Shown here: positions 1-64,000 of the stretch, piece by piece | Numbering within the stretch: position 1 is the first letter of the stretch | Layout: each line of letters starts with the position of its first letter | Assembly (NCBI RefSeq): GCF_000424625.1 | Contig: NZ_AUKG01000001.1 | Coordinates: 1,922,001 to 1,986,000 of the forward strand | Origin: Conexibacter woesei Iso977N | GTDB taxonomy: Bacteria > Actinomycetota > Thermoleophilia > Solirubrobacterales > Solirubrobacteraceae | DNA length: 64,000 nt | Direction: 5' to 3' | Translations under genes and position numbers: made by a program | The notes under the pieces: generated by a model | What the model was told of the DNA's origin: nothing | The model's database searches: none | What the model saw: the letters and a program-made list of their open reading frames with translations, nothing else

Positions 1-275
1 GGGATGTCGGCCTGGACGCAGAGGCGCTCGATCATCGCGTGCAGCTCCGGGGCCTCCTGCGGCGAGACCTCGCGGGCGCCCATCGAGCGCAGCGCGAGCT
101 TGTCGGAGGCGAAGAACTGGAAGCCGAGCAGGAGGGCGCAGCCGACCAGGGCCACGGCGCCGCCCACGGACGCGAACAGCACGCCCGCGAAGACCACGTA
201 GACGAGGCCGAGCAGCAGGAACGTCACGAGCATCCGGATCTGCAGACCCGTGTCGCGACCGAACGACTTGTTCAT
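1..275 (-). CDS. htpX: HtpX-like M48 membrane zinc metalloprotease, N-terminal part
   Basis: This is the first ~91 codons of a gene that runs off the left edge of the window. It reads from an ATG at 275 and begins MNKSFGRDTGLQIRM, followed by two hydrophobic segments (about residues 14-30 and 34-50). After these comes an SDKLALRSMGAREVSPQEAPELHAMIERL stretch in pieces, the conserved part that precedes the HExxH motif in HtpX proteases. HtpX is a membrane-bound zinc protease that helps remove misfolded membrane proteins. The HExxH site itself lies outside the window, so activity cannot be judged. It is divergent from the M23 peptidase gene at 376, with ~100 bases between them for both promoters. 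Confidence 0.85.
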   Translation of the reverse strand, partial: MNKSFGRDTGLQIRMLVTFLLLGLVYVVFAGVLFASVGGAVALVGCALLLGFQFFASDKLALRSMGAREVSPQEAPELHAMIERLCVQADI

Positions 276-375
276 GTCGAGAAGGGTAGTGGGGGCGCGT
301 TAGGGTTTCCTCAAGGTTCGCTGTGCCAGCGGACTTGCAGGCGCGCGGCGGGGTGCCACCTACCATCGCGATCGC

Positions 376-1593
376 ATGCGCCGGCGCAACGTGCTGGCGG
401 CTGCGCTCCTGCCGGTGCTGTTGTCGTTCACGCTGTGGCTCGTCCTGCCGCTCGGGTCGACGGCGGACACGCCGCAGGGGACGGCCGCCTCCCTCCAGCA
501 GAAGATCGAGACGACCCGCGGGAAGATCGGGAAGCGGAAGGGCACCGAGAAGGTGCTCTCGTCCGACATCGCGACGTGGTCGTCGAAGATCCACAGGCTG
601 CAGGGGTCGATCAGCACGCTGCAGTCGCGCGAGGCGCGGGTCCAGGGCGACCTCGACGCGCGGCGGGCGCAGCTGTCGAAGACGCAGAGCGATCTGCGTT
701 CCGAACGTGCGCGGCTGGCGCGGCTGAAGGTGAAGCTGCGCCACGGGCGCGAGGTGCTCAGCTCGCGGCTCAAGCAGCTCTACATGGCGGACCGCCCGGA
801 TCTCGTGACGGTCGTGTTGAACAGCAACGGCTTCGCGGACCTGATCGAGCGCAGCGAGTTCCTGGGGCGCATCCAGGACCAGGACAACAAGATCATCAGG
901 TTGGTCCGGGACGCCAAGAGGGACGCGACGGCGACTGCCGCGCGGCTCGACACGCTGGAGGCCCGGCAGGCGAAGCTGACCGCTCTGGTCCAGCAGCGGC
1001 GCGACGAGGTCGCGAGCGTCAAGAACGAGCTGATCGGGACGCGGGTCGGCTACGAGAGGACCAAGGCCGGCAAGCAGGTGGCGCTGGGCAAGGTGAAGTC
1101 CGAGCGCCACGAGCTCGAGGACCACCTGGACGAGCTCCAGAAGGAGTCCGACAAGGTCCAGGCGCAGCTGGCCGGCGGCGGCGCCGGCGGGAGCGGCGGC
1201 TCGATGCCGAGTGGCGGCGGGTCCGGGCGCTTCATCTGGCCGGTCAACGGCACGATCACCGCGCCCTTCTGCGAGCGGCGCTCGTGGGAGGCCTGCCATC
1301 CCGGGATGGACATCGCCGTGCCGACCGGCACGCCGATCAGGGCCGCCGACGCCGGGACCGTCCGGATCGCCGGCTGGACCGGTGGCTACGGCAACTACAC
1401 CTGCATCCAGCACACCGCGACGCTGTCCTCCTGCTACGGCCACCAGTCCGTGCTGAAGGTCCACGTCGGCCAGCATGTCTCCCAAGGCCAGATCATCGGC
1501 CTCTCCGGCTCCACCGGCTTCTCGACAGGCCCCCACCTGCACTTCGAAGCCCGCATCAACGGCGCCGTCACCAACCCGATGAACTACCTCTAG
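376..1593 (+). CDS. Secreted coiled-coil M23 peptidase (murein hydrolase / EnvC-NlpD type)
   Basis: A 405-residue exported protein. An N-terminal signal or anchor (residues ~5-28) is followed by a long heptad-like coiled coil (~35-270), as in EnvC and other amidase activators. A Gly/Ser-rich linker leads to a C-terminal peptidase M23 (LytM) domain. Zinc-binding and catalytic motifs are intact: H308 and D312 in HPGMD, and H387/H389 in HLHFE. That favours a real endopeptidase that cuts peptidoglycan cross-bridges rather than a dead activator. It stands alone, and its stop overlaps the convergent antitoxin gene by four bases. The substrate bond cannot be told from sequence. Confidence 0.9.
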   Translation: MRRRNVLAAALLPVLLSFTLWLVLPLGSTADTPQGTAASLQQKIETTRGKIGKRKGTEKVLSSDIATWSSKIHRLQGSISTLQSREARVQGDLDARRAQLSKTQSDLRSERARLARLKVKLRHGREVLSSRLKQLYMADRPDLVTVVLNSNGFADLIERSEFLGRIQDQDNKIIRLVRDAKRDATATAARLDTLEARQAKLTALVQQRRDEVASVKNELIGTRVGYERTKAGKQVALGKVKSERHELEDHLDELQKESDKVQAQLAGGGAGGSGGSMPSGGGSGRFIWPVNGTITAPFCERRSWEACHPGMDIAVPTGTPIRAADAGTVRIAGWTGGYGNYTCIQHTATLSSCYGHQSVLKVHVGQHVSQGQIIGLSGSTGFSTGPHLHFEARINGAVTNPMNYL

Positions 1594-2021
1594 CTCCGCG
1601 CCGCGGCGACGCGGATGACGGCGCCATGTTCCTCGTAGGAATGGGCGTCGTCGAGGGCGGTCTTGTTGAGGTGCCTGGGCTCGTGACCGGCCGGTGTGTA
1701 GCTGAAGACGAGCTCGATCTTCAGCGTGCCCGCGATGCGGGCGAGGTTCGACGGGGTGGGGACCGTCTCGCCACGCTCCCAGCGTGCGACCTGGGGTTGC
1801 TTGACGCCGAGCAGGTCGGCCAGCTGATGCTGGGTCAGGTCGTGCTCGCCGCGGTAGCCCATGAGCTCGCCGGCGACGACGCGGGCGAAGGTGGATTGGT
1901 CCCACAGCTGCGCGAACCCCGGGTCGGCCCTCAGGAGGTCGAGCACCTCGTCGTGGGTGAAGTCGACGCGGTTCCTCGTGCCCATGGTGGTCACGATAAC
2001 ACTGGTGTTATTAGATGTCAT
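1590..2021 (-). CDS. XRE-family HTH antitoxin (HigA-like)
   Basis: A 143-residue helix-turn-helix protein encoded directly after the toxin gene. I chose the ATG at 2021 because it overlaps the toxin stop codon as ATGA, typical of coupled toxin-antitoxin genes. A second ATG at 1985 would give a shorter protein starting MGTRNRV. The Xre HTH lies around residues 70-125 (HQLADLLGVKQPQVARWERG). The N-terminal ~60 residues probably bind the toxin and the C-terminus has no clear domain. The antitoxin should neutralise the RelE-type toxin and repress the pair. The toxin-first order matches HigBA modules. Confidence 0.85.
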   Translation of the reverse strand: MTSNNTSVIVTTMGTRNRVDFTHDEVLDLLRADPGFAQLWDQSTFARVVAGELMGYRGEHDLTQHQLADLLGVKQPQVARWERGETVPTPSNLARIAGTLKIELVFSYTPAGHEPRHLNKTALDDAHSYEEHGAVIRVAAARS

Positions 2022-2368
2022 GTGGAGATCTCGTAGTCGTCGTGGGCTCGGCGGCGTGCTCGCTCGACCGCGGCGCGGAAGCCGGACGGGTCGACCATCG
2101 CCTCTGGGGCGATCGCGAGGATCTTGAACGTGCGCTCGTCGAAGCGGACGTAGAGCGGCCGCACCATCGTCGTCCCGCTGCCCGCTCGCAGCTCGCAGAG
2201 CTTGCGCGTTCCGGCGACCCGCTTCATGTGCGGGTGGCTGATGGTCGGGCCCCTCTCGCGGAGGTGGCCGACGATCTGCGTGACCGCGGTGCGCTGCTTG
2301 GCGTCGCGGAGCTTGAGGAGCTCGGCGATCGCCTCCGCGTGGTACTCGACGAGCCAGTTTCCGGGCAT
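2018..2368 (-). CDS. RelE/HigB-type toxin (phage Gp49-like family)
   Basis: A 116-residue protein of the RelE/HigB superfamily in its Gp49-like branch. Visible hallmarks are the N-terminal WLVEYHAEAIAELLKL helix, the HPHMKRVAGTRKLCELR strand that carries the usual basic residues, and the VRPLYVRFDERTFKIL strands. Members are ribosome-dependent mRNA interferases, whose activity rests on basic residues on the central sheet. It lies first in a two-gene unit with the HTH antitoxin, with a four-base overlap. Whether it is an active toxin is inferred only from family and gene order. Confidence 0.83.
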   Translation of the reverse strand: MPGNWLVEYHAEAIAELLKLRDAKQRTAVTQIVGHLRERGPTISHPHMKRVAGTRKLCELRAGSGTTMVRPLYVRFDERTFKILAIAPEAMVDPSGFRAAVERARRRAHDDYEIST

Positions 2369-2490
2369 GGGCGGGCGACGCTAGAGGCGATCTGCGGCGC
2401 CATGGTCGAATTGCGCAGAGTCGTTGCGGGATCGGCGCAATTCCGATGTTCCGCGTGGCGGTGCGTCGTTGTAGTCGCACCGGAATACGA

Positions 2491-2562
2491 CGACAGCCGC
2501 CCAGGGGATGCCGGGCGGCTGTCGCTTGGTGCGATCTCACCGCCTTTACCGATGCGAGATCG
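2491..2562. repeat. Two consecutive inverted repeats (possible terminator or structured RNA)
   Basis: Two hairpins lie in the gap between the hydrolase stop (2611) and the toxin start (2368). The first is a perfect 12-bp stem, 2491-2502 with 2513-2524 (CGACAGCCGCCC and its complement), around a 10-base loop. The second pairs GCGATCTC (2531-2538) with GAGATCGC (2555-2562). Neither is followed by a T-run. The position suits termination of the minus-strand hydrolase transcript and insulation of the toxin operon. A small structured RNA is the alternative. Confidence 0.5.
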
Positions 2563-2610
2563 CGGGGGCCAGTGTAGAGGGCTGAGCGGACCGGAACGCT
2601 GGTCGTTTGC

Positions 2611-3330
2611 TCAGGATCGGCGGAGCGACCGCTGGAGGAAGCGGATCGTGACCGCCTGCAGCTCGGCATCGTGGGCCACGGAGCGGTGGTGGCCGCCGGG
2701 GACCACGACCACCTGCGCGGACGGCGCGGCCGCCGCCAGCTCGCGGGTGTGCTCGACGGGGACGACCTCGTCGCCCTCGGCGTGCAGCAGCATCGTCGGC
2801 GTCCCGGCGGCCTCCAACGCCCGGATCGCGGCGAACTCGTCGTGCTCGGCCAGCAACCTCACCGCGGAGTCGCGGTCGCTCTCGAACGGGAAGTACCGCG
2901 CCCGGATCCCCACGGAGAGTCCTGTCGCAGACGCCGGGCAGATCGACACGACGGCGCCCGCCCGCGCCTCCAGCGCGGCGGCCAGCGCGAAGTAGCCGCC
3001 CATCGACGCGCCGCGCAGCGCGATGTCCGTGACGCCCGCCCGCACCCGCAGGAGGTCCGCCATCCGGGCGACGTCGTCGAGCGCGCGCCCGTCGAACGGC
3101 CCGTCGGATCCCCCGTGCCCACGGGCGTCGAAGGCCAGCGCGTCGATCCCGGCCGCGGCGCAGACGCGCAGGTAGTCGTGGTGCGAGTCCTTGCTCGACG
3201 CGGCCCCGTGGAGCACCACCACGCCGACGCGCAACGGGGTGACCACGGCCGGGTCCGGCGCGAAGCGAACCCATGCCAACCCGTCATGCCTGCCGGTCTC
3301 GGTCGGCCCCTCAGCTCGAACGGTGCGCAT
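2611..3330 (-). CDS. Alpha/beta hydrolase (dienelactone hydrolase / esterase-like)
   Basis: A 239-residue soluble alpha/beta hydrolase with no signal peptide. The oxyanion region is VVVLHGAASSKDS (~37-49). The nucleophile elbow is GASMGG with S109, the acid is likely D187 (EGDEVVP) and the base H214 (GGHHRS), so the triad looks complete. The family covers esterases, lipases and dienelactone hydrolases, and nothing in the sequence fixes the substrate. It is divergent from lysA, whose start is only 25 bases away, so the two share a very short promoter region. Confidence 0.85.
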   Translation of the reverse strand: MRTVRAEGPTETGRHDGLAWVRFAPDPAVVTPLRVGVVVLHGAASSKDSHHDYLRVCAAAGIDALAFDARGHGGSDGPFDGRALDDVARMADLLRVRAGVTDIALRGASMGGYFALAAALEARAGAVVSICPASATGLSVGIRARYFPFESDRDSAVRLLAEHDEFAAIRALEAAGTPTMLLHAEGDEVVPVEHTRELAAAAPSAQVVVVPGGHHRSVAHDAELQAVTIRFLQRSLRRS

Positions 3331-3355
3331 CCCGTGACATCATGCCGCCCCGCCG

Positions 3356-4630
3356 ATGGCGACCACGCAGACCTCGCTCTCCCACGTCTGGCCCCTGGGC
3401 TCGACCCTCGACGCGCACGGCGTCCTCCAGCTCGGCGGCTGTGACGCCCGCGCGCTCGCGCGCGAGTTCGGCACGCCCGCCTACATCGTCGCCGAGGACG
3501 ACCTCCGGACCCGCGCCCGCCGCTTCGTCGAGGCCTTCAAGGCGCGGACCCCGGACTTCGAGGTCCACTTCGCATCGAAGTCGTTCCCCGCCACCGCGGT
3601 CCTGCGCCTCTTCGCCGAGGAGGGCCTGGCCGTCGACGTCGCCTCCGGCGGCGAGCTGCACCTCGCGCTCAACGCCGGCTTCGACCCCAGGAAGATCCAC
3701 CTCCACGGCAACGCCAAGTCGGCGCACGAGCTCCAGCAGGCCCTCGACGCGAGGATCGGCGACATCGTCGTCGACAACCTCGTCGAGCTGGACCGCCTCA
3801 CCGCGCTGATCCCCGCCGGCGGCCGCCAGCGCATCCTGCTCCGGATCGCCCCCGGGGTCAGCCCCGACACGCACCCCAAGATCTCCACCGGCGGCCCCAA
3901 CACCAAGTTCGGGTTCAACCTCGACGACGCCCGCCAGGCGATCGCGATCGCGCAGAAGAGCGACAAGCTCGACCTCGACGGCCTCCACTTCCACATCGGC
4001 TCCCAGATCCTCGACCTCGCGCCCTTCCGCGCGGCCCTCGAGTCCGTCCTCACCCTCGGCGACTTCCGGACCTACAACATGGGCGGCGGCCTCGGCGTGG
4101 CCTACACCAGGGACGTCACCGCCCCCGACATCGAGGACTACGTCGACCGCAAGGTCGGCCTCCTGCACGAGCTGCTCGGCCCCAACAAGCGCATCGCCGA
4201 CGAGCCCGGCCGCGCCCTCGTCGCCCACAGCACCGTCACCCTCTACGAGGTCCAGTCGGTCAAGCACAACGTCGTCACCTACGTCGCCACCGACGGCGGC
4301 ATGAGCGACAACCTGCGCCCGATGCTCTACGACGCCAAGTACGAGGCCATGGTCGTCGGCCGCCCGAACGAGAGCCACGCCACGCAGCCCGTCCACCTCG
4401 CCGGCAAGCACTGCGAGTCCTCCGACATCCTGATCCACGACGTCGAGCTCCCGGACCCCCGCCCCGGCGACCTGATCGCGGTCCCCGTCACCGGCGCCTA
4501 CGGTTACGCGATGGCCAACAACTACAACGGCCAGCCGCGGCCGCCGATCGTCTTCGTGTCGAACGGGAACGCCCGGACCGTCGTGCGTCGCGAGACCTAC
4601 GAGGACCTCACCCGAAGGGACGTCGAGTAG
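3356..4630 (+). CDS. lysA: Diaminopimelate decarboxylase
   Basis: A 424-residue fold-III PLP enzyme making L-lysine from meso-diaminopimelate, the last step of lysine synthesis. The PLP lysine is K75 in HFASKSF. Other sites are HFHIGSQI, the phosphate-binding GGGLGVAY loop, and the HCESSDIL motif whose cysteine/glutamate complete the neighbouring subunit's active site. GAYGYAMANNYN near the C-terminus also fits the family. Length is normal. The stop is 4 bases before the hom start, so lysA, hom and thrC probably form one aspartate-family transcript. Confidence 0.96.
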   Translation: MATTQTSLSHVWPLGSTLDAHGVLQLGGCDARALAREFGTPAYIVAEDDLRTRARRFVEAFKARTPDFEVHFASKSFPATAVLRLFAEEGLAVDVASGGELHLALNAGFDPRKIHLHGNAKSAHELQQALDARIGDIVVDNLVELDRLTALIPAGGRQRILLRIAPGVSPDTHPKISTGGPNTKFGFNLDDARQAIAIAQKSDKLDLDGLHFHIGSQILDLAPFRAALESVLTLGDFRTYNMGGGLGVAYTRDVTAPDIEDYVDRKVGLLHELLGPNKRIADEPGRALVAHSTVTLYEVQSVKHNVVTYVATDGGMSDNLRPMLYDAKYEAMVVGRPNESHATQPVHLAGKHCESSDILIHDVELPDPRPGDLIAVPVTGAYGYAMANNYNGQPRPPIVFVSNGNARTVVRRETYEDLTRRDVE

Positions 4631-4634
4631 TTAT

Positions 4635-5861
4635 ATGTCTTCTGCAGAGCCCTTCAGGATCGGCCTCCTCGGCCGCGGCACGGTCGGCGGCGCGTTCGCG
4701 GACCTGCTGGCCGAGCGCGCCGACCACGTCGCCAACATCACCGGCCTGCGCCCGGAGATCAGCGGGACGCTGCGCCGCTCCGAGGGCACGTTCGACGACA
4801 TCCTCAACAACTCGGACCTCGTCGTCGAGCTGATGGGCGGGCTGGAGCCCGCGCGCGAGTACGTGATCCGCGCGATGGCCGCCGGCAAGCACGTCGTCAC
4901 CGCCAACAAGCAGCTGCTGGCCGAGCACGGCGAGGAGCTGTGGACGATCGCCCGCGAGAACAACGTCCAGCTGCGCTTCGAGGCCGCGGTCGGCGGCGTC
5001 GTCCCGGTCATCCGCGTCCTGCAGGAGTCGCTGGCCGGCGCCCACGTCGAGCGCCTGCACGGCATCGTCAACGGCACCACGAACTTCATCCTCAGCCGCA
5101 TGGCCGAGACCGGCGCCGACTACGCCGAGGCGCTCGCCGAGGCCCAGCGCCTGGGCTACGCCGAGGCCGACCCGACCGACGACGTCACCGGCAAGGACGC
5201 CGCCGCCAAGATGGCGATCCTCGCCCGCCTCGCCTTCGACACGCCGGTCGCGCTGAGCGACGTCCCGTACGAGGGCATCGAGCACCTCACCGCCGACGAC
5301 CTCCAGTACGCGCGCGACCTCGGCCTCGGCCTCAAGCTGATCGGCACCGCCGAGCGCGTCAACGGCGGCCTGAGCGTCCGCGTGCACCCCGCGTTCCTCT
5401 ACGGCGCCCATCCGCTGGCGTCGATCAACGGCCCCTTCAACGCCGTGACGATCGAGTCGCCCGCGATCACCGAGATCACCCTGAGCGGCCCCGGCGCCGG
5501 CGGCCCGCAGACCGCGAGCGCCGTCCTCGGCGACGTCATCAGCGCGATGATCCCGCCGGCCTCCACGCCCGAGCCGGCCGACCACCTCAACATCATCAAG
5601 GACGTCACGTCGTCCTTCTACCTGCACGTCGACGTCGCCGACCAGCCCGGCGTCCTGGCGCAGATGGCGCAGATCCTGGGGCTCCAGGGGATCAGCGTGA
5701 AGTCGTTCGTCCAGAAGGGGATCGGGACCGACGCCCGCATGGCGATGGTGCTGCACCCCGTCCTGGAGTCCAAGCTGTTCGCGGCCGTCGAGATGATCGC
5801 CGGCCTCGAGTTCGTCCGCGCCCGCCCGCGCGCCATCCGCGTCCTCGACGAGGAGTTCTAG
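4635..5861 (+). CDS. hom: Homoserine dehydrogenase with ACT domain
   Basis: A 408-residue NAD(P)-dependent enzyme reducing aspartate semialdehyde to homoserine, at the branch to threonine and methionine. The dinucleotide site is [10 protein letters not shown] near the start. The catalytic core includes TANKQLLA, the GGVVPVIR region, [10 protein letters not shown] and [18 protein letters not shown]. The last ~80 residues are an ACT domain ([18 protein letters not shown]), the usual site of threonine feedback control. This is the standard monofunctional form without an aspartokinase fusion. It sits 4 bases after lysA and 7 before thrC. Confidence 0.97.
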
Positions 5862-5868
5862 AACCACC

Positions 5869-6882
5869 GTGCCCGGCCTGATCGAGCGCTACCGCGACCA
5901 CCTCCCGTTCGCGCCCGACGACCCCGTCGTCTCCCTCCAAGAAGGCTCCACGCCGCTGGTGCCCGCCCCGAGGCTCGGCGAGCGCGTCGGCGCCGACGTG
6001 TGGCTGAAGATCGAGGGCGCCAACCCGACCGGCTCCTTCAAGGATCGTGGGATGACCTGCGCGGTCAGCGACGCTGTGCGCGGCGGCGCCGAGGCCGTGC
6101 TGTGCGCGTCGACCGGCAACACCGCCGCGTCGCTGGCCGCCTACGCGGCGCGCGCCGGCCTGCGCGGCGCCGTGATCGTCCCGGAGGGCAAGATCGCCAC
6201 CGGCAAGCTCGCACAGGCGCTGATGCACGGCGCGCGCGTGATCGCGCTGCGGGGCAACTTCGACGTCGCGCTCAAGCTCGTGCGCGAGGTCTGCGACCGC
6301 CAGCCGATCGCTTTGGTCAACAGCGTCAACCCGTTCCGGATCGAGGGCCAGAAGACCGCGTCGTTCGAGATCCTCGACGAGATCGGCGACATCGACGCGC
6401 TCTGCATCCCGGTCGGCAACGCCGGCAACGTGACGGCCTACTGGAAGGGCTTCCAGGAGAAGGGCTCGGCGCCGCAGATGCTCGGCTTCCAGGCCGCGGG
6501 CGCCGCGCCGCTGGTCGAGGGCCGCGTCGTCGAGAACCCGGAGACGATCGCCAGCGCGATCCGGATCGGGAACCCGGCGCGCTGGGAGGAGGCGATGTCG
6601 GCGATGACCTCCTCGCACGGCATGGTGCGCGCGGTCACCGACGACGAGATCCTCGACGCCTACAAGTTCCTGGCCTCGGTCGAGGGCGTGTTCTGCGAGC
6701 CGGCGAGCGCCTCGGGCGTCGCCGGACTCTTGAAGTACGGCGCGCCCGAGGGCGTCTCGCGGATCGTGTGCGTCCTGACCGGCCACGGCCTCAAGGACCC
6801 GCAGACCGCGCTGATGCGCGCGGGCTCCGTGGTGCCGTGCGAGCCGGACCTGGGTGCGGTCGAGGACGCGGTCCTGGGCTAG
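5869..6882 (+). CDS. thrC: Threonine synthase
   Basis: A 337-residue PLP-dependent fold-II enzyme converting O-phosphohomoserine to threonine. It starts at a GTG 7 bases after the hom stop. The Schiff-base lysine is K58 in GSFKDRGM, the phosphate-binding loop follows in [16 protein letters not shown], and PVGNAGN lies near mid-protein. This is the short actinobacterial/Bacillus form without the N-terminal extension of plant and fungal enzymes. Its 3' end overlaps the convergent MFS gene by four bases. The partner homoserine kinase is ~3.8 kb downstream. Confidence 0.95.
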
Positions 6883-8378
6883 GCGGCCCCCGCGGGGAGC
6901 GGCTCGGCGTCGGGTTCGGCGTGCGCGTCGGCCTCCGCCTCGATCGGCACCTCGCCGCGCGAGTTGGTGGTCCACAGCGCGACGACCGCCGCGGCCGCGA
7001 CGCAGATCCCGCACGCGAGCAGCGCGCGCTGGACGCCGTCGGTCAGCGCGGCGGGCGGCGGGACGTGCGCGGCCAGCTGGTCGCGCGTCCGGGCGGTCGC
7101 CAGCGCGCTGAAGATCGCGAGGCCCAGCGCGCCGCCGACCTGCTGCGACGCGTTCAGCAGCGCCGCCGCGCCGCCCGCCTGGTCGGGCGGGACGCCCTCG
7201 TTGGCGGCGGTCGTGACCGACACGAACATCGCGCCGAGGCCGAAGGCCGCGAGCATCATGCCCGGCAGCAGGTCGGCGGCGAACGTGCCGTGTGCCGGGA
7301 CCTGCGCCAGCCAGAACAGCCCGGCGGCGCCGAGCAGCGCGCCGACGACCATCACCGGCTTGGTCCCGACGCGCGGCAGCAGGCCGGAGCCGATGCCGGC
7401 CGCGATCGCGACGCCGAAGCACAGCGGCAGGTACGACAGCCCGGTCTTGATCTGCGAGTAGCCGAGGACGTTCTGCATGTACAACGTCAGGAAGAAGAAC
7501 ATGGCGATGATCCCGGCCACGGCGATCAGCATCGTGACGTCGGCCGCCGCCACGCCGCGGATCCTGAAGATCGACAGCGGCAGCAGCGGGTTGTCGGAGC
7601 GCGCCTCGTTGACGATGAAGACCACCAACAACGCCACCGCGCCCGCGAGCCCGGCGATCGTCCGTGCCGCGTCCCAGCCGACGTCGGGCGCCTTGATCAA
7701 GGTGTAGACCAACAGCAGCATCCCGGCGGTGCTCAGCAGCGCGCCGCGCAGGTCGAGCGCGCGCAGGTCCGGGCGGTGGCGGTCGTCGGCGAACAGCACG
7801 AACGTGCACGCGATCCCGGCCAGGCAGACGGGCTCGTTGACGAGCAGCACCCAGCGCCAGCCGGGGCCCTCGGACAGCACGCCGCCGAGCAGGACGCCGA
7901 ACGCGGACGCCAGGCCCGCGACCCCGCCCCAGACGCCGAGCGCCTTGTGGCGGTCGGTGCCGGTGAACGTCGTGGTCAGCAGCGACAGCGCGGCGGGCAG
8001 CATCAGCGCGGCGCCGACGCCCTGGCACAGCCGCGCGGCGACGAGCATCCCGCTGGACTGCGAGAGGCCGCCGACCAGCGAGGAGACCGCGAAGATCACC
8101 TGACCGGTCTGCAGGACCCGGCGGCGGCCGAAGAGGTCCGCGGCGCGGCCGCCGAGCAGCATGAAGCCGCCGTAGGTCAGCAGGTAGCCGGACAGCACCC
8201 ACTGCAGCGACTGCACGGAGAACCCGAGGTCCTCGCGGATCGACGGCAGCGCGACGTTGACGATCGACGCGTCGACGAAGTCGAGGAACGCGATCGCGCA
8301 GAGCAGGCCCAGCACTTGCTTGCCGCGGCGGGTGCTCAGCGCCGACGCGGACGGAGGGGAGGAGGCGAGGTTGGTCAC
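6879..8378 (-). CDS. DHA2-family MFS drug/proton antiporter (EmrB/QacA type)
   Basis: A 499-residue membrane protein with about 14 predicted membrane segments. Motifs fit the DHA2 drug:H+ antiporters: [14 protein letters not shown] after the first span, [17 protein letters not shown] between spans 2 and 3, and a span-5 motif C-like PAALSLL region. It would expel toxic compounds across the inner membrane; substrates are unknown. The start is GTG at 8378, inside a 41-base interrupted palindrome (8373-8413), so a repressor there could cover the initiation region. It is divergent from the FAD oxidase, which it may serve by exporting a product or toxin. Confidence 0.9.
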
Positions 8379-8413
8379 ATCTCGCTGACCACGGCGGTCA
8401 GGGCGATGTGACC
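8373..8413. promoter_or_regulatory. Nested palindrome, candidate operator at the MFS / oxidase divergent start
   Basis: GGTCACATC (8373-8381) is a perfect inverted copy of GATGTGACC (8405-8413). Inside it CTGACC (8385-8390) mirrors GGTCAG (8396-8401). The dyad covers the GTG start of the minus-strand exporter and lies ~65 bases ahead of the oxidase gene. A dimeric repressor site is the simplest reading. No TetR or MarR gene adjoins it, but an AraC-type regulator lies at 9882. Confidence 0.5.
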
Positions 8414-8478
8414 GGGTCGGAACGCAAGCCGTCCGATTCGTTCAAGAACCCCAACTCCCCACAGGAGACCATCTCCCC

Positions 8479-9837
8479 ATGACCCTGACCGACCCTCTCC
8501 CCACGTTGGACGGCCGTCTGCTCCTCCCCGGCGACGACGGCTTCTCAGACGCGGCTCAGCCGTGGAACCTCTCGATCGCGCAGCTCCCCGCCGCGGTTGC
8601 CGAGGTCGCCTCGGTGGCCGACGTCCAGGCGGTGCTCGCCCATGCGCGCGCCGCCGGGCTGCGCGTCGCCGCGCAGTCCACCGGCCACGGCGCCGAGACG
8701 CTCGACACCGGCGCGCTGCGCGAGGCGATCCTGATCCGGACGCACGCGTTGGACGACATCTCGATCGACGCGGCCGCGCGCCGGGCCCGCGTCGGCGCGG
8801 GCGTGAAGGCCGCGGCGCTCGCCGCCGCCGCGGCCGAGCACGGGCTCGCGCCGGTGCTCGGCCTGGCGCCGTCGGTCGGCGTCGCGGGCCTGGCGCTCGG
8901 CGGCGGCCTCGGCTGGCTCGGCCGCGCGCACGGGCTGGCGAGCAACACCATCGTGTCGCTCGACGTCGTGACCGCCGACGGCGCGGCGCGCCGCATCGAC
9001 GACAACAACGACCCCGAGCTCTTCTACGCCCTGCGCGGCGGCGGCGGGTCCTACGCGATCGTCACCGCGCTGGAGCTGGCGCTGCACCCGGTCGACGCGG
9101 TCAGCGGTGGCGTGATCACGTTCCCGTTCGAGGTCGCGGGCGAGGTGCTCGAGCAGGTCCGGCGGATCGCCCCGTCGCTGCCGGACGCCGCGAGCCTGGT
9201 CGTCCGGATCGTCCAGGTCCCGCCGCTGGACACGATCCCGGAGGCGATGCGCGGCAAGCGCCTCGTGATGGTCGTCGCCACGCACCTCGGGCCGCACGCC
9301 GACGCCGAGCGGCTGTTCGCGCCGCTGCGCAGCGGCGCCGCGATCGTCGACACGTTCGGGCCGATCGGGCTGGCGGACCTCGTCCGGGTCGCGGGCGACC
9401 CGGAGGAGCCGGGCATGGCCCGCGGCGACGGCATGTTGTTGGAGGACCTGACGATCGACGCGATCGCGGCGCTCGGCGAGCTGCTCGACGACCCCGCGCT
9501 GGGCGGCGCGCTCGGCGTGATCGAGCTGCGCCAGCTCGGCGGCGCGCTGGCGCGGCCCGCGGCCGGCGGCGGCGCGATCGACCGCCTCGACGCGGGCTGG
9601 ACGTTCTTCACCGGCGGCTTCGCGCCGAACGCCGAGGTCGCGGCGGCGGTCCTCGCGGCCATCGCGGCGGCGAAGGACCGGATGGCGCCGTTCGCCGCGC
9701 CCGGGCTGCTGCTCAACACCACCGCGCTCGGCGCCGACCCGGCGCGCGCGTTCGCGCCCGAGGCGTGGGCGCGGCTGGCGCGGGTGAAGGCCCAGCACGA
9801 CCCGGACGACCTGATCCTGGCGGCGCACCGCGGATGA
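8479..9837 (+). CDS. FAD-linked (berberine-bridge/PCMH-type) oxidase
   Basis: A 452-residue FAD-dependent oxidoreductase of the PCMH/VAO superfamily. The FAD domain fills the N-terminal half: STGHGAET (~residues 70-77) carries the histidine position used for covalent flavin attachment, and VGVAGLALGGGLGWLGRAHG is the pyrophosphate-binding segment. The C-terminus ends RVKAQHDPDD, resembling the berberine-bridge tail. Such enzymes oxidise sugars, alcohols or natural products using O2; the substrate is unknown. An AGGAGA ribosome site (8463-8468) supports this ATG. It probably belongs with the divergent exporter and the AraC regulator just downstream. Confidence 0.88.
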   Translation: MTLTDPLPTLDGRLLLPGDDGFSDAAQPWNLSIAQLPAAVAEVASVADVQAVLAHARAAGLRVAAQSTGHGAETLDTGALREAILIRTHALDDISIDAAARRARVGAGVKAAALAAAAAEHGLAPVLGLAPSVGVAGLALGGGLGWLGRAHGLASNTIVSLDVVTADGAARRIDDNNDPELFYALRGGGGSYAIVTALELALHPVDAVSGGVITFPFEVAGEVLEQVRRIAPSLPDAASLVVRIVQVPPLDTIPEAMRGKRLVMVVATHLGPHADAERLFAPLRSGAAIVDTFGPIGLADLVRVAGDPEEPGMARGDGMLLEDLTIDAIAALGELLDDPALGGALGVIELRQLGGALARPAAGGGAIDRLDAGWTFFTGGFAPNAEVAAAVLAAIAAAKDRMAPFAAPGLLLNTTALGADPARAFAPEAWARLARVKAQHDPDDLILAAHRG

Positions 9838-9881
9838 GCGGTGCCGTGACGTCCATGTCCCCGGGCGGTACCGTCGGGGGC

Positions 9882-10628
9882 ATGGACGAGCCGGGCGACG
9901 TCTACCTGGAGCTGGCCCCGCCGCCCGCGCTGGCGCGCCACGTCGAGCACCTGTGGGTCCATCGCTTCGGCGGCCCGCCGCCGCCCGAGGGGCGCCGGCT
10001 GCTGCCCGACGGCCGGATCAACCTGGTGTGGTTGAGCCAGACCGGCGCCCGGATCGCCGGCCCCGCGCAGACGTTCCTGCGCCCGCCGCCGGTCGACCGG
10101 CTGATCGCGTTCGGCGCGTCGTTCTGGCCGGGCGCGGCGCCGTACCTGCTGCGCACCGACGCGAGCACGCTGGTCGACGCGCACACGTCGCTGGACGACG
10201 TCGACCCGCGCCTCGCGCGCCGGATCGAGGCCCGGATGGAGCACGCCGCCACGCCCGAGGCGGCGCTGCGCGCGTTCGCCGCCGAGCTGGCCCGGCACCT
10301 CGACGCGGTCGACCCGCCCGACCCGGTCGTGCGTGCGGCGGTCCGGATCCTCGACCGCCCGGCGGCGACCGTCGCCGCCGCGGCCGAGGCGACCGCCGTC
10401 AGCGAGCGCGAGCTGCAGCGCCGCTTCGTGCGCGACGTCGGCTACGCGCCCAAGACGCTGCAGCGCGTCCTGCGCTTCCAGCGCTTCATGGGCCACCTGG
10501 AGCATCACCACGCACAACTCGCCGGCGCCGCCGCGCTGGCGGGCTACGCCGACCAGTCCCACCTCAGCCGCGAGGCGCGCAAGCTGTCCGGCCTGAGCCC
10601 GAAGCAGCTGATCGGTTTCCGCCACTAG
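9882..10628 (+). CDS. AraC-family transcriptional regulator
   Basis: A ~248-residue regulator. The N-terminal half has the YLELAPPPALARHVEHLW and LLPDGRINLVW features of the DUF6597-type sensing domain found in many actinobacterial AraC proteins. The C-terminal ~100 residues hold the two-HTH AraC DNA-binding domain, with the second HTH around LAGYADQSHLSREARKLSG. I prefer the ATG at 9882 because a G-rich ribosome site (CGGGGG) precedes it. An in-frame ATG at 9834 overlaps the oxidase stop as ATGA and would add 16 residues. It probably controls the oxidase and perhaps the divergent exporter; the ligand is unknown. Confidence 0.85.
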   Translation: MDEPGDVYLELAPPPALARHVEHLWVHRFGGPPPPEGRRLLPDGRINLVWLSQTGARIAGPAQTFLRPPPVDRLIAFGASFWPGAAPYLLRTDASTLVDAHTSLDDVDPRLARRIEARMEHAATPEAALRAFAAELARHLDAVDPPDPVVRAAVRILDRPAATVAAAAEATAVSERELQRRFVRDVGYAPKTLQRVLRFQRFMGHLEHHHAQLAGAAALAGYADQSHLSREARKLSGLSPKQLIGFRH

Positions 10629-10644
10629 TAGGGTCCCGGCGCCT

Positions 10645-11496
10645 ATGGAGCGCCGTCGCCTCGTCCGCGTGCCCGCGTCCTCGGCGAACCTCGGTCCGGG
10701 GTTCGACGCGTTCGCGGCCGCGCTGGCCCTGCACACCGAGGTCGAGGTCGTCGAGACCGGGACGTTCGCGGTCGTCACCGACCTGGCGATCGCGCGCGAC
10801 CGGCGCAACCTCGTCGTGCGCGGGTTCGAGCGGCTGCACCCGCCGGACCGCTTCGAGTTCCGGATCCGCTCCGAGATCCCGCTCAGCGGCGGGCTCGGCA
10901 CGAGCGCCGCGGCGTACGTCGCGGGGCTGATGGCCGCCGACCACCTCTTCGAGCTCGACGCCGACCTGCTGGCGCACGCGACCGAGCTGGAGGGTCACCC
11001 GGACAACGTCGCCGCCGCGCTGCTCGGCGGCTTCGTGATCTGCGCCGACGGCGCCGCGACGCGCTTCGACGCGCCGACCGGCCTGGAGGCGATCCTCGTC
11101 GTGCCGCACGAGGCGGTCCGGACCAAGGAGGCGCGCGCCGCGCTGCCCCGCGAGGTCCCGATGGCCGACGCCGTCCACAACATCGCGGCGGCCTCGCTGC
11201 TGACGCTCGGCCTGGCCCGCGGCGACTGGGACCTCGTCTCCCGCGGCCTCACCGACCGCCTCCACCAGCCCCACCGCGCCCACCTCTTCCCGAGGTCCGC
11301 CGCGCTCCTCGACCACGCCCGCGACCTCGGCGCGCTGGGCGCCACGATCTCCGGCGCGGGCCCGACCGTCCTGGTCTGGTGCCACTACGAGCAGACCGGC
11401 GCCGTCCTGGAAGCCCTGCGCCGCGAAGCCGACGGCTGGGCCACCGTCCTGCGCGCCCCCTTCGAGACGCGCGGCGCCGACGTCACCGAGTTGTAG
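10645..11496 (+). CDS. thrB: Homoserine kinase
   Basis: A 283-residue GHMP kinase phosphorylating homoserine to O-phosphohomoserine, the substrate of the threonine synthase at 5869. Motif 1 is VRVPASSANLGPGFDAF (residues ~7-23). The ATP-binding motif 2 is PLSGGLGTSAAA (~79-90). Motif 3 near the C-terminus is GATISGAGPTVL. Length is slightly below the usual ~300-310. It starts 16 bases after the AraC regulator. The order hom-thrC-(3.8 kb)-thrB suggests an ancestral hom-thrC-thrB operon split by the exporter/oxidase/regulator block. Confidence 0.95.
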   Translation: MERRRLVRVPASSANLGPGFDAFAAALALHTEVEVVETGTFAVVTDLAIARDRRNLVVRGFERLHPPDRFEFRIRSEIPLSGGLGTSAAAYVAGLMAADHLFELDADLLAHATELEGHPDNVAAALLGGFVICADGAATRFDAPTGLEAILVVPHEAVRTKEARAALPREVPMADAVHNIAAASLLTLGLARGDWDLVSRGLTDRLHQPHRAHLFPRSAALLDHARDLGALGATISGAGPTVLVWCHYEQTGAVLEALRREADGWATVLRAPFETRGADVTEL

Positions 11497-11516
11497 GTCA
11501 ACGAGCCCGACGCGGG

Positions 11517-12311
11517 CTAGGCCCTGATCGTCACCGGCATGCCGAGCCGGGCGTGGCGCATGAGTTGGCGCAGCGCGTCGTTGGAGGCGCGGACGCAGCC
11601 GTGGGAGATCGCGTTGCCGAGGGTCCAGGTGTGGGGTGTCGCGTGGATCGCGACGCGGTCCCCGCCGCCCCAGCCCTGGAGGATCTTCGGCTGGTGGGCG
11701 GTCAGCGCGAGGATGCAGCAGCCGTAGTCGCTCTGCGCGTTGCCGGTGGTCAGCCGGTCGGTGACGGCGAACTTCCCGATCGGCGTCGGCGTCGCGTTGG
11801 TCCCGACGGCCACCTTGTAGGCGTCGGTCAGCTTGCCGCGATGGAAGACCATCAACCTGCGCTTGGACAGGTCGACGACGATCGAGCGCGGCTCCTCGAA
11901 CAGGTGCCCGGCGCTCAGCGGCAGCCAGCCGACGTGGTGCTTCTCGATCGACGTCCGGACCAGCACCCAGCCGGGCCTGCGCGCGGCGACCGCGAGGATC
12001 GTCGGCGAGTGGAAGTTCGTCTTGGTCCTGATCGTCCCGACGACCCTGCCGCCCGGAGTCAGGCGCAGCTGCGTCCTGCGCTTGACGTTGAAGGCCAGCG
12101 GCCCGGAGAGGGACGGCGCCGCGGACCTGGCGGGCGCGGCGGGCGTCGTCTCCGTGCCCGGCGCCGTCTTCAGCGTCCTGGTCGGCAGCGTCGAGCTGCC
12201 GGTCCCACGGTCCGGCGCCTGCGGCGTCGCGTCGGCGCCGCACCCGGCCAGCAGCACGGCGACCAGCGCCGCGAGCGCGGCGCTGAGCACGACGGCACGG
12301 CCTGAGCTCAT
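11517..12311 (-). CDS. L,D-transpeptidase lipoprotein (YkuD)
   Basis: A 264-residue lipoprotein whose lipobox LLAGC puts the lipidated cysteine at C24. A Pro/Ala/Thr-rich spacer and an SH3-like region (~90-150) precede the YkuD catalytic domain. The active-site motif is SHGCVRASN with H237 and nucleophile C239, preceded by AIHATPHTW. These enzymes make 3-3 cross-links in peptidoglycan or attach proteins to it outside the membrane. The start codon overlaps the ParA stop by four bases, so it is the last gene of an FHA-ParA-LDT operon. It is convergent with thrB. Confidence 0.92.
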   Translation of the reverse strand: MSSGRAVVLSAALAALVAVLLAGCGADATPQAPDRGTGSSTLPTRTLKTAPGTETTPAAPARSAAPSLSGPLAFNVKRRTQLRLTPGGRVVGTIRTKTNFHSPTILAVAARRPGWVLVRTSIEKHHVGWLPLSAGHLFEEPRSIVVDLSKRRLMVFHRGKLTDAYKVAVGTNATPTPIGKFAVTDRLTTGNAQSDYGCCILALTAHQPKILQGWGGGDRVAIHATPHTWTLGNAISHGCVRASNDALRQLMRHARLGMPVTIRA

Positions 12312-13105
12312 CGAGCGCCGGAGCCGTTCTGCAGCGCGCGCCGCGCGTCGGCCAGCCCGAGGCGGCCGAGCAGCTCGCCGGCCAGCGCCAGGTAGTCCTC
12401 GCCGAGGTCCGGGCGGTGGTCGATGATCGACACCGCGCGCTCGGCCGACTCCGCGTAGGCGATCGACTGGCGGATCGCGGTGTCCAGCAGCTTGTCGCCG
12501 TAGTGCTCCTTCAGGCCGGCCTGCGCCTCGCGCGAGTGCACGGTCCGCAGGTCGGCGATCGTCAGCACGACGCCGAGCCAGTTCAGGTCCGGGTTGAGGC
12601 CGTCGCGCGCCAGCTCGATGACCTGCAGCGCCTGCTCGACGCCCTGCAGCGCGAAGTACTGCGCCTCGGCGCTGAGCAGCGCGTGGTCGGCGGCGACCAG
12701 GGCGTTGACCGTCAACAACCCCAAGTTGGGCGGGCAGTCGAGGAAGATGACGTCGAAGTCGGCGTCGATCCCCTTCAGCGCCTTCCTCAGCGTCAGCTCG
12801 CGCCCCATCTTCCCGGCCAGCGCGACCTCGGCCTCGGCCAGCGTCAGGTTCGACGGGATCACCGACACGCCGTCTGGCGCGACGTGCAGCGCGGCCTTCG
12901 CCTTGACCCCGCCGACGAGGACGTCGCGGATCGTCGGCTCCACCTCGGGGTCGAGGTCGAAGTAGTCGCTGAGGTTGCCCTGCGGATCGAGGTCGACCGC
13001 GGCCACGCGCAGCCCCGCACGCCGGAACGTGTCGGCGAGATGGCGGACGGCGGTGGTCTTGCCCGTGCCGCCCTTCTGGCTGAGGACCGCGAGCTTGATG
13101 GCCAT
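12308..13105 (-). CDS. ParA/Soj-family ATPase
   Basis: A 265-residue MinD/ParA-type ATPase. The deviant Walker A is KGGTGKTTAVRHLA with the signature lysine (residues ~11-24). Walker A' is VDLDPQGNLSDYF and Walker B is FLDCPPNLGLLT. ParA proteins segregate chromosomes or position large complexes with a ParB-like partner; no ParB gene is present in the window. This is therefore probably an orphan ParA. Its neighbours are an FHA phosphopeptide-binding protein and an L,D-transpeptidase, which suggests a role in placing cell-wall or division machinery (inference). Confidence 0.92.
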   Translation of the reverse strand: MAIKLAVLSQKGGTGKTTAVRHLADTFRRAGLRVAAVDLDPQGNLSDYFDLDPEVEPTIRDVLVGGVKAKAALHVAPDGVSVIPSNLTLAEAEVALAGKMGRELTLRKALKGIDADFDVIFLDCPPNLGLLTVNALVAADHALLSAEAQYFALQGVEQALQVIELARDGLNPDLNWLGVVLTIADLRTVHSREAQAGLKEHYGDKLLDTAIRQSIAYAESAERAVSIIDHRPDLGEDYLALAGELLGRLGLADARRALQNGSGAR

Positions 13106-13157
13106 GGGCCGCGCGGAGTCTAAAAGGTCCGCGCGGCCGGCAAGCCGTTCAACCGCC

Positions 13158-13736
13158 TTAGCCCGCGAGGTCCGCCGCGGGCGCGGCCGCCTCGGCGAGC
13201 ATCTCGGCGGTCAGGTGCAGGTACTGCAGGTGGTAGCGGCCGACGACGATCTCGTCGCCGTCGCGCAGCGCGCGCCACTCGACGCGCTCGCCGTTGACGA
13301 ACACGCCGTTCAGCGACCGGTCGTCGAGCACCCGGACGCCGTCCGGCTGGCGGACGATCAGCGCGTGGCGGCGCGACACCGTCGGGTCGTCGAAGCGCAC
13401 GTCGGCGGCCAGCGACCGCCCGACCCGCGTCCACTCCTTGGCGAGCGCGACGACCGTCACGCGGCCGCTGTCCTCGAAGGCGAGGTACTCGCCGGGCTCG
13501 GTCACCTCAGCGCGGGCGTGCGCGATCAGCTGAGCGCGTTCCTGCGCACTCGGCGCCTCGCCGGCTCTGCGCGTGAAGCGCCCACCCGCGAACAGCGACG
13601 CGCGCACGAAGCTGTCGCCGTGGCACCCCGGGCAAGCCGGGAGCTCGTCGGCGGCGGCCAGCGTGACCACGTACCCGCACTGCTCGCACCGGAAGGACCC
13701 CGTGCCTGCCAAGGTCCCGGACGTCAAGGACTCCAT
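13158..13736 (-). CDS. Zinc-ribbon plus FHA domain protein
   Basis: A ~192-residue cytoplasmic protein. The N-terminus has a zinc ribbon (FRCEQCGYVV and PACPGCHGDSF: two CxxC pairs ~20 residues apart). The C-terminal half is a forkhead-associated domain with the canonical WTRVGRS, VSRRHALI and RSLNGVFVNG motifs, which binds phosphothreonine peptides. I chose the ATG at 13736 because AGGGAG sits about 8 bases upstream; a GTG at 13745 is too close to that site. It is first in the FHA-ParA-LDT unit and may link Ser/Thr kinase signalling to it. No kinase is encoded nearby. Confidence 0.85.
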   Translation of the reverse strand: MESLTSGTLAGTGSFRCEQCGYVVTLAAADELPACPGCHGDSFVRASLFAGGRFTRRAGEAPSAQERAQLIAHARAEVTEPGEYLAFEDSGRVTVVALAKEWTRVGRSLAADVRFDDPTVSRRHALIVRQPDGVRVLDDRSLNGVFVNGERVEWRALRDGDEIVVGRYHLQYLHLTAEMLAEAAAPAADLAG

Positions 13737-13946
13737 ATCGACCACTCCCTCGATTCACCCGCTGCTAGGTGACCTACGACGACGACTGTACTGCCATAGC
13801 GGCAGGGCAAAAACCCCGTCCGTCAATCCTTTGACACTGGTTCGTCCAACTTGTGAAAACTGCGAGATGGGAATATCCGCGCCGACTCCTAGGCAAACCA
13901 CGTTGCACGGCAGGAACGCCAGGCGGGCGCGGAGAAACCCTCCGAC

Positions 13947-14216
13947 ATGGCACGCACGCTCCCGACCCTGCACGAGACGGACCTCGAGGCCGCGCTGCTG
14001 CGCAAGTCCGTCGGCTCGCTGACCGCCACCCGCGCGACCTGCGAGGACTGCGGGCGCACCCCGCTGGTGGGCGAGCACCTCTACCGCTACGGCGCCCACG
14101 TCGTCGTCTGCGCGCTCTGCACCCGCCGCCACCGGACCGAGCCCGACGCGGTCGAGCTCGTCCGCCACTCCGAGCGCGGCCAGACGGTCAAGATCATCGC
14201 CGCCCGGGCGGCCTAG
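13947..14216 (+). CDS. Small CxxC-pair (zinc-ribbon-like) protein
   Basis: An 89-residue protein I cannot assign to a named family. It holds CEDC and CALC pairs about 27 residues apart in a spacing that suits a treble-clef or ribbon zinc site, with a basic segment (CTRRHRTEPDAVELVRHSE) following. It has no signal peptide or membrane span. The ATG lies at the end of a ~200-base divergent gap from the FHA gene. It is followed 54 bases later by an SRPBCC protein. Codon use matches its neighbours, so I treat it as real. Confidence 0.65.
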   Translation: MARTLPTLHETDLEAALLRKSVGSLTATRATCEDCGRTPLVGEHLYRYGAHVVVCALCTRRHRTEPDAVELVRHSERGQTVKIIAARAA

Positions 14217-14270
14217 CGCCCGGACTGGTCAGGCGGCCTGTCAGCCGCCTCGCGGGTAGACTTTCCCGGC

Positions 14271-14819
14271 GTGGACCCGTTCACCGTCGAAGTCGTCATC
14301 GCCGCTCCCCGCGAGGAGGTCTTCGAGTACCTCGCGGACATCGCGAACCACCCGGAGTTCTGCGATCACTACCTGACGGACTGGCACCTGACCCGCGAGG
14401 ACTCCTACGGCACCGGTGCCGGGGCGCGCTTCCGGATCAAGCTGCCGATCCGCAGCCGCTTCGCCTGGGGCGACTCCACGTTCGTGGAGGTCAAGGCGCC
14501 GTACCTGATCCAGGAGCGCGGCCGCGCCGGCAAGTTCAACCGCGTGCTGACGCGCGGGGTGTACGAGCTGTCGGACGCCGGGTCCGGCACGACGCGCGTG
14601 GCGTTCACGCTGGAGACCAAGCCGAAGCTCCCGTCCGACAGGATGGCGGAGTTCGGCGGCATCGGCCGGATGTGGATGAAGCGCAAGGCCGGCAAGGGTC
14701 TCGACCGCCTCCGGGCGATCTTCGAGGAAGGCCGCGATCGCGGCACGCGCGCCTCCGTCGCGGGTGGGCCGCGCAAGCCCGCCTCGGCCTTCCGGTTCCA
14801 GACCGACGTCAATCGCTAG
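14271..14819 (+). CDS. SRPBCC (polyketide cyclase/START-like) protein
   Basis: A 182-residue protein starting at GTG with the helix-grip SRPBCC fold: VEVVIAAPREEVFEYLADIANHPEF at the N-terminus, strands to ~residue 125 and the long C-terminal helix (MWMKRKAGKGLDRLRAIFE). These proteins bind hydrophobic ligands in a deep cavity and include cyclases, lipid transporters and toxins such as RatA. No catalytic residue marks a particular function. The last ~30 residues are a basic low-complexity tail. The lipoprotein at 14834 begins 14 bases after the stop. Confidence 0.83.
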   Translation: MDPFTVEVVIAAPREEVFEYLADIANHPEFCDHYLTDWHLTREDSYGTGAGARFRIKLPIRSRFAWGDSTFVEVKAPYLIQERGRAGKFNRVLTRGVYELSDAGSGTTRVAFTLETKPKLPSDRMAEFGGIGRMWMKRKAGKGLDRLRAIFEEGRDRGTRASVAGGPRKPASAFRFQTDVNR

Positions 14820-14833
14820 AGTCCGCCGCCGCC

Positions 14834-15394
14834 ATGAAGCTTCGTCGTCTCGCCCTCACCGCAACCGTCGCCGTCGCCGCCACGAGCTCGCTCGCCGCGT
14901 GCGGTTCCACCGAGCCTTCCGTCGGCAAGACCGAGGGCACGTACGTCAACACGGGCGACCTGAGGTACCAGGTCCAGATCTCGCGTCAGCTCAACGCCGA
15001 CGACTTCGAGGATCGCGACTACCTGACCGGCCTGCCCACCGGCGCGTCGCGCCTGGCCGTCGGCCAGGAGTGGTTCGCGGTCTTCATCCGCGTCTTCAAC
15101 AGGACCGACAAGCCGCACGAGTCCGCGTCGCAGTTCGTGATCCGCGACACGACCGGCAAGACCTACCAGCCGGTCGCGGTCGACCCGAACCTCAACCGGA
15201 CCGCCTACAAGCCGTTGCTCGTCGGCAGCGGCGACCAGATCCCGGTCCCCGGCTCGCTGGCCCGCGAGAACCTGACGCAGGGCGGCCTCGTCCTCTTCAA
15301 GGTCCAGTCCTCGTCGTACGCCTCGCGCCCGCTCGAGCTGGAGATCACGCCGCCCGAAGGCGGCAAGGCCGCGTTCGTCGACCTCGACGTCTAG
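14834..15394 (+). CDS. Secreted lipoprotein, DUF4352-like
   Basis: A 186-residue lipoprotein. The signal peptide MKLRRLALTATVAVAATSS ends in the lipobox SLAAC. The mature part looks like a beta-sandwich: FAVFIRVFNRTDKPHES and FVIRDTTGKTYQPVAVDP resemble DUF4352/Telokin-like domains found on the outer face of Gram-positive membranes. Function is unknown. It may share a transcript with the SRPBCC gene 14 bases upstream. Its stop lies within a 17-base palindrome (15391-15407) that also covers the stop of the convergent PBP gene. Confidence 0.8.
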   Translation: MKLRRLALTATVAVAATSSLAACGSTEPSVGKTEGTYVNTGDLRYQVQISRQLNADDFEDRDYLTGLPTGASRLAVGQEWFAVFIRVFNRTDKPHESASQFVIRDTTGKTYQPVAVDPNLNRTAYKPLLVGSGDQIPVPGSLARENLTQGGLVLFKVQSSSYASRPLELEITPPEGGKAAFVDLDV

Positions 15395-15407
15395 GCCGCA
15401 GGCCTAG
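15391..15407. terminator. Palindrome over two convergent stop codons
   Basis: CTAGGCC (15391-15397) and GGCCTAG (15401-15407) form a perfect 7-bp stem with a 3-base loop. It contains the TAG stops of both the lipoprotein (+) and the PBP (-). The symmetry and convergent setting suggest a compact two-way terminator, though there is no clear T-run. Confidence 0.5.
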
Positions 15408-17146
15408 TTCTTGAGGCCCGCCAGGAGGACCTGGCGGGCGGCCGGGGCTGCGGTGTCGCCGCCGGCTCCGGCGGCGACGAGCAGGACGCCGACCGCGATG
15501 CGCGGTGTGCCGTTGCCGGCCGGCGCGTAGGTGGAGAACCAGGCGTCGGTGTCCGACGTGTCGTTCTCCTGGTTGGGCGTGCAGGTGCCCGCCGGTGTCC
15601 CGGTCGTCGCGGCCGACGACGAGGGCTGGCAGGTCTGCGTGGACCTCAGCTCGGCGGTGCCGGTCTTGCCCGCGACCTTGACGCCCGGGATGTCGGCGAC
15701 CTTGCCGGTGCCGTAGCGGACGACGCCGAGCATCAGCTTCTCGACCTCGCGCGCGGTCCTCGCGTCGGTCGCGGCGTGCGTCGGCGCGCGGCCCTTCCAG
15801 CGGTCCGGGTCGAGCGTCACGTCCGGGCGCCGGCCGCGCAGGCCGATCGTCGCCGCGACGATCGCCATCTGCAGCGCGGTCGCCTGCACGCGGCCCTGGC
15901 CGATCGCGCTCGACCCGACCGCGAGGTCGTCGCCGATCTCGCCGGCGGGCGGGATCGACGCGGTCGCCGCGCCCGTGATCCCGGTCGGCTGGTTGAAGCC
16001 GAACGCCTCCGCGGTCTGGACGAGCTTCTGTGCGCCGAGCTTCGCGCCCAGCGGCGCGAACACGCTGTTGCACGACTGCGCGAACGAGTTCGCCAGCGTC
16101 CCGCCGCACGACTCGCCGTTGGCGTTGCCGAGCTGGACGCCCTCGATCGTCGCCGCGGTCTGGACCGGGAACGTGTCGGTCGGCTTGGCGACCCCGTTCT
16201 GCAGGACGCCGGTCGCCGTGATGATCTTGAACGTCGAGCCCGGAGGCTGCAGGCCCGAGAAGCCGATGCCCGCCGCCGCGAGGATCTCGCCCGTCTTCGG
16301 GCGCAGCGCGACGACGCCGCCGTAGCGCCCGGCCAGCGCCTCGACGGCGGCCGCCTCGACCTTCGGGGCGATCGTGGTCCGGACCGGCGCGGCCTTCCTC
16401 GGCGCGCGCTCGGCCAGCAGCCGCGCGCCCGCGCGCAGCTGGCCGCCGGGCGTCCCGGCCAGCCGTGCGTCGAACGAGCGCTCCAGGCCGGTGATGCCGA
16501 CCTGCGCGTCGCTCGGGTAGCCGAGCCTCGCCGCGGTCGACTTGTAGGTGTCGGGGATCGGGCCCAGTGCGCCGACGATCGCCGCCGCGGTCGGGCCCAG
16601 CGGCGAGGTCCGGTTCGGCCCCTGTGCCAGCGGCGTGCCGTCGCGCGCGAGCAGGTCGCCGCGCGCCGGCATCTCGGTCGTGCGCGTGAGCCTGTCGCCG
16701 GCGTGCAGGCCCGGGAACGTGTCGTCGGCCGCCCAGTCGATGCGCTCGTCGTCGCCGTCCTTGACGACCTTCAGCGCGACCGTCCCGCGGACCGGCCCGA
16801 ACGCGCGCGTCGTCACGGTCACCGGCAGCTGCCAGGTGCCGTTCGACCTGTAGGGCCTGCCGGTCTTGACGCGCGTCGCGGTCGCGATCCCGGCCGCGTC
16901 GGTGTAGCGCGCGGCGAACGTCCTGCCGCTGTAGCGGTCCTGGTCCTCACCGGTGGTCTCGTCGCGCATCGCGCTGTAGTTGCCGGCGTCCCAGGCGTGG
17001 GCGAAGCGCACGACCGTGTCCTGCTCCGACGGCCCGCCGCCCTTGACGACGAAGAAGATCCCGCCCGCGGCGACCACCACGACGCCGATGGCCACGGCGC
17101 GGCGCGCACGCGTCCGAGCGCGCGAGGGGCGTGGCGATGGCGGCAT
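15404..17146 (-). CDS. Class B penicillin-binding protein (transpeptidase with NTF2-like domain)
   Basis: A 580-residue class B PBP. An uncleaved anchor (~residues 17-35) precedes a MecA_N/NTF2-like domain (~40-145), a dimer-type region (~150-235) and the transpeptidase domain. All three active-site motifs are present: STFK with S304, SCN at 358-360 and KTGT at 494-497. It cross-links peptidoglycan outside the membrane and is a beta-lactam target. The NTF2-like module resembles that of actinobacterial PBPs near PbpA and of PBP2a, some of low penicillin affinity (family knowledge). It is divergent from the MarP-like protease by ~108 bases. Confidence 0.93.
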   Translation of the reverse strand: MPPSPRPSRARTRARRAVAIGVVVVAAGGIFFVVKGGGPSEQDTVVRFAHAWDAGNYSAMRDETTGEDQDRYSGRTFAARYTDAAGIATATRVKTGRPYRSNGTWQLPVTVTTRAFGPVRGTVALKVVKDGDDERIDWAADDTFPGLHAGDRLTRTTEMPARGDLLARDGTPLAQGPNRTSPLGPTAAAIVGALGPIPDTYKSTAARLGYPSDAQVGITGLERSFDARLAGTPGGQLRAGARLLAERAPRKAAPVRTTIAPKVEAAAVEALAGRYGGVVALRPKTGEILAAAGIGFSGLQPPGSTFKIITATGVLQNGVAKPTDTFPVQTAATIEGVQLGNANGESCGGTLANSFAQSCNSVFAPLGAKLGAQKLVQTAEAFGFNQPTGITGAATASIPPAGEIGDDLAVGSSAIGQGRVQATALQMAIVAATIGLRGRRPDVTLDPDRWKGRAPTHAATDARTAREVEKLMLGVVRYGTGKVADIPGVKVAGKTGTAELRSTQTCQPSSSAATTGTPAGTCTPNQENDTSDTDAWFSTYAPAGNGTPRIAVGVLLVAAGAGGDTAAPAARQVLLAGLKN

Positions 17147-17254
17147 CGCGCCTCACGGTACCGGGCAACTGCGGGGACTCGGCGCGCCGGTGAGCGATCC
17201 GGCCCGGTCTTGGCGCGGAATGGATCGCGATGCGCCCAGATAACCTCTTCCCGG

Positions 17255-18418
17255 TTGACGCGCATCGACTGGCTGATCGTCGCCTTCACGATCGTGATGG
17301 CCACCATCGGATGGCGGCAGGGGTTCGTCGCCGGCGCGTTCGCGCTGGTGGGGTTCGCCGGCGGCGCCTTCCTCGGGACCCGGATCGCCCCGGCCCTGCT
17401 GCACGACGGCTCGTCGTCGCCCTACGCGCCGCTGGCCGCGCTGGTCGGCGCGGTCGCGGGCGGCTCGCTGTTCGCCGGGATGTTCGAGTCGGTCGGCTAC
17501 GTCGTGCGGCGGATGGTCCCGGTGCCCGGGGTCCGGACGCTCGACGGCGTCTTCGGCGCGGCGCTGAGCGGCTGCATCGCGCTCGGGCTGGCGTGGCTGG
17601 CGGGCGCGGTGCTGCTCCAGACGCCGGGCCTGACCGACGTGCGCCACGACATCCAGCGCTCGCAGATCCTGCGCAGGCTCAACGCGGTGCTGCCGCCGTC
17701 CGGGCCGATCCTCAACGCGCTCGCGCGCTTCGACCCGTTCCCGGAGGTCGACGGCCCGGCCGCCGACGTCCCGGCGCCGTCACCCGCGGTCGCGCGCGAG
17801 CCGGCGGTCAAGGCCGCCGAGGCGTCGGTGGTCCGGGTGCTCGGCACCGCGTGCGGGCTGGCGATCGAGGGCTCGGGCTGGGTCGCGGCCGACGGGACCG
17901 TGGTGACCAACGCGCACGTCGTCGCGGGCGAGTCCGACACGGCCGTCCAGGAGCGCGGGGTCGGTCCGAGGCTGGACGCCACGCCGATCGCGTTCGACAA
18001 GAAGAACGACGTCGCGGTCCTGCGCGTCTCGGGCCTGTCGGGCAGCGCGACGCCGCTGACGCTCGCCGACCGGCCCGCGTCCGGGACCAGCGGCGCGATC
18101 CTCGGCTTCCCGGAGGACGGGCCGTACTCGGTCCGTGCCGCACGACTCGGTCAGACGCGCGTGGTGGTGTCCCAGGACGCCTACGGCCAGGGGCCGATCG
18201 CGCGCTCGATGACGACGTTCCGCGGCGTGGTCAGGCCCGGCAACTCCGGCGGCCCGATCGTCGGGACCGACGGCCGCGTGCTCGCGACGGTCTTCGCGCA
18301 GTCGACGAGCACCAGGCGCCACGGCGGCTTCGGCGTCCCCAACGCGCTCGTCCGGGCGGCGCTGGACAGCGCGGCGACGGCGCGCAGGCCGGTGTCGACC
18401 GGCCCCTGCGCGGAGTGA
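17255..18418 (+). CDS. MarP-like membrane serine protease (CvpA-type membrane domain plus trypsin-like domain)
   Basis: A 387-residue protein from a TTG start, chosen because MTRIDWLIVAFTIVM matches the start of mycobacterial MarP (Rv3671c). Four N-terminal membrane spans (CvpA-like, ~1-125) lead to a periplasmic chymotrypsin-like protease. The triad is complete: H221 (TNAHVV), D252 (NDVAVL) and S331 (GNSGGP). C200 and C385 sit where MarP has its active-site-stabilising disulfide. MarP protects M. tuberculosis from acid and oxidative stress by processing the peptidoglycan hydrolase RipA (established). An orthologous role here is inferred; the PBP next door fits a cell-wall context. Confidence 0.9.
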   Translation: MTRIDWLIVAFTIVMATIGWRQGFVAGAFALVGFAGGAFLGTRIAPALLHDGSSSPYAPLAALVGAVAGGSLFAGMFESVGYVVRRMVPVPGVRTLDGVFGAALSGCIALGLAWLAGAVLLQTPGLTDVRHDIQRSQILRRLNAVLPPSGPILNALARFDPFPEVDGPAADVPAPSPAVAREPAVKAAEASVVRVLGTACGLAIEGSGWVAADGTVVTNAHVVAGESDTAVQERGVGPRLDATPIAFDKKNDVAVLRVSGLSGSATPLTLADRPASGTSGAILGFPEDGPYSVRAARLGQTRVVVSQDAYGQGPIARSMTTFRGVVRPGNSGGPIVGTDGRVLATVFAQSTSTRRHGGFGVPNALVRAALDSAATARRPVSTGPCAE

Positions 18419-18442
18419 CGACTCGCTACGCTCCGCGATCAC

Positions 18443-20713
18443 ATGGGCAAGATCCTCGTCATCGCCGAGAAGCCATCCGTCGGACGGGACCTGGCGCGGA
18501 TCCTCCCAGGCCCCTTCGAGAAGAAGTCGGGCGCGGGGGAGAAGACCGAGCGCTCGCTCGAGGGCCCCGAGCACATCATCTCCTGGGCGGTCGGCCACCT
18601 CGTCCAACTCGCCGAGCCCGACGAGTACGACGACAAGTACAAGAAGTGGCGCATGGCCGACCTGCCGATCGTGCCGCCGAGGTTCAAGCTCGTGGTCCGC
18701 GACGAGCGCTCGCAGAAGCAGATGTCGGTGGTCAAGGCGCTGCTCAAGCGCGACGACGTCGACCTCGTCATCAACGCCTGCGACGCCGGCCGCGAGGGCG
18801 AGCTGATCTTCGCCTACCTGTTCGAGAAGGCCGGCGCCAGGAAGCCCGTCCAGCGCCTGTGGCTGAACTCGATGACCAACGACGCGATGCGCGAGGGGTT
18901 CGCCAACCTCCGCGACGGCTCCGAGCTCGCCAGGCTCGAGGACGCCGCCCGCTCGCGCTCGGAGGCCGACTGGATCGTCGGCATGAACGCGACGCGCGCC
19001 GCGACGATCCGGCTGCGCTCGTCGTTCGACGGCGCGGTCTCGCTCGGCCGCGTGCAGACGCCGACGCTGGCGATCCTGACCCGCCGCGAGGAGGAGATCC
19101 GGGCGTTCGTCCCGGAGCCCTACTGGCTGATCGACGCGCAGTTCAAGGCCGACGGCAACCGCCAGTACGAGGGTCGCTTCCACGCCGGCGCCCAGCCGCG
19201 GATCGCGACCGCGGCCGAGGCCGACGAGGTCGCCGCGGCCGTACGCAGCGGCGGCATGGGAACGATCACCAAGCTCGAGAAGACCAAGCGCACCGAGAGG
19301 GCGCCGTTGTTGTACGACTTGACGTCGTTGCAGCGGGAGGCCAACACGCGCTACGGCTTCAGCGCGCGGCGCACGCTGGCCGCGGCGCAGCGCTGCTACG
19401 AGGAGCACAAGGCGCTCACCTACCCGCGTACGTCGTCGCGGTACCTGACGAGCGACATGGTCCCGGAGCTCAAGGAGGTCGCCGCCCACGTCGGCGAGGC
19501 GCCGGAGTACAACAAGGCCGCGCAGTACGTGAACGGGCTGGACCTGCTGCCGCTGGGCCGCGTCGTCGACGACGAGAAGGTCGGCGACCACCACGCGATC
19601 ATCCCGACCAACGCCTCCCACAAGCTGGAGAGGATGAACGACGACGACCGTCGCATCTACGACATGGTCGCCCGTCGCTTCCTCGCCGCCTTCCACCCGG
19701 ACGCCGAGTTCGAGAACACGCGCGTCGAGACGACCGTCGCCGAGCACATCTTCCGCACGCGCGGCAAGGTCCTGGTCGTGCCGGGCTGGCGCGGCGTCTA
19801 CGGCGAGGAGGCCGACGACGGCTCCGGGCGTGACGAGGAGGACGAGGGCCGCGACCAATCGCTGCCCAAGCTCGAGAGGGGCGAGGACGTCGACACGCTC
19901 GCCGTCGAGGTGCTCGCCAAGGAGACCAAGCCGCCGCGGCGCTACTCCGACGCGTCGCTGCTGGGCGCGATGGAGACCGCGGGCAAGCTCGTCGACGACG
20001 ACGAGCTGCGCGAGGTCATGAAGGAGTCCGGGATCGGCACGCCGGCCACGCGCGCGGCGATCATCGAGCGCCTGATCGACGTCGGCTACGTCGAGCGCGA
20101 CGCGCGCTCGCTGGTCCCGACCGAGAAGGGCATGAACGTCATCCGCCTGCTCGGCGACCACCCGCTGACCTCGCCGTCGCTGACCGGCGACTGGGAGAAG
20201 CGCCTGGCCGAGATCGAGGCCGGCGGCGTCGAGCGCAGGGTGTTCATGGCCGACATCGCGAGGTTCGCGGAGTTCACGATCGGCGACCTCGACGCCAAGC
20301 TCAGGGACGTGCGGATCCCGCGCGCCAACCTCGGCCCGTGCCCGATCTGCGGCCGCGACATCGTCGAGAACCGCAAGGGCTACTCCTGCTGGGGCCGCGA
20401 GGATCCGGGCTGCGGCTTCGTGATCTGGAAGGCCAAGGCGGGCAAGAACCTGCCGCCGGCGATCGCCAAGGAGCTGATCGCGCGCGGGAAGACCGAGAAG
20501 CCGGTGACCGGCTTCAAGGGCCGCTCGGGCCGCTCGTTCCGCGCGCGCCTGGCCCTCGTCCAGAACGAGGAGGGCCGGATGCGCGTCGAGTTCGACGAGG
20601 CGTGGGCGAAGGAGGGCTTCAGGGAGGCCCAGACCGACGACATGGAAGCGGGCGCCACCAAGGACGCCGCGGCTGCCGACGCGGCGGCGAGCGGTGCGAC
20701 GGCTGCGGCCTAG
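18443..20713 (+). CDS. topB: DNA topoisomerase III (type IA)
   Basis: A 756-residue type IA topoisomerase. The TOPRIM domain carries E9 (IAEKPSVG) and the DAGREGE motif (D114, E118, E120). The nucleophile is Y327 in TYPRTSSRYL. HHAIIPT and GIGTPATRAAIIERL also match TopB. The C-terminus adds a CPICG...C...C zinc-finger-like module (~640-670) and an Ala-rich tail. Type IA enzymes pass single strands and decatenate replication or recombination intermediates. It is additional to the essential TopA (not in the window). The last 20 bases overlap the next gene. Confidence 0.94.
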   Translation: MGKILVIAEKPSVGRDLARILPGPFEKKSGAGEKTERSLEGPEHIISWAVGHLVQLAEPDEYDDKYKKWRMADLPIVPPRFKLVVRDERSQKQMSVVKALLKRDDVDLVINACDAGREGELIFAYLFEKAGARKPVQRLWLNSMTNDAMREGFANLRDGSELARLEDAARSRSEADWIVGMNATRAATIRLRSSFDGAVSLGRVQTPTLAILTRREEEIRAFVPEPYWLIDAQFKADGNRQYEGRFHAGAQPRIATAAEADEVAAAVRSGGMGTITKLEKTKRTERAPLLYDLTSLQREANTRYGFSARRTLAAAQRCYEEHKALTYPRTSSRYLTSDMVPELKEVAAHVGEAPEYNKAAQYVNGLDLLPLGRVVDDEKVGDHHAIIPTNASHKLERMNDDDRRIYDMVARRFLAAFHPDAEFENTRVETTVAEHIFRTRGKVLVVPGWRGVYGEEADDGSGRDEEDEGRDQSLPKLERGEDVDTLAVEVLAKETKPPRRYSDASLLGAMETAGKLVDDDELREVMKESGIGTPATRAAIIERLIDVGYVERDARSLVPTEKGMNVIRLLGDHPLTSPSLTGDWEKRLAEIEAGGVERRVFMADIARFAEFTIGDLDAKLRDVRIPRANLGPCPICGRDIVENRKGYSCWGREDPGCGFVIWKAKAGKNLPPAIAKELIARGKTEKPVTGFKGRSGRSFRARLALVQNEEGRMRVEFDEAWAKEGFREAQTDDMEAGATKDAAAADAAASGATAAA

Positions 20714-21509
20714 CGTTGTCGTAGTTCTTGCGGTGGCGCTGCTGGCGGCGGCGCCGGCCGCCGCGCACGCGGCGGCCGCGGGGTCGGTCACGCACGCCGC
20801 GGGCGCGGTCAGCGCGACGGTGGCGTGGGACGCGACGGCGGACGCCGGCGACCTCGGGATCGCCAACCCGCAGCTGTGGGTCGTGCGCGGCGGGGTCCGC
20901 TACGACCTGACGATCGCCGACATCTGCGAGGAGGGCTGCGTGCTGAGCGCGGACTCCAGGGCGTTCCCGTCGATCCTGAAGGTGGCCGACCTCGACGGCG
21001 ACGGCGAGCCGGAGGTCCTGGTCGACACGTTCTCGGGCGGCGCGCACTGCTGCCTGACCACGCGCGTCGAGGTCTGGGACGGCACCGGCTACCGGTCGCA
21101 CGACGTCCAGTGGGGCGACGTCGAGTACACGCTGAAGGACGCCGACGGCAACGGGACCCAGGAGCTGGTCGGGTCCGACCCGCGGTTCGCCTACGCGTTC
21201 AGCTCCTACGCCGACTCCGGCTTCCCGGTGTTGGTGTACAACCTGGTCGGCGGCCGGCCGGTCGACACCACCAAGAAGTACCCCAAGCTGATCGAGCACG
21301 ACGCCTTCCACTGGCGCGGCGACGTGCGCGCGGCGAGGAGGGGCGCGGACGTCCGCGGCATCCTCGCCGCCTACGCGGCCGACGAGTACCGGCTCGGCCG
21401 GGGCAGGAACGCGACCGCCGAGATCGCCCACCAGCGCAGGCTGGGTCACATCTCGAAGGCGTTCGGGCCGTTCCTGCTGAAGCGGCTCAGGGCCTGGCAG
21501 TACCGCTGA
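20694..21509 (+). CDS. Secreted protein with a DxDxDG calcium-type motif
   Basis: A 271-residue exported protein starting at a GTG inside the 3' end of topB. The signal peptide ends around AHAAAAG. The mature part has ADLDGDGEPEVLVD and DADGNGTQELVGSD, Asp-rich loops typical of FG-GAP/VCBS-type calcium sites, and a HCC pair near residue 121 that may form a disulfide. The C-terminal ~70 residues are helical and basic (RRLGHISKAFGPFLLKRLR). No enzymatic motif is visible. It is probably an extracellular or wall-associated protein of unknown role. Confidence 0.78.
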   Translation: MRRLRPSVVVVLAVALLAAAPAAAHAAAAGSVTHAAGAVSATVAWDATADAGDLGIANPQLWVVRGGVRYDLTIADICEEGCVLSADSRAFPSILKVADLDGDGEPEVLVDTFSGGAHCCLTTRVEVWDGTGYRSHDVQWGDVEYTLKDADGNGTQELVGSDPRFAYAFSSYADSGFPVLVYNLVGGRPVDTTKKYPKLIEHDAFHWRGDVRAARRGADVRGILAAYAADEYRLGRGRNATAEIAHQRRLGHISKAFGPFLLKRLRAWQYR

Positions 21510-21870
21510 GTGAGCGGCGCGGCGCCGGCCGGCCTCGGCATCGAAGCGCCGGCCGTGACCGAGCCCGACGGGACGATCGAGAGCGAGGGCGACGGCGCTC
21601 CGCTACGTCTACGCGACGCCGGTGTCATGCAGGCTGCAGGCGTACGTCGGCTCGGCCAGCACGGGGGTCGCCAAGGTCGTGCTGCGGTTCGCCGACGGGT
21701 CGACGAAGCGGCTCCCGCTGCGCAGGGCGCCCAGGGCCTGGCACTACGCGGGCCACATGATCGGCGGGTTCGTCCACACCACTTCCCGGGCCATCGGGGT
21801 CCGCGCCTACGACGCGCACGGCCGCGTCGTCAAGGGCGCCCAGTGGCAGCCGGATCCGACCTGCCCCTGA
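21510..21870 (+). pseudogene. Small secreted-type protein gene broken by an apparent frameshift
   Basis: A GTG directly after the previous TGA opens one frame (MSGAAPAGLGIEAPAVTEPDG...). The convincing protein sequence lies in another frame from about 21600: ALRYVYATPVSCRLQAYVG, then a beta-rich stretch with VVLRFADGSTKRLPL and ending WQPDPTCP at 21870. That frame has a stop at 21556-21558 and its only internal starts (such as GTG 21622) would cut into a strand. A single indel near 21560-21600 would join the two. It is either a decayed gene or a sequencing error. The intact form might be an extracellular domain tied to the 20694 protein. Confidence 0.45.
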
Positions 21871-21914
21871 GGCACGGTCGCATACGCTTTCGCCGGTCAG
21901 GGCGCTGACTGACA

Positions 21915-24900
21915 ATGGGCTCAGGCTCAGCACATGTCCAATTGCCGCAAGGGCTCCGCACGGTCAAAGTGCCGTCCGTGCACGAACCGGTGGCAGGGAT
22001 CGTCCGCGCGTCTCGGCGTGCGGTTGGAGCGATGGGGGCGGCGTTCGCGCTGCTCGCGCTCGGCGCGGGCGCGGCGAGCGCCGACCCGGCGTGCACCGTC
22101 TCGTGGACCGGCAGCGGGGGCGACGCGCAGTGGACGACGGCGGCCAACTGGTCGACCGGCAGGGTCCCGGCGAGCGCCGACCACGCGTGCATCGCGGGCT
22201 GGGGGACGATCACGGTCTCCGGCGCCGCGGCGGCCGGCTCGGTCACCGCGGGCGCGGCGACGCTGGCGCTGACCGGCGGCGCGACGCTGACCGTCTCCGA
22301 CCCGGTCAACGGCTCGCTGGTCGCGGGCCTCAGGCTCGACGGCGGCACGCTGACCGGCGCGGGCGCGCTGCACGTCGGCTCCGCGCTGACCTGGAACGCC
22401 GGGACGCTCTCGGGCTCCGGCGCGCTGGTGGTCGACGCGGGGGCGACCGGGACGATCGCGCCCGGCGCGGGCGCCGCGGTCACGCTCGACCAGCGCACGC
22501 TCGCCAACCACGGCACGCTGACGCTCGCCTCCGGCACGTTGTTGATGAACAACGCCGCGACGCTGAGCAACGACGACATCTTGGCCATCGACTCCGAGGC
22601 GACCGACTACGGCGCCGCGGTCACCGGCGACGGCACGATCTCCGCGACCGCCGCGGGGACGATCCAGAAGGACAGCGGGACCGGCACGACCGCGCTCGCC
22701 ACGGGGCTCGACGTCTCCGGCCTGCTCTCGGCGGCGACCGGCGCGCTGCAGCTCAACGCGGCGCCCGCCGGGCGCACGGCGGCGGTGCGCGACGGCGCGA
22801 CGCTCGACGGCGTCGTCAAGCTCGCGGGCACGACCGCCACGATCGGCGACGTCGACGCCGGGACCGCGGACCTGCGCGTGTCCGGCGGCACCGTGTCGGT
22901 CGACGACGGCACGACGCTCGGCGCGCGGCTGCTCACGGTCTCCGGCGGCACGCTGGGCGGCGCGGGCGACGTCCGGATCTCCAGGATGCTGACGTGGACC
23001 GGCGGCACGCTGTCGGGCTCCGGCACGACCGCGATCTTCGCCGGCGCCGCAGGCTATGTCGCGCCCGGCGCGGGCCAGTCGGTCACGCTCGACGGCCGCA
23101 CGATCGACAACCAGGGCGCGCTGACGCTCGTCAACGGCGCGCTGAGGGGCGCCAACGGCGGGATGATCGCCAACGGCAGCACGTTGTACGCCAACTCCGA
23201 GGACGCGAGCGCGTTCGGCGGCAGCGGCGTCCTGGCCAACACCGGGACGGTCGTCAAGAACGCCGGCAGCGCGACGACCGCGATCGGCTGGACGGTCACC
23301 AACACCGGGACGCTCGACGCGGGCAACGGCACGCTGCGCCTGTCGGGCACGACCGCGCTGAGCTCCGGCACCCAGCTCTACGGCACGATCGCGCTGGCCG
23401 GCCCGGCCACGGCGAGCGGGACGATCAGCTCCTCGTCGGCCGCCCTCGGGCTGCCCTCCGGCGGCTCGCTGGCGGCGGGCACGGCGCTGACGGTCTTCTC
23501 GCTGAACCAGTCCGGCGGCGCGATCACCGGCACCGGCACCATCACCATCAACAGGACGCTGACCTGGACCGCCGGGTCGACGACCGGCTCCGGGACCGTC
23601 CTGCTGCCCGCGGCCGCGACGGGGCTGATCGCCCCCGCGCTGACCACGCGCCTGTCCACGCGGACGCTGGAGAACCACGGGACGCTGACGTTCAACGGCG
23701 ACCCGCTGCACCTCACCGCGAAGGCGACGATCGACAACGAGGGCACGGTCCTGCTCGCCCACGACGGCGTGGCGGTCGACAGCTCCTCCACGTCCAGGTT
23801 CATCAACAACGGCACGGTGCGCAAGACCGGCGGCGCCGACGCCACGGGGCTCGCGATCGCGTTCGACAACGAGGGCACGGTCGACGGCGGCAGCGGCAAC
23901 GGCATCGCGCTCACCGGCGGCGGCACGCCCAACGAGGCGGGCGCGTGGGCCGGGAACGTCGCGCTGACCGGCGGCGCGTTCACGCTCGGCGCCCGGGTCG
24001 CGGCGACCGGACGCCTGACCGTCGGGGGCGCGAGCGTCTCGGTGGGCAGCATCGAGCTGAGCTCCGGCACGCTCGCGCTGGCCTCCGGCACGCTGACGCT
24101 CGCCGACCCGGACGCGACCACGCACGTCGGCGGCTTCGCCCAGTCCGGCGGCACGCTCGCGGGCCCGGGCTCTCTGCAGGTGATCGGCGCGCTGACGTGG
24201 TCCGGCGGCACGCAGAGCGGCGCGGGCACGACCGAGCTGGCGGGCGGCGCGACGTCGCGGATCGACGGCGCGGGACCCGTCACGCTCAGCGCGCGCACGC
24301 TGCGCAACGAGGGCGCGCTGAGCTGGAACGCCGGCGCGGTCGCGGTGCAGGACGGCGCGGCGCTCGTCAACGACGGGACGCTGGCGCTCAACGCCGAGGG
24401 CGCGGCGCTGACCTGTGGGCCGCGGTCGCTGATCGTCAACGCCGGCACGCTCGGCAAGGACACCGGGACCGGGACGACCACGACCGCGTGCGCGATCGAC
24501 AACGGCGGCTCGATCGCGCCGGCGAGCGGGACGCTCACGCTGCCCGGCGCCGTCAACGGCGCGGCGGGGACCGTCGCGACCGCGTCGGCGACCGTCGACT
24601 GCTCGACGACCGCGAGCGCGGCGCCGAGCAACATCGATGACCTGGTCCGCGCGCTGATCGCCGACCCGGGCGACGCGACCGCCGACGCCGCGGTGTGGGC
24701 GAGCGACCGCGTGTCCTACGGCGACCCGACCACGGTCGTGATCGGCGACAGCGACGCGCGCGCCACCGCCTACGCGACCGCGCACGGCTACTCGGCGTTC
24801 GCCTCGACGCAGACCGACCCGGCCGCGTGGCTGGCCGAGCAGGCCGCGTTCCTGCGCGGCGCGATGGCCGACGGCGCGACGATCGTCGACCTCGGCCCGC

Positions 24901-25133
24901 ACGACACGTCCTCCACTGCGGTCCTCCGCCCCTGGAAGACGCTCGCCGCGCGCCTGCTGCTGACCGCCCGCGCCTACCCGGTCCAGAGCGCCGACGCGCC
25001 CTACGACCCCGCCACCTGCGAGACGCCGACGACGCCGGCGGACCCGCCGCCGGTCGTCACCGACCCCGGCCACCACCATCACCACCACGGCAGCACGAGG
25101 GCCCGCGTGGCGCTCGCCTCGCGCCGCGGCTGA
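21915..25133 (+). CDS. Large secreted beta-solenoid-like repeat protein with a natural His6 run
   Basis: A ~1072-residue exported protein, low in lysine and rich in Gly, Thr, Ala and Ser. The signal region is RASRRAVGAMGAAFALL...AASADP; an in-frame GTG at 21990 would give a tidier signal peptide than the ATG at 21915. Residues ~60-890 consist of degenerate repeats of the pattern GGTLTGAGxLxVxxALTWxxGTLSGSG, about five major cycles, as in beta-helix adhesins and autotransporter passengers. The last ~180 residues are non-repetitive, then Pro-rich, ending with six consecutive histidines about 20 residues from the C-terminus and a basic RGSTRAR-type tail. No sortase motif is present. Probably an adhesin or wall-surface protein. 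Confidence 0.82.
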   Translation: MGSGSAHVQLPQGLRTVKVPSVHEPVAGIVRASRRAVGAMGAAFALLALGAGAASADPACTVSWTGSGGDAQWTTAANWSTGRVPASADHACIAGWGTITVSGAAAAGSVTAGAATLALTGGATLTVSDPVNGSLVAGLRLDGGTLTGAGALHVGSALTWNAGTLSGSGALVVDAGATGTIAPGAGAAVTLDQRTLANHGTLTLASGTLLMNNAATLSNDDILAIDSEATDYGAAVTGDGTISATAAGTIQKDSGTGTTALATGLDVSGLLSAATGALQLNAAPAGRTAAVRDGATLDGVVKLAGTTATIGDVDAGTADLRVSGGTVSVDDGTTLGARLLTVSGGTLGGAGDVRISRMLTWTGGTLSGSGTTAIFAGAAGYVAPGAGQSVTLDGRTIDNQGALTLVNGALRGANGGMIANGSTLYANSEDASAFGGSGVLANTGTVVKNAGSATTAIGWTVTNTGTLDAGNGTLRLSGTTALSSGTQLYGTIALAGPATASGTISSSSAALGLPSGGSLAAGTALTVFSLNQSGGAITGTGTITINRTLTWTAGSTTGSGTVLLPAAATGLIAPALTTRLSTRTLENHGTLTFNGDPLHLTAKATIDNEGTVLLAHDGVAVDSSSTSRFINNGTVRKTGGADATGLAIAFDNEGTVDGGSGNGIALTGGGTPNEAGAWAGNVALTGGAFTLGARVAATGRLTVGGASVSVGSIELSSGTLALASGTLTLADPDATTHVGGFAQSGGTLAGPGSLQVIGALTWSGGTQSGAGTTELAGGATSRIDGAGPVTLSARTLRNEGALSWNAGAVAVQDGAALVNDGTLALNAEGAALTCGPRSLIVNAGTLGKDTGTGTTTTACAIDNGGSIAPASGTLTLPGAVNGAAGTVATASATVDCSTTASAAPSNIDDLVRALIADPGDATADAAVWASDRVSYGDPTTVVIGDSDARATAYATAHGYSAFASTQTDPAAWLAEQAAFLRGAMADGATIVDLGPHDTSSTAVLRPWKTLAARLLLTARAYPVQSADAPYDPATCETPTTPADPPPVVTDPGHHHHHHGSTRARVALASRRG

Positions 25134-25214
25134 GCCGCCGCCGGCCGGCGCCCCGTCAGCGCGCGCACGGCGTGCGGCGATGCGTCGGGTGCGGGTGCCA
25201 CCCTGTCGGACCCG

Positions 25215-28127
25215 TTGCCCCTCCAGCTCATCACCGGACCCGCGAACGCGGCCAAGGCCGGCGTCGTGCTCGACGCCGCCCGCAACCGCGCGGCGCAGTC
25301 GCCGCTGCTCGTGGTCCCGACCAGCGCCGACGTCGACCGCTACCGGCGCGAGCTGGCCGGCGGTGGCGCGGTCCTGGGCGTCCGGATCGAGCGCTTCGAC
25401 GGGCTGCTGCGCCAGCTCCAGCGCGCGGCGGGCGTCTCCGGGCGCACGTTGACCGAGCTGCAGAAGGAGCGCGTCGCCGCCGCCGCGATCGCGGCGACGA
25501 CGCTCGACCGCCTCGGCGGCGCGGCCCAGACGCCGGGCTTCCCGGTCGCGCTCGCGGCCTTCGCCGAGGAGCTGGGCGAGGCCCGTGTCGAGCCGCCGCG
25601 CTTCGTCGCCGCGCTGCGCCAGTGGGCGGCCCAGGACCCGGCGCGCGCGGGGTTCGCCGAGGAGCTCGGCGCGCTCGTGCTCGCCTACCGCCGTGAGCAG
25701 GACCGCACCGGCCGCCGCGACCGCCCGCGCAACGTCACCGCCGCGCTCGACGCGCTGCGCGAGGACCCGTCGCGCTGGGGCGGCACGCCGGTCTTCCTGT
25801 ACGGGTTCGACGACCTCAGCCCGCTGCAGCGCGACGTGATCGACACGCTCGCCAACGCGGTCGGGACCGAGGTGATGATGTCGCTCACGTTCGAGCCCGG
25901 CCGCGCCGCGTTCGCCGCGCGCGCGACGCTGCACCAGGACCTGCTGGCGCTCGGTGCGACCGAGCGGCGCCTCGACGCGGTCGCCGACTACTACGCGCCG
26001 GACGCGCGCGCGGCGCTGCACCACCTGGAGCGCCACCTCTACGAGCCGACGCCGGAGCGCGTCGCGCCCGGCGCCGCGATCGCCGCGCTCGAGGGCGGGG
26101 GAGAGCGGGCCGAGGTCGAGCTGGTCGCCGCCGAGGTCGCGCACCTGATCGACCACGACGGCTACGCGCCCGAGGAGATCGCGGTCGTCCACCGCGGCCT
26201 CGACGCGGCCGCGCCGCTGATCGACCTCGTCTTCCGTGCCTACGACGTCCCGACGGCGGTCCGGCGCACGATCAAGGTCGGCCACACCGCGCTCGGCCGC
26301 GGCCTCGTCGCGATGATCCGCTGCGCGCTCCTGGACGCGAGCGCCGACGACCTGCTCGCCTGGCTGCGCACGCCCGGCGTCCTGACCACGCCCGCGTTCG
26401 CCGACAGGCTGGAGTCCCGCGCGCGCCGCGAGGGCGCCCGGACCGCGGCGGAGGCGCGCCGCCTGTGGGAGCAGGAGCGCTGGTCGCTCGACACGCTCGA
26501 CCACCTCAGCAACGCCTATGAGAAGGGCGGCGTCCGCGCGCTGGCCGAGCGCGTCGCGGCCGAGACCGCGCTGCTGCTCGCTGCGCCGTATCGCCGCCAG
26601 GCGCACGTCTTCGACGCCGAGGGCGAGCTGGACGCACGCGTCGCCGCCCAGACCCGGCGCGCGCTGCGCGAGCTGTCCCAGCTCCCGCCCGAGCTGCAGC
26701 CGGACCCGGCGGCGCTCGTCAACACCATCAACAACCTCGAGGTCTACGTCGGCGCCCAGACGACCGCGGGCCGCGTCGTCGTCACCAAGCCGCAGTCGCT
26801 GCGCGCGCGCCGCGTCCGGGCGCTGTTCGTGCTCGGCTGCAACGAGGGCGTGTTCCCGGCGCCCGCGCGGCCCGAGCCGTTCCTGGGCGACGACGAGCGC
26901 CGTGCGATCAACGCCGCGTCCGGGCTGCGGCTGCGCCTGCACGAGGACCAGCTCAACATCGAGCGCCTGTTCTTCTACGCGGCGATCTCGCGGCCGACCG
27001 AGCGGCTCGCGCTGTCCTGGCACGCGGCCGACGACGAGGGCGCGCCCGCGGTCCGGTCGCTGCTGATCGACGACGTCGCCGACCTGCTCGACGATCCCGA
27101 CTGGGCGCGCAGGCCGCGCCGGCGCGAGCTGGGCGCGGCGGGCTGGCCGGCGGCGCAGGCGCCGACCGAGCGCGAGGCCGCGCGCTTCGCCGCCGCGGCC
27201 GCGCCGCCCGCCGAGCCGCCGCTGATCGGGCCGCTGCGCAGCACCGCCGCGCTCGGGCCGCTGCGCGAGCGCCACACGTGGTCGGCCTCGCAGCTGGAGG
27301 TCTGGACGTCGTGCCCGGTCAAGTGGTTCGTCGAGCGCCACCTGCGCCCGGAGGTGCTGGTCCCGGATCCGGAGCCGATGATCCGCGGCGAGCTGGCCCA
27401 CCGTGTCCTGGAGCACGCGCTGTCGTCGCTGGCCCAAGATGGTGGCCTTGCTCCCGAGCGGCTGCCCGAGGCGCGCGCGCTGGTCCGGGCCGCGCTCGAC
27501 GAGCATGCCGACGACTACAGGATCTCCCCGAACCCGGAGCGGCTGCGCAGCGCGCTGCGCCGGCTGGAGGTCGACCTCGTCCGCTATCTGGAGTTCGCCG
27601 CGCACTCGGGCTCGGAGTTCACGCCCGAGCGGTTCGAGGTCCAGTTCGGCAACGCCGAGGACCCGCACCCGCCGTTGGAGCTCGACGGCGGCGCGCTGCG
27701 CCTGGCGGGGCGGATCGACCGCGTCGACACCGACGGGCGCGAGGCGATCGTCTACGACTACAAGGGCAAGACCGCGACCGAGCAGGCCAAGTGGCTGGAG
27801 AAGGGCAAGCTCCAGATCGGTCTGTACATGATGGCCTTGAAGCATGTGCTGGGTCTCGAGCCGGTCGGCGGCTTCTACCAGCCGCTCGGCGGGGCGGAGG
27901 CGCGCCCGCGCGGCGCGCTGCTGCGCGACGCCGATCCCGGGCTCGTGTCCTTCAACAACGACCGCCTCGACGAGCACGAGCTCGACGAGCTCCTGCGCGC
28001 CTGCGCGGCCGCCGCGCGGACCGCGGTCGACGAGATCCGCGACGGCGCGCTCGTGCCCAAGCCGGACCAGTGCGCGTACACGGGCGGCTGCGCGCACCCG
28101 ACGATCTGCCGCTGCGTGACCGCGTGA
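25215..28127 (+). CDS. addB: AddB-like PD-(D/E)XK nuclease / inactive-helicase subunit
   Basis: A 970-residue protein from a TTG start. The N-terminal ~650 residues follow an AddB/UvrD-like helicase fold, but the Walker A position reads GPANAAKAG rather than GxxGxGKT, so ATP binding is doubtful. VFVLGCNEGVFP and FFYAAISRPTERLALSW are conserved in AddB. The C-terminal nuclease has GELAHRVLE, D848-Y849-K850, and cysteines C700, C953, C959, C965 and C967 suitable for the AddB iron-sulfur staple. With AddA it should resect double-strand DNA ends for RecA loading. The stop overlaps the next start as GTGA. Confidence 0.87.
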   Translation: MPLQLITGPANAAKAGVVLDAARNRAAQSPLLVVPTSADVDRYRRELAGGGAVLGVRIERFDGLLRQLQRAAGVSGRTLTELQKERVAAAAIAATTLDRLGGAAQTPGFPVALAAFAEELGEARVEPPRFVAALRQWAAQDPARAGFAEELGALVLAYRREQDRTGRRDRPRNVTAALDALREDPSRWGGTPVFLYGFDDLSPLQRDVIDTLANAVGTEVMMSLTFEPGRAAFAARATLHQDLLALGATERRLDAVADYYAPDARAALHHLERHLYEPTPERVAPGAAIAALEGGGERAEVELVAAEVAHLIDHDGYAPEEIAVVHRGLDAAAPLIDLVFRAYDVPTAVRRTIKVGHTALGRGLVAMIRCALLDASADDLLAWLRTPGVLTTPAFADRLESRARREGARTAAEARRLWEQERWSLDTLDHLSNAYEKGGVRALAERVAAETALLLAAPYRRQAHVFDAEGELDARVAAQTRRALRELSQLPPELQPDPAALVNTINNLEVYVGAQTTAGRVVVTKPQSLRARRVRALFVLGCNEGVFPAPARPEPFLGDDERRAINAASGLRLRLHEDQLNIERLFFYAAISRPTERLALSWHAADDEGAPAVRSLLIDDVADLLDDPDWARRPRRRELGAAGWPAAQAPTEREAARFAAAAAPPAEPPLIGPLRSTAALGPLRERHTWSASQLEVWTSCPVKWFVERHLRPEVLVPDPEPMIRGELAHRVLEHALSSLAQDGGLAPERLPEARALVRAALDEHADDYRISPNPERLRSALRRLEVDLVRYLEFAAHSGSEFTPERFEVQFGNAEDPHPPLELDGGALRLAGRIDRVDTDGREAIVYDYKGKTATEQAKWLEKGKLQIGLYMMALKHVLGLEPVGGFYQPLGGAEARPRGALLRDADPGLVSFNNDRLDEHELDELLRACAAAARTAVDEIRDGALVPKPDQCAYTGGCAHPTICRCVTA

Positions 28128-31100
28128 GCGACGCCGCGTTGTTGTATGACGACTCGGGCGCGATGATCGGCGCCGGCGGGCGCGCGTTCACGCCCGCGCA
28201 GGCCGAGGCGATCGCGCGCCGCGAGGGGTCGCTGTTGTTGTCGGCCAACGCGGGGTCGGGCAAGACCTCCGTGTTGAGCGAGCGCTTCGTGCGCTCGGTG
28301 CTGGAGGACGGGATCGAGCCGGGGCGGATCCTGGCGATCACGTTCACCGACAAGGCGGCGGGGGAGCTGCGCACGCGCGTGCGCGGGCGGTTCGTGGAGC
28401 TGGGGCGGCGCGACCGCGCACGCGACCTCGACGCAGCCTGGATCTCCACGTTCCACGGCTTGTGCGCGCGGATCCTGCGCGCCCACGCGGTCCGGGCGGG
28501 GCTCGATCCGGCGTTCGGCGTGATGGAGGACGCCGAGGCGCGCGACGTCCGCGGCGGCGCGTTCGAGCGCGCGCTGGCGGCGTTCCTGGGCGACGGGGCG
28601 CGGGCCGACGCTCTGGATCTCGTCGCGGCCTACGGCGTCGACCAGCTGGCGGCGCTGACCGACGTCATCCACGGGCAGCTGCGCAGCGGCGGCATGACGC
28701 GGCCGTCGCTGCCGGTCGTGGACGCGGCACCGCCGTCGCCGGACGCGCAGGCGGGCGCGATCGAGGCGGCCGAGGGCGAGCTGGACGCCAGGGACACGCG
28801 CAAGTCGGTGATCGGCGCGCGGGCCGCGCTGGCGCGCTGCCGCAGCATGTTGGAGGACTTGCACGGCGCGCCGTCGCTCGCCGACCTCGACGCCGCGGCG
28901 TTCAAGCCCGGCAACACGAAGGACCTGAAGGGCGACGGCTGCACGGCGTACCTGGGCGCGCTGGAGGACTTCGCGTCGGGCTGGCGCGACGCGCTGGCGG
29001 CGAGGTCGGTCGCGCTGCTCGGCGAGCTGCTGGGGCACTACGCCGACGCCTACAACAACGCCAAGCGGGCGCGCGCGGCGCTGGACTTCGACGACCTGGA
29101 GCTGCAGACGCGCGACCTGCTGCGCGCGGTCCCGGCGATCCGGGCCGCGTACGCCGAGCGCTTCGAGCGCGTGATGGTCGACGAGTTCCAGGACACGAAC
29201 GCGACCCAGCTGGAGCTGCTGGAGCTGCTCGGCACCGACCGCTTCGTCGTCGGCGACGAGCTGCAGTCGATCTACGGCTTCCGCCATGCCGACGTCCGGA
29301 TCTTCCGCGCCCAGCGCGCCGCGCTCGCCGAGGCCGGCCGCGCCGCCGAGCTGGCGATGAACTTCCGCTCGCGGCCGGACATCCTCGGCGTCATCGACGA
29401 CGCGCTCGGCGATCTGCACGGCACGGCACACGTGCCGTTCGTGGCGGGCCGCGAAGCCGCGGGGGATGGGGGCGGCGAGCCGGTCGTCGAGCTGCTGCTC
29501 ACCGACGCCGAGGCGACCGAGGCGTGGCCGGCGGAGTTGTTGTCGTCCTTGCCCTCGACGAGGGCCTCGCGGCGGGCGGAGGCGCGCGTCGTGGCGCACC
29601 GGGTCGCGGAGCTGGTCCGCGAGGAGGGCGTCCCGGCCGAGGACATCGTCGTGCTGCTGCGCGCGGCGACCGACATGGCGGTCTTCGAGCGGGCGATCGA
29701 GGAGCAGGGCCTGTTGACGCTGGCCGCGGGCGGCCGCGGCTACTGGGGCCGCCAGCAGGTGCTCGACCTCTGCGCCTACCTCGGCGCGCTGGCCAACCCG
29801 CGCGACGAGCTGGCGCTCTTCGGGCTGCTCGCCTCGCCGCTGGTCGGGCTGTCCAGCGACGCCCTCGCGGTCCTCGCGCGTGCGGCGAAGCAGGGCAACC
29901 GCCATGACCTGCTCGCCGAGGCGTTCCCGGAGCGTGCCGCCGTCGCCGCGCCCGTCGCCGCGGACGACGACGACGACCCGTTCTGGGCCGCGGCCGCCGC
30001 CGCCGAGGCGGAAGGATCCGCGGAGCTGGGGGAGACCGAGCCGCCGCCCGCCGACCGCCGCGGCTCGCTGCGCGACCTGCTGCCCGACGGCGACCGCGCG
30101 GCGCTGGCGAACTTCATGCCGTGGTTCGCGGAGGAGCGGCGCCAGGCGCCGCGGCGCGGCCTCGACGAGCTGCTGCAGCGCGTCGTCGACCGCACCGGCT
30201 ACGACCTCCATGTGCTGGGTCTTCCCGGCGGGCGGCGGCGGTGGGCCAACGTGCTCAAGCTGCAGCGGCTGGCGGCGGGCTTCGAGGGGCGGCGCGGGCG
30301 CGACGTGCGCGGGCTGATCGACCTCGCGACCGCCGAGCTGGAGGCCGAGGCGCGCGAGACCGACGCGCCGGTCGAGCTCGGCGACGCGACCGCGATCCGG
30401 CTGATGACGATGCACGCCGCCAAGGGCCTGGAGTTCCCGGTGGTCGTCGTCGCCGACCTCGGCCGCGCGGGCAACAACTACACCGACGACCTGCTGCTGC
30501 GCGGCGACCGCGTCGGCCTGCGGCTGAAGACCGTCGACGGCGGCTCGGCCCGCGCGCTGGAGTACGACGAGCTGCGCGCCGAGTCGCTCCAGGCCGACCT
30601 CGAGGAGGAGCGCCGGATCCTCCACGTCGCCTTCACCCGCGCCGAGGAGCGTCTGATCCTCTCCGGGACCTTCGACCCCGACAAGTGGCTCGGCGCACCC
30701 TCGCCCGCCGTCGCGCCCCTGCGCTGGCTCGCACCCCGCTTCGTCTCCGGGCTGGCCGCGCTGATCGAGCACGCCGAAGAGGCCACGCCCGCACCGGCGG
30801 ACCCGGTGGCCGACGCCGCCCGCGCGCGCCTCTCGGTCCGCCTCTTCCGCGAGCCGCCCCCCGAGACCCTCCAGACCCCGGCGCCGATCGCCGCCGAGGC
30901 CTCCGGCCCCGGCATCCCCGAGTCCCGCCCGCCGGAGTCACCCACCGGCCAGCTCACCCTCGACCTCTTCGCCCCACCGCCGGCCGAAGCACCCCGCGTG
31001 TTCGCGGAGGAGCGCGCGCCGGCGCAGCCGCCCGCGCCCGCCGCTCCGCCCGCGCCCGCGCCGGGGGAGCCGCCCGCCGCCGCGACTCCGCCCGCGCCCG

Positions 31101-31969
31101 CGACTCCGCCGGCCGCCGTCGCTCAGCGCGCGGCGGCTCCGGCGCGGCCGCTGCCGGCGACGTTGTCCTACACGTCGCTCTCGGCCTACGGGCGCTGCGC
31201 GTACCGGTGGTACCTGGAGCGGGTGCTGCGGTTGCCGCGGGAGGATCCGGGGGCGGCGGTCGTGCGGGCGGCGCGGATGGCGGGGCCGGTCGAGGGTGGG
31301 TTGGACGCGCTGACGCGCGGCTCGCTCGCTCACGCGTTGTTGGAGGCGTTGGACTTCGCGCGGCCTGAGCCACCGAGCGAGGACGCGGTCCGGGCCGAGG
31401 CCGAGCTGATGGAGGCCGAGCTGACGCCCGGCGACGTCCAAGACCTTCAACAACTCGTCGCGGCCTTCGCGCAGTCGACGCTCGCCGCCCGGCTCGCCGG
31501 CGCGACCGACGTACGGCGCGAGCACGGGTTCGTCGTCGGCCTCGGCGACGACCACGCGCCGCTGCTCAACGGCGTCGTCGACGTCATCGCCTTCGAGGAC
31601 GACGGTGGCGCGCTGGTCGTCGACTACAAGTCCGACGTCGTCGCCGACGACACCGACCTGGAGGCCTACGTCGAGCAGGACTACGCCGCGCAGCGGCGCA
31701 TCTACGCGCTCGCCGCGCTCGGCGCGGGCGCGACCGACGTCGAGGTCGCCCACCTCTTCCTGCACCGCCCCGCCGCGCCGGCGACCGCGATCTACGACCG
31801 CGCCGACATTCCACGCCTGCGCGAGGAGCTCGACCACCTCGTCGCCGGCATCGCGCGCGAGGACTTCCGCCCGACCGACACGCCCCACCGCGCGCTCTGC
31901 CTCACGTGCCCCGGCCGCCGCGCGCTCTGCGTGCACCCGGAGGACCTGACGCTGCGCGAGACGCCCTAG
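28124..31969 (+). CDS. addA: AddA-like UvrD-family helicase-nuclease
   Basis: A 1281-residue SF1A helicase with a C-terminal RecB-type nuclease. It begins at GTG 28124, overlapping the AddB stop. Motif I is ANAGSGKT (residues ~41-48), motif II is DEFQD at 353-357, and LMTMHAAKGLEFPVV and VAFTRAEERL are later helicase motifs. A Pro/Ala-rich linker of ~60 residues (around 970-1030) separates helicase and nuclease. Nuclease residues include D1167 and K1169 in VVDYKSD. It is the motor of the double-strand-end resection complex with AddB. The stop overlaps the convergent BrkB-like gene by 4 bases. Confidence 0.9.
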   Translation: MSDAALLYDDSGAMIGAGGRAFTPAQAEAIARREGSLLLSANAGSGKTSVLSERFVRSVLEDGIEPGRILAITFTDKAAGELRTRVRGRFVELGRRDRARDLDAAWISTFHGLCARILRAHAVRAGLDPAFGVMEDAEARDVRGGAFERALAAFLGDGARADALDLVAAYGVDQLAALTDVIHGQLRSGGMTRPSLPVVDAAPPSPDAQAGAIEAAEGELDARDTRKSVIGARAALARCRSMLEDLHGAPSLADLDAAAFKPGNTKDLKGDGCTAYLGALEDFASGWRDALAARSVALLGELLGHYADAYNNAKRARAALDFDDLELQTRDLLRAVPAIRAAYAERFERVMVDEFQDTNATQLELLELLGTDRFVVGDELQSIYGFRHADVRIFRAQRAALAEAGRAAELAMNFRSRPDILGVIDDALGDLHGTAHVPFVAGREAAGDGGGEPVVELLLTDAEATEAWPAELLSSLPSTRASRRAEARVVAHRVAELVREEGVPAEDIVVLLRAATDMAVFERAIEEQGLLTLAAGGRGYWGRQQVLDLCAYLGALANPRDELALFGLLASPLVGLSSDALAVLARAAKQGNRHDLLAEAFPERAAVAAPVAADDDDDPFWAAAAAAEAEGSAELGETEPPPADRRGSLRDLLPDGDRAALANFMPWFAEERRQAPRRGLDELLQRVVDRTGYDLHVLGLPGGRRRWANVLKLQRLAAGFEGRRGRDVRGLIDLATAELEAEARETDAPVELGDATAIRLMTMHAAKGLEFPVVVVADLGRAGNNYTDDLLLRGDRVGLRLKTVDGGSARALEYDELRAESLQADLEEERRILHVAFTRAEERLILSGTFDPDKWLGAPSPAVAPLRWLAPRFVSGLAALIEHAEEATPAPADPVADAARARLSVRLFREPPPETLQTPAPIAAEASGPGIPESRPPESPTGQLTLDLFAPPPAEAPRVFAEERAPAQPPAPAAPPAPAPGEPPAAATPPAPATPPAAVAQRAAAPARPLPATLSYTSLSAYGRCAYRWYLERVLRLPREDPGAAVVRAARMAGPVEGGLDALTRGSLAHALLEALDFARPEPPSEDAVRAEAELMEAELTPGDVQDLQQLVAAFAQSTLAARLAGATDVRREHGFVVGLGDDHAPLLNGVVDVIAFEDDGGALVVDYKSDVVADDTDLEAYVEQDYAAQRRIYALAALGAGATDVEVAHLFLHRPAAPATAIYDRADIPRLREELDHLVAGIAREDFRPTDTPHRALCLTCPGRRALCVHPEDLTLRETP

Positions 31970-32916
31970 GCGACGGGCTCGTCGACCGCGACGACCGGCG
32001 GCGGCGGACCGCCGCGGCCCGCGGCCTCGGCGCGTTCCAGCTCCGCGTTCAGCTCGGCGCCGAACAGGAACGCGCACGACGACAGCCACAACCACAACAA
32101 CAACACGATGACCGCGCCCGCAGCCCCGTACGCCGCGCCGTAGGACGAGAAGTTCTTGATGTAGATGCCGAACGCGATCGACGCGACGATCCAGACGCCA
32201 ACGCCGGTCACGGCGCCCGGCGTGAGCCAGCGGATCCGCCGCGGCTCGATGTCCGGCGCGAAGGCGTAGATCAACGCGTAGGCCACCAACATGCCGCCGA
32301 GCGCGAGCGGCCAGCGCACGACCGACCAGATCACCGCCGCGGTGTGGCCGAGGCCGATCGACCCGAACAGGTCCTCGGTGTAGCCGCCGCCGAGGAACAG
32401 CGCGCCGATCACCACCAACAACAGGACGACGAGCGCCAGCGTCACGCCGATGTCCGTGAGCTTCTTGTCCACGAACCCGCGGTCGTCGTCGACCGCGTAG
32501 ATGCGGTTCAGCGCGCGGCCCGACGCCCCGAACGCGCCCGACGCGCCGTTCAGCGCGATCAGGATCGAGACGACCAGCGCGACGCCGACCGCACCGCCCG
32601 ACGCGGCGACGATCTTCTCCATCACGGCCCTGATCGCGTCCTGCGTCGCCTGGTCGGCACCGTGGCGGGCGACGTAGTCGACCGCGTTGCTGACCGTGTT
32701 GCGATCCCCGATCAGGGAGAACAGCGAGGTGGCCAGGACGATCGCCGGGAACAGCGACATCATGGCGTAGTACGTCAGCGCCGCCGCCACGTCGGTGAGC
32801 TCGTGGCGGCGGAACTGCGTGAACGCCCGCTTGGCCGCGCCCGGGTAGTCGGGGCGCGGCCGGGCGAAGGAACCGCTGGCGGCGCTAGAGGCGATTACGG
32901 CCACCGAGCCGGCCAC
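31966..32916 (-). CDS. YihY/BrkB-family inner-membrane protein
   Basis: A 316-residue protein of the YihY/BrkB family, with six predicted membrane helices. It carries the usual HELTDVAAALTYYAMMSLFPAIV opening and the ALNRIYAVDDDRGFVDKKLTDIG loop. The family was once called ribonuclease BN, wrongly; its true role is not established, with transport or envelope integrity suggested. The GTG start at 32916 overlaps the end of the small membrane-protein gene by 32 bases. The first ~15 residues are not typical, and a GTG at 32904 is possible. Confidence 0.86.
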   Translation of the reverse strand: MAGSVAVIASSAASGSFARPRPDYPGAAKRAFTQFRRHELTDVAAALTYYAMMSLFPAIVLATSLFSLIGDRNTVSNAVDYVARHGADQATQDAIRAVMEKIVAASGGAVGVALVVSILIALNGASGAFGASGRALNRIYAVDDDRGFVDKKLTDIGVTLALVVLLLVVIGALFLGGGYTEDLFGSIGLGHTAAVIWSVVRWPLALGGMLVAYALIYAFAPDIEPRRIRWLTPGAVTGVGVWIVASIAFGIYIKNFSSYGAAYGAAGAVIVLLLWLWLSSCAFLFGAELNAELERAEAAGRGGPPPPVVAVDEPVA

Positions 32917-33055
32917 CGGCGAGGCCGCCGGAGCCGACGCCGCCGATCAACACCAGGATGGCCGCGACGATGCCCACGATGGCGGGCAGCCCGAGGGCCA
33001 GGCACAGCCAGTAGACGAGTGCCGCGACGAGGATGGCGATCAAGAGCTGGATCAT
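32885..33055 (-). CDS. Small two-span membrane protein
   Basis: A 56-residue hydrophobic protein from the ATG at 33055 (MIQLLIAILVAALVYWLC), preferred over a longer non-hydrophobic extension from 33157. There are two predicted membrane helices (~2-20 and 22-40), then a glycine-rich cytosolic tail (GGVGSGGLAGGRLGGR). Function is unknown; such proteins often modulate a larger membrane partner. The overlap with the BrkB-like gene makes that protein the obvious candidate partner (inference). Confidence 0.6.
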   Translation of the reverse strand: MIQLLIAILVAALVYWLCLALGLPAIVGIVAAILVLIGGVGSGGLAGGRLGGRNRL

Positions 33056-33104
33056 GCTCCTGGGAGTTCCCCAGCCGGGGCAACACCATGCACATCCCGA
33101 CCGC

Positions 33105-33701
33105 TCAGCCGCCGAGCGATTCCTCGCCGGCGGTGACGTTCCCTGCGACATCCACAACGGTCCGGTTCTTGGAGCGGGCGAACGCGCGGATGCGGTCGAA
33201 GGCCTCGCGATCGGTCAGGCCGTGGCGTTCCATCAACATGCCCTTGGCCCGCTCGATCACCGCCCGGCGCTCCAGCGCGGTCTCCAGCCGGCCGACCTGC
33301 TCGGTCAGCCGTTGCGCCTCGGCGTGGCGGCGCATCGCGACCTCGATCGCCGACTGCAGCGCGTCACGGTCGCCGCCGCGGACCGCGGCGTAGATGCCGC
33401 GCTCGGCGGCCCTGCGCGCGAACTCCGGGTCGTCCTCGTTGGCCTGCATCGCGATCACCGGCCCGTCGGCGAACGCGGTGATCTCCTCGATCAGGTCCAG
33501 CGCGTGCTCGTCGTCGGTGTGGACGACGACGATCGACAGGTCCGGCTCCTCGCGCGCGACCGCCTCGGTCACCTGCGCGAGCTCGGTCGCGGTCGCGGTC
33601 ACGTGGTGGCCGAGCGCTTCGAGGACCGATGCGGTACGCGCCAGCGCCGCTTGATCCTCGTCTGCGGCCAGGACCCTCAACTGGTCGGTTGACGTGTTCA
33701 C
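33105..33701 (-). CDS. Receiver-ANTAR response regulator (RNA-binding antiterminator)
   Basis: A 198-residue two-domain protein from a GTG start. The N-terminal CheY-like receiver (~8-120) has ADEDQ in the acidic pocket, but the usual phosphoacceptor region reads DLSIVVVHTDD, so phosphorylation is uncertain. A short coiled coil leads to the C-terminal ANTAR domain (~135-190: LERRAVIERAKGMLMERHGLTDREAFDRIRAFAR in pieces), which binds paired RNA hairpins to prevent termination. It is divergent from the sigma factor at 33811 with ~109 bases between. The target RNAs are unknown. Confidence 0.9.
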   Translation of the reverse strand: MNTSTDQLRVLAADEDQAALARTASVLEALGHHVTATATELAQVTEAVAREEPDLSIVVVHTDDEHALDLIEEITAFADGPVIAMQANEDDPEFARRAAERGIYAAVRGGDRDALQSAIEVAMRRHAEAQRLTEQVGRLETALERRAVIERAKGMLMERHGLTDREAFDRIRAFARSKNRTVVDVAGNVTAGEESLGG

Positions 33702-33810
33702 GCGGCCTATACTGTCCGAACCGGCACCGGAATGAAACCGCTGCCCGGCGAGTCCAGCACCTTCCTCCGCGCCCCATCACCCCGGCGCTGCAAATGCACT
33801 TCCGCCTTAC

Positions 33811-34596
33811 TTGCAGCCCAACAGCGACCGCGCCCGCGAGGAACGACTCCTCTTCACCCGTCTGGCCCAACGCCAGGACGCCGCCCTGCGCGACCAGCTG
33901 GTCGAGCGCTACCTGCCGCTCGCGCGCCAGCTCGCACGCCGCTACCAGCGACCGGACGAACCGCTCGACGACCTGATGCAGGTCGCGGCGCTCGGATTGG
34001 TCAAGGCCATCGACCGCTTCGATGTCTCACGCGAGATCGCGTTCTCGTCCTACGCGGTGCCGACGATCCTCGGCGAGATCAAGCGCCACTTCCGTGACAG
34101 GACGTGGTCGGTGCGCGTCCCGCGCGACCTCCAGGAGATGGCGCTCAAGGTCGAGCGCGCGGTCGGCGAGCTGACGAGGGACCTGCACCGCCAGCCGAGC
34201 GTCCCGGAGCTGGCCAGGCACCTCGACATCACCGAGGAGTACGCGCTGGAGGCGCTGCAGGCCGCGGGCGCCTACCACGCGTCGTCGCTCGACGTGCCGC
34301 GCGGCGGCGAGAGCGCCGACGCCGGCTCCGACACGCTGGCCGACACGATCCACGCCGACGACACCAGCTACGACCGCGCCGAGGACCGCGCGACGATCGA
34401 TCAGCTGATGCGGTCGATCACGCCGCGCGAGCGCGAGGTGCTGCGGCTGCGCTTCGAGCAGGACATGACGCAGGCCGAGATCGGCGAGGTCATCGGCGTC
34501 TCGCAGATGCAGGTCTCGCGGCTCATCCGCCAGGCGGTGGCGCGCCTGCGCCTGGCGGCCGCGCAAAGCGGCCAGTCGGCGGCGCTGGGCGACTAG
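33811..34596 (+). CDS. SigB/SigF-type RNA polymerase sigma factor
   Basis: A 261-residue group 3 sigma-70 factor. Region 2 (YLPLARQLARRYQRPDEPLDDLMQVAALGLVKAIDRFD in pieces, ~35-90), region 3 (~115-165) and region 4 with HTH (MTQAEIGEVIGVSQMQVSRLIRQ, ~220-245) are all present. The start is TTG at 33811; no ATG or GTG fits the frame before region 2. This family directs general-stress or sporulation-like regulons and is normally held by an RsbW/SpoIIAB-type anti-sigma, such as the candidate at 46760. Its 3' end overlaps the convergent MerR-type gene by 74 bases, an unusually long overlap. Confidence 0.92.
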   Translation: MQPNSDRAREERLLFTRLAQRQDAALRDQLVERYLPLARQLARRYQRPDEPLDDLMQVAALGLVKAIDRFDVSREIAFSSYAVPTILGEIKRHFRDRTWSVRVPRDLQEMALKVERAVGELTRDLHRQPSVPELARHLDITEEYALEALQAAGAYHASSLDVPRGGESADAGSDTLADTIHADDTSYDRAEDRATIDQLMRSITPREREVLRLRFEQDMTQAEIGEVIGVSQMQVSRLIRQAVARLRLAAAQSGQSAALGD

Positions 34597-35746
34597 CCCG
34601 CTGCAGCTCGCGGACCAGCCGGTCCCGCAGCAGCGCGAAGCCGACCGACGCGGAGATCGCGGCCAGCAGCCGGCGGTTGTCGGCGTCCAGCGGCTCGATC
34701 TCGTCGAAGACCATCACCAGCAGGCCGAGCACCTCGCCGGCGACCGCGACCGGGACGCCGACGGCGACCAGCCCCTCCGGCACGCCGAGCGCGTTCGCCG
34801 CCGTCTCCTCCAGCCACGCGCCGTCGACGTCGCGCAGCGCGCGGCCGATCTGCGGATGGGCGGCGACGGTCAGCGCGGTCGATCCGAGCGCGCCGCGGCG
34901 CGTCCCGTGCAGCGCCAGGCGCCCGGACACGTAGGAGGCGAGGCCGACATCCACGGCCTGCGTCTGGCGGATCAGGATGTCGAGCGCGCTGGCGATCACG
35001 TCCGGCCCCGGCTCGTGCTGGAACTCGGCGGCCAGGCCGCCGAGCGCGTCGAGCCAGCGGTCGTGGCGCTCGTCGCGGCGGCGCAGGCGCGCCAGCTCGT
35101 CCTCGGCGGCGGCCAGCGCCACGCGCGCCTCGTGCTCGCCGCGCGTCTCGACCCCGACGATCGCCACGAGCGGCCGCTCGCCCGGCGCGCCGGGCAGCCG
35201 GTAGACCATCGAGCGCGAGCGCAGCGGCCGCGACCCGGCGCTGACGACGCTGCCGCCCCACGGCGGGTGCTCGACCTCGATCGGGCGCAGGTCCTTGACG
35301 AAGTGCTCGCGCAGGACCGCGCCGGTCGCCTGCGCGGCGACGCCGCCGAGCAGCTCGCCCGGCGCGGGGGAGCCCTCGACCGCCCGCAGCGCCGCGTTGC
35401 ACCACGCCATCCGCAGCGGCTCCGGGCCGCTCACGAGCGCGACCGGGACCGGCGCGCGCTCGACCGCGTGGCGGAACGCGCCGAGCGCCGGGGCCTCCAG
35501 CGGCTCGGTCGCGCGGGCGGCGTCGATCGCGTCGGGCAGCGGCGTGCCGGACGCCGCCGCGTGGCGGATCGCCACGACGCGCGCCGCGTCGGCGAGCGCG
35601 TAGCGGCGCGGCCCGGACCCGACGCGCACCGGCTCCGGGAAGCCGAACCGGCGCTCCCAGGTGCGCAACCGGTCGCGTGAGACGCCGGTCAGCTCCGCGA
35701 AGCGTGTCGCGCTGACCGTCTGACCACCCTTGTCCACGTCGGACAT
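34523..35746 (-). CDS. MerR-type HTH regulator with PAS/GAF-like sensor domains
   Basis: A 407-residue regulator from the ATG at 35746. Residues ~10-75 are a MerR-like winged HTH (FAELTGVSRDRLRTWERRFG, then GPRRYALADAARVVAIR). A PAS-like segment (~90-215) follows, then a short helix and a C-terminal GAF-like domain (~245-390; ASALDILIRQTQAVDVGLAS and VGVPVAVAGEVLGLLVMVF). It resembles DICT-domain/MerR sensors in stress regulation. It is divergent from the second sigma factor, with a 14-bp inverted repeat between them. Likely role: autoregulator and regulator of that sigma gene in response to a small ligand (inference). Confidence 0.82.
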   Translation of the reverse strand: MSDVDKGGQTVSATRFAELTGVSRDRLRTWERRFGFPEPVRVGSGPRRYALADAARVVAIRHAAASGTPLPDAIDAARATEPLEAPALGAFRHAVERAPVPVALVSGPEPLRMAWCNAALRAVEGSPAPGELLGGVAAQATGAVLREHFVKDLRPIEVEHPPWGGSVVSAGSRPLRSRSMVYRLPGAPGERPLVAIVGVETRGEHEARVALAAAEDELARLRRRDERHDRWLDALGGLAAEFQHEPGPDVIASALDILIRQTQAVDVGLASYVSGRLALHGTRRGALGSTALTVAAHPQIGRALRDVDGAWLEETAANALGVPEGLVAVGVPVAVAGEVLGLLVMVFDEIEPLDADNRRLLAAISASVGFALLRDRLVRELQRASRPAPPTGRFARPPGAGAPPPGG

Positions 35747-35800
35747 GGCACCAGTTGTTGCCGTCCAGACGGTTGTCCATTCGTGTCCACCTTGCGTGCC

Positions 35801-35845
35801 CATCCCCAGAAGTGAGGATACGGCCCATCCCCACTTCTGGGGATG
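35801..35845. promoter_or_regulatory. Perfect 14-bp inverted repeat, candidate operator
   Basis: CATCCCCAGAAGTG at 35801-35814 is matched by its exact reverse complement at 35832-35845, separated by 17 bases. The arms are centred ~31 bases apart, close to three helical turns. The element lies between the MerR-type regulator (start 35746) and the sigma factor (start 35878), 33 bases before the latter. It suits an operator bound by the regulator; as RNA it would form a hairpin in the sigma leader. Confidence 0.6.
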
Positions 35846-35877
35846 GCAGGGCAGGGGACATCTTCCGTGGAGGGGCA

Positions 35878-36639
35878 ATGAGCCTGACGATGGCGACGGC
35901 CGCGCGCACCGATGACGTGCGCGGGCTGTTGGAGCGTTGGCACTACCAGGGCGACCGTGCGGCGCGCGACGAGGTCGCCGCACGCATGCTGCCACTGGCG
36001 CGCAGCCTGGCGCGCCGCTATGCGAACAAGGGCGAGCCGCTCGACGACCTCGAGCAGGTCGCGTGCGTCGGCCTGATCAAGGCGATCGACCGCTTCGACC
36101 TCACCCGCGAAGTGCGCTTCGCGACCTACGCGGTCCCGACGATCGCGGGCGAGCTCAAGCGCCACTTCCGCGACCGCGGCTGGATGATGCGCGTCCCGCG
36201 CGAGGTCCAGGAGCTGAGCGGCAAGATCGGCGTCGTGCGCGAGCGGCTCGTCCATGATCTTGCTCGCTCGCCGTCCGTGGCCGAGCTGGCGCGGGCGACC
36301 GGCGCCGACGAGGACCGCGTCGTCGAGGCGCTCGCCGCGGCCGAGGCGTACCGGACGCTTTCGCTGGACCAGCCGTTCCAGGACGGCACCGGCCCGCTGG
36401 AGGCGATCGGCGACGACGACCTCGGGTTCGAGCGCGCCGAGGCGCGCGCGATGCTCGCCGAGGGGCTGCACGAGCTGCCGCCGCGCGAGCGTGAGATCGT
36501 CCGGCTGCGCTACTTCGAGGGGCTCACGCAGCGTGAGATCGCCGAGCAGGTCGGGATCTCGCAGATGCACGTGTCGCGCCTGATCCGCCGCACCGTGCAG
36601 CAGCTGCGCGAGCGGATCGCGATGCCGGCCGCCGCCTGA
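35878..36639 (+). CDS. Second SigB/SigF-type sigma factor
   Basis: A 253-residue group 3 sigma factor, a paralogue of the one at 33811. The ATG at 35878 is chosen over an upstream in-frame ATG because GGAGGGG (35869-35875) precedes it and because the upstream extension would cover the inverted repeat. Region 2 (LARSLARRYANKGEPLDDLEQVA), the core RFATYAVPTIAGELKRHFRDRGWMMRVPRE in pieces, and region 4 HTH (LTQREIAEQVGISQMHVSRLI) are clear. It probably drives a stress regulon. An 11-bp hairpin starts 11 bases after its stop. Confidence 0.92.
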   Translation: MSLTMATAARTDDVRGLLERWHYQGDRAARDEVAARMLPLARSLARRYANKGEPLDDLEQVACVGLIKAIDRFDLTREVRFATYAVPTIAGELKRHFRDRGWMMRVPREVQELSGKIGVVRERLVHDLARSPSVAELARATGADEDRVVEALAAAEAYRTLSLDQPFQDGTGPLEAIGDDDLGFERAEARAMLAEGLHELPPREREIVRLRYFEGLTQREIAEQVGISQMHVSRLIRRTVQQLRERIAMPAAA

Positions 36640-36649
36640 GGGTGTAGAA

Positions 36650-36678
36650 CGTCGGGCGCCGTCCCATGGCGCCCGACG
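36650..36678 (+). promoter_or_regulatory. Hairpin with a start codon in its loop
   Basis: CGTCGGGCGCC (36650-36660) and GGCGCCCGACG (36668-36678) form a perfect 11-bp stem with the loop GTCCCAT. The ATG of the next gene (36666-36668) begins in the loop and ends at the first base of the descending arm. It could end the sigma-factor transcript, hold the start in a structure that limits translation, or both. Confidence 0.5.
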
Positions 36679-37181
36679 ACGACCCCATCCCGCAGCAGCC
36701 GAAGGAGGAGGCCCGTCGCGGCGAGGACGAGGCCGAGCGGCTGGACCGCGAGCTGATCGAGCTGCTCAACGAGCTGCGCGTCGTGATGCCGGGCGTGCAG
36801 GTGCTGTTCGGGTTCCTGCTGACGGTGCCGTTCCAGCAGCGGTTCGTGGACGTGACCGCGTTCCAGAAGAACGTGTACTTCGTCACGCTGCTGCTGACCG
36901 CGGTGTCGATCGCGTTCCTGCTCGGGCCGTCGGCCTTCCACCGCCTGACTTTCCGCCACGGGCAGAAGCCGTACCTGATCCACCTCGGCACGCGCCAGAC
37001 GATCACCGGGCTGGTGTTCCTGGCGCTCGCGGTCAACGGCACGCTGCTGCTGCTGAGCGACTTCCTGTTCGGCACGACCACCGTCGTGATCGTGATCGCT
37101 TGCACGGGAGTGCTTTTCACGTGGCTGTGGTTCGGGCTGCCGCTGTGGCGGCGGTCGACGCGCCATCGTCGCGAGTGGTGA
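36666..37181 (+). CDS. DUF6328 family membrane protein
   Basis: A 171-residue protein. A charged N-terminus (~1-30; EEARRGEDEAERLDRELIELLNELRV) is followed by four predicted membrane helices (~40-55, 70-88, 112-130 and 135-155). It matches the actinobacterial DUF6328 pattern, with RVVMPGVQVLFGFLLTVPF as its hallmark. Function is unknown. It lies between the second sigma factor and the encapsulin operon, 28 bases ahead of the Pro-rich gene, so it may be cotranscribed with either. The start codon falls in a strong hairpin, hinting at translational control. Confidence 0.82.
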   Translation: MAPDDDPIPQQPKEEARRGEDEAERLDRELIELLNELRVVMPGVQVLFGFLLTVPFQQRFVDVTAFQKNVYFVTLLLTAVSIAFLLGPSAFHRLTFRHGQKPYLIHLGTRQTITGLVFLALAVNGTLLLLSDFLFGTTTVVIVIACTGVLFTWLWFGLPLWRRSTRHRREW

Positions 37182-37209
37182 CCGCGGGTCGTGGGGTAGG
37201 TCGGTCCCG

Positions 37210-37392
37210 ATGACCGTGTTGGAAGTCCCGCAGCCCGTCGAACCGCCGACGCCCGTCGTGCCCGAGCCCGCGCCGACGCCGGCCGTGCCGGAGCCCGGTC
37301 CGGGGGTCGAGCCCGAGCCGGTCGGTCCGGACGTCCCGGAGCCGGACGCGCCGCGCGAGGACCCGATCGATCCGCCCGCTCCGGCCGAGTAG
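37210..37392 (+). CDS. Short proline-rich acidic protein in the encapsulin operon
   Basis: A 60-residue protein, almost wholly Pro, Glu, Val, Ala and Asp (VPEPAPTPAVPEPGPGVEP). It has no signal peptide or membrane span and should be disordered. It ends 10 bases before the ferritin-like cargo gene. Proline-rich disordered peptides can act as tethers or cargo adaptors, but nothing shows that here. Composition bias makes it possible that this is a chance open frame; the compact gene spacing argues for a real gene. Confidence 0.5.
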   Translation: MTVLEVPQPVEPPTPVVPEPAPTPAVPEPGPGVEPEPVGPDVPEPDAPREDPIDPPAPAE

Positions 37393-37402
37393 ATTCCGGG
37401 AC

Positions 37403-37795
37403 ATGGGCTTCGACCAGTACCACGAGCCTCCGGAGGAGCTGCCGGAGGAGACCCGCACGTTCGCGCGGCTGTGCGCGTCGCTGACCGAGGAGGCCGAGGC
37501 GATCGGCTGGTACGAGCAGCGGCTGGCGTTGGAGAAGGACCCGCAGGCGCACGCCGTCATGAGCGATGCGGTCGGCGAGGAGTACAAGCACTTCGCGATG
37601 GACCTGGAGTTCCTGCTGCGGCGCAAGCCGAAGTGGCGCGAGATCGCGCAGGGGGTCCTGTTCCAGGAGGGCGACATCGTCGAGCACGGCGAGGCCGCCG
37701 AGGCTGCCGCCGGCGAGGGTGAGGACGACGGCGATGCCGGCGGTCCGGGCGACGGCTCGCTGGGCATCGGCTCGCTGAAGGCGGTGTCGCTGTGA
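37403..37795 (+). CDS. Encapsulated ferritin-like protein (EncFtn cargo)
   Basis: A 130-residue protein of the encapsulated ferritin family. Two helices carry the iron-oxidising residues: E29, E30, E32 and W36 in SLTEEAEAIGWYEQR, and E59, E60 and H63 in VGEEYKHF, matching the di-iron and entry ligands of Rhodospirillum rubrum EncFtn (offset 2). EncFtn forms an annular decamer that oxidises Fe(II) but stores it only inside an encapsulin shell (established). A Gly/Asp/Glu linker leads to SLGIGSLK (119-126), the encapsulation targeting peptide. The stop overlaps the encapsulin start as GTGA. Confidence 0.95.
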   Translation: MGFDQYHEPPEELPEETRTFARLCASLTEEAEAIGWYEQRLALEKDPQAHAVMSDAVGEEYKHFAMDLEFLLRRKPKWREIAQGVLFQEGDIVEHGEAAEAAAGEGEDDGDAGGPGDGSLGIGSLKAVSL

Positions 37796-38601
37796 GCGCC
37801 GGGCATCTGCTGCGCGGCCACGCGCCGATCTCCGAGAAGGCGTGGGGGTTGATCGACGAGGAGGCCAAGGCGCGGTTGACGCCGGGCCTCGCGGGGCGGC
37901 GGCTGGTCGACTTCGAGGGGCCGAAGGGGTGGGAGCACTCCGCGACGTCGCTGGGACGGGTGAGCGACGAGGAGATCTCGCCTCTGGATCACGTCGAGGG
38001 GCGCGTCCGGCGGGTGCTGCCGCTGGTGGAGGTCCGGGCGCGGTTCGTGGTGTCGCGGGCCGAGCTGGCCGCGGGCGACCGCGGGGCCGAGGACGTCGAC
38101 TTCGACGAGCTGGACGCCGCCGCGCAGCGCGTGGTCGTCGCCGAGAACACGGCGGTCTTCCACGGCTGGAGCGACGCGGGGATCGACGGGATCGCGCGGC
38201 AGTCGCCGCACGACGCGATCCCCTGCGGCGACGAGGTCGACCGGTACCCGTCGTTCGTGGCGCGCGCCGTCGAGACGCTGTTGCGCAACGGCGTCGGCGG
38301 GCCGTACGCGCTGGCGCTCGGGCGCGAGGAGTACACGCGCGTCATCGAGATCGCCGAGCGCGGGGGAGTCCTGCTGTTCGACCACCTCCGCAAGATCCTT
38401 GGCGGGCCGATCGTCTGGGCGCCCGGAGTCGACGGAGGCGTCGTGCTGTCGCAGCGCGGCGGCGACTTCCTGTTCGACTCGGGCCAGGATCTGGCGGTCG
38501 GCTACGAGTCCCACGACGCCGAGAACGTGACGTTGTACCTGGAGGAGTCCTTCTCCTTCCGCGTGGCCTCGCCGGAGGCCGCGGTCGCCATCGTCCGCTG
38601 A
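37792..38601 (+). CDS. Family 1 encapsulin shell protein (linocin M18-like)
   Basis: A 269-residue HK97-fold shell protein from a GTG start. Family motifs include APISEKAWGLIDEEAKARL at the N-terminus, RRLVDFEGPKGWEHSATSLGR, GWSDAGIDGI, and YTRVIEIAERGGVL near residue 180-195. The C-terminal EDxTLYLEESFSFRV-like segment is read as ENVTLYLEESFSFRV. Subunits of this size normally form ~60-mers with pores for small ions. The shell should hold the ferritin-like cargo coded directly upstream. Whether other proteins are also packaged is not visible. The next gene starts almost at the stop. Confidence 0.96.
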   Translation: MSAGHLLRGHAPISEKAWGLIDEEAKARLTPGLAGRRLVDFEGPKGWEHSATSLGRVSDEEISPLDHVEGRVRRVLPLVEVRARFVVSRAELAAGDRGAEDVDFDELDAAAQRVVVAENTAVFHGWSDAGIDGIARQSPHDAIPCGDEVDRYPSFVARAVETLLRNGVGGPYALALGREEYTRVIEIAERGGVLLFDHLRKILGGPIVWAPGVDGGVVLSQRGGDFLFDSGQDLAVGYESHDAENVTLYLEESFSFRVASPEAAVAIVR

Positions 38602-38602
38602 G

Positions 38603-39046
38603 TTGTCGGTGCCATTGACAACGCCACCGCTGTCCGGGGTCCGGGCGGCGGTGGCGGCGCTGGAGTCCGCCGGGCTCGAAGTCGCCCTCGGCGGCTCCGG
38701 CCTCCTGGCCGCCCACGGCCTCGTCGAGCGCGTGAACGACTGGGACCTGACGACCGACGCGCCGGTCGACGCCGTCCTCGAAGCGCTGTTCGCCGCCGAG
38801 CTCCCGGTCTTCGCAGCCCGCGACGGGGCACCGGACGAAGCACCCCACGCCTCCCGCGCGCTCTTCTCCCTCCGCGGCTCTGTCGACCTCATCGTCGGCT
38901 TCGCCCTGCTGGACAGCGACGGGACCCGCATCCCCCTCCCGACGCGCGTGACAGGCCACTGGAACACCCTCCCGCTAGGTGACCTCGCGGTCTGGCGCCA
39001 GGCCTACACCCTCCTAGGCCACCCCACCCTCACCTCCACCCGCTGA
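38603..39046 (+). CDS. Nucleotidyltransferase-like protein
   Basis: A 147-residue protein with a GGSGLLAAHGLVERVNDWDLTTD segment, in pieces, typical of minimal nucleotidyltransferases (GS then DxD) related to AbiEii/MNT-type enzymes. The third Asp may lie in VDLIVGF. The start is uncertain: TTG at 38603 follows the encapsulin stop by one base, with GTG at 38609 as an alternative. It appears to be the last gene of the encapsulin transcript. Its substrate is unknown, and no HEPN or other partner is adjacent. The stop lies in a 7-bp hairpin (39040-39056). Confidence 0.65.
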   Translation: MSVPLTTPPLSGVRAAVAALESAGLEVALGGSGLLAAHGLVERVNDWDLTTDAPVDAVLEALFAAELPVFAARDGAPDEAPHASRALFSLRGSVDLIVGFALLDSDGTRIPLPTRVTGHWNTLPLGDLAVWRQAYTLLGHPTLTSTR

Positions 39047-39056
39047 CCCTCAGCGG
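39040..39056 (+). terminator. Short hairpin at the end of the encapsulin transcript
   Basis: CCGCTGA (39040-39046) and TCAGCGG (39050-39056) form a 7-bp perfect stem with a 3-base loop over the TGA stop. There is no T-run. It is a plausible terminator of the encapsulin operon. Confidence 0.4.
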
Positions 39057-39437
39057 CGCGCCCTCAGCACACGCGCGCCCTCCCCGCAGCACCACCTTCG
39101 CCCGTCCCGCGGCCACCGGTCGCAGCACCGCGAACGCCCGGATGAAGGCGCTTCGCTTGGTCGTCGTCGCTCCCGGCACCGCGACCGGTCGCGGTCTTCG
39201 CCGTCGGCCGTCCGGCATGGGCATCGAGGGGCGCGACTCGGGGTTGCGGTGATGTGATCGCTGCGGCCGCGGCGATCGGTGCTGGGCCTGGTGGTGCCGC
39301 GGGGCGGGGAGTTCGGGATCGAACGAAAGGTCAACGGTGCAAAAGGGTTCGTATAGAACCCAAATGCACCGTTGACCCCGTCGAGCTGACGCTTCGGCCC
39401 CGGACCCCGCCGGCGCCACCGCAGCGTCGAACCGGGG
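39047..39437. other. Gene-free stretch with a large palindrome
   Basis: No convincing gene on either strand; the open frames here lack domains and conflict with each other. Apart from the hairpin at its left edge and the 49-base palindrome at 39329-39377, I see only GC-rich sequence. It separates two convergent units. Confidence 0.55.
39329..39377. repeat. 49-base interrupted palindrome
   Basis: GGTCAACGGTGCA (39329-39341) is the exact complement of the right arm at 39365-39377. Inside, GGGTTC (39345-39350) pairs with GAACCC (39356-39361), leaving two A3 bulges and a GTATA loop. It is clearly AT-richer than its surroundings. A two-way terminator between convergent genes, a protein-binding site or a remnant mobile end are all possible. 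Confidence 0.6.
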
Positions 39438-39950
39438 CTAGGCCAGCCCCTCCGCCTCGTACTCGCGCAGGTACCCCTCGAACAGCCGGCGGTGGCCCTC
39501 CTCGTCGCGGAGGATCGCGATGACCATGTCGTTGGTCACCGGGTCGGTGCCCTCGGTCGCTTCGATGATCGCGTTGTAGTGCTCGATCGCGCCGGTCTCG
39601 GCCTCGATGACGCCCTTGATCACGTGGACGACGTCGGTCTGGTGCGCGGGCGGCTGCAGGTAGGACTGCTCCGGCGTGAACTCCAGGGAGCCCGGGACGA
39701 CCCCGTACAGCTCCTTGATCCGCGTCGCGAACTGCTGCGCGTGACCGAGTTCCTCCTGGATGTCGGTCTGCAGCGACTCGATGATCTCCTGGGCCCGGAC
39801 GCCGTCCGGGTTGATCGAGTTGGTGATGTAGCTGATCACGGTCTCGATCTCCATCCAATAGGCCTTCTTGAGCATCTCGATGATCTGCTCGCGCTCGGCC
39901 GACTTGTCATCCGCCAGGATGCCCTGGCTCGCGTTTCGGGTCGTGCTCAT
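39438..39950 (-). CDS. Ferritin-like (bacterioferritin/Dps-type) di-iron protein
   Basis: A 170-residue four-helix-bundle protein from the ATG at 39950. Candidate iron ligands fall in order: E in MEIETVISYITNSIN, E and H in IQEELGHAQQF, E and H in EAETGAIEHYN, and E/H in ILRDEEGHRRLFEGYL, the pattern of ferritin-like oxidases. No heme-ligand methionine is obvious. It has no encapsulation targeting peptide, so it is probably free in the cytosol and distinct from the EncFtn cargo. It is divergent by ~18 bases from the DJ-1/PfpI gene, suggesting shared stress control. Confidence 0.85.
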   Translation of the reverse strand: MSTTRNASQGILADDKSAEREQIIEMLKKAYWMEIETVISYITNSINPDGVRAQEIIESLQTDIQEELGHAQQFATRIKELYGVVPGSLEFTPEQSYLQPPAHQTDVVHVIKGVIEAETGAIEHYNAIIEATEGTDPVTNDMVIAILRDEEGHRRLFEGYLREYEAEGLA

Positions 39951-39968
39951 GCGGCAAGCCCTACCCAC

Positions 39969-40535
39969 ATGAGCACGACGCTGAAAGACAAGAAGGTCGC
40001 GATCCTCGTCGCCAACGAGGGCATCGAGCAGGTCGAGCTGACCGAGCCGCGCAGGGCGCTCGAAGACGCCGGCGCGACCGTCGAGCTGCTCGCGCCGGAA
40101 ACCGGTGAGGCCCAGGCCTTCAACCACCTCGACAAGGCCGACGCGTTCCCGGTCGACAAGGCGGTGGGCGACGCCGACGCGTCCGACTACGACGCCCTCA
40201 TGCTTCCCGGCGGTGTCGCCAACCCCGACAACCTGCGCACGCACCCGGAAGCGGTCGAGTTCGTCCGCGCCTTCTTCAAGGACCACAAGCCGGTCGCCGC
40301 GATCTGCCACGCGCCCTGGACCCTCATCGAAGCCGGCGTCCTCGACGGCCGCACCGTCACCTCCTGGCCGTCGCTGCAGACCGACCTCCGCAACGCGGGC
40401 GCCACCTGGGTCGACGAGGAGGTCGTCGTCGACCAGGGCCTCGTCACCTCGCGCAACCCGGACGACCTCCCGGCCTTCAACGCCAAGATGATCGAGGAGA
40501 TCGCCGAGGGCGCGCATGCAGGCCAGACGGCCTAG
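39969..40535 (+). CDS. DJ-1/PfpI family protein
   Basis: A 188-residue member of the DJ-1/PfpI superfamily (class I glutamine amidotransferase-like fold). The nucleophile elbow is AAICHAPW with C113 and H114; E17 in ANEGIEQVE is the supporting acid. The family includes YhbO-like stress proteins, deglycases/glyoxalases and the Pyrococcus PfpI protease. The conserved Cys-His-Glu supports an active enzyme, but which activity is unclear. The start is 18 bases from the divergent ferritin-like gene. Confidence 0.92.
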   Translation: MSTTLKDKKVAILVANEGIEQVELTEPRRALEDAGATVELLAPETGEAQAFNHLDKADAFPVDKAVGDADASDYDALMLPGGVANPDNLRTHPEAVEFVRAFFKDHKPVAAICHAPWTLIEAGVLDGRTVTSWPSLQTDLRNAGATWVDEEVVVDQGLVTSRNPDDLPAFNAKMIEEIAEGAHAGQTA

Positions 40536-40568
40536 CACTCGCGGCACCGCATATTGTCCGTGCTCGGC

Positions 40569-42017
40569 ATGGCGATCTCTCGCCGAGCACGGAACATCCT
40601 CTGGACTCGCGCAGCAAATCGCTGTGCGATCTGTCGCTGCAAGTTGACGCGCGACGGCTCGTCCGGCGACCGTGAAGCCGTCCTCGGTAACGAATGCCAC
40701 ATCGTCGCCCGTTCCGCCGTCGGGCCTCGTGGAGCCGCGGACCCTGACGGCACCGTAGACGATTACGGCAACCTCATCCTGCTATGTGCGAACGACCACA
40801 AGCTGGTCGACGATCAGCCGGCGAAGTACACACCGGAGTGTCTCAAGGACATCAAGAAGACACACGAGGGCTGGGTCGACGAAGCACTCGATTGGCGCGC
40901 CGCGCTTACGGACGCCGCATGGGAGGAGATCCGCTCTCGCGTTCCGTTGCCCGACCTTCCTCCAACGCAGGACAGAGTGCCGCGCGGATCTTCGATGCTC
41001 ACCGGTCTCGCGCTCTACACGTACGCGACTGCGGAGTTCCTCGACGCTGAGAGCTTCGTGGCGTACGTTCGCGCGGCCGGAGATCTCGTGCTGGCGTACA
41101 GCTACGAACGTGGCGACCTCCGCGTGTCCTTCACCGACGACGGAACGTTCGCGCACGTCTTCGATCTCATCGAGATATCCAACGTCGACGATCTCATCGA
41201 CGATCTCCACGAGGTGGATGAGGACGGCCCTGAGGATGGCGCTGCGTACGCCCGGGGCCTTGGCCGGGCCCTGCGCGACACAGCCGCCGGAGCCGGTGCG
41301 AGCGAGTTGGTGGTCTACTTCGGCGACGCGGAGGGCGTAGATCTCGCGTTGGGCTTCCGCTATCGCGACGGCCAGGTCGTCGGAGGCGCCGGGTACAGCG
41401 GTGCGTTCACCGGTGCGTTCACGCCGCTTACGCTCGTCGAGTCCTTCGACATTACCGAGCCCATCCGGCTTGAGATGAGCCTTTGGCCGTTCGCCGACAT
41501 GCTCCATGAGGGACCCGCCGCGCAGGCTGGGCTCGCTGCGAACCTCTTCGCCATCGCGATCTACGACGCGATCGAACCCCAGCTCGACGCACAGCTCGTC
41601 CCCAACAGGCACCGCGACCGGCTTCGAAGGACGCTGGTCGACCGCATGTACGAAGCGCTGTTGGTCATCGACGCCGAGCCATCGAAGACGCTCTACGAGT
41701 GGGCGTTGGCGAACTATGGTGAAGAGCCGCTCGGCGGGCTGAGCGCGGTCCTGCCGAACGCAGCGGCAGATGCCGCGAGATCGATCGCGGTGTCCGGCCG
41801 GCTGAGCGGAGGCCAGACGGAACGCCTGACCAAAAACGTGGTCGACACGGCGTACGAGCTGATCGGGCTCTTGCCGCAGCTGGCCGAAGAACACCGCGGT
41901 CACGACGCGCTCGTCCAAGCGTTCACGAAGCTCCCGACCCACTGGGTAGAGCCCAAGGCGCGCAAGCACGTCCGGAAGGTTCTTCCGCATGACGTGGCAG
42001 AAGAGGCTGCCGGTTAG
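40569..42017 (+). CDS. HNH nuclease domain fused to an uncharacterised ~380-residue region
   Basis: A ~482-residue protein. Residues 1-85 are an HNH endonuclease: C19/C22 (CAIC), H44 in NECHIVARS, N68 in GNLILLC and C73/H77 complete a zinc-stabilised beta-beta-alpha site, with a DxHK-like end. The remaining ~380 residues match no family I know. They look like alternating sheets (LALGFRYRDGQVVG) and helices, with no membrane span. Base use is visibly less GC-rich than the flanking genes, hinting at recent acquisition. The ATG at 40569 is chosen; TTG 40554 and GTG 40560 are in frame. DNA cleavage in defence or repair is a guess based on the HNH domain alone. Confidence 0.75.
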   Translation: MAISRRARNILWTRAANRCAICRCKLTRDGSSGDREAVLGNECHIVARSAVGPRGAADPDGTVDDYGNLILLCANDHKLVDDQPAKYTPECLKDIKKTHEGWVDEALDWRAALTDAAWEEIRSRVPLPDLPPTQDRVPRGSSMLTGLALYTYATAEFLDAESFVAYVRAAGDLVLAYSYERGDLRVSFTDDGTFAHVFDLIEISNVDDLIDDLHEVDEDGPEDGAAYARGLGRALRDTAAGAGASELVVYFGDAEGVDLALGFRYRDGQVVGGAGYSGAFTGAFTPLTLVESFDITEPIRLEMSLWPFADMLHEGPAAQAGLAANLFAIAIYDAIEPQLDAQLVPNRHRDRLRRTLVDRMYEALLVIDAEPSKTLYEWALANYGEEPLGGLSAVLPNAAADAARSIAVSGRLSGGQTERLTKNVVDTAYELIGLLPQLAEEHRGHDALVQAFTKLPTHWVEPKARKHVRKVLPHDVAEEAAG

Positions 42018-42032
42018 GCGCAAGAACCCCTG

Positions 42033-42055
42033 CGGGAGGTGTGCAAAGCGCCTCC
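42033..42055 (+). terminator. Hairpin after the HNH gene
   Basis: GGGAGGTG (42033-42040) pairs with CGCCTCCC (42048-42055), 8 bp with one G-T pair, around a 7-base loop. It lies between the HNH gene stop and the Ku start and could separate the two transcripts. No T-run follows. Confidence 0.45.
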
Positions 42056-42077
42056 CGTCGGGCATCCTTCACCGTCC

Positions 42078-42971
42078 ATGCCCCGATCGATCTGGACCGG
42101 CGCCATCAGCTTCGGGCTCGTGACCGTGCCCGTGAAGCTCTACAGCGCGGTCAACCGCAAGTCCGTCCGCTTCAACCAGCTCAACGGCAAGACCGGCTCC
42201 CGGATCGCCCAGAAGCGGGTCGATGCCTCCACCGGCGAGGAGGTCAACTACGAGGACCTCGTCAAGGGCTATGAGATCTCCAGCGACCGCTACGTCGTGA
42301 TCGAGCCCGAGGAGCTCGACTCGGTCCAGCCCGCGAAGACCAAGACCATCGACATCGAGGACTTCGTCGACCTCGCCGAGATCGACCCGATCTTCTACGA
42401 CCACCCGTACTACCTGGCCCCGGCCACGGGCGGCGCCAAGCCCTACCGCCTGCTGCTCGAGGCGATGCGCGAGACCGAGAGGGTCGCGATCGCCAAGGTC
42501 GTCATTCGCCAGAAGGAGTCGCTGGTCGCCATCCGCGCGCTCCAGGACGCCGACGTCCTCGAGATGGCCACCATGCTGTTCGCCGACGAGGTCGTCGACC
42601 CCGACCGCCTCGACGACATCCCCGGCGCCGACGACGTCAGGACCAACGACCGCGAGCTGGCGATCGCCAAGCAGCTCGTCGAGTCCCTCGCCGGCGAGTT
42701 CGAGCCGGAGAAGTACAAGGACACCTACCGCGAGGCCGTCCTCGCGATGATCGAGAAGAAGGCCGCCGGCGAGGAGATCGTCGTCGTCGAGGCCGAGGAG
42801 GAGGCGGCGCCCGCCCCGGACCTCATGAGCGCCCTGAAGGCCTCGCTCGACGCGGTCCGCAAGACCAGCGGCACACCCGCCGCCGACGACGCCGAGGAGA
42901 AGCCCAGGCGCAGGCGCGCCGGCTCGTCCACCGCGTCCAGGCCGAGGGCGAAGTCCACGGCCAAGAAGTAG
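42078..42971 (+). CDS. ku: Ku DNA-end-binding protein
   Basis: A 297-residue bacterial Ku. It opens with MPRSIWTGAISFGLVTVPVK, the family signature, followed by the Ku core ring (~1-250; NQLNGKTGSRIAQKR and EPEELDSVQPAKT). The C-terminal ~45 residues form a basic, Ala/Lys/Arg-rich tail, typical of actinobacterial Ku and thought to aid DNA threading. Ku homodimers bind double-strand ends and recruit LigD for end joining. No ligD gene is visible in this window. The Ku gene ends 37 bases ahead of the topoisomerase IB ATG. Confidence 0.96.
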   Translation: MPRSIWTGAISFGLVTVPVKLYSAVNRKSVRFNQLNGKTGSRIAQKRVDASTGEEVNYEDLVKGYEISSDRYVVIEPEELDSVQPAKTKTIDIEDFVDLAEIDPIFYDHPYYLAPATGGAKPYRLLLEAMRETERVAIAKVVIRQKESLVAIRALQDADVLEMATMLFADEVVDPDRLDDIPGADDVRTNDRELAIAKQLVESLAGEFEPEKYKDTYREAVLAMIEKKAAGEEIVVVEAEEEAAPAPDLMSALKASLDAVRKTSGTPAADDAEEKPRRRRAGSSTASRPRAKSTAKK

Positions 42972-43008
42972 GCATCGCGGCGTGCGGTCGGCGGGTACGT
43001 CCCCGCCG

Positions 43009-44091
43009 ATGGCCGCCACGAGCACCCGCCTCCGGAGAGTCGACACCACCACCGTCCCGGGCCTGCGCCGCGTCAGGCGCGGCAAGGGCTTCTCCTACCT
43101 CGACCCCGACGGCGACCGCGTCACCGACGACGAGATCCTCACGCGCATCCGCGAGCTCGCGATCCCGCCCGCCTGGAAGGACGTCTGGATCTGCCCGTAC
43201 CCCGGCGGCCACATCCAGGCGACCGGGACCGACCAGCGCGGCCGCAAGCAGTACCTGTACCACTCGGCCTGGCGCGCCCGCCGCGACCAGGCCAAGTTCG
43301 ACGACATGGTCACGTTCGCCCGGACGCTCCCCGCCCTGCGCCAACGGGTGGAGGAGGACCTCGCCCGCGGCGACTTCTCCCAAGATCATGTCCTTGCCTT
43401 GGCCGTCCGGCTCCTGGACCGTGGCTTCTTCCGGATCGGCTCCGAGGACTACGCGGTGACCAACGAGACCTACGGGTTGGCCACCATGAGGAAGTCCCAC
43501 GTGCGCGTGCAGGACGGCGTCCTGCTCTTCGACTACCCCGCCAAGCACTCCAAGCGCCGCATCCAGCAGGTCGTCGACCCGGCCGTGGCCGGCGACATCG
43601 CCACGCTGAGGAAGCGCCGCGGCGGCGGCGACGAGCTGTTGGCCTACAAGTCGAACCGCCGTTGGGTCGACGTCAAGTCCCCGGACATCAACCGCTGGCT
43701 GAAGGACGCGACCGGCGCCGACGTCAGCGCCAAGGACTTCCGGACCTGGGGCGCGACCGTCCTGGCCGCCGTCGGCCTCGCGGTCTCGCCGGTCCCGGAC
43801 ACGCAGACGGCCCGCAAGCGCGCGGTGACCCGCGTCGTCAAGGAGGTCGCGTACTACCTCGGCAACACGCCCGCGGTCGCGCGCGGCTCCTACATCGACC
43901 CGCGCACGCTGGAGCGCTACGCCGACGGCATCACGATCGCCGGAGCGCTCGGCGACCTCGCCGCGGACGACCCGGGTGACGCGACCGCGATCCAGGGCGA
44001 CGTCGAGGTCGCGGTGCTCGAGCTGGTCACCGGCGAGGACTCCGACGCCCTCGCCCCGCCGGGCGGCGAGCTGCTCGCCGAGGCGGCCTGA
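43009..44091 (+). CDS. DNA topoisomerase IB (poxvirus/bacterial type)
   Basis: A 360-residue type IB topoisomerase relaxing supercoils by forming a 3'-phosphotyrosyl link. The N-terminal domain (GKGFSYLDPDG, IPPAWKDVWICPYPGGHIQATGTD in pieces) and catalytic domain match the bacterial family. Y295 in GSYIDPRTLERY is the nucleophile; the Arg/Lys partners lie in the AKHSKRR, KDFRTWGATV and ARKRAV regions. The ATG at 43009 is preferred over GTG 42982, which adds nine unconserved residues. With Ku upstream it forms a DNA-end and topology pair, perhaps used in radiation or desiccation resistance (inference). Confidence 0.93.
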   Translation: MAATSTRLRRVDTTTVPGLRRVRRGKGFSYLDPDGDRVTDDEILTRIRELAIPPAWKDVWICPYPGGHIQATGTDQRGRKQYLYHSAWRARRDQAKFDDMVTFARTLPALRQRVEEDLARGDFSQDHVLALAVRLLDRGFFRIGSEDYAVTNETYGLATMRKSHVRVQDGVLLFDYPAKHSKRRIQQVVDPAVAGDIATLRKRRGGGDELLAYKSNRRWVDVKSPDINRWLKDATGADVSAKDFRTWGATVLAAVGLAVSPVPDTQTARKRAVTRVVKEVAYYLGNTPAVARGSYIDPRTLERYADGITIAGALGDLAADDPGDATAIQGDVEVAVLELVTGEDSDALAPPGGELLAEAA

Positions 44092-44100
44092 GCCGCCTGG

Positions 44101-44217
44101 CCCACGGGTAACCAGTACCAATCGGTACCAACAACTGTTAGCCTCCTCCGGGTCGATGTGGGTCGCGCGAGCGGCGCCTGCCGTTCGCGAACGCGAATAC
44201 GGAGGAGAGCTAAGCGG
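44101..44217 (+). promoter_or_regulatory. Promoter/operator region of the MFS gene
   Basis: The leader contains GTACCAATCGGTACC, a 5-bp inverted repeat around AATC (about 44115-44129), just ahead of a -10-like TGTTAG. A strong ribosome site GGAGGAG at 44201-44207 precedes the ATG at 44218. A repressor site over the promoter is plausible. Confidence 0.35.
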
Positions 44218-45918
44218 ATGAGCACCATCGCAGGGGGCTCCGCGGGTGTGGCCGAGCCACGCCGCAGCATCTGGAACCGGCAGCTGGCGCACTACCCGGA
44301 CACCGCGCACCGGACCTTGTACCTGGGGATCACGGTCGCCGCGACCGTCGTCCTGTACTACGAGCTCTACGTCCAGGGCTCGGTCGCCACGAAGATCATC
44401 CAGGACTTCGGCTTCACGTTCACGCAGTTCGTGTTCGTGCTGGTGATCGGCAACCTGGTGGGCGCGTTCGCCTCGCTGGGCGCCGGCCTCGCCGATCGCT
44501 GGGGCCGCGCGAACCTCGTCGTCGGCGGCCTGCTGCTGACCGGCCTGCTGACGCTCTTCGCGCTCCCCAACGCGAGCAGCAAGGCCGAGTACACGGTGTT
44601 CTTCGCGCTGGTCTCGATCGTCGAGGGCATGGCCTTGGTCGCGACGCCCGCGCTGATCCGCGACTTCTCCCCGCAGATCGGCCGCGCGAGCGCGATGGCG
44701 TTCTGGACGATGGGCCCGGTGCTCGGCTCGCTGCTGGTCACCGAGGTCTCCAGCCACACGCTGGACACGCACACCGACTGGCAGTTCCAGTTCCGCGTCG
44801 CCGGGATCGTCGGCCTGGTCGTCTTCGCGATCGCCGCGATCGGGTTGCGGGAGCTGTCGCCACGGCTGCGCGACCAGTTGATGGTGTCGATGCAGGACCG
44901 GGCGCTGATCGAGGCCCGTGCGCAGGGGATCGCGCCCGAGAAGCTGACCCAGAACCTCTGGCGCCAGATGGCGCGGGCCGACATCGTCCTGCCGGCACTG
45001 GCCGTCAGCGTGTTCCTGCTCTTGTACTACATCTTCGTCGCGTTCCTGGTGGTCTACTTCTCGACCGTCTTCGGCTACACCGAGGCCAAGGCCAACAACT
45101 TGGCCAACTGGTACTGGATCGCCAACGCGCTCGGCCTGCTCGTCGCGGGCTTCACCTCCGACCGCCTGCGCGTGCGCAAGCCGATCCTGGCGGCCGGCAC
45201 CGTGCTCAGCCTGATCGCCGCGGCGATCTTCGCCAGCAGCGCGACCAGGCCCAACACGAGCTACCACACGTTCGCGTGGGTCTTCGTGCTCGGCGCGGTC
45301 GGCGGCGGCACCGCCTACGTGTGCTGGATGGCCGCGTTCACCGAGACGGTGGAGAAGGTCAACCCGGCGGCGACCGCGACCGGCCTGGCCGTCTGGGGCT
45401 GGATCCTGCGGATCGTCGTGACGGTCAGCTTCGCGCTGCTGCCGGTCGTCGTCCCGGCGACGACCACGTTGGTGGACAAGGGCGCCAAGGTCCAGGAGAT
45501 CGTCGCGCAGTACCCGACGCAGGTGACGGTGCTCAACACGGTCGACCCGGCCACGCTGACCGCGGCCGGGACCGGCGACAGGGCCGCGGGCGCCAAGGCC
45601 GTCGGCGAGCTGGTGAGGGCGGGGATGACCCCGGTCCAGGCGGTCGCCGCGCTGCAGTCGGTCGCCAGGATGCCGAGGGCCGACATCGCGTTCCTGGCCG
45701 CCAACGGCGCGAGGGTCCAGAAGGCCCAGGCCGACAACCCCGGCCAGTGGCAGACCTGGTGGTGGATCTGCTTCGCCGGCCAGCTCTGCCTGGTCCCGGC
45801 GGCGCTGCTGATGACCGGCCGCTGGTCCCCGCGCAAGGCGCGTGAGGACGAGGCCGAGCACGCCGCGTTGGTCGAGCGCGAGCTCGCCGCGCTGCAGACC
45901 GCGCGCGCCGCGAGCTAG
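44218..45918 (+). CDS. MFS transporter with a large loop before its last span
   Basis: A 566-residue major facilitator protein. Twelve spans are expected; GLADRWGRANLVVGG is the spans 2-3 motif. The usual ~400-residue core is enlarged by a hydrophilic stretch (~410-510; KGAKVQEIVAQYPTQVTVLN ... AKAVGELVRAGMTPVQAV) between the last two helices, which should lie outside the membrane. This pattern occurs in some actinobacterial acid/sugar-type MFS carriers; the substrate is unknown. The start ATG has GGAGGAG 10 bases upstream. It is convergent with the STAS gene, with a hairpin at the junction. Confidence 0.86.
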   Translation: MSTIAGGSAGVAEPRRSIWNRQLAHYPDTAHRTLYLGITVAATVVLYYELYVQGSVATKIIQDFGFTFTQFVFVLVIGNLVGAFASLGAGLADRWGRANLVVGGLLLTGLLTLFALPNASSKAEYTVFFALVSIVEGMALVATPALIRDFSPQIGRASAMAFWTMGPVLGSLLVTEVSSHTLDTHTDWQFQFRVAGIVGLVVFAIAAIGLRELSPRLRDQLMVSMQDRALIEARAQGIAPEKLTQNLWRQMARADIVLPALAVSVFLLLYYIFVAFLVVYFSTVFGYTEAKANNLANWYWIANALGLLVAGFTSDRLRVRKPILAAGTVLSLIAAAIFASSATRPNTSYHTFAWVFVLGAVGGGTAYVCWMAAFTETVEKVNPAATATGLAVWGWILRIVVTVSFALLPVVVPATTTLVDKGAKVQEIVAQYPTQVTVLNTVDPATLTAAGTGDRAAGAKAVGELVRAGMTPVQAVAALQSVARMPRADIAFLAANGARVQKAQADNPGQWQTWWWICFAGQLCLVPAALLMTGRWSPRKAREDEAEHAALVERELAALQTARAAS

Positions 45919-45961
45919 CCGGCGGCGCGAGAAGAGGTTCCGAAGAAGGACGGAGGGACGG

Positions 45962-45983
45962 GGCCTCGGCTTACGCCGAGGCC
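45962..45983. terminator. Two-way terminator hairpin
   Basis: GGCCTCGGC (45962-45970) and GCCGAGGCC (45975-45983) form a perfect 9-bp stem with the loop TTAC, followed on the + strand by TCTTCCT. It lies between the convergent MFS and STAS genes and covers the TAA stop of the latter. Confidence 0.65.
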
Positions 45984-46339
45984 TCTTCCTCGTCCAGGGC
46001 GGCCAGCGCGTCCTCGCGCGAGCCGCGGATCGTGAAGATCTGGTCCAGGCCGGTGATCTCGAACGTCTTGGCGATGTTCTGGTCGACGTTGACGATGGTC
46101 AGCCGGCCGTCGCGCGAGCGCAGGCGCTTGACCGTGCCGATCAGGACGCCCAGCGCGGTCGAGTCCAGGAACGTCGTCTCGCCGAGGTCCACCACGAGCC
46201 GGGACTTGCCGCCCTCGATCGCCTCGCCGAGGGCCGTCTTCAGCTCCGGCGCGGTGAACAGGTCGATCTCGCCGCGGACGGCCACGACCTGCGTGGCGGT
46301 GTCGACGGAGTCCTGGGTCAAAGCGAATTCGGGTGGCAT
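45971..46339 (-). CDS. STAS-domain anti-anti-sigma factor (RsbV/SpoIIAA-like)
   Basis: A 122-residue STAS protein. The phosphorylated serine of the family is S60 in FLDSTALGVL. The opening GEIDLFTAPELK is characteristic. When unphosphorylated it should bind an RsbW-type kinase and free a sigma factor, here probably one of the SigB/F-type factors at 33811 or 35878. It is last in a three-gene minus-strand operon with the two proteins upstream. The acidic tail (DEEEASA) overlaps the terminator hairpin. Confidence 0.92.
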   Translation of the reverse strand: MPPEFALTQDSVDTATQVVAVRGEIDLFTAPELKTALGEAIEGGKSRLVVDLGETTFLDSTALGVLIGTVKRLRSRDGRLTIVNVDQNIAKTFEITGLDQIFTIRGSREDALAALDEEEASA

Positions 46340-46379
46340 CTCGTTCCTCAGTGTTGCGAATCTCGTTGAAGAAGCTCGG

Positions 46380-46760
46380 TCACTCGCGGAAGGCGAGGCG
46401 GAGCAGCAGCTCGTTGCCGTCGGTCCGCACGTCCGACGCCACGCGCTCGAAGACGTTGCCGACGCCCGGCAGCGAGGCGGCCTGGACGAGCGCGTCGCCG
46501 CCGGCGGCGGGCAGCGGCCCGACGCGCAGCGACAGGCCCTCGGGCTCGGCGTGGACGTGGACGGTCACCTCGCCGTTGGCGGTGTGGCCGGGCGCGTGCG
46601 CGGCGACCGCGTCGGTCAGCAGCAGCGCGTCGTCGAGGCGGTCGATCGGGCACTGCGCGCGCGCGGCGAGCATCCCGACGACGCGGCCCAGGACCGGCCC
46701 GAGCAGCTCGGGCCGGCGGACGGTCAGCGTGGCCTCGTTGACGACGGGCGTCTCGGGCAT
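46380..46760 (-). CDS. Degenerate RsbW-like protein
   Basis: A 126-residue protein between the anti-sigma and STAS genes, with its ATG overlapping the previous stop as TGATG. The pattern of strands and helices, VGMLAARAQCPIDRLDDALLL and GNELLLRLAF, follows the GHKL fold of anti-sigma factors. The ATP-binding N-box asparagine (normally E-x3-N) is replaced around TDAVAAHA and no G-boxes are clear. It may be a non-kinase binding partner or decoy. That is inference from fold resemblance and gene position. Confidence 0.6.
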   Translation of the reverse strand: MPETPVVNEATLTVRRPELLGPVLGRVVGMLAARAQCPIDRLDDALLLTDAVAAHAPGHTANGEVTVHVHAEPEGLSLRVGPLPAAGGDALVQAASLPGVGNVFERVASDVRTDGNELLLRLAFRE

Positions 46761-47194
46761 CAGGCGGCGGCCTCCGGTGCGCGATCCAGCTCGAAGGTCA
46801 TGCGGACCTCGGTCTCCTCGCGGTCGTTGGTGCCCAGCTCCAGGGAGGAGGCGAGCGTGGCGATCAGCGGCAGGCCGAGGCCGAGGCCCGGCGAGTCCGG
46901 CCGCGGGAGGATCCCGCGGCCCTCGTCGGAGACCACGACGGTCAGCGCGCCGTCGGTCAGGCGGGCGGTCACGCTCATGGGACCGTCGCTGTCCGGGTAC
47001 GCATGCACCACGACGTTGGTGCAGGCCTCAGTCACGGCCAGCTTGACGTCCGCCAGCGCGTGGTCGGGGACGTCAAGGGCGTCGCCGAGACCGCCGAAGG
47101 CATGCCGGACCACGGCAACGTTCTCGGCGCGTGCCGGCAGTGTCAGCTCGAAGTCGGGCGTCACGGGCTCCTGGTGGCGGTCATGCCGAGGCAT
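46760..47194 (-). CDS. RsbW-type ATP-binding anti-sigma factor / serine kinase
   Basis: A ~144-residue GHKL ATPase. The N-box is VTEACTNVVVHAYP and the G1 box is VVVSDEGRGI, followed by PGLGLGLPLIATLA, the G2-type lid. Such proteins phosphorylate a STAS partner and bind a SigB/F factor. The ATG at 47194 gives a normal length; ATGs at 47224 and 47296 give longer ends with no conservation. It is first in the operon of three that ends with the STAS gene. Confidence 0.86.
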   Translation of the reverse strand: MPRHDRHQEPVTPDFELTLPARAENVAVVRHAFGGLGDALDVPDHALADVKLAVTEACTNVVVHAYPDSDGPMSVTARLTDGALTVVVSDEGRGILPRPDSPGLGLGLPLIATLASSLELGTNDREETEVRMTFELDRAPEAAA

Positions 47195-47296
47195 CCCAGC
47201 CCCGGGGTTCTCATCGGCTGGCATATGCCCGGCCGGTGGTCGGACTATGCGCACTTCGCGCGACCCCCTTGGAAGGCGCAGTGCGACGGTGAGCAT

Positions 47297-47685
47297 ATTG
47301 GTTGGTGCGGAGGCCTTCGGGACGGGCTCGGCGCGGCCCTGTCGGGCGGCTTAAGCACGTCGAGCCGTCTCAAAGGGACGGCCCGACGCGTGTGGGGGAG
47401 GTCATCGCATCGCGCCGGGGCAGGGTCCGGCGCTCTCCGTGACGCGATATCGGCGGGAGCATCACGTCCCGCGACAGTCGGTATGCCCCGGCCTTCTGGC
47501 TGCAAACGCCGTACAACGAACACGCCGATTTCCGGTTTGCACGCAGACGAACGTCACCGTCTGATAAGGCCAGGCGGCATGGTCCGCTGAGGCTGTATGC
47601 GATCACGTACGCCTGTCCAATCTGGAGTGCGCTTGCTACTCTGCCGCTTCTTCTCACGTGCCCCCGGGCCGCCACGGGACACCTC
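47297..47685. other. Divergent promoter region upstream of gltB
   Basis: A gene-free gap of ~390 bases between the anti-sigma operon and gltB. It must hold both promoters. TTGCTACTC-like sequence near 47632 could be part of a promoter for gltB, but I cannot confirm a -35/-10 pair. No repeat or riboswitch is evident. Confidence 0.3.
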
Positions 47686-52215
<4,530 letters not shown>

Positions 52216-52217
52216 CC

Positions 52218-53771
52218 ATGGGTGAGCTCGGAGGGTTCCTGAAGATCGACCGCTCGAACGTCCCGTACCGGGATGCGGCCGAGCGCGTCGGCGACTTCAA
52301 GGAGTTCGTGGTCCAGAGGTCCGACGAGGAGCTGTCGGGCCAGGGCGCGCGCTGCATGGAGTGCGGCGTGCCGTTCTGCCACAACGGGTGCCCGCTCGGG
52401 AACCTGATCCCGGACTGGAACGACCTCGTCTACCGCGACCGCTGGCCGGACGCGATCAAGCAGCTGCACGCGACGAACAACTTCCCGGAGTTCACGGGTC
52501 GTCTGTGCCCGGCGCCGTGCGAGGCCGCGTGCGTGCTGGAGATCCGCGAGGGCGACGCGGTGACGATCAAGCAGATCGAGAACTCGATCGTCAACCGCGC
52601 GTGGGACGAGGGCTGGGTCGTGCCGCAGCCGCCGTCGGTCGAGACGGGGCTTTCGGCTGCCGTCGTCGGCGCCGGTCCCGCGGGCATGGCCGCCGCGCAG
52701 CAGCTGCGCCGTGCCGGGCACCGCGTGGTGCTGTTCGAGCGGGACGAGGCCGCCGGTGGGTTGGTGCGCTTCGGCGTCCCGGACTTCAAGATCGAGAAGT
52801 GGGTCATCGAGCGCCGGCTGGAGCAGCTGCGCGGCGAGGGCGTCGAGATCCGCTGCGGCGTCGACGTCGGCCGCGACGTCACCGCCGAGGAGCTGCGTGC
52901 CGAGTTCGACGCGGTCGTCCTGACGATCGGCCCCCGCGTGCCGCGCGACCTGCCGGTCCCGGGCCGCGAGCTCGACGGGATCCACTCCGCGATGGAGTAC
53001 CTCTACGTGCGCAACCGCGCGATCGCGGCCGCCGAGGGCCCGGAGCCGACCGTGCCCGCGCCCGAGGCGCGGGAGATCACGGCGGCGGGCAAGCACGTCA
53101 TCGTCATCGGCGGCGGCGACACCGGCGCCGACTGCGTCGGGCACTCGATCCGCGAGGGCGCTTTGAGCGTCACGCAGCTGGAGCTGCTGCCCGAGCCGCC
53201 CGTGCATCGTCCCGACGACCGGACCCCGTGGCCGCTGTGGCCGCAGAAGTTCCGGTTGTCGTACGCGATGGAGGAGGCGACCGCGATCGGCAAGGGCGAG
53301 CAGGACTTCTCGATCGTGACGACGCACTTCGCGGGCGAGGACGGCAACGTCAGCGCGCTGCACTACGCGCAGGCCGAGGCGGCGCCGCCGTTCGGCCCGG
53401 TCGAGGGCACGGGCGGCGAGATGCAGGCCGACCTGGTGTTGCTGGCCATGGGCTTCCTGCATCCCGAGCACGAGGGCATCGTCGAGCAGTTCGGGCTGGA
53501 TCTCGATCCGCGCGGCAACATCAAGGCCTCCACCTACGCGACCAGCGTGCACGGCGTCTTCGCCGCCGGCGACGCCCGCCGCGGCCAGTCCCTGATCGTC
53601 TGGGCGATCAACGAAGGCCGCCAAGCCGCCCGCATGGCGGACCGCTACCTCCACGAGCTCGGCGCCACTCAGCGCGAGCCGATCCTCGCCGGCAACATCT
53701 CACCCGCCGACGAGGGGCCGGAAGGACCACCGTCCCACGCGGACGGCGGCGTGACCGCCGAAGAAGACTGA
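52218..53771 (+). CDS. gltD: Glutamate synthase small subunit
   Basis: A 517-residue FAD protein that passes NADPH electrons to GltB. The N-terminal cysteine clusters [20 protein letters not shown] and [12 protein letters not shown] bind two 4Fe-4S groups. FAD and NADPH sites follow: [16 protein letters not shown] and [33 protein letters not shown] is the FAD-binding closing motif. The last ~30 residues ([19 protein letters not shown]) are an extra tail. A perfect terminator hairpin follows the stop. Confidence 0.96.
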
Positions 53772-53776
53772 ACCAC

Positions 53777-53800
53777 CGACGCGCCCTCCGGGGCGCGTCG
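53777..53800 (+). terminator. gltBD terminator hairpin
   Basis: CGACGCGCCC (53777-53786) and GGGCGCGTCG (53791-53800) form a perfect 10-bp stem with loop TCCG, starting 6 bases after the gltD stop. No T-run follows, which is common in GC-rich actinobacteria. Confidence 0.7.
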
Positions 53801-54124
53801 CTCGTTCGACGCCACTCGGCAGACGCGCCTCGTCGTCTCTGGTCGCGCCACCGTCGCTGGGGCGGTCGGCGGGAGTTGCGGCGCGCGACGCCTCGCAACC
53901 AATCCGTGGTCGAGCCTGGCACGCCGAGCCTCGCAGTCTCCGCAGACGCGTCCCGTCGCTTCTGGTCGCGCGACGTCTCGCCACCGGCGTCGGTGAGCCC
54001 GGCGCACCGATCCGCGACGTGCCCACCGGGTGTTCTGACACCCCGCCTGCAGATAGTTGTGGCGCATGCCGACCACCTGGAGGTAGGACCAATCCGCCTT
54101 CCAGAGCAGGGAGCTCTTCTCTTC
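53801..54124. repeat. Gene-free stretch with an imperfect direct repeat
   Basis: No gene is supported here. A ~30-base element beginning CAGACGCG and ending TCTGGTCGCGC occurs at 53820-53849 and again at 53943-53972, differing at about five positions. The rest is GC-rich and shows no clear promoter for the gene at 54125. Confidence 0.45.
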
Positions 54125-55060
54125 ATGTCCCGCAAGACCCCCGTCGCGTTCGCCGCGGCGCTCGCGACGCTGGCCGTCGCGGTTCCCGCCGCCTCCGCGG
54201 CGGTCACGACCACCCCGCTGACGATCAGCCAGAGCGGCGACGTCGTCACCTTCACCGTCGCCCCGGGCGGCGACTGGGGCAGCGCCGACGGCAACGCGCT
54301 CCTGATCGCGCCGGCCGGCTCCGGCACCACGACCGTCGCCGCCTCGATGGGCCACGGCGGCTTCGGCGCCGCGAAGGTCACCGGCAGCACGGCCGACTGC
54401 CAGACGCTCACCAGCTCCGACGCGACCATGCTGACCGACGTCCCGGATCCCACCTTCTCCGACGATGGCTCGGGCTTCACCTGGAAGATCCCGGCCGCCG
54501 ACCTGCCGGCGTCGTTCGACGCCAAGGTCGTCTTCGCCAGCGACTTCAGCGCCGACGGCTGCTCGCCCGACGCCGACCACAACGGCATCGTCACGACGAT
54601 GGCCGACGCCCAGCGCTTCCCGGTCCCGCCGGTCGTCGTGGCCCCGGCCCCGGTCGTGACGCCCGCTCCGGCCCCGGCGCCCGCGCCGGTCGCGACGCCC
54701 GTCGCCGCGCCCAAGCCCGTCGCCGACCCCGACAAGGACGGCATCAAGAACAACTGGCTCGTCGACGGCAAGCCGGTCGCCGCGCCGAAGGCCGCGAAGG
54801 TCGCCGGCGTGACCGCCCACGGCGCCACGCTGACGCTGCCCAAGGCCCCGAAGGGCGCGACGATCCGCGTCTACGTCCGCGTCGCCGGCACCGGCACGTT
54901 CAAGGCCGTCACGGTCAAGATCAACAAGAAGACCGGCAAGGCGACCCTGTCGGGCCTGAAGGCCGGCAAGCACTACGAGGTCAAGCTCGTCGCGGTCAAC
55001 AAGGCCGGCCAGCAGACGACCGCCTCGAAGGCCGCGGTCGTCAAGACCACCAAGAAGTAG
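54125..55060 (+). CDS. Secreted protein with C-terminal fibronectin-like domain
   Basis: A 311-residue exported protein. The signal peptide MSRKTPVAFAAALATLAVAV ends at ASAA. The first mature domain (~30-170) is a beta-sandwich with a Cys pair (TADCQTL and DGCSPD). A Pro/Ala/Val linker (~180-205; PAPAPAPAPVATPVA) follows, then DPDKDGIKNNWL, a calcium-type loop. The C-terminal ~85 residues look like a lysine-rich Fn3 domain (VRVAGTGTFKAVTVKI, GLKAGKHYEVKLVAVNKAG). Wall or matrix association is likely; function is unknown. Confidence 0.8.
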   Translation: MSRKTPVAFAAALATLAVAVPAASAAVTTTPLTISQSGDVVTFTVAPGGDWGSADGNALLIAPAGSGTTTVAASMGHGGFGAAKVTGSTADCQTLTSSDATMLTDVPDPTFSDDGSGFTWKIPAADLPASFDAKVVFASDFSADGCSPDADHNGIVTTMADAQRFPVPPVVVAPAPVVTPAPAPAPAPVATPVAAPKPVADPDKDGIKNNWLVDGKPVAAPKAAKVAGVTAHGATLTLPKAPKGATIRVYVRVAGTGTFKAVTVKINKKTGKATLSGLKAGKHYEVKLVAVNKAGQQTTASKAAVVKTTKK

Positions 55061-55096
55061 CCCCTCGACGCAGGCCCGGACCGGCGTTAGGGTCGC

Positions 55097-56602
55097 GTGA
55101 TGTCCCACGCGACCCTGACCCGCCGGCGCCTCCTGCAGACCGGGGCGGCGGCCGCCCTCGGCGCGAGCGCCACCGCGCTCCCGCGCAGCGCGTCAGCCGC
55201 GTCGCGCAGGGCCAGGCGGCTGAAGGCCGACGTGGTCGTCGTCGGGGCCGGGTTCTCCGGCCTCGCCGCCGCCCGCCAGCTGCACGCCGCGGGCCACAGC
55301 GTCGCGATCGTCGAGGCGCGCGACGTCGTCGGCGGCCGCACCCGCAACGCCTCGATCGACGGCGGCAGGTACATCACCGAGGTCGGCGGCGAGTTCGTCG
55401 GCCCGACCCAGGACCGGATCCTTGCGCTCGCCAAGGCGATGAGGATCCCGACGTTCAAGGTGTACAACAGCGGCCAGTCGGCGTTCGCGGTCCGGGGCAC
55501 TCGCACGCTGTACCCGGCGTCGGTGGGCATCCCCGACGACCCGGAGGTCCAGAAGCTGCTGCAGGTGCTGACCGGGGTCGACAAGCTGGCCGCCGATGTC
55601 GGCCCGCTGACCCCGTGGAAGCACGCGAAGGCCCGGCAGTACGACGCGATCACGTTCGCCGACTACCTCAAGCCCTTCAACTTGACCCCGACCGCCAACG
55701 CGGTCGCCGACGCGATCTTCGAGTCGATCTGGGGCGCCGACGCCGACGAGATGTCGTTCCTGTACGTGTTGCAGTACGTCGCCGCGGCCGGCAACGCCAG
55801 GACGCCCGGCGCGTTCCTGCGGCTGATCGCGACCGGCGGCGGAGCGCAGGAGAGCCGGATCGTCGGCGGCTCGGTCGTGGTCGCGCAGGCCGTCGCCAAG
55901 CAGCTCGCCGACCACATCCACCTCGAGTCCCCGGTCGCGAAGATCAAGGACCATGACAACGCCGTCACGGTCACCACGACCAACAACATCATCATCACCG
56001 CCAAGCGCGTGATCGTCGCGGTTCCGCCGGTCCTGGCGTCGAAGATCGCCTACGCGCCCGGCCTGCCGACCGCCAAGCGCACGTTGTTGAAGGCCATGAC
56101 GCCGGGTAGCCTCACCAAGGTCGAGGCCGTCTACGACAAGCCGTTCTGGCGCGACGCCGGCCTCTCCGGCCAGGGCGTCAGCGACACCGGCCTGGCCCGG
56201 GTGCCGTGGGACAACTCGCCGCCCGACGGCGGCGTCGGCGTGTACTTCTCGTTCATCGGCGGCAAGCTGCACAACCAGTGGGCGGCGCTGGACCCGGCGA
56301 CCCGCCGCGCCCAGGTCCTCGACGACTTCGTCCGCCTGCTCGGCGACGAGCGCGCCCGCACGCCGCTCGAGTACATCGAGAAGGACTGGACGACCGAGAG
56401 GTGGACGCGCGGCTGCCCGGTCGGCCACTTCGCGCCGGGCGTCCTGCAGAAGCACGGCGCCGCGCTGCGCACGCCGGTCGGCCGGATCCACTTCGCGGGC
56501 ACCGAGACCTCCGACTACTGGCTCGGCTACATGGACGGCGCGGTCCGCGCGGGGGAGCGGGCGGCGAGCGAGGTCCACGCGAAGCTCCGGCATGGCGCCT
56601 GA
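55097..56602 (+). CDS. Tat-exported flavin amine oxidase
   Basis: A 501-residue FAD-dependent amine oxidase. A twin-arginine signal (LTRRRLLQTGAAAALG) precedes the FAD motif VVVVGAGFSGLAAARQL and the GG doublet ARDVVGGRT. The C-terminal FAD segment GRIHFAGTETSDYWLGYMDGAVRAG is typical of monoamine/polyamine oxidases, whose active-site residues I cannot verify. Export after folding with FAD is implied by the Tat signal. Start is GTG 55097 or ATG 55100. The substrate is probably a biogenic amine, inferred from the family. Confidence 0.9.
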   Translation: MMSHATLTRRRLLQTGAAAALGASATALPRSASAASRRARRLKADVVVVGAGFSGLAAARQLHAAGHSVAIVEARDVVGGRTRNASIDGGRYITEVGGEFVGPTQDRILALAKAMRIPTFKVYNSGQSAFAVRGTRTLYPASVGIPDDPEVQKLLQVLTGVDKLAADVGPLTPWKHAKARQYDAITFADYLKPFNLTPTANAVADAIFESIWGADADEMSFLYVLQYVAAAGNARTPGAFLRLIATGGGAQESRIVGGSVVVAQAVAKQLADHIHLESPVAKIKDHDNAVTVTTTNNIIITAKRVIVAVPPVLASKIAYAPGLPTAKRTLLKAMTPGSLTKVEAVYDKPFWRDAGLSGQGVSDTGLARVPWDNSPPDGGVGVYFSFIGGKLHNQWAALDPATRRAQVLDDFVRLLGDERARTPLEYIEKDWTTERWTRGCPVGHFAPGVLQKHGAALRTPVGRIHFAGTETSDYWLGYMDGAVRAGERAASEVHAKLRHGA

Positions 56603-56611
56603 CTGACACCC

Positions 56612-56630
56612 CGTCAAGCGAAACTTGACG
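56612..56630. promoter_or_regulatory. Palindrome, candidate TetR operator
   Basis: CGTCAAG (56612-56618) and CTTGACG (56624-56630) flank CGAAA. The 19-base palindrome is 30 bases before the monooxygenase ATG and just after the amine oxidase stop. Size and place fit an operator for the TetR protein encoded last in this operon; a terminator hairpin is the alternative. Confidence 0.5.
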
Positions 56631-56660
56631 CCCCCGTCACGTTCTGGGAGGCTCCGCCAC

Positions 56661-58058
56661 ATGTCCGCCTCCGAGCTTCCCACCGTCTGCCTCATCGGCG
56701 CCGGCTCGTCCGGCATCGCCGTCGCCAAGGCGCTGCACCAGCACGGCATCCCGTTCGACTGCATCGAGGCCTCGGACCGCGTCGGCGGCAACTGGGTGTT
56801 CAAGAACCGCAACGGCATGTCGGCGGCCTACCGCGACCTCCACATCAACACGTCGCGCGACCGCATGGCCTACTCGGACTTCCCGATGCCGGCCGACTAC
56901 CCGGACTACCCGCACCACACCCAGATCGCGTCGTACTTCGACGACTACGTCGACCACTTCGGCTTCCGCGACCACATCATCTTCAACACGAAGGTCGACC
57001 AAGTTGTCCGCCATGACGGCGGCGGCTACACGGTCACGACCGACGACGGCGTCACCCGCGACTACGACGTCGTCCTCGTCGCCAACGGCCACCACTGGAA
57101 CCCGCGGATGCCCGAGCCGGCGTTCCCGGGCTCAGACACCTTCACCGGTACGCAGATCCACGCGCACGCGTACATCGACTCCACGATCTTCGAGGACAAG
57201 AACGTCGTCGTCCTCGGCATGGGCAACTCGGCGATGGACATCGCGGTCGAGTCCTCCTACGTCGCCAGGAGCACGTTCCTGGCCGCGCGCCGCGGCGCCT
57301 GGATCATCCCCAAGTACATCTTCGGGCGCCCGACCGACCAGCTCAAGAACGACCCGCGCATCCCGTTCAAGATCCGCCAGAAGATCATCCACAAGATCAT
57401 CCAGCTCAACGTCGGCGACGTCACGAAGTACGGCCTCCCCAAGCCCGACCACCAGTTCGGCGAGGCGCACCCGACGATCTCCGGCCGGATCCTGGACCGC
57501 ATCCAGCACGGCCGCGTCACGCCCAAGCCCAACATCAAGGCCTTGGAGGGCGGCGACGTGGTCTTCACCGACGGCTCGCGCGCGCCGATCGACGTGGTCG
57601 TCTACTGCACGGGCTACAAGATCACGTTCCCGTTCTTCGCCGACGACTTCATCGACGCGCCGGAGAACCACATCGAGCTGTTCCGCCGCGTCTTCCACCC
57701 GCAGTACGACGACCTCGCGTTCGTCGGGCTGCTGCAGCCGCTCGGCGCGATCATGCCGCTGGCCGAGGCGCAGGCCGAGTGGCTGGCCGCCTACCTCGAG
57801 GGCCGCTACGCGCTGCCGTCGCGGACCGACCTGCGGGCCGACATCGCCGCCGACCAGAAGAACATGCACAAGCGCTACGTCGCGTCCAAGCGCCACACGA
57901 TCCAGGTCGACTTCGACGACTACCTGCATGACCTGGACAAGGAGCGCGCCGCCGGGGCGGAGCGCGCGGCCGCGCGCGGCAACGCGCTGCCGGTCCCGCA
58001 CCGCGTCGCCGACGCGCCGCGCACCACCGCCGCGAGCTCCGGGGTCGTCGCCGCGTGA
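56661..58058 (+). CDS. Flavin-containing monooxygenase
   Basis: A 465-residue FAD/NADPH monooxygenase. The FAD motif is VCLIGAGSSGIAVAKAL near the start, and the NADP site is VVVLGMGNSAMDIA (~residues 178-191). The FMO-type stretch YPDYPHHTQIASYFDDY and the C-terminal YCTGYKITFPFF match the class. They oxygenate amines, sulfides or ketones. The ATG at 56661 matches the family start; an upstream ATG-like start would add 12 residues across the palindrome. The TetR regulator overlaps its stop by four bases. Confidence 0.92.
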   Translation: MSASELPTVCLIGAGSSGIAVAKALHQHGIPFDCIEASDRVGGNWVFKNRNGMSAAYRDLHINTSRDRMAYSDFPMPADYPDYPHHTQIASYFDDYVDHFGFRDHIIFNTKVDQVVRHDGGGYTVTTDDGVTRDYDVVLVANGHHWNPRMPEPAFPGSDTFTGTQIHAHAYIDSTIFEDKNVVVLGMGNSAMDIAVESSYVARSTFLAARRGAWIIPKYIFGRPTDQLKNDPRIPFKIRQKIIHKIIQLNVGDVTKYGLPKPDHQFGEAHPTISGRILDRIQHGRVTPKPNIKALEGGDVVFTDGSRAPIDVVVYCTGYKITFPFFADDFIDAPENHIELFRRVFHPQYDDLAFVGLLQPLGAIMPLAEAQAEWLAAYLEGRYALPSRTDLRADIAADQKNMHKRYVASKRHTIQVDFDDYLHDLDKERAAGAERAAARGNALPVPHRVADAPRTTAASSGVVAA

Positions 58059-58663
58059 CGAGCCTGCCCGCAGCGCCGCGCGGCAAGCGCGAGGCCACCA
58101 AGCAGGCCAACCGCGCCGCGATCCTGGAGGCCGCGCGCGACGTGTTCGCCGAGCTCGGCTATGGCGCGGCGTCGGTCCGGGACATCGTCCGCCGCACCGA
58201 CCTGGCGACCGGCACGTTCTACAACTACTTCCCGGACAAGGAGTCGGTCCTGACCGCCCTCATGGACGAGACGGCGGGGGAGGCGCGCGAGCGCGTCCGG
58301 ACCGCGCGCCGGTCCGGGACGACGCTGGAGGCTTTCGTGCGCGACGGCTTCGCCGCGTACTTCGCGTTCCTGCTCGAGGACCGCCGGACCTCGGCGCTGC
58401 TGTCGCGCAACGCGGGGACGATCCGGGCGCTGTTCGACGAGCCGACGATGATCGCCGGCGTCGAGGAGCTGGCCGAGGACCTCCGGGCCGGCATCGGCGC
58501 GGGGCTGATCCCGGAGCACGACGTCGAGTACATGGCGGCGTCGATGGTCGGGGCGGCGTTCGAGATCGGTGCGCGGATGCTGGAAGGTCAGGAGCCCGAC
58601 CCCGAGCGCGCGACCGACTTCATCTCGACGCTGTTCATCGCAGGGCTGCGCGCGGGTTCGTGA
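58055..58663 (+). CDS. TetR-family regulator
   Basis: A 202-residue TetR repressor from a GTG that overlaps the monooxygenase stop. Residues ~20-65 are the DNA-binding domain: AILEAARDVFAELGYGAASV, then the HTH IVRRTDLATGTFYNYFPDKE. The C-terminal all-helical ligand pocket shows no specific family. It probably represses its own FMO operon through the 19-base palindrome at 56612-56630, with an FMO substrate or product as inducer (inference). Confidence 0.92.
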   Translation: MTSLPAAPRGKREATKQANRAAILEAARDVFAELGYGAASVRDIVRRTDLATGTFYNYFPDKESVLTALMDETAGEARERVRTARRSGTTLEAFVRDGFAAYFAFLLEDRRTSALLSRNAGTIRALFDEPTMIAGVEELAEDLRAGIGAGLIPEHDVEYMAASMVGAAFEIGARMLEGQEPDPERATDFISTLFIAGLRAGS

Positions 58664-58810
58664 CGTTCGGCGCAAGCTGCGTTGCGCGGACAGGCGCACC
58701 GCAACTTCGGCGGCGGCTATGTTGTCTGGGTCTTGAGGACGCGCCCTGAACGCGCGTCCCGCCGATCGACTTCCGTTCCCGACGCCGACAAAGGAGCACA
58801 CCGCATTCCG

Positions 58811-59782
58811 ATGCGACGTCCCTTCCGCACCGTCCTGCCCGTCCTCGCCCTCGCCGCGGCTCTCGCCGCGCCGGCCGGCGCCTCCGCCGCCGCGACCGTG
58901 GGTGTCAGCGACCAGCAGGCCAGCACGTTCACGAACCCGCTCTTCAGGCCGCTGAGGCTGAAGGTCGCCCGCTACATCGCGCCGTACGACGTGACGAGCG
59001 AGAGCACCGAGAAGACCAACTTCGAGGCCTGGCTGAAGGCCGCCAAGAGGGCGCACGAGACGATCCTGATCTCGTTCGAGCACTCGCGCAACGGCAGCAG
59101 GTACAAGGTCGCGCCGAGCGTGTCCACGTACACGAAGGCGCTCAAGGCCTTCAAGAAGAAGTACGGCAGCTCGTTCGACATCACGCCGTGGAACGAGGTC
59201 AACGTCTGCCAGGCCAACGGCCGGCAGGAGGGCCAGCCGTCGAAGATCTGCAAGTCCGCCACGGGGCCGAAGCTGGTCGCGCAGTACTACTCGGCGGCGC
59301 GCTCGGTCTTCAAGGGCCGCAAGGTCACGGCGATCGACATCCTCGACGGCTCCAACGTCGGCGGCGCGGTCTCCTACCTCAAGAAGTTCAAGAGGTACGT
59401 CAAGGGCACGCCGTCCTACTGGGGCATCCACAACTACAGCGACACCAACCGCGGGTCCTACTCGCGCACGTCGCGCCTGATCAGGACGATCGGGAACAAG
59501 AGGGCGCAGATCTGGCTGACCGAGACCGGTGGCCAGCTCAAGCTGCGCGGCGTGTTCGCCGGCGGCTCGGAGGCGACGGCCGAGAAGAAGGCCGCGACCG
59601 CGCTCAAGTGCATGTTCTCGATGCCCAAGAAGTACCCGCAGATCAAGCGCCTGTACGTGTACCAGTTCAACGGCGCGCCGGACTCGAACGACTTCGACGC
59701 CGGGCTGATCAACACGGACAACACGAAGCGCCTCGGCTACACGGTCGTGCAGAAGCGCCAGTCGGCGACCTGCCACGCGTAG
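58811..59782 (+). CDS. Secreted clan GH-A-like glycoside hydrolase
   Basis: A 323-residue exported protein. The signal peptide MRRPFRTVLPVLALAAALA ends at GASAA. The remainder suits a TIM barrel, with the two catalytic glutamates of clan GH-A: E129 in TPWNEVNVC (acid/base after Asn) and E238 in WLTETGG (nucleophile). HNYSD between them also fits. Two Cys pairs may form disulfides. The polysaccharide substrate is unknown. An 8-bp terminator hairpin lies downstream. Confidence 0.82.
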   Translation: MRRPFRTVLPVLALAAALAAPAGASAAATVGVSDQQASTFTNPLFRPLRLKVARYIAPYDVTSESTEKTNFEAWLKAAKRAHETILISFEHSRNGSRYKVAPSVSTYTKALKAFKKKYGSSFDITPWNEVNVCQANGRQEGQPSKICKSATGPKLVAQYYSAARSVFKGRKVTAIDILDGSNVGGAVSYLKKFKRYVKGTPSYWGIHNYSDTNRGSYSRTSRLIRTIGNKRAQIWLTETGGQLKLRGVFAGGSEATAEKKAATALKCMFSMPKKYPQIKRLYVYQFNGAPDSNDFDAGLINTDNTKRLGYTVVQKRQSATCHA

Positions 59783-59812
59783 GGGCTTCGGCTCGCATCT
59801 GAAGTTCGTCTT

Positions 59813-59840
59813 GACGGGCGTCCCTCCGGGGGCGCCCGTC
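59813..59840 (+). terminator. Terminator hairpin after the glycoside hydrolase
   Basis: GACGGGCG (59813-59820) and CGCCCGTC (59833-59840) form a perfect 8-bp stem around a CT/GG-rich loop, 31 bases after the stop. There is no T-run. Confidence 0.6.
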
Positions 59841-59866
59841 CTGCGTTCGCCGCCTAGACTGGACCC

Positions 59867-60844
59867 GTGCCCACCTTCTGCCGTCACAACCGGCTCGTCG
59901 AGAACTGCCCGATCTGCTCCAAGAAGGAGCGGGTGAGCGCCCCGACGCGGTCGGTGGCGCGGCGTCCGTCGAGGCCGGCGGGGAGCGGGGGCAGCGGCCG
60001 CGCGCCGCGCAAGTCCGTGTCGTCGGGGATGACCGTGCGGCGCGTGCAGCGTGCGCCGGACGACGGCTACGAGCACGATCTGGTCCCGGGCCTGAGGGCG
60101 TCGGCCGACGCCGGGCGGCTGGCCGACGAGCTGGCGTTCAGCGCCGCGCGGCTGCGCGAGCTGAGCGAGGCGGCGCCGGGGCTGTACGGCGACGTCCAGC
60201 GCGAGGGTGACCGGGAGGAGGCGGCGTGGCTGTCGTTCCTGATCACGTACTTCGGGCCGCTGCGCGGGGAGAACCCGTGGGCGACCGTGATGGAGCGTCG
60301 CACGACTTGGGCCTCGGGCGAGAACCCCTCGTTGGACGGCGCGGAGTTCGGGCCGCGGTCGGGGTACGACGCCAGGCGCGGCGCCGAGGTCTTCGTCGCC
60401 TACCGCGCGTGGGCCGAGCGGTCCGGCGGGCAGATCGTGGGGCTCGCGGGGGAGGAGACGTGGACGCTGCAGCACCGCTACGACCGCGCGTTCGAGCGGC
60501 TGGGGCTGCCGGGCTTCGGGCGGCCGTCGCGGGTTGAGTTGTTGGTGGTCAACCACCACCTCGGGCTGGTCGAGCTGGATCCGTGGACGATGCACCTGAG
60601 CGCCGCCACGCCGATGGACCCGGTGTCGCTGGCCGCGAAGCGGATCCTCGGGATCGGCGATCCCGTCTTGTTGCAGCGCCGTCAGCGCGAGCTGGCGCAC
60701 GGGGTCGGCGTGCCGGTCGAGACGCTGGACCTCGCGCTCTACAACTGGGCCGCGCCGGTGGACGAGGAGCGCTACGTGGCCGGGGCCGACGCCGTCGTCG
60801 ACGAGGCCGAGCGCGACGGGATCGCGACGGCGCTGGGGCTGTAG
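59867..60844 (+). CDS. Zinc-ribbon protein with a large uncharacterised helical domain
   Basis: A 325-residue protein from a GTG start. The N-terminus FCRHNRLVENCPICS forms a Cys/His-Cys-Cys site, likely zinc. A basic, disordered stretch (~22-65) follows. The rest (~70-325) is a mostly helical domain with conserved-looking WLSFLITYFGPL and LGIGDPVLLQRRQRELAHGVG. That last part is faintly like helix-hairpin-helix DNA glycosylases, but I see no catalytic Lys/Asp pair. I cannot name the family with confidence; a nucleic-acid role is a guess. The stop is followed immediately by the lipoprotein gene. Confidence 0.7.
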   Translation: MPTFCRHNRLVENCPICSKKERVSAPTRSVARRPSRPAGSGGSGRAPRKSVSSGMTVRRVQRAPDDGYEHDLVPGLRASADAGRLADELAFSAARLRELSEAAPGLYGDVQREGDREEAAWLSFLITYFGPLRGENPWATVMERRTTWASGENPSLDGAEFGPRSGYDARRGAEVFVAYRAWAERSGGQIVGLAGEETWTLQHRYDRAFERLGLPGFGRPSRVELLVVNHHLGLVELDPWTMHLSAATPMDPVSLAAKRILGIGDPVLLQRRQRELAHGVGVPVETLDLALYNWAAPVDEERYVAGADAVVDEAERDGIATALGL

Positions 60845-61537
60845 ATGAAGGCGTTGGTCTTGCTTGTTGCTGCAGTCGGCTCCGCTGCGGCGCTGTCAGC
60901 CTGCGGGTCGTCGGGCTCGAGGGCCGCGCCCGCATCGGGGACGACGGCGCCGACGGTGTCGCTCTGGGTGAGCGGCACCGCCTCCGACTACCGCCAGCTC
61001 GCGGCGGGCGTGAAGCTGGCGCTGGCCGAGGCGCAGGGCCACGCCGGGAAGTTCCGCATCAACTACGCGGGCCGCCAGGTCTCCGACGACCCGACCCGCG
61101 CCGAGGCCGACGCGTTGAACAACGCCCGGACGTCGTTGAAGGACACCCAGGCCTCAGCGGTCGTGACCAACGCGCCCGCGGCAGCAGCCCGCCCCGCGAT
61201 CACGCTGCTCAACGAAGCCGGCATCTCGACCGTGTCCGTCGGCGACGACGCGCTCAAGGCCGAAGCCTGCTCGGCGGGGTCCGACATCTTCCCGGCGGGC
61301 CACCAAACCGCGATCACCGTCACCGGTTCCGGGCCACCCTCGTCCTTCACATCCACCTTCACCTCCCGCCTCGGCTTCAAGCCGACCGAGACCGCCTGGC
61401 GCGGCTACCAGGGCACCAAGTCCATCCTGTCCTCGCTAGCAGCACCCAACGTCGCAACAGCCAGCAAAACCCCCCGCCTCAACCGCGACGCCCTCGCAGC
61501 AGCGCTCGTCGCGTCGCACAGCAACTGCACCAGCTGA
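60845..61537 (+). CDS. Lipoprotein, truncated periplasmic-binding-like
   Basis: A 230-residue lipoprotein. The signal peptide MKALVLLVAAVGSAAA ends in lipobox LSAC. The segment AAGVKLALAEAQGHAGKFRINYAGRQ, in pieces, followed by SAVVTNAPAAAARPAITLLNEAGI, resembles the first lobe of type I periplasmic-binding proteins (branched-chain amino-acid/LivJ type). The second lobe is missing: the usual length is ~380. It could be a degraded or repurposed binding protein. The gene starts straight after the previous stop, so they are likely cotranscribed. Confidence 0.68.
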   Translation: MKALVLLVAAVGSAAALSACGSSGSRAAPASGTTAPTVSLWVSGTASDYRQLAAGVKLALAEAQGHAGKFRINYAGRQVSDDPTRAEADALNNARTSLKDTQASAVVTNAPAAAARPAITLLNEAGISTVSVGDDALKAEACSAGSDIFPAGHQTAITVTGSGPPSSFTSTFTSRLGFKPTETAWRGYQGTKSILSSLAAPNVATASKTPRLNRDALAAALVASHSNCTS

Positions 61538-62492
61538 GGCACGCCCTGCGCGGCGCAACGCCGCTACACCTCCGGGCACGACACCACGCCGCCCGCTCCT
61601 CGCCTCATCGCGCCGCCGCGTCCGAGCATCGCCCTGCGCCTCTGGCCGGGCGGGGCGGCCTGTCTGACCTCTCGCCGCGGGCCACGCTCTCGCGCCTCCG
61701 GTCGACTCGGCGCGCGTCGCCTCTGAGCATCACGCTCTCGCCTCCGGTCGACTGGGTGCGTCGCCCACGTTTGGCCTTGCCTGCGCGTCGCCTCTGAGGA
61801 CACGCTTCGCTCGTCTCTCTGACGGCTGCAGCGCCGTGTTGCGGGCCGTCTGACAACGCCGCGTCGCCTTCTTCGTCCGACGCGCATCGTCCAGGCATCT
61901 CGCCACGCACGCCTCGAAGAGGCATGCTTCTCGCGCGGCCGCCTCTTCGCACGACGTCACGACGCGTCTGAGCGCCACGCTCCCTCACCTCTGACGAACG
62001 CGTCGCTTCCGAGCACGTCATCACCTCGTCCCTGAGCGTCGCACCGCCGGCCGCCGCCTCGCTCGCACTGCTGGTCACATCGCGCCGGCATTTCGCCGCC
62101 GAGAGACCAGAGTCGACGTCACAAGCCCGGTTGGCGGCCGGCCGATGTCATTACACGCACCCGCGCGTACCCATTCCCCAGGACGGAATTGGACGCTCTC
62201 TGGACAGCGCTGTCCGACTACTCAAAGAAGTCCTTTCTGGTACCCGAGAGTTCCGGAACTTGCGGCCTTCTACGTGACGAATCGCACGTGCCGCCGTCCG
62301 TCGCGTGACCACGCAAAGGGCCGTATCGATGGAAACACCAGTGTTCCCTCTCCAGCTCTCCGGCCGCCGAAGCGATACGTCACGGCGCTCACCGATGGGC
62401 GCATGTCGGCGCTCGGACACACCTCGGCGATGCCGGGGGCGAACTTCCGCCCGCCGCGCCCTAGACGAACCACACGCACCCAAGGACGGGAC
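61538..62492. repeat. 955-base gene-free region with short direct repeats
   Basis: No supported gene. GCCTCCGGTCGACT occurs at 61694-61707 and 61740-61753; GCGCGTCGCCTCTGAG occurs at 61712-61727 and 61783-61798. Both are exact. Short CGTCTCTGAG-like fragments continue to ~62040, so this looks like decayed or expanding repeat DNA. The right part carries the leader of the sigma factor, including the palindrome AGTTCCGGAACT (62249-62260). Confidence 0.5.
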
Positions 62493-63752
62493 ATGGAGCA
62501 GGCCATGCCGGCCATCCCCCGGCTCACAGAACAACAAGCACAAGAACTCGTTTTGACCACCGTCGCCACCCACGCCGAGGCGCTCCTGCGCGTCGCCTAC
62601 CGCCACAGCCTGTGTGCGGACGACGCTCACGACGCCTACCAGCGCAGCATGGAGATCCTGCTGCGGCGGGCACCGACGCTCGACCCGAAGTCCGCCCACA
62701 AGTGGCTCACGGTCGTGGTCAAACGCGAGGCGATGGAGGTCCGCCGCACGCGCGGCGAGGCGGTCGCGTCGGGCGACTTCGACTACGACAACGTCGCCTC
62801 CGACGCGTCCTCACCCGAGGAGCGCGCGATGTCCGCCGATCACGCCACCCGCGCCGCTGAGGCCCTCAAGCGCCTCAAGCCGCAGGAGCTGCGCGCCCTC
62901 TGGCTCAAGGCGCTCGGCCACTCCTACGAGGAGATCAGCGCGCTCACCGGGTTCTCGCGAACCAAGGTCAACCGCTGCCTGGCCGAAGGCCGCAAGGCGT
63001 TCCTCGAGCGCTACGAAGGCATCGAGAGCGGGGAGGAGTGCGAACGCTGGGCGGCGACGCTGTCGGCGATCGTCGACGGCGAGGCGACCGCGGCGCAGCT
63101 CGCCGACGTCCGCCCGCACCTGCGCAACTGCACCGGATGTCAGGCGACGTTGCGCAGCCTGCGCGACAGCACGCCGCCGCTGCGTGCCGTCCTGCCGCTC
63201 GGGCTCGTCGGCGCGACCGCCAAGTTGTCCGGGTTGCTCGACCGCGTCGCCGGGCTGGCCGACGGCGCACCTGCTGTCGCGGCCTCCGGCGGGCTGAGCG
63301 TCGGCGGGGCGAAGCTTGCCGGCCTGCTCGCCGCCGGCGCGGTGGCGGTCGGCGGCGGCACGGTCGCCGTCGAATCCGACCACCACGCCGCACGGGCCGC
63401 AGGGTCGCCGCCGACGCGGGCGGCGGCCCTGCGCCGCGTGACCAGGACGACCGCCACGACACCCGCGATCAACCTGCCACGGCGCCGCGTCGTGGTGACG
63501 ACGCCATCGCGTCACATGACGAGGAGCGCAGCCGTGAGGTCTCACGCGGCTGCGTTCCACCGCTCCACGCCGGCCGCGTCGAACCGCGACGTCGAGCTCA
63601 AACCGCTCGGCCGCGAGGTCGCTGTGAGCGAGTCGGCCCGCGCTCGCACGGCGGCTCGCACCGCCCGGAACGTGCCGGCCACCGCGTCGGCCAAGCCGTC
63701 TCCGCCTTCCACGACCGACGCCTCCGGCGGCGAGTTCGTGCCCAACCCCTAG
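62493..63752 (+). CDS. ECF-type sigma factor fused to a zinc-finger anti-sigma-like and membrane segment
   Basis: A 419-residue protein from the ATG at 62493 (AAGGA about 7 bases upstream). Residues ~20-90 form sigma region 2 (HDAYQRSMEILLRR, HKWLTVVVKREAMEV) and ~120-175 region 4 with HTH (HSYEEISALTGFSRTKVNRCL). Then comes a putative-zinc-finger motif H209-x3-C213-x2-C216, as in ZAS anti-sigma factors, a hydrophobic span (~272-292; AGLLAAGAVAVGGGTVAV) and a basic disordered ~125-residue tail. So sigma and anti-sigma-like parts share one chain tethered to the membrane. A secreted protein follows 27 bases downstream, perhaps as target or signal partner. Confidence 0.85.
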   Translation: MEQAMPAIPRLTEQQAQELVLTTVATHAEALLRVAYRHSLCADDAHDAYQRSMEILLRRAPTLDPKSAHKWLTVVVKREAMEVRRTRGEAVASGDFDYDNVASDASSPEERAMSADHATRAAEALKRLKPQELRALWLKALGHSYEEISALTGFSRTKVNRCLAEGRKAFLERYEGIESGEECERWAATLSAIVDGEATAAQLADVRPHLRNCTGCQATLRSLRDSTPPLRAVLPLGLVGATAKLSGLLDRVAGLADGAPAVAASGGLSVGGAKLAGLLAAGAVAVGGGTVAVESDHHAARAAGSPPTRAAALRRVTRTTATTPAINLPRRRVVVTTPSRHMTRSAAVRSHAAAFHRSTPAASNRDVELKPLGREVAVSESARARTAARTARNVPATASAKPSPPSTTDASGGEFVPNP

Positions 63753-63779
63753 AACATCACCTCGAAGAAAGACACCAAC

Positions 63780-64000
63780 ATGAACCTGACCGACATGTCG
63801 TCGTTGCTCCGCGCGAGCGCGGCGGCGATCCTCGCAACGACCGGCCTCGCGCTGGCCACCGCGCCCGTGGCCGACGCCGGCACGTACCGCGTGCTGGGCC
63901 TCAAGTACTACGGCGTCAAGAGCAACGACGGCTGGTCGGCGACGTCCGACAGCGGCGGTCATGGGTACCTGACGGCGTCCATGGACGAATCGGTCCTGGA
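63780..64000 (+). CDS. Secreted protein, N-terminal part
   Basis: About 74 codons of a gene cut by the window end. The ATG at 63780 begins a signal peptide (MNLTDMSSLLRASAAAILA) with likely cleavage at ADA-G. The mature start TYRVLGLKYYGVKSNDGWSAT has no recognised family in the visible part. It lies 27 bases after the sigma/zinc-finger fusion and is probably in the same transcript. Confidence 0.7.
   Translation, partial: MNLTDMSSLLRASAAAILATTGLALATAPVADAGTYRVLGLKYYGVKSNDGWSATSDSGGHGYLTASMDESVL

What the first reader, a model, noticed from the sequence alone, without database searches (positions are those of the whole stretch)
36666..39046. Encapsulin nanocompartment operon with uncharacterised flanking genes
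The window shows a complete family 1 encapsulin system: an EncFtn cargo with its di-iron ligands and a C-terminal SLGIGSLK targeting peptide, overlapping the shell gene as GTGA. EncFtn/encapsulin iron storage is established. What is not explained is the company it keeps: a DUF6328 membrane protein, a 60-residue Pro/Glu-rich peptide 10 bases before the cargo, and a nucleotidyltransferase-like gene one base after the shell stop. A second ferritin-like protein without a targeting peptide and a DJ-1/PfpI protein lie within 1.5 kb. The Pro-rich peptide and the nucleotidyltransferase are candidates for accessory parts, for example a tether or an enzyme acting on the shell (inference).
Basis: partly seen in the sequence, partly recalled or inferred. 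Interest (0 to 1): 0.75.

Follow-up and report, generated by a model that had tools for sequence, protein, structure and literature searches.

The report
Iron-storing encapsulin in a stress-gene island
A standard bacterial protein shell that stores iron sits inside an older cluster of stress-response genes, so its odd-looking neighbours are best explained as the cluster it landed in and not as new parts of the shell.

Summary
The genes are real and correctly placed: a family 1 encapsulin shell (37792-38601) overlapping an EncFtn ferroxidase cargo (37403-37795) with a SLGIGSLK targeting peptide. The idea that the neighbours are accessory parts is not supported. Two congeners without an encapsulin match carry the same neighbours in the same order: sigB-like sigma factor, DUF6328, HAD hydrolase, Pro-rich peptide, Dps-like ferritin, DJ-1, Ku. 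The Pro-rich gene is real and under purifying selection, but 13 of its 14 hits in 101 genomes lie in this HAD/Ku cassette. Only 5 of the 13 (window and four congeners) carry EncFtn-shell, placed after Pro-rich. One genome has the cassette and an encapsulin on different contigs. Of the window's neighbours, only the shell recurs widely in 80 EncFtn loci (60 of 80). The nucleotidyltransferase-like gene occurs beside no other encapsulin examined and looks like a shortened newcomer. A TAnnnT box 7 bases before the EncFtn start, overlapping the Pro-rich stop, suggests a leaderless promoter for the pair. The strict targeting motif occurs once in the genome. Verdict: ordinary encapsulin in an unusual place.

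The parts
35878..36639 (+). SigB/SigF-type RNA polymerase sigma factor, start of the stress cassette
   Evidence: TIGR02980 E 2e-79, over cut-off; present in congeners G001, G002, G003, G005, G006, with or without encapsulin; the G004 contig does not reach that far
36666..37181 (+). DUF6328 protein (hydrophobic, probably membrane), cassette member, not an encapsulin part
   Evidence: PF19853 E 1.5e-46; in 54 of 101 genomes; between sigB and HAD in encapsulin-free G003 and G006
37210..37392 (+). Pro/Glu-rich 60-aa protein, conserved cassette gene of unknown function; core LEVPQPxExPTPVVPEP
   Evidence: in 14 of 101 genomes; 13 of these in the HAD/Ku cassette, 8 without encapsulin there; purifying selection
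37390..37395 (+). putative -10 box TAGATT (TAnnnT), sharing TAG with the Pro-rich stop codon, 7 nt before the EncFtn ATG, no Shine-Dalgarno-like site: leaderless promoter (inference)
   Evidence: sequence; TAnnnT 6-9 nt before the start in 13 of 64 loci, including all 5 of the genus
37403..37795 (+). EncFtn, encapsulated ferritin-like ferroxidase cargo with C-terminal targeting peptide SLGIGSLK
   Evidence: PF22277 E 1.4e-20; PDB 33bf E 2.9e-23, 7oe2 E 3e-18, 5da5 E 4.8e-16; alignment of 16
37792..38601 (+). family 1 encapsulin shell protein
   Evidence: NF041155 E 2.3e-84; PDB 9ry4 E 1.1e-68
38603..39046 (+). nucleotidyltransferase-like ORF, shortened, found at this place only in this genome; true start uncertain
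   Evidence: of 100 other relatives one weak unlinked match; GGS and DxD kept, conserved C-terminal stretch of homologues missing
39438..39950 (-). Dps-like ferritin, no targeting peptide, convergent with the shell; cassette member
   Evidence: PF00210 E 2e-16; PDB 7stw (Dps) E 2e-10; 86-93% identical homologues with and without encapsulin beside them
39969..40535 (+). DJ-1/PfpI protein, cassette member
   Evidence: TIGR01382 E 2e-49, over cut-off; conserved place
42072..42971 (+). Ku (NHEJ) protein, end of the conserved cassette
   Evidence: PF02735 E 5.7e-52; conserved order

Best explanation
This is a canonical two-gene family 1 encapsulin system. EncFtn oxidises ferrous iron and is drawn into the shell by its C-terminal SLGIGSLK peptide; the shell holds the ferric mineral (function by homology). 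In the ancestor of this clade the cargo-shell pair was inserted into a pre-existing stress/DNA-protection cassette: sigB-type sigma factor, DUF6328, HAD hydrolase, (CsbD), Pro-rich protein, then convergent Dps-like ferritin, DJ-1, Ku. It sits between the Pro-rich stop and the Dps-like stop. The neighbours are therefore the landing site, not parts of the compartment. In the window the HAD gene has been lost and an unrelated nucleotidyltransferase-like gene has appeared after the shell. Shown: gene identities, the same cassette without encapsulin in congeners and other genera, and lack of recurrence elsewhere. Inferred: direction (insertion, not repeated loss), a leaderless promoter for the pair, and possible co-expression with the stress genes.
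For: G003 and G006 have no PF04454 match yet carry sigB-DUF6328-HAD-(CsbD in G003)-ProRich-Dps-DJ1-Ku. G009 carries DUF6328-HAD-CsbD-ProRich-Dps-Ku on contig C34 and its encapsulin on C43. Pro-rich: 14 of 101 genomes, 13 in the HAD/Ku cassette, 5 of those 13 with EncFtn-shell. Of 80 EncFtn loci 60 have the shell match; DUF6328 in 2, a congener (L060) and L084 (3.5 kb, other strand). NTase: besides the window 1 weak unlinked hit in 100 relatives and 5 of 295 phylum genomes, none with an EncFtn or shell match in the stretch fetched. The five genus shells are one group in the shell tree (SH-aLRT 83). The strict TP pattern occurs once in the genome, in EncFtn.
Against: Insertion versus loss rests on parsimony: the cassette-gene tree, with missing data, has weak support where G002, G003 and the outgroups meet (44-53). 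G003 is 81% complete, so its lack of an encapsulin elsewhere is less sure than in G006 (97%, one contig). DUF6328 is somewhat commoner in encapsulin genomes (17 of 23) than in the rest (37 of 78), counted by hand, one of each below the family cut-off. Pro-rich is kept in 5 of 5 encapsulin-bearing congeners, 9-26 bases before the cargo, while HAD decays, so later co-option is possible. A sigB-like gene lies 1.0-2.6 kb upstream on the other strand in 6 of 80 EncFtn loci, so a looser tie to stress sigma factors is not excluded. No expression or protein data.
Confidence: 0.9

Rival explanations
1. The Pro-rich peptide and/or DUF6328 are accessory parts of the encapsulin (tether, membrane anchor, regulator).
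For: Adjacent and co-directional with short gaps; Pro-rich kept in 5 of 5 encapsulin-bearing congeners and under purifying selection.
Against: Both occur in the same order in congeners with no encapsulin match; Pro-rich lies in 8 cassettes without encapsulin at the locus (for G008, G012, G040 and G054 only about 3 kb was looked at); neither was found beside 18 encapsulin loci outside the genus, though several of those contigs are short.
Confidence: 0.05
2. The nucleotidyltransferase-like protein acts on the shell or cargo.
For: Starts one base after the shell stop on the same strand if the TTG start is right; catalytic-type motifs kept.
Against: No match to it in the four congeners with the system; homologues elsewhere are not beside encapsulins in the stretches fetched; the conserved C-terminal stretch is missing; a later start is preferred by codon usage.
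Confidence: 0.03
3. The cargo-shell pair is ancestral to the cassette and was lost from G003, G006 and the other genera.
For: Support for the branching order is weak.
Against: Among the 13 Pro-rich cassettes only those of five congeners carry the pair; G009 holds its encapsulin on another contig; the nearest shells (L062, L047, L048) show none of the cassette genes in the DNA held, which is short for L047 and L048.
Confidence: 0.1

Closest known systems
EncFtn-encapsulin systems with targeting-peptide cargo, e.g. Rhodospirillum rubrum and Haliangium ochraceum (PMC8346489: section 7 read; PMC11202242: sections 5 and 10 read, other passages seen)
   Same: EncFtn domain with ExxH motif, C-terminal targeting peptide of the same kind, shell gene directly downstream, family 1 shell profile
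   Different: Sequence is distant from the solved cargos (86 bits to PDB 33bf, 69.8 to 7oe2, 62.6 to 5da5); the pair is inserted in a stress-gene cassette; putative leaderless promoter
s-FLP proteins, short EncFtn-like proteins without targeting peptide (PMC11202242, section 5 read)
   Same: ferroxidase domain: 61-78% identity to the window cargo in the 19 of 80 loci without an adjacent shell
   Different: 18 of those 19 lack a targeting peptide by the pattern used; the window protein has the peptide and a shell. That these 18 belong to the s-FLP class is my reading
General stress genes of the SigB type with CsbD, Dps and Ku (recalled; no paper read on this cassette)
   Same: sigma factor, CsbD and Dps-like proteins together
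   Different: a specific order with DUF6328, HAD and Pro-rich, seen here in the window's genus and, with gaps, in several genera of its family

Membership tests
Family 1 encapsulin | shell protein matches the family 1 profile | tested here: met
   NF041155 282.8 bits against cut-off 100; PF04454 264.4 against 24.3
[quoted passage not shown]
   SLGIGSLK near the EncFtn end, genes overlap as GTGA
Family 1 encapsulin | HK97 fold and assembly into an icosahedral shell | not tested
   shell structure not predicted; inferred from 25 distinct PDB sequences matched at E <= 1e-10
EncFtn | EncFtn profile | tested here: met
   PF22277 73.3 bits over cut-off 27; but TIGR04535 90.3 bits is under its cut-off of 125
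EncFtn | di-iron ligands incl. ExxH motif | tested here: met
   E30, W36, E60, H63 invariant in 16 sequences and aligned with two solved cargos; ExxH from PMC11202242 section 5, exact ligand positions recalled
EncFtn | decameric assembly and ferroxidase activity | not testable with these tools
   needs purified protein
Encapsulin accessory gene (DUF6328, Pro-rich) | recurs beside encapsulins and not without them | tested here: not met
Encapsulin accessory gene (NTase-like) | recurs beside encapsulins | tested here: not met
Nucleotidyltransferase | NTase fold with GG[GS] and DxD motif | tested here: inconclusive
   motifs present in alignment, but no Pfam match over cut-off, no PDB hit, single-sequence model pLDDT 36.6
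Encapsulated cargo (Dps-like protein) | targeting peptide | tested here: not met
   ends GYLREYEAEGLA; the strict motif occurs once in the genome, in EncFtn

The most novel reading that the evidence does not exclude
The Pro-rich protein is a new family of short, probably disordered stress proteins belonging to a sigB-HAD-(CsbD)-Dps-DJ1-Ku DNA-protection cassette. In this clade the cassette has captured an EncFtn encapsulin, so that two iron-sequestering systems (a Dps-like ferritin and an encapsulin) serve one stress programme, with the end of the Pro-rich gene doubling as the encapsulin promoter.
Probability: 0.3. Interest if true: 0.45.

Novelty: new member of a known kind. Interest (0 to 1): 0.27.

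Why it matters
It removes three candidate accessory genes from the encapsulin list and shows how a congener without the compartment separates true partners from a landing site. It also points to an uncharacterised, selected Pro-rich gene in a stress cassette, and to a genome where a Dps-like ferritin and an EncFtn encapsulin are close neighbours, useful for asking why cells keep two iron stores. PMC11202242 (passage in its iron storage section) says that, to its authors' knowledge, no study compares Bfr/Ftn/Dps and EncFtn directly in one organism.

Tried and rejected
Accessory role of DUF6328, Pro-rich and NTase: rejected by the encapsulin-free congeners and other loci. Second cargo: a strict targeting pattern was searched in the whole genome, one match, in EncFtn; divergent peptides would be missed. 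NTase fold: AlphaFold2 on the single sequence failed (pLDDT 36.6), so no fold search was made. Cassette-gene tree: support too weak to decide gain versus loss on its own. Literature: in the held library no paper holds DUF6328, encapsulin with Conexibacter or encapsulin with Solirubrobacter; this covers open-licence PMC papers only. Pro-rich ORFs found by composition in G011 and G016 were not recovered by the profile and are not counted. A general survey of all genes beside encapsulins was not made: looked only for the window's own neighbours (and HAD).

Full report
Observation. The shell is a family 1 encapsulin by NCBI's own model (NF041155, 282.8 bits against a cut-off of 100). The cargo matches the EncFtn Pfam model over cut-off and solved EncFtn chains (best E 2.9e-23); it falls below the cut-off of the NCBI model TIGR04535. 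Its ExxH motif is invariant in 16 related sequences, as is the SLGIG of the targeting peptide. Cargo stop and shell start overlap as GTGA.

Which neighbours recur. PF04454 was found in 23 of 101 genomes (the window's own plus 100 relatives). Window neighbours were searched by tblastn in the 22 other encapsulin loci: 4 from congeners, 18 from elsewhere, several on short contigs. In the congeners the order sigB, DUF6328, (HAD), Pro-rich, EncFtn, shell, Dps-like, DJ-1, Ku is largely kept. Exceptions: L035 holds only the end of DUF6328 at its contig edge, and in L039 the Dps-like gene is broken, with its first part, DJ-1 and Ku about 46 kb away. In the 18 others no DUF6328, Pro-rich, NTase or Dps-like match was found; one locus (L029) has a sigB-like gene and DJ-1. 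A scan of GTDB genomes gave 193 relatives of the EncFtn profile, of which the best 80 were kept. In those 80 60 have a shell match after EncFtn, 19 have none although the contig goes on, and L096 ends at its contig edge. DUF6328 appears only in the congener L060 and, 3.5 kb away on the other strand, in L084 (matches covering under a quarter of a query were dropped). The Dps-like gene appears only in the congeners L060 and L066. A sigB-like gene lies 1.0-2.6 kb upstream on the other strand in 6 of 80. Three further records labelled Conexibacter (L051, L058, L077) have the pair among other genes.

The decisive comparison. Congeners G003 (81% complete) and G006 (97%, one contig) have no PF04454 match. 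Both carry sigB-DUF6328-HAD-Dps-DJ1-Ku, and between HAD and Dps both carry the Pro-rich ORF, G003 with a CsbD gene before it. In G003 and G006 the Pro-rich stop lies about 22 and 90 nt from the Dps-like stop (sequences); in the encapsulin-bearing congeners this gap holds the cargo-shell pair. A profile of nine Pro-rich proteins found 14 of 101 genomes. Of these 14, 13 lie in the HAD/Dps/Ku cassette: the seven congeners, G008, G009, G012, G023, G040, G054 (for G008, G012, G040 and G054 only about 3 kb was seen, and the Dps-like gene is not seen in G012, G040 and G054). The 14th (G020, contig C423) is a weak hit elsewhere; G020's own cassette on C311 has CsbD but no Pro-rich gene. Five of the 13 carry EncFtn-shell. 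G009 has an encapsulin, but on another contig. Thus DUF6328 and Pro-rich are cassette genes.

The Pro-rich protein. pN/pS was 0.29-0.54 in 14 of the 15 pairs of the six congeners other than G006, and 0.94 in the other pair (G005/G001); the six pairs with G006 give 0.48-0.89. It is therefore most likely a selected protein of unknown function; low complexity makes the alignment uncertain.

The NTase-like gene. Among the window and 100 relatives only the window has a good match and one other (G028) a weak unlinked one; in a phylum sample 6 of 296 genomes including the window. The five non-window phylum loci and the G028 locus, fetched with 13-19 kb, contain no EncFtn or shell match. In congeners L034, L035 and L037 the shell is followed by the Dps-like gene within about 30-140 bases, and in L039 by other genes. 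The window protein lacks the conserved C-terminal stretch of its homologues. Its fold is unproven.

Expression. In 64 loci (63 with a shell seen, plus L096 at a contig edge) 13 have TAnnnT 6-9 nt before the cargo start, against a mean of 0.92 and a maximum of 5 in 1000 single-base shuffles; 1 of these 13 has a Shine-Dalgarno-like site against 43 of the other 51. In 19 loci without a shell none has the box at 4-10 nt. The 13 include all five encapsulin-bearing members of the window's genus and four Solirubrobacter records, two of them identical there, so they are not 13 independent cases; in four of the five congeners the TA comes from the Pro-rich stop codon. TANNNT is the mycobacterial -10 motif (passages of PMC3898074), and such a signal around 12 bp upstream of the start is taken to mark leaderless genes in bacteria (passages of PMC3160421). 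This is inference, not proof.

Origin. In a 68-row shell tree (quick method) the five genus shells are one group (SH-aLRT 83), within a group of eight (96) whose other members are L062, L047 and L048; none of these three shows cassette genes in the DNA held (L047 and L048 are short). The cassette-gene tree does not contradict a single insertion but is weakly supported. L034 and L035 are identical to records JAOPZG010000031.1 and JAOPZP010000474.1, labelled Conexibacter sp., so the window very probably belongs in or near Conexibacter.

Function. By homology the compartment oxidises and stores iron. The review PMC11202242 (passage in its iron storage section) notes the suggestion that such systems may serve against oxidative stress rather than as primary storage. 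A place among sigB, Dps-like, DJ-1 and Ku genes fits that, but location alone does not show it.

Noticed in passing
window 37181-37210; L039 reverse strand about 9163-9681: The HAD hydrolase gene between DUF6328 and Pro-rich in G002, G004 and G005 is gone from the window; in G001 a shortened HAD reading frame is fused in frame to Pro-rich.
   Followed up: partly
L039 4201-4401; L202 6538-6849: In G001 the Dps-like gene is in two pieces about 46 kb apart, with DJ-1 and Ku beside the first piece: a rearrangement or large insertion.
   Followed up: no
L091, L094, L097, L102, L103, L105, L107, L110, L113-L115, L117-L120, L122-L124; L180-L182: Close EncFtn homologues without targeting peptide or adjacent shell occur in Arthrobacter, Leifsonia, Cryobacterium and other records (18 of 80 loci). 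In the window's class many EncFtn frames also stop at about residue 107; in the three of these fetched no shell match was seen. PMC11202242 describes short forms (s-FLP); how they store iron without a shell is open.
   Followed up: partly
L111 10001-10384: Skermania EncFtn with a targeting-peptide-like end (SLDIGGLKG) but no shell match in the 20 kb held.
   Followed up: no
L032 7598-8404 (reverse-complement coordinates); L040 6362-8798: G016 has a family 1 shell with no EncFtn match beside it; G015's shell follows a long ORF that looks like a DyP peroxidase (recalled resemblance, not searched) and ends with a targeting-like GTLGIGALK.
   Followed up: no
L049, L052, L057, L059, L065, L071, L081: Seven Solirubrobacterales cargos have SLGIRSL in place of SLGIGSL, which could show how the shell groove tolerates changes.
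   Followed up: no
L169 about 10180-10210: In encapsulin-free G006 a GC-rich inverted repeat (AAGGGCCCGC...GCGGGCCCTT) lies between the Pro-rich stop and the convergent Dps-like gene, possibly a terminator of the cassette (read from the sequence).
   Followed up: no
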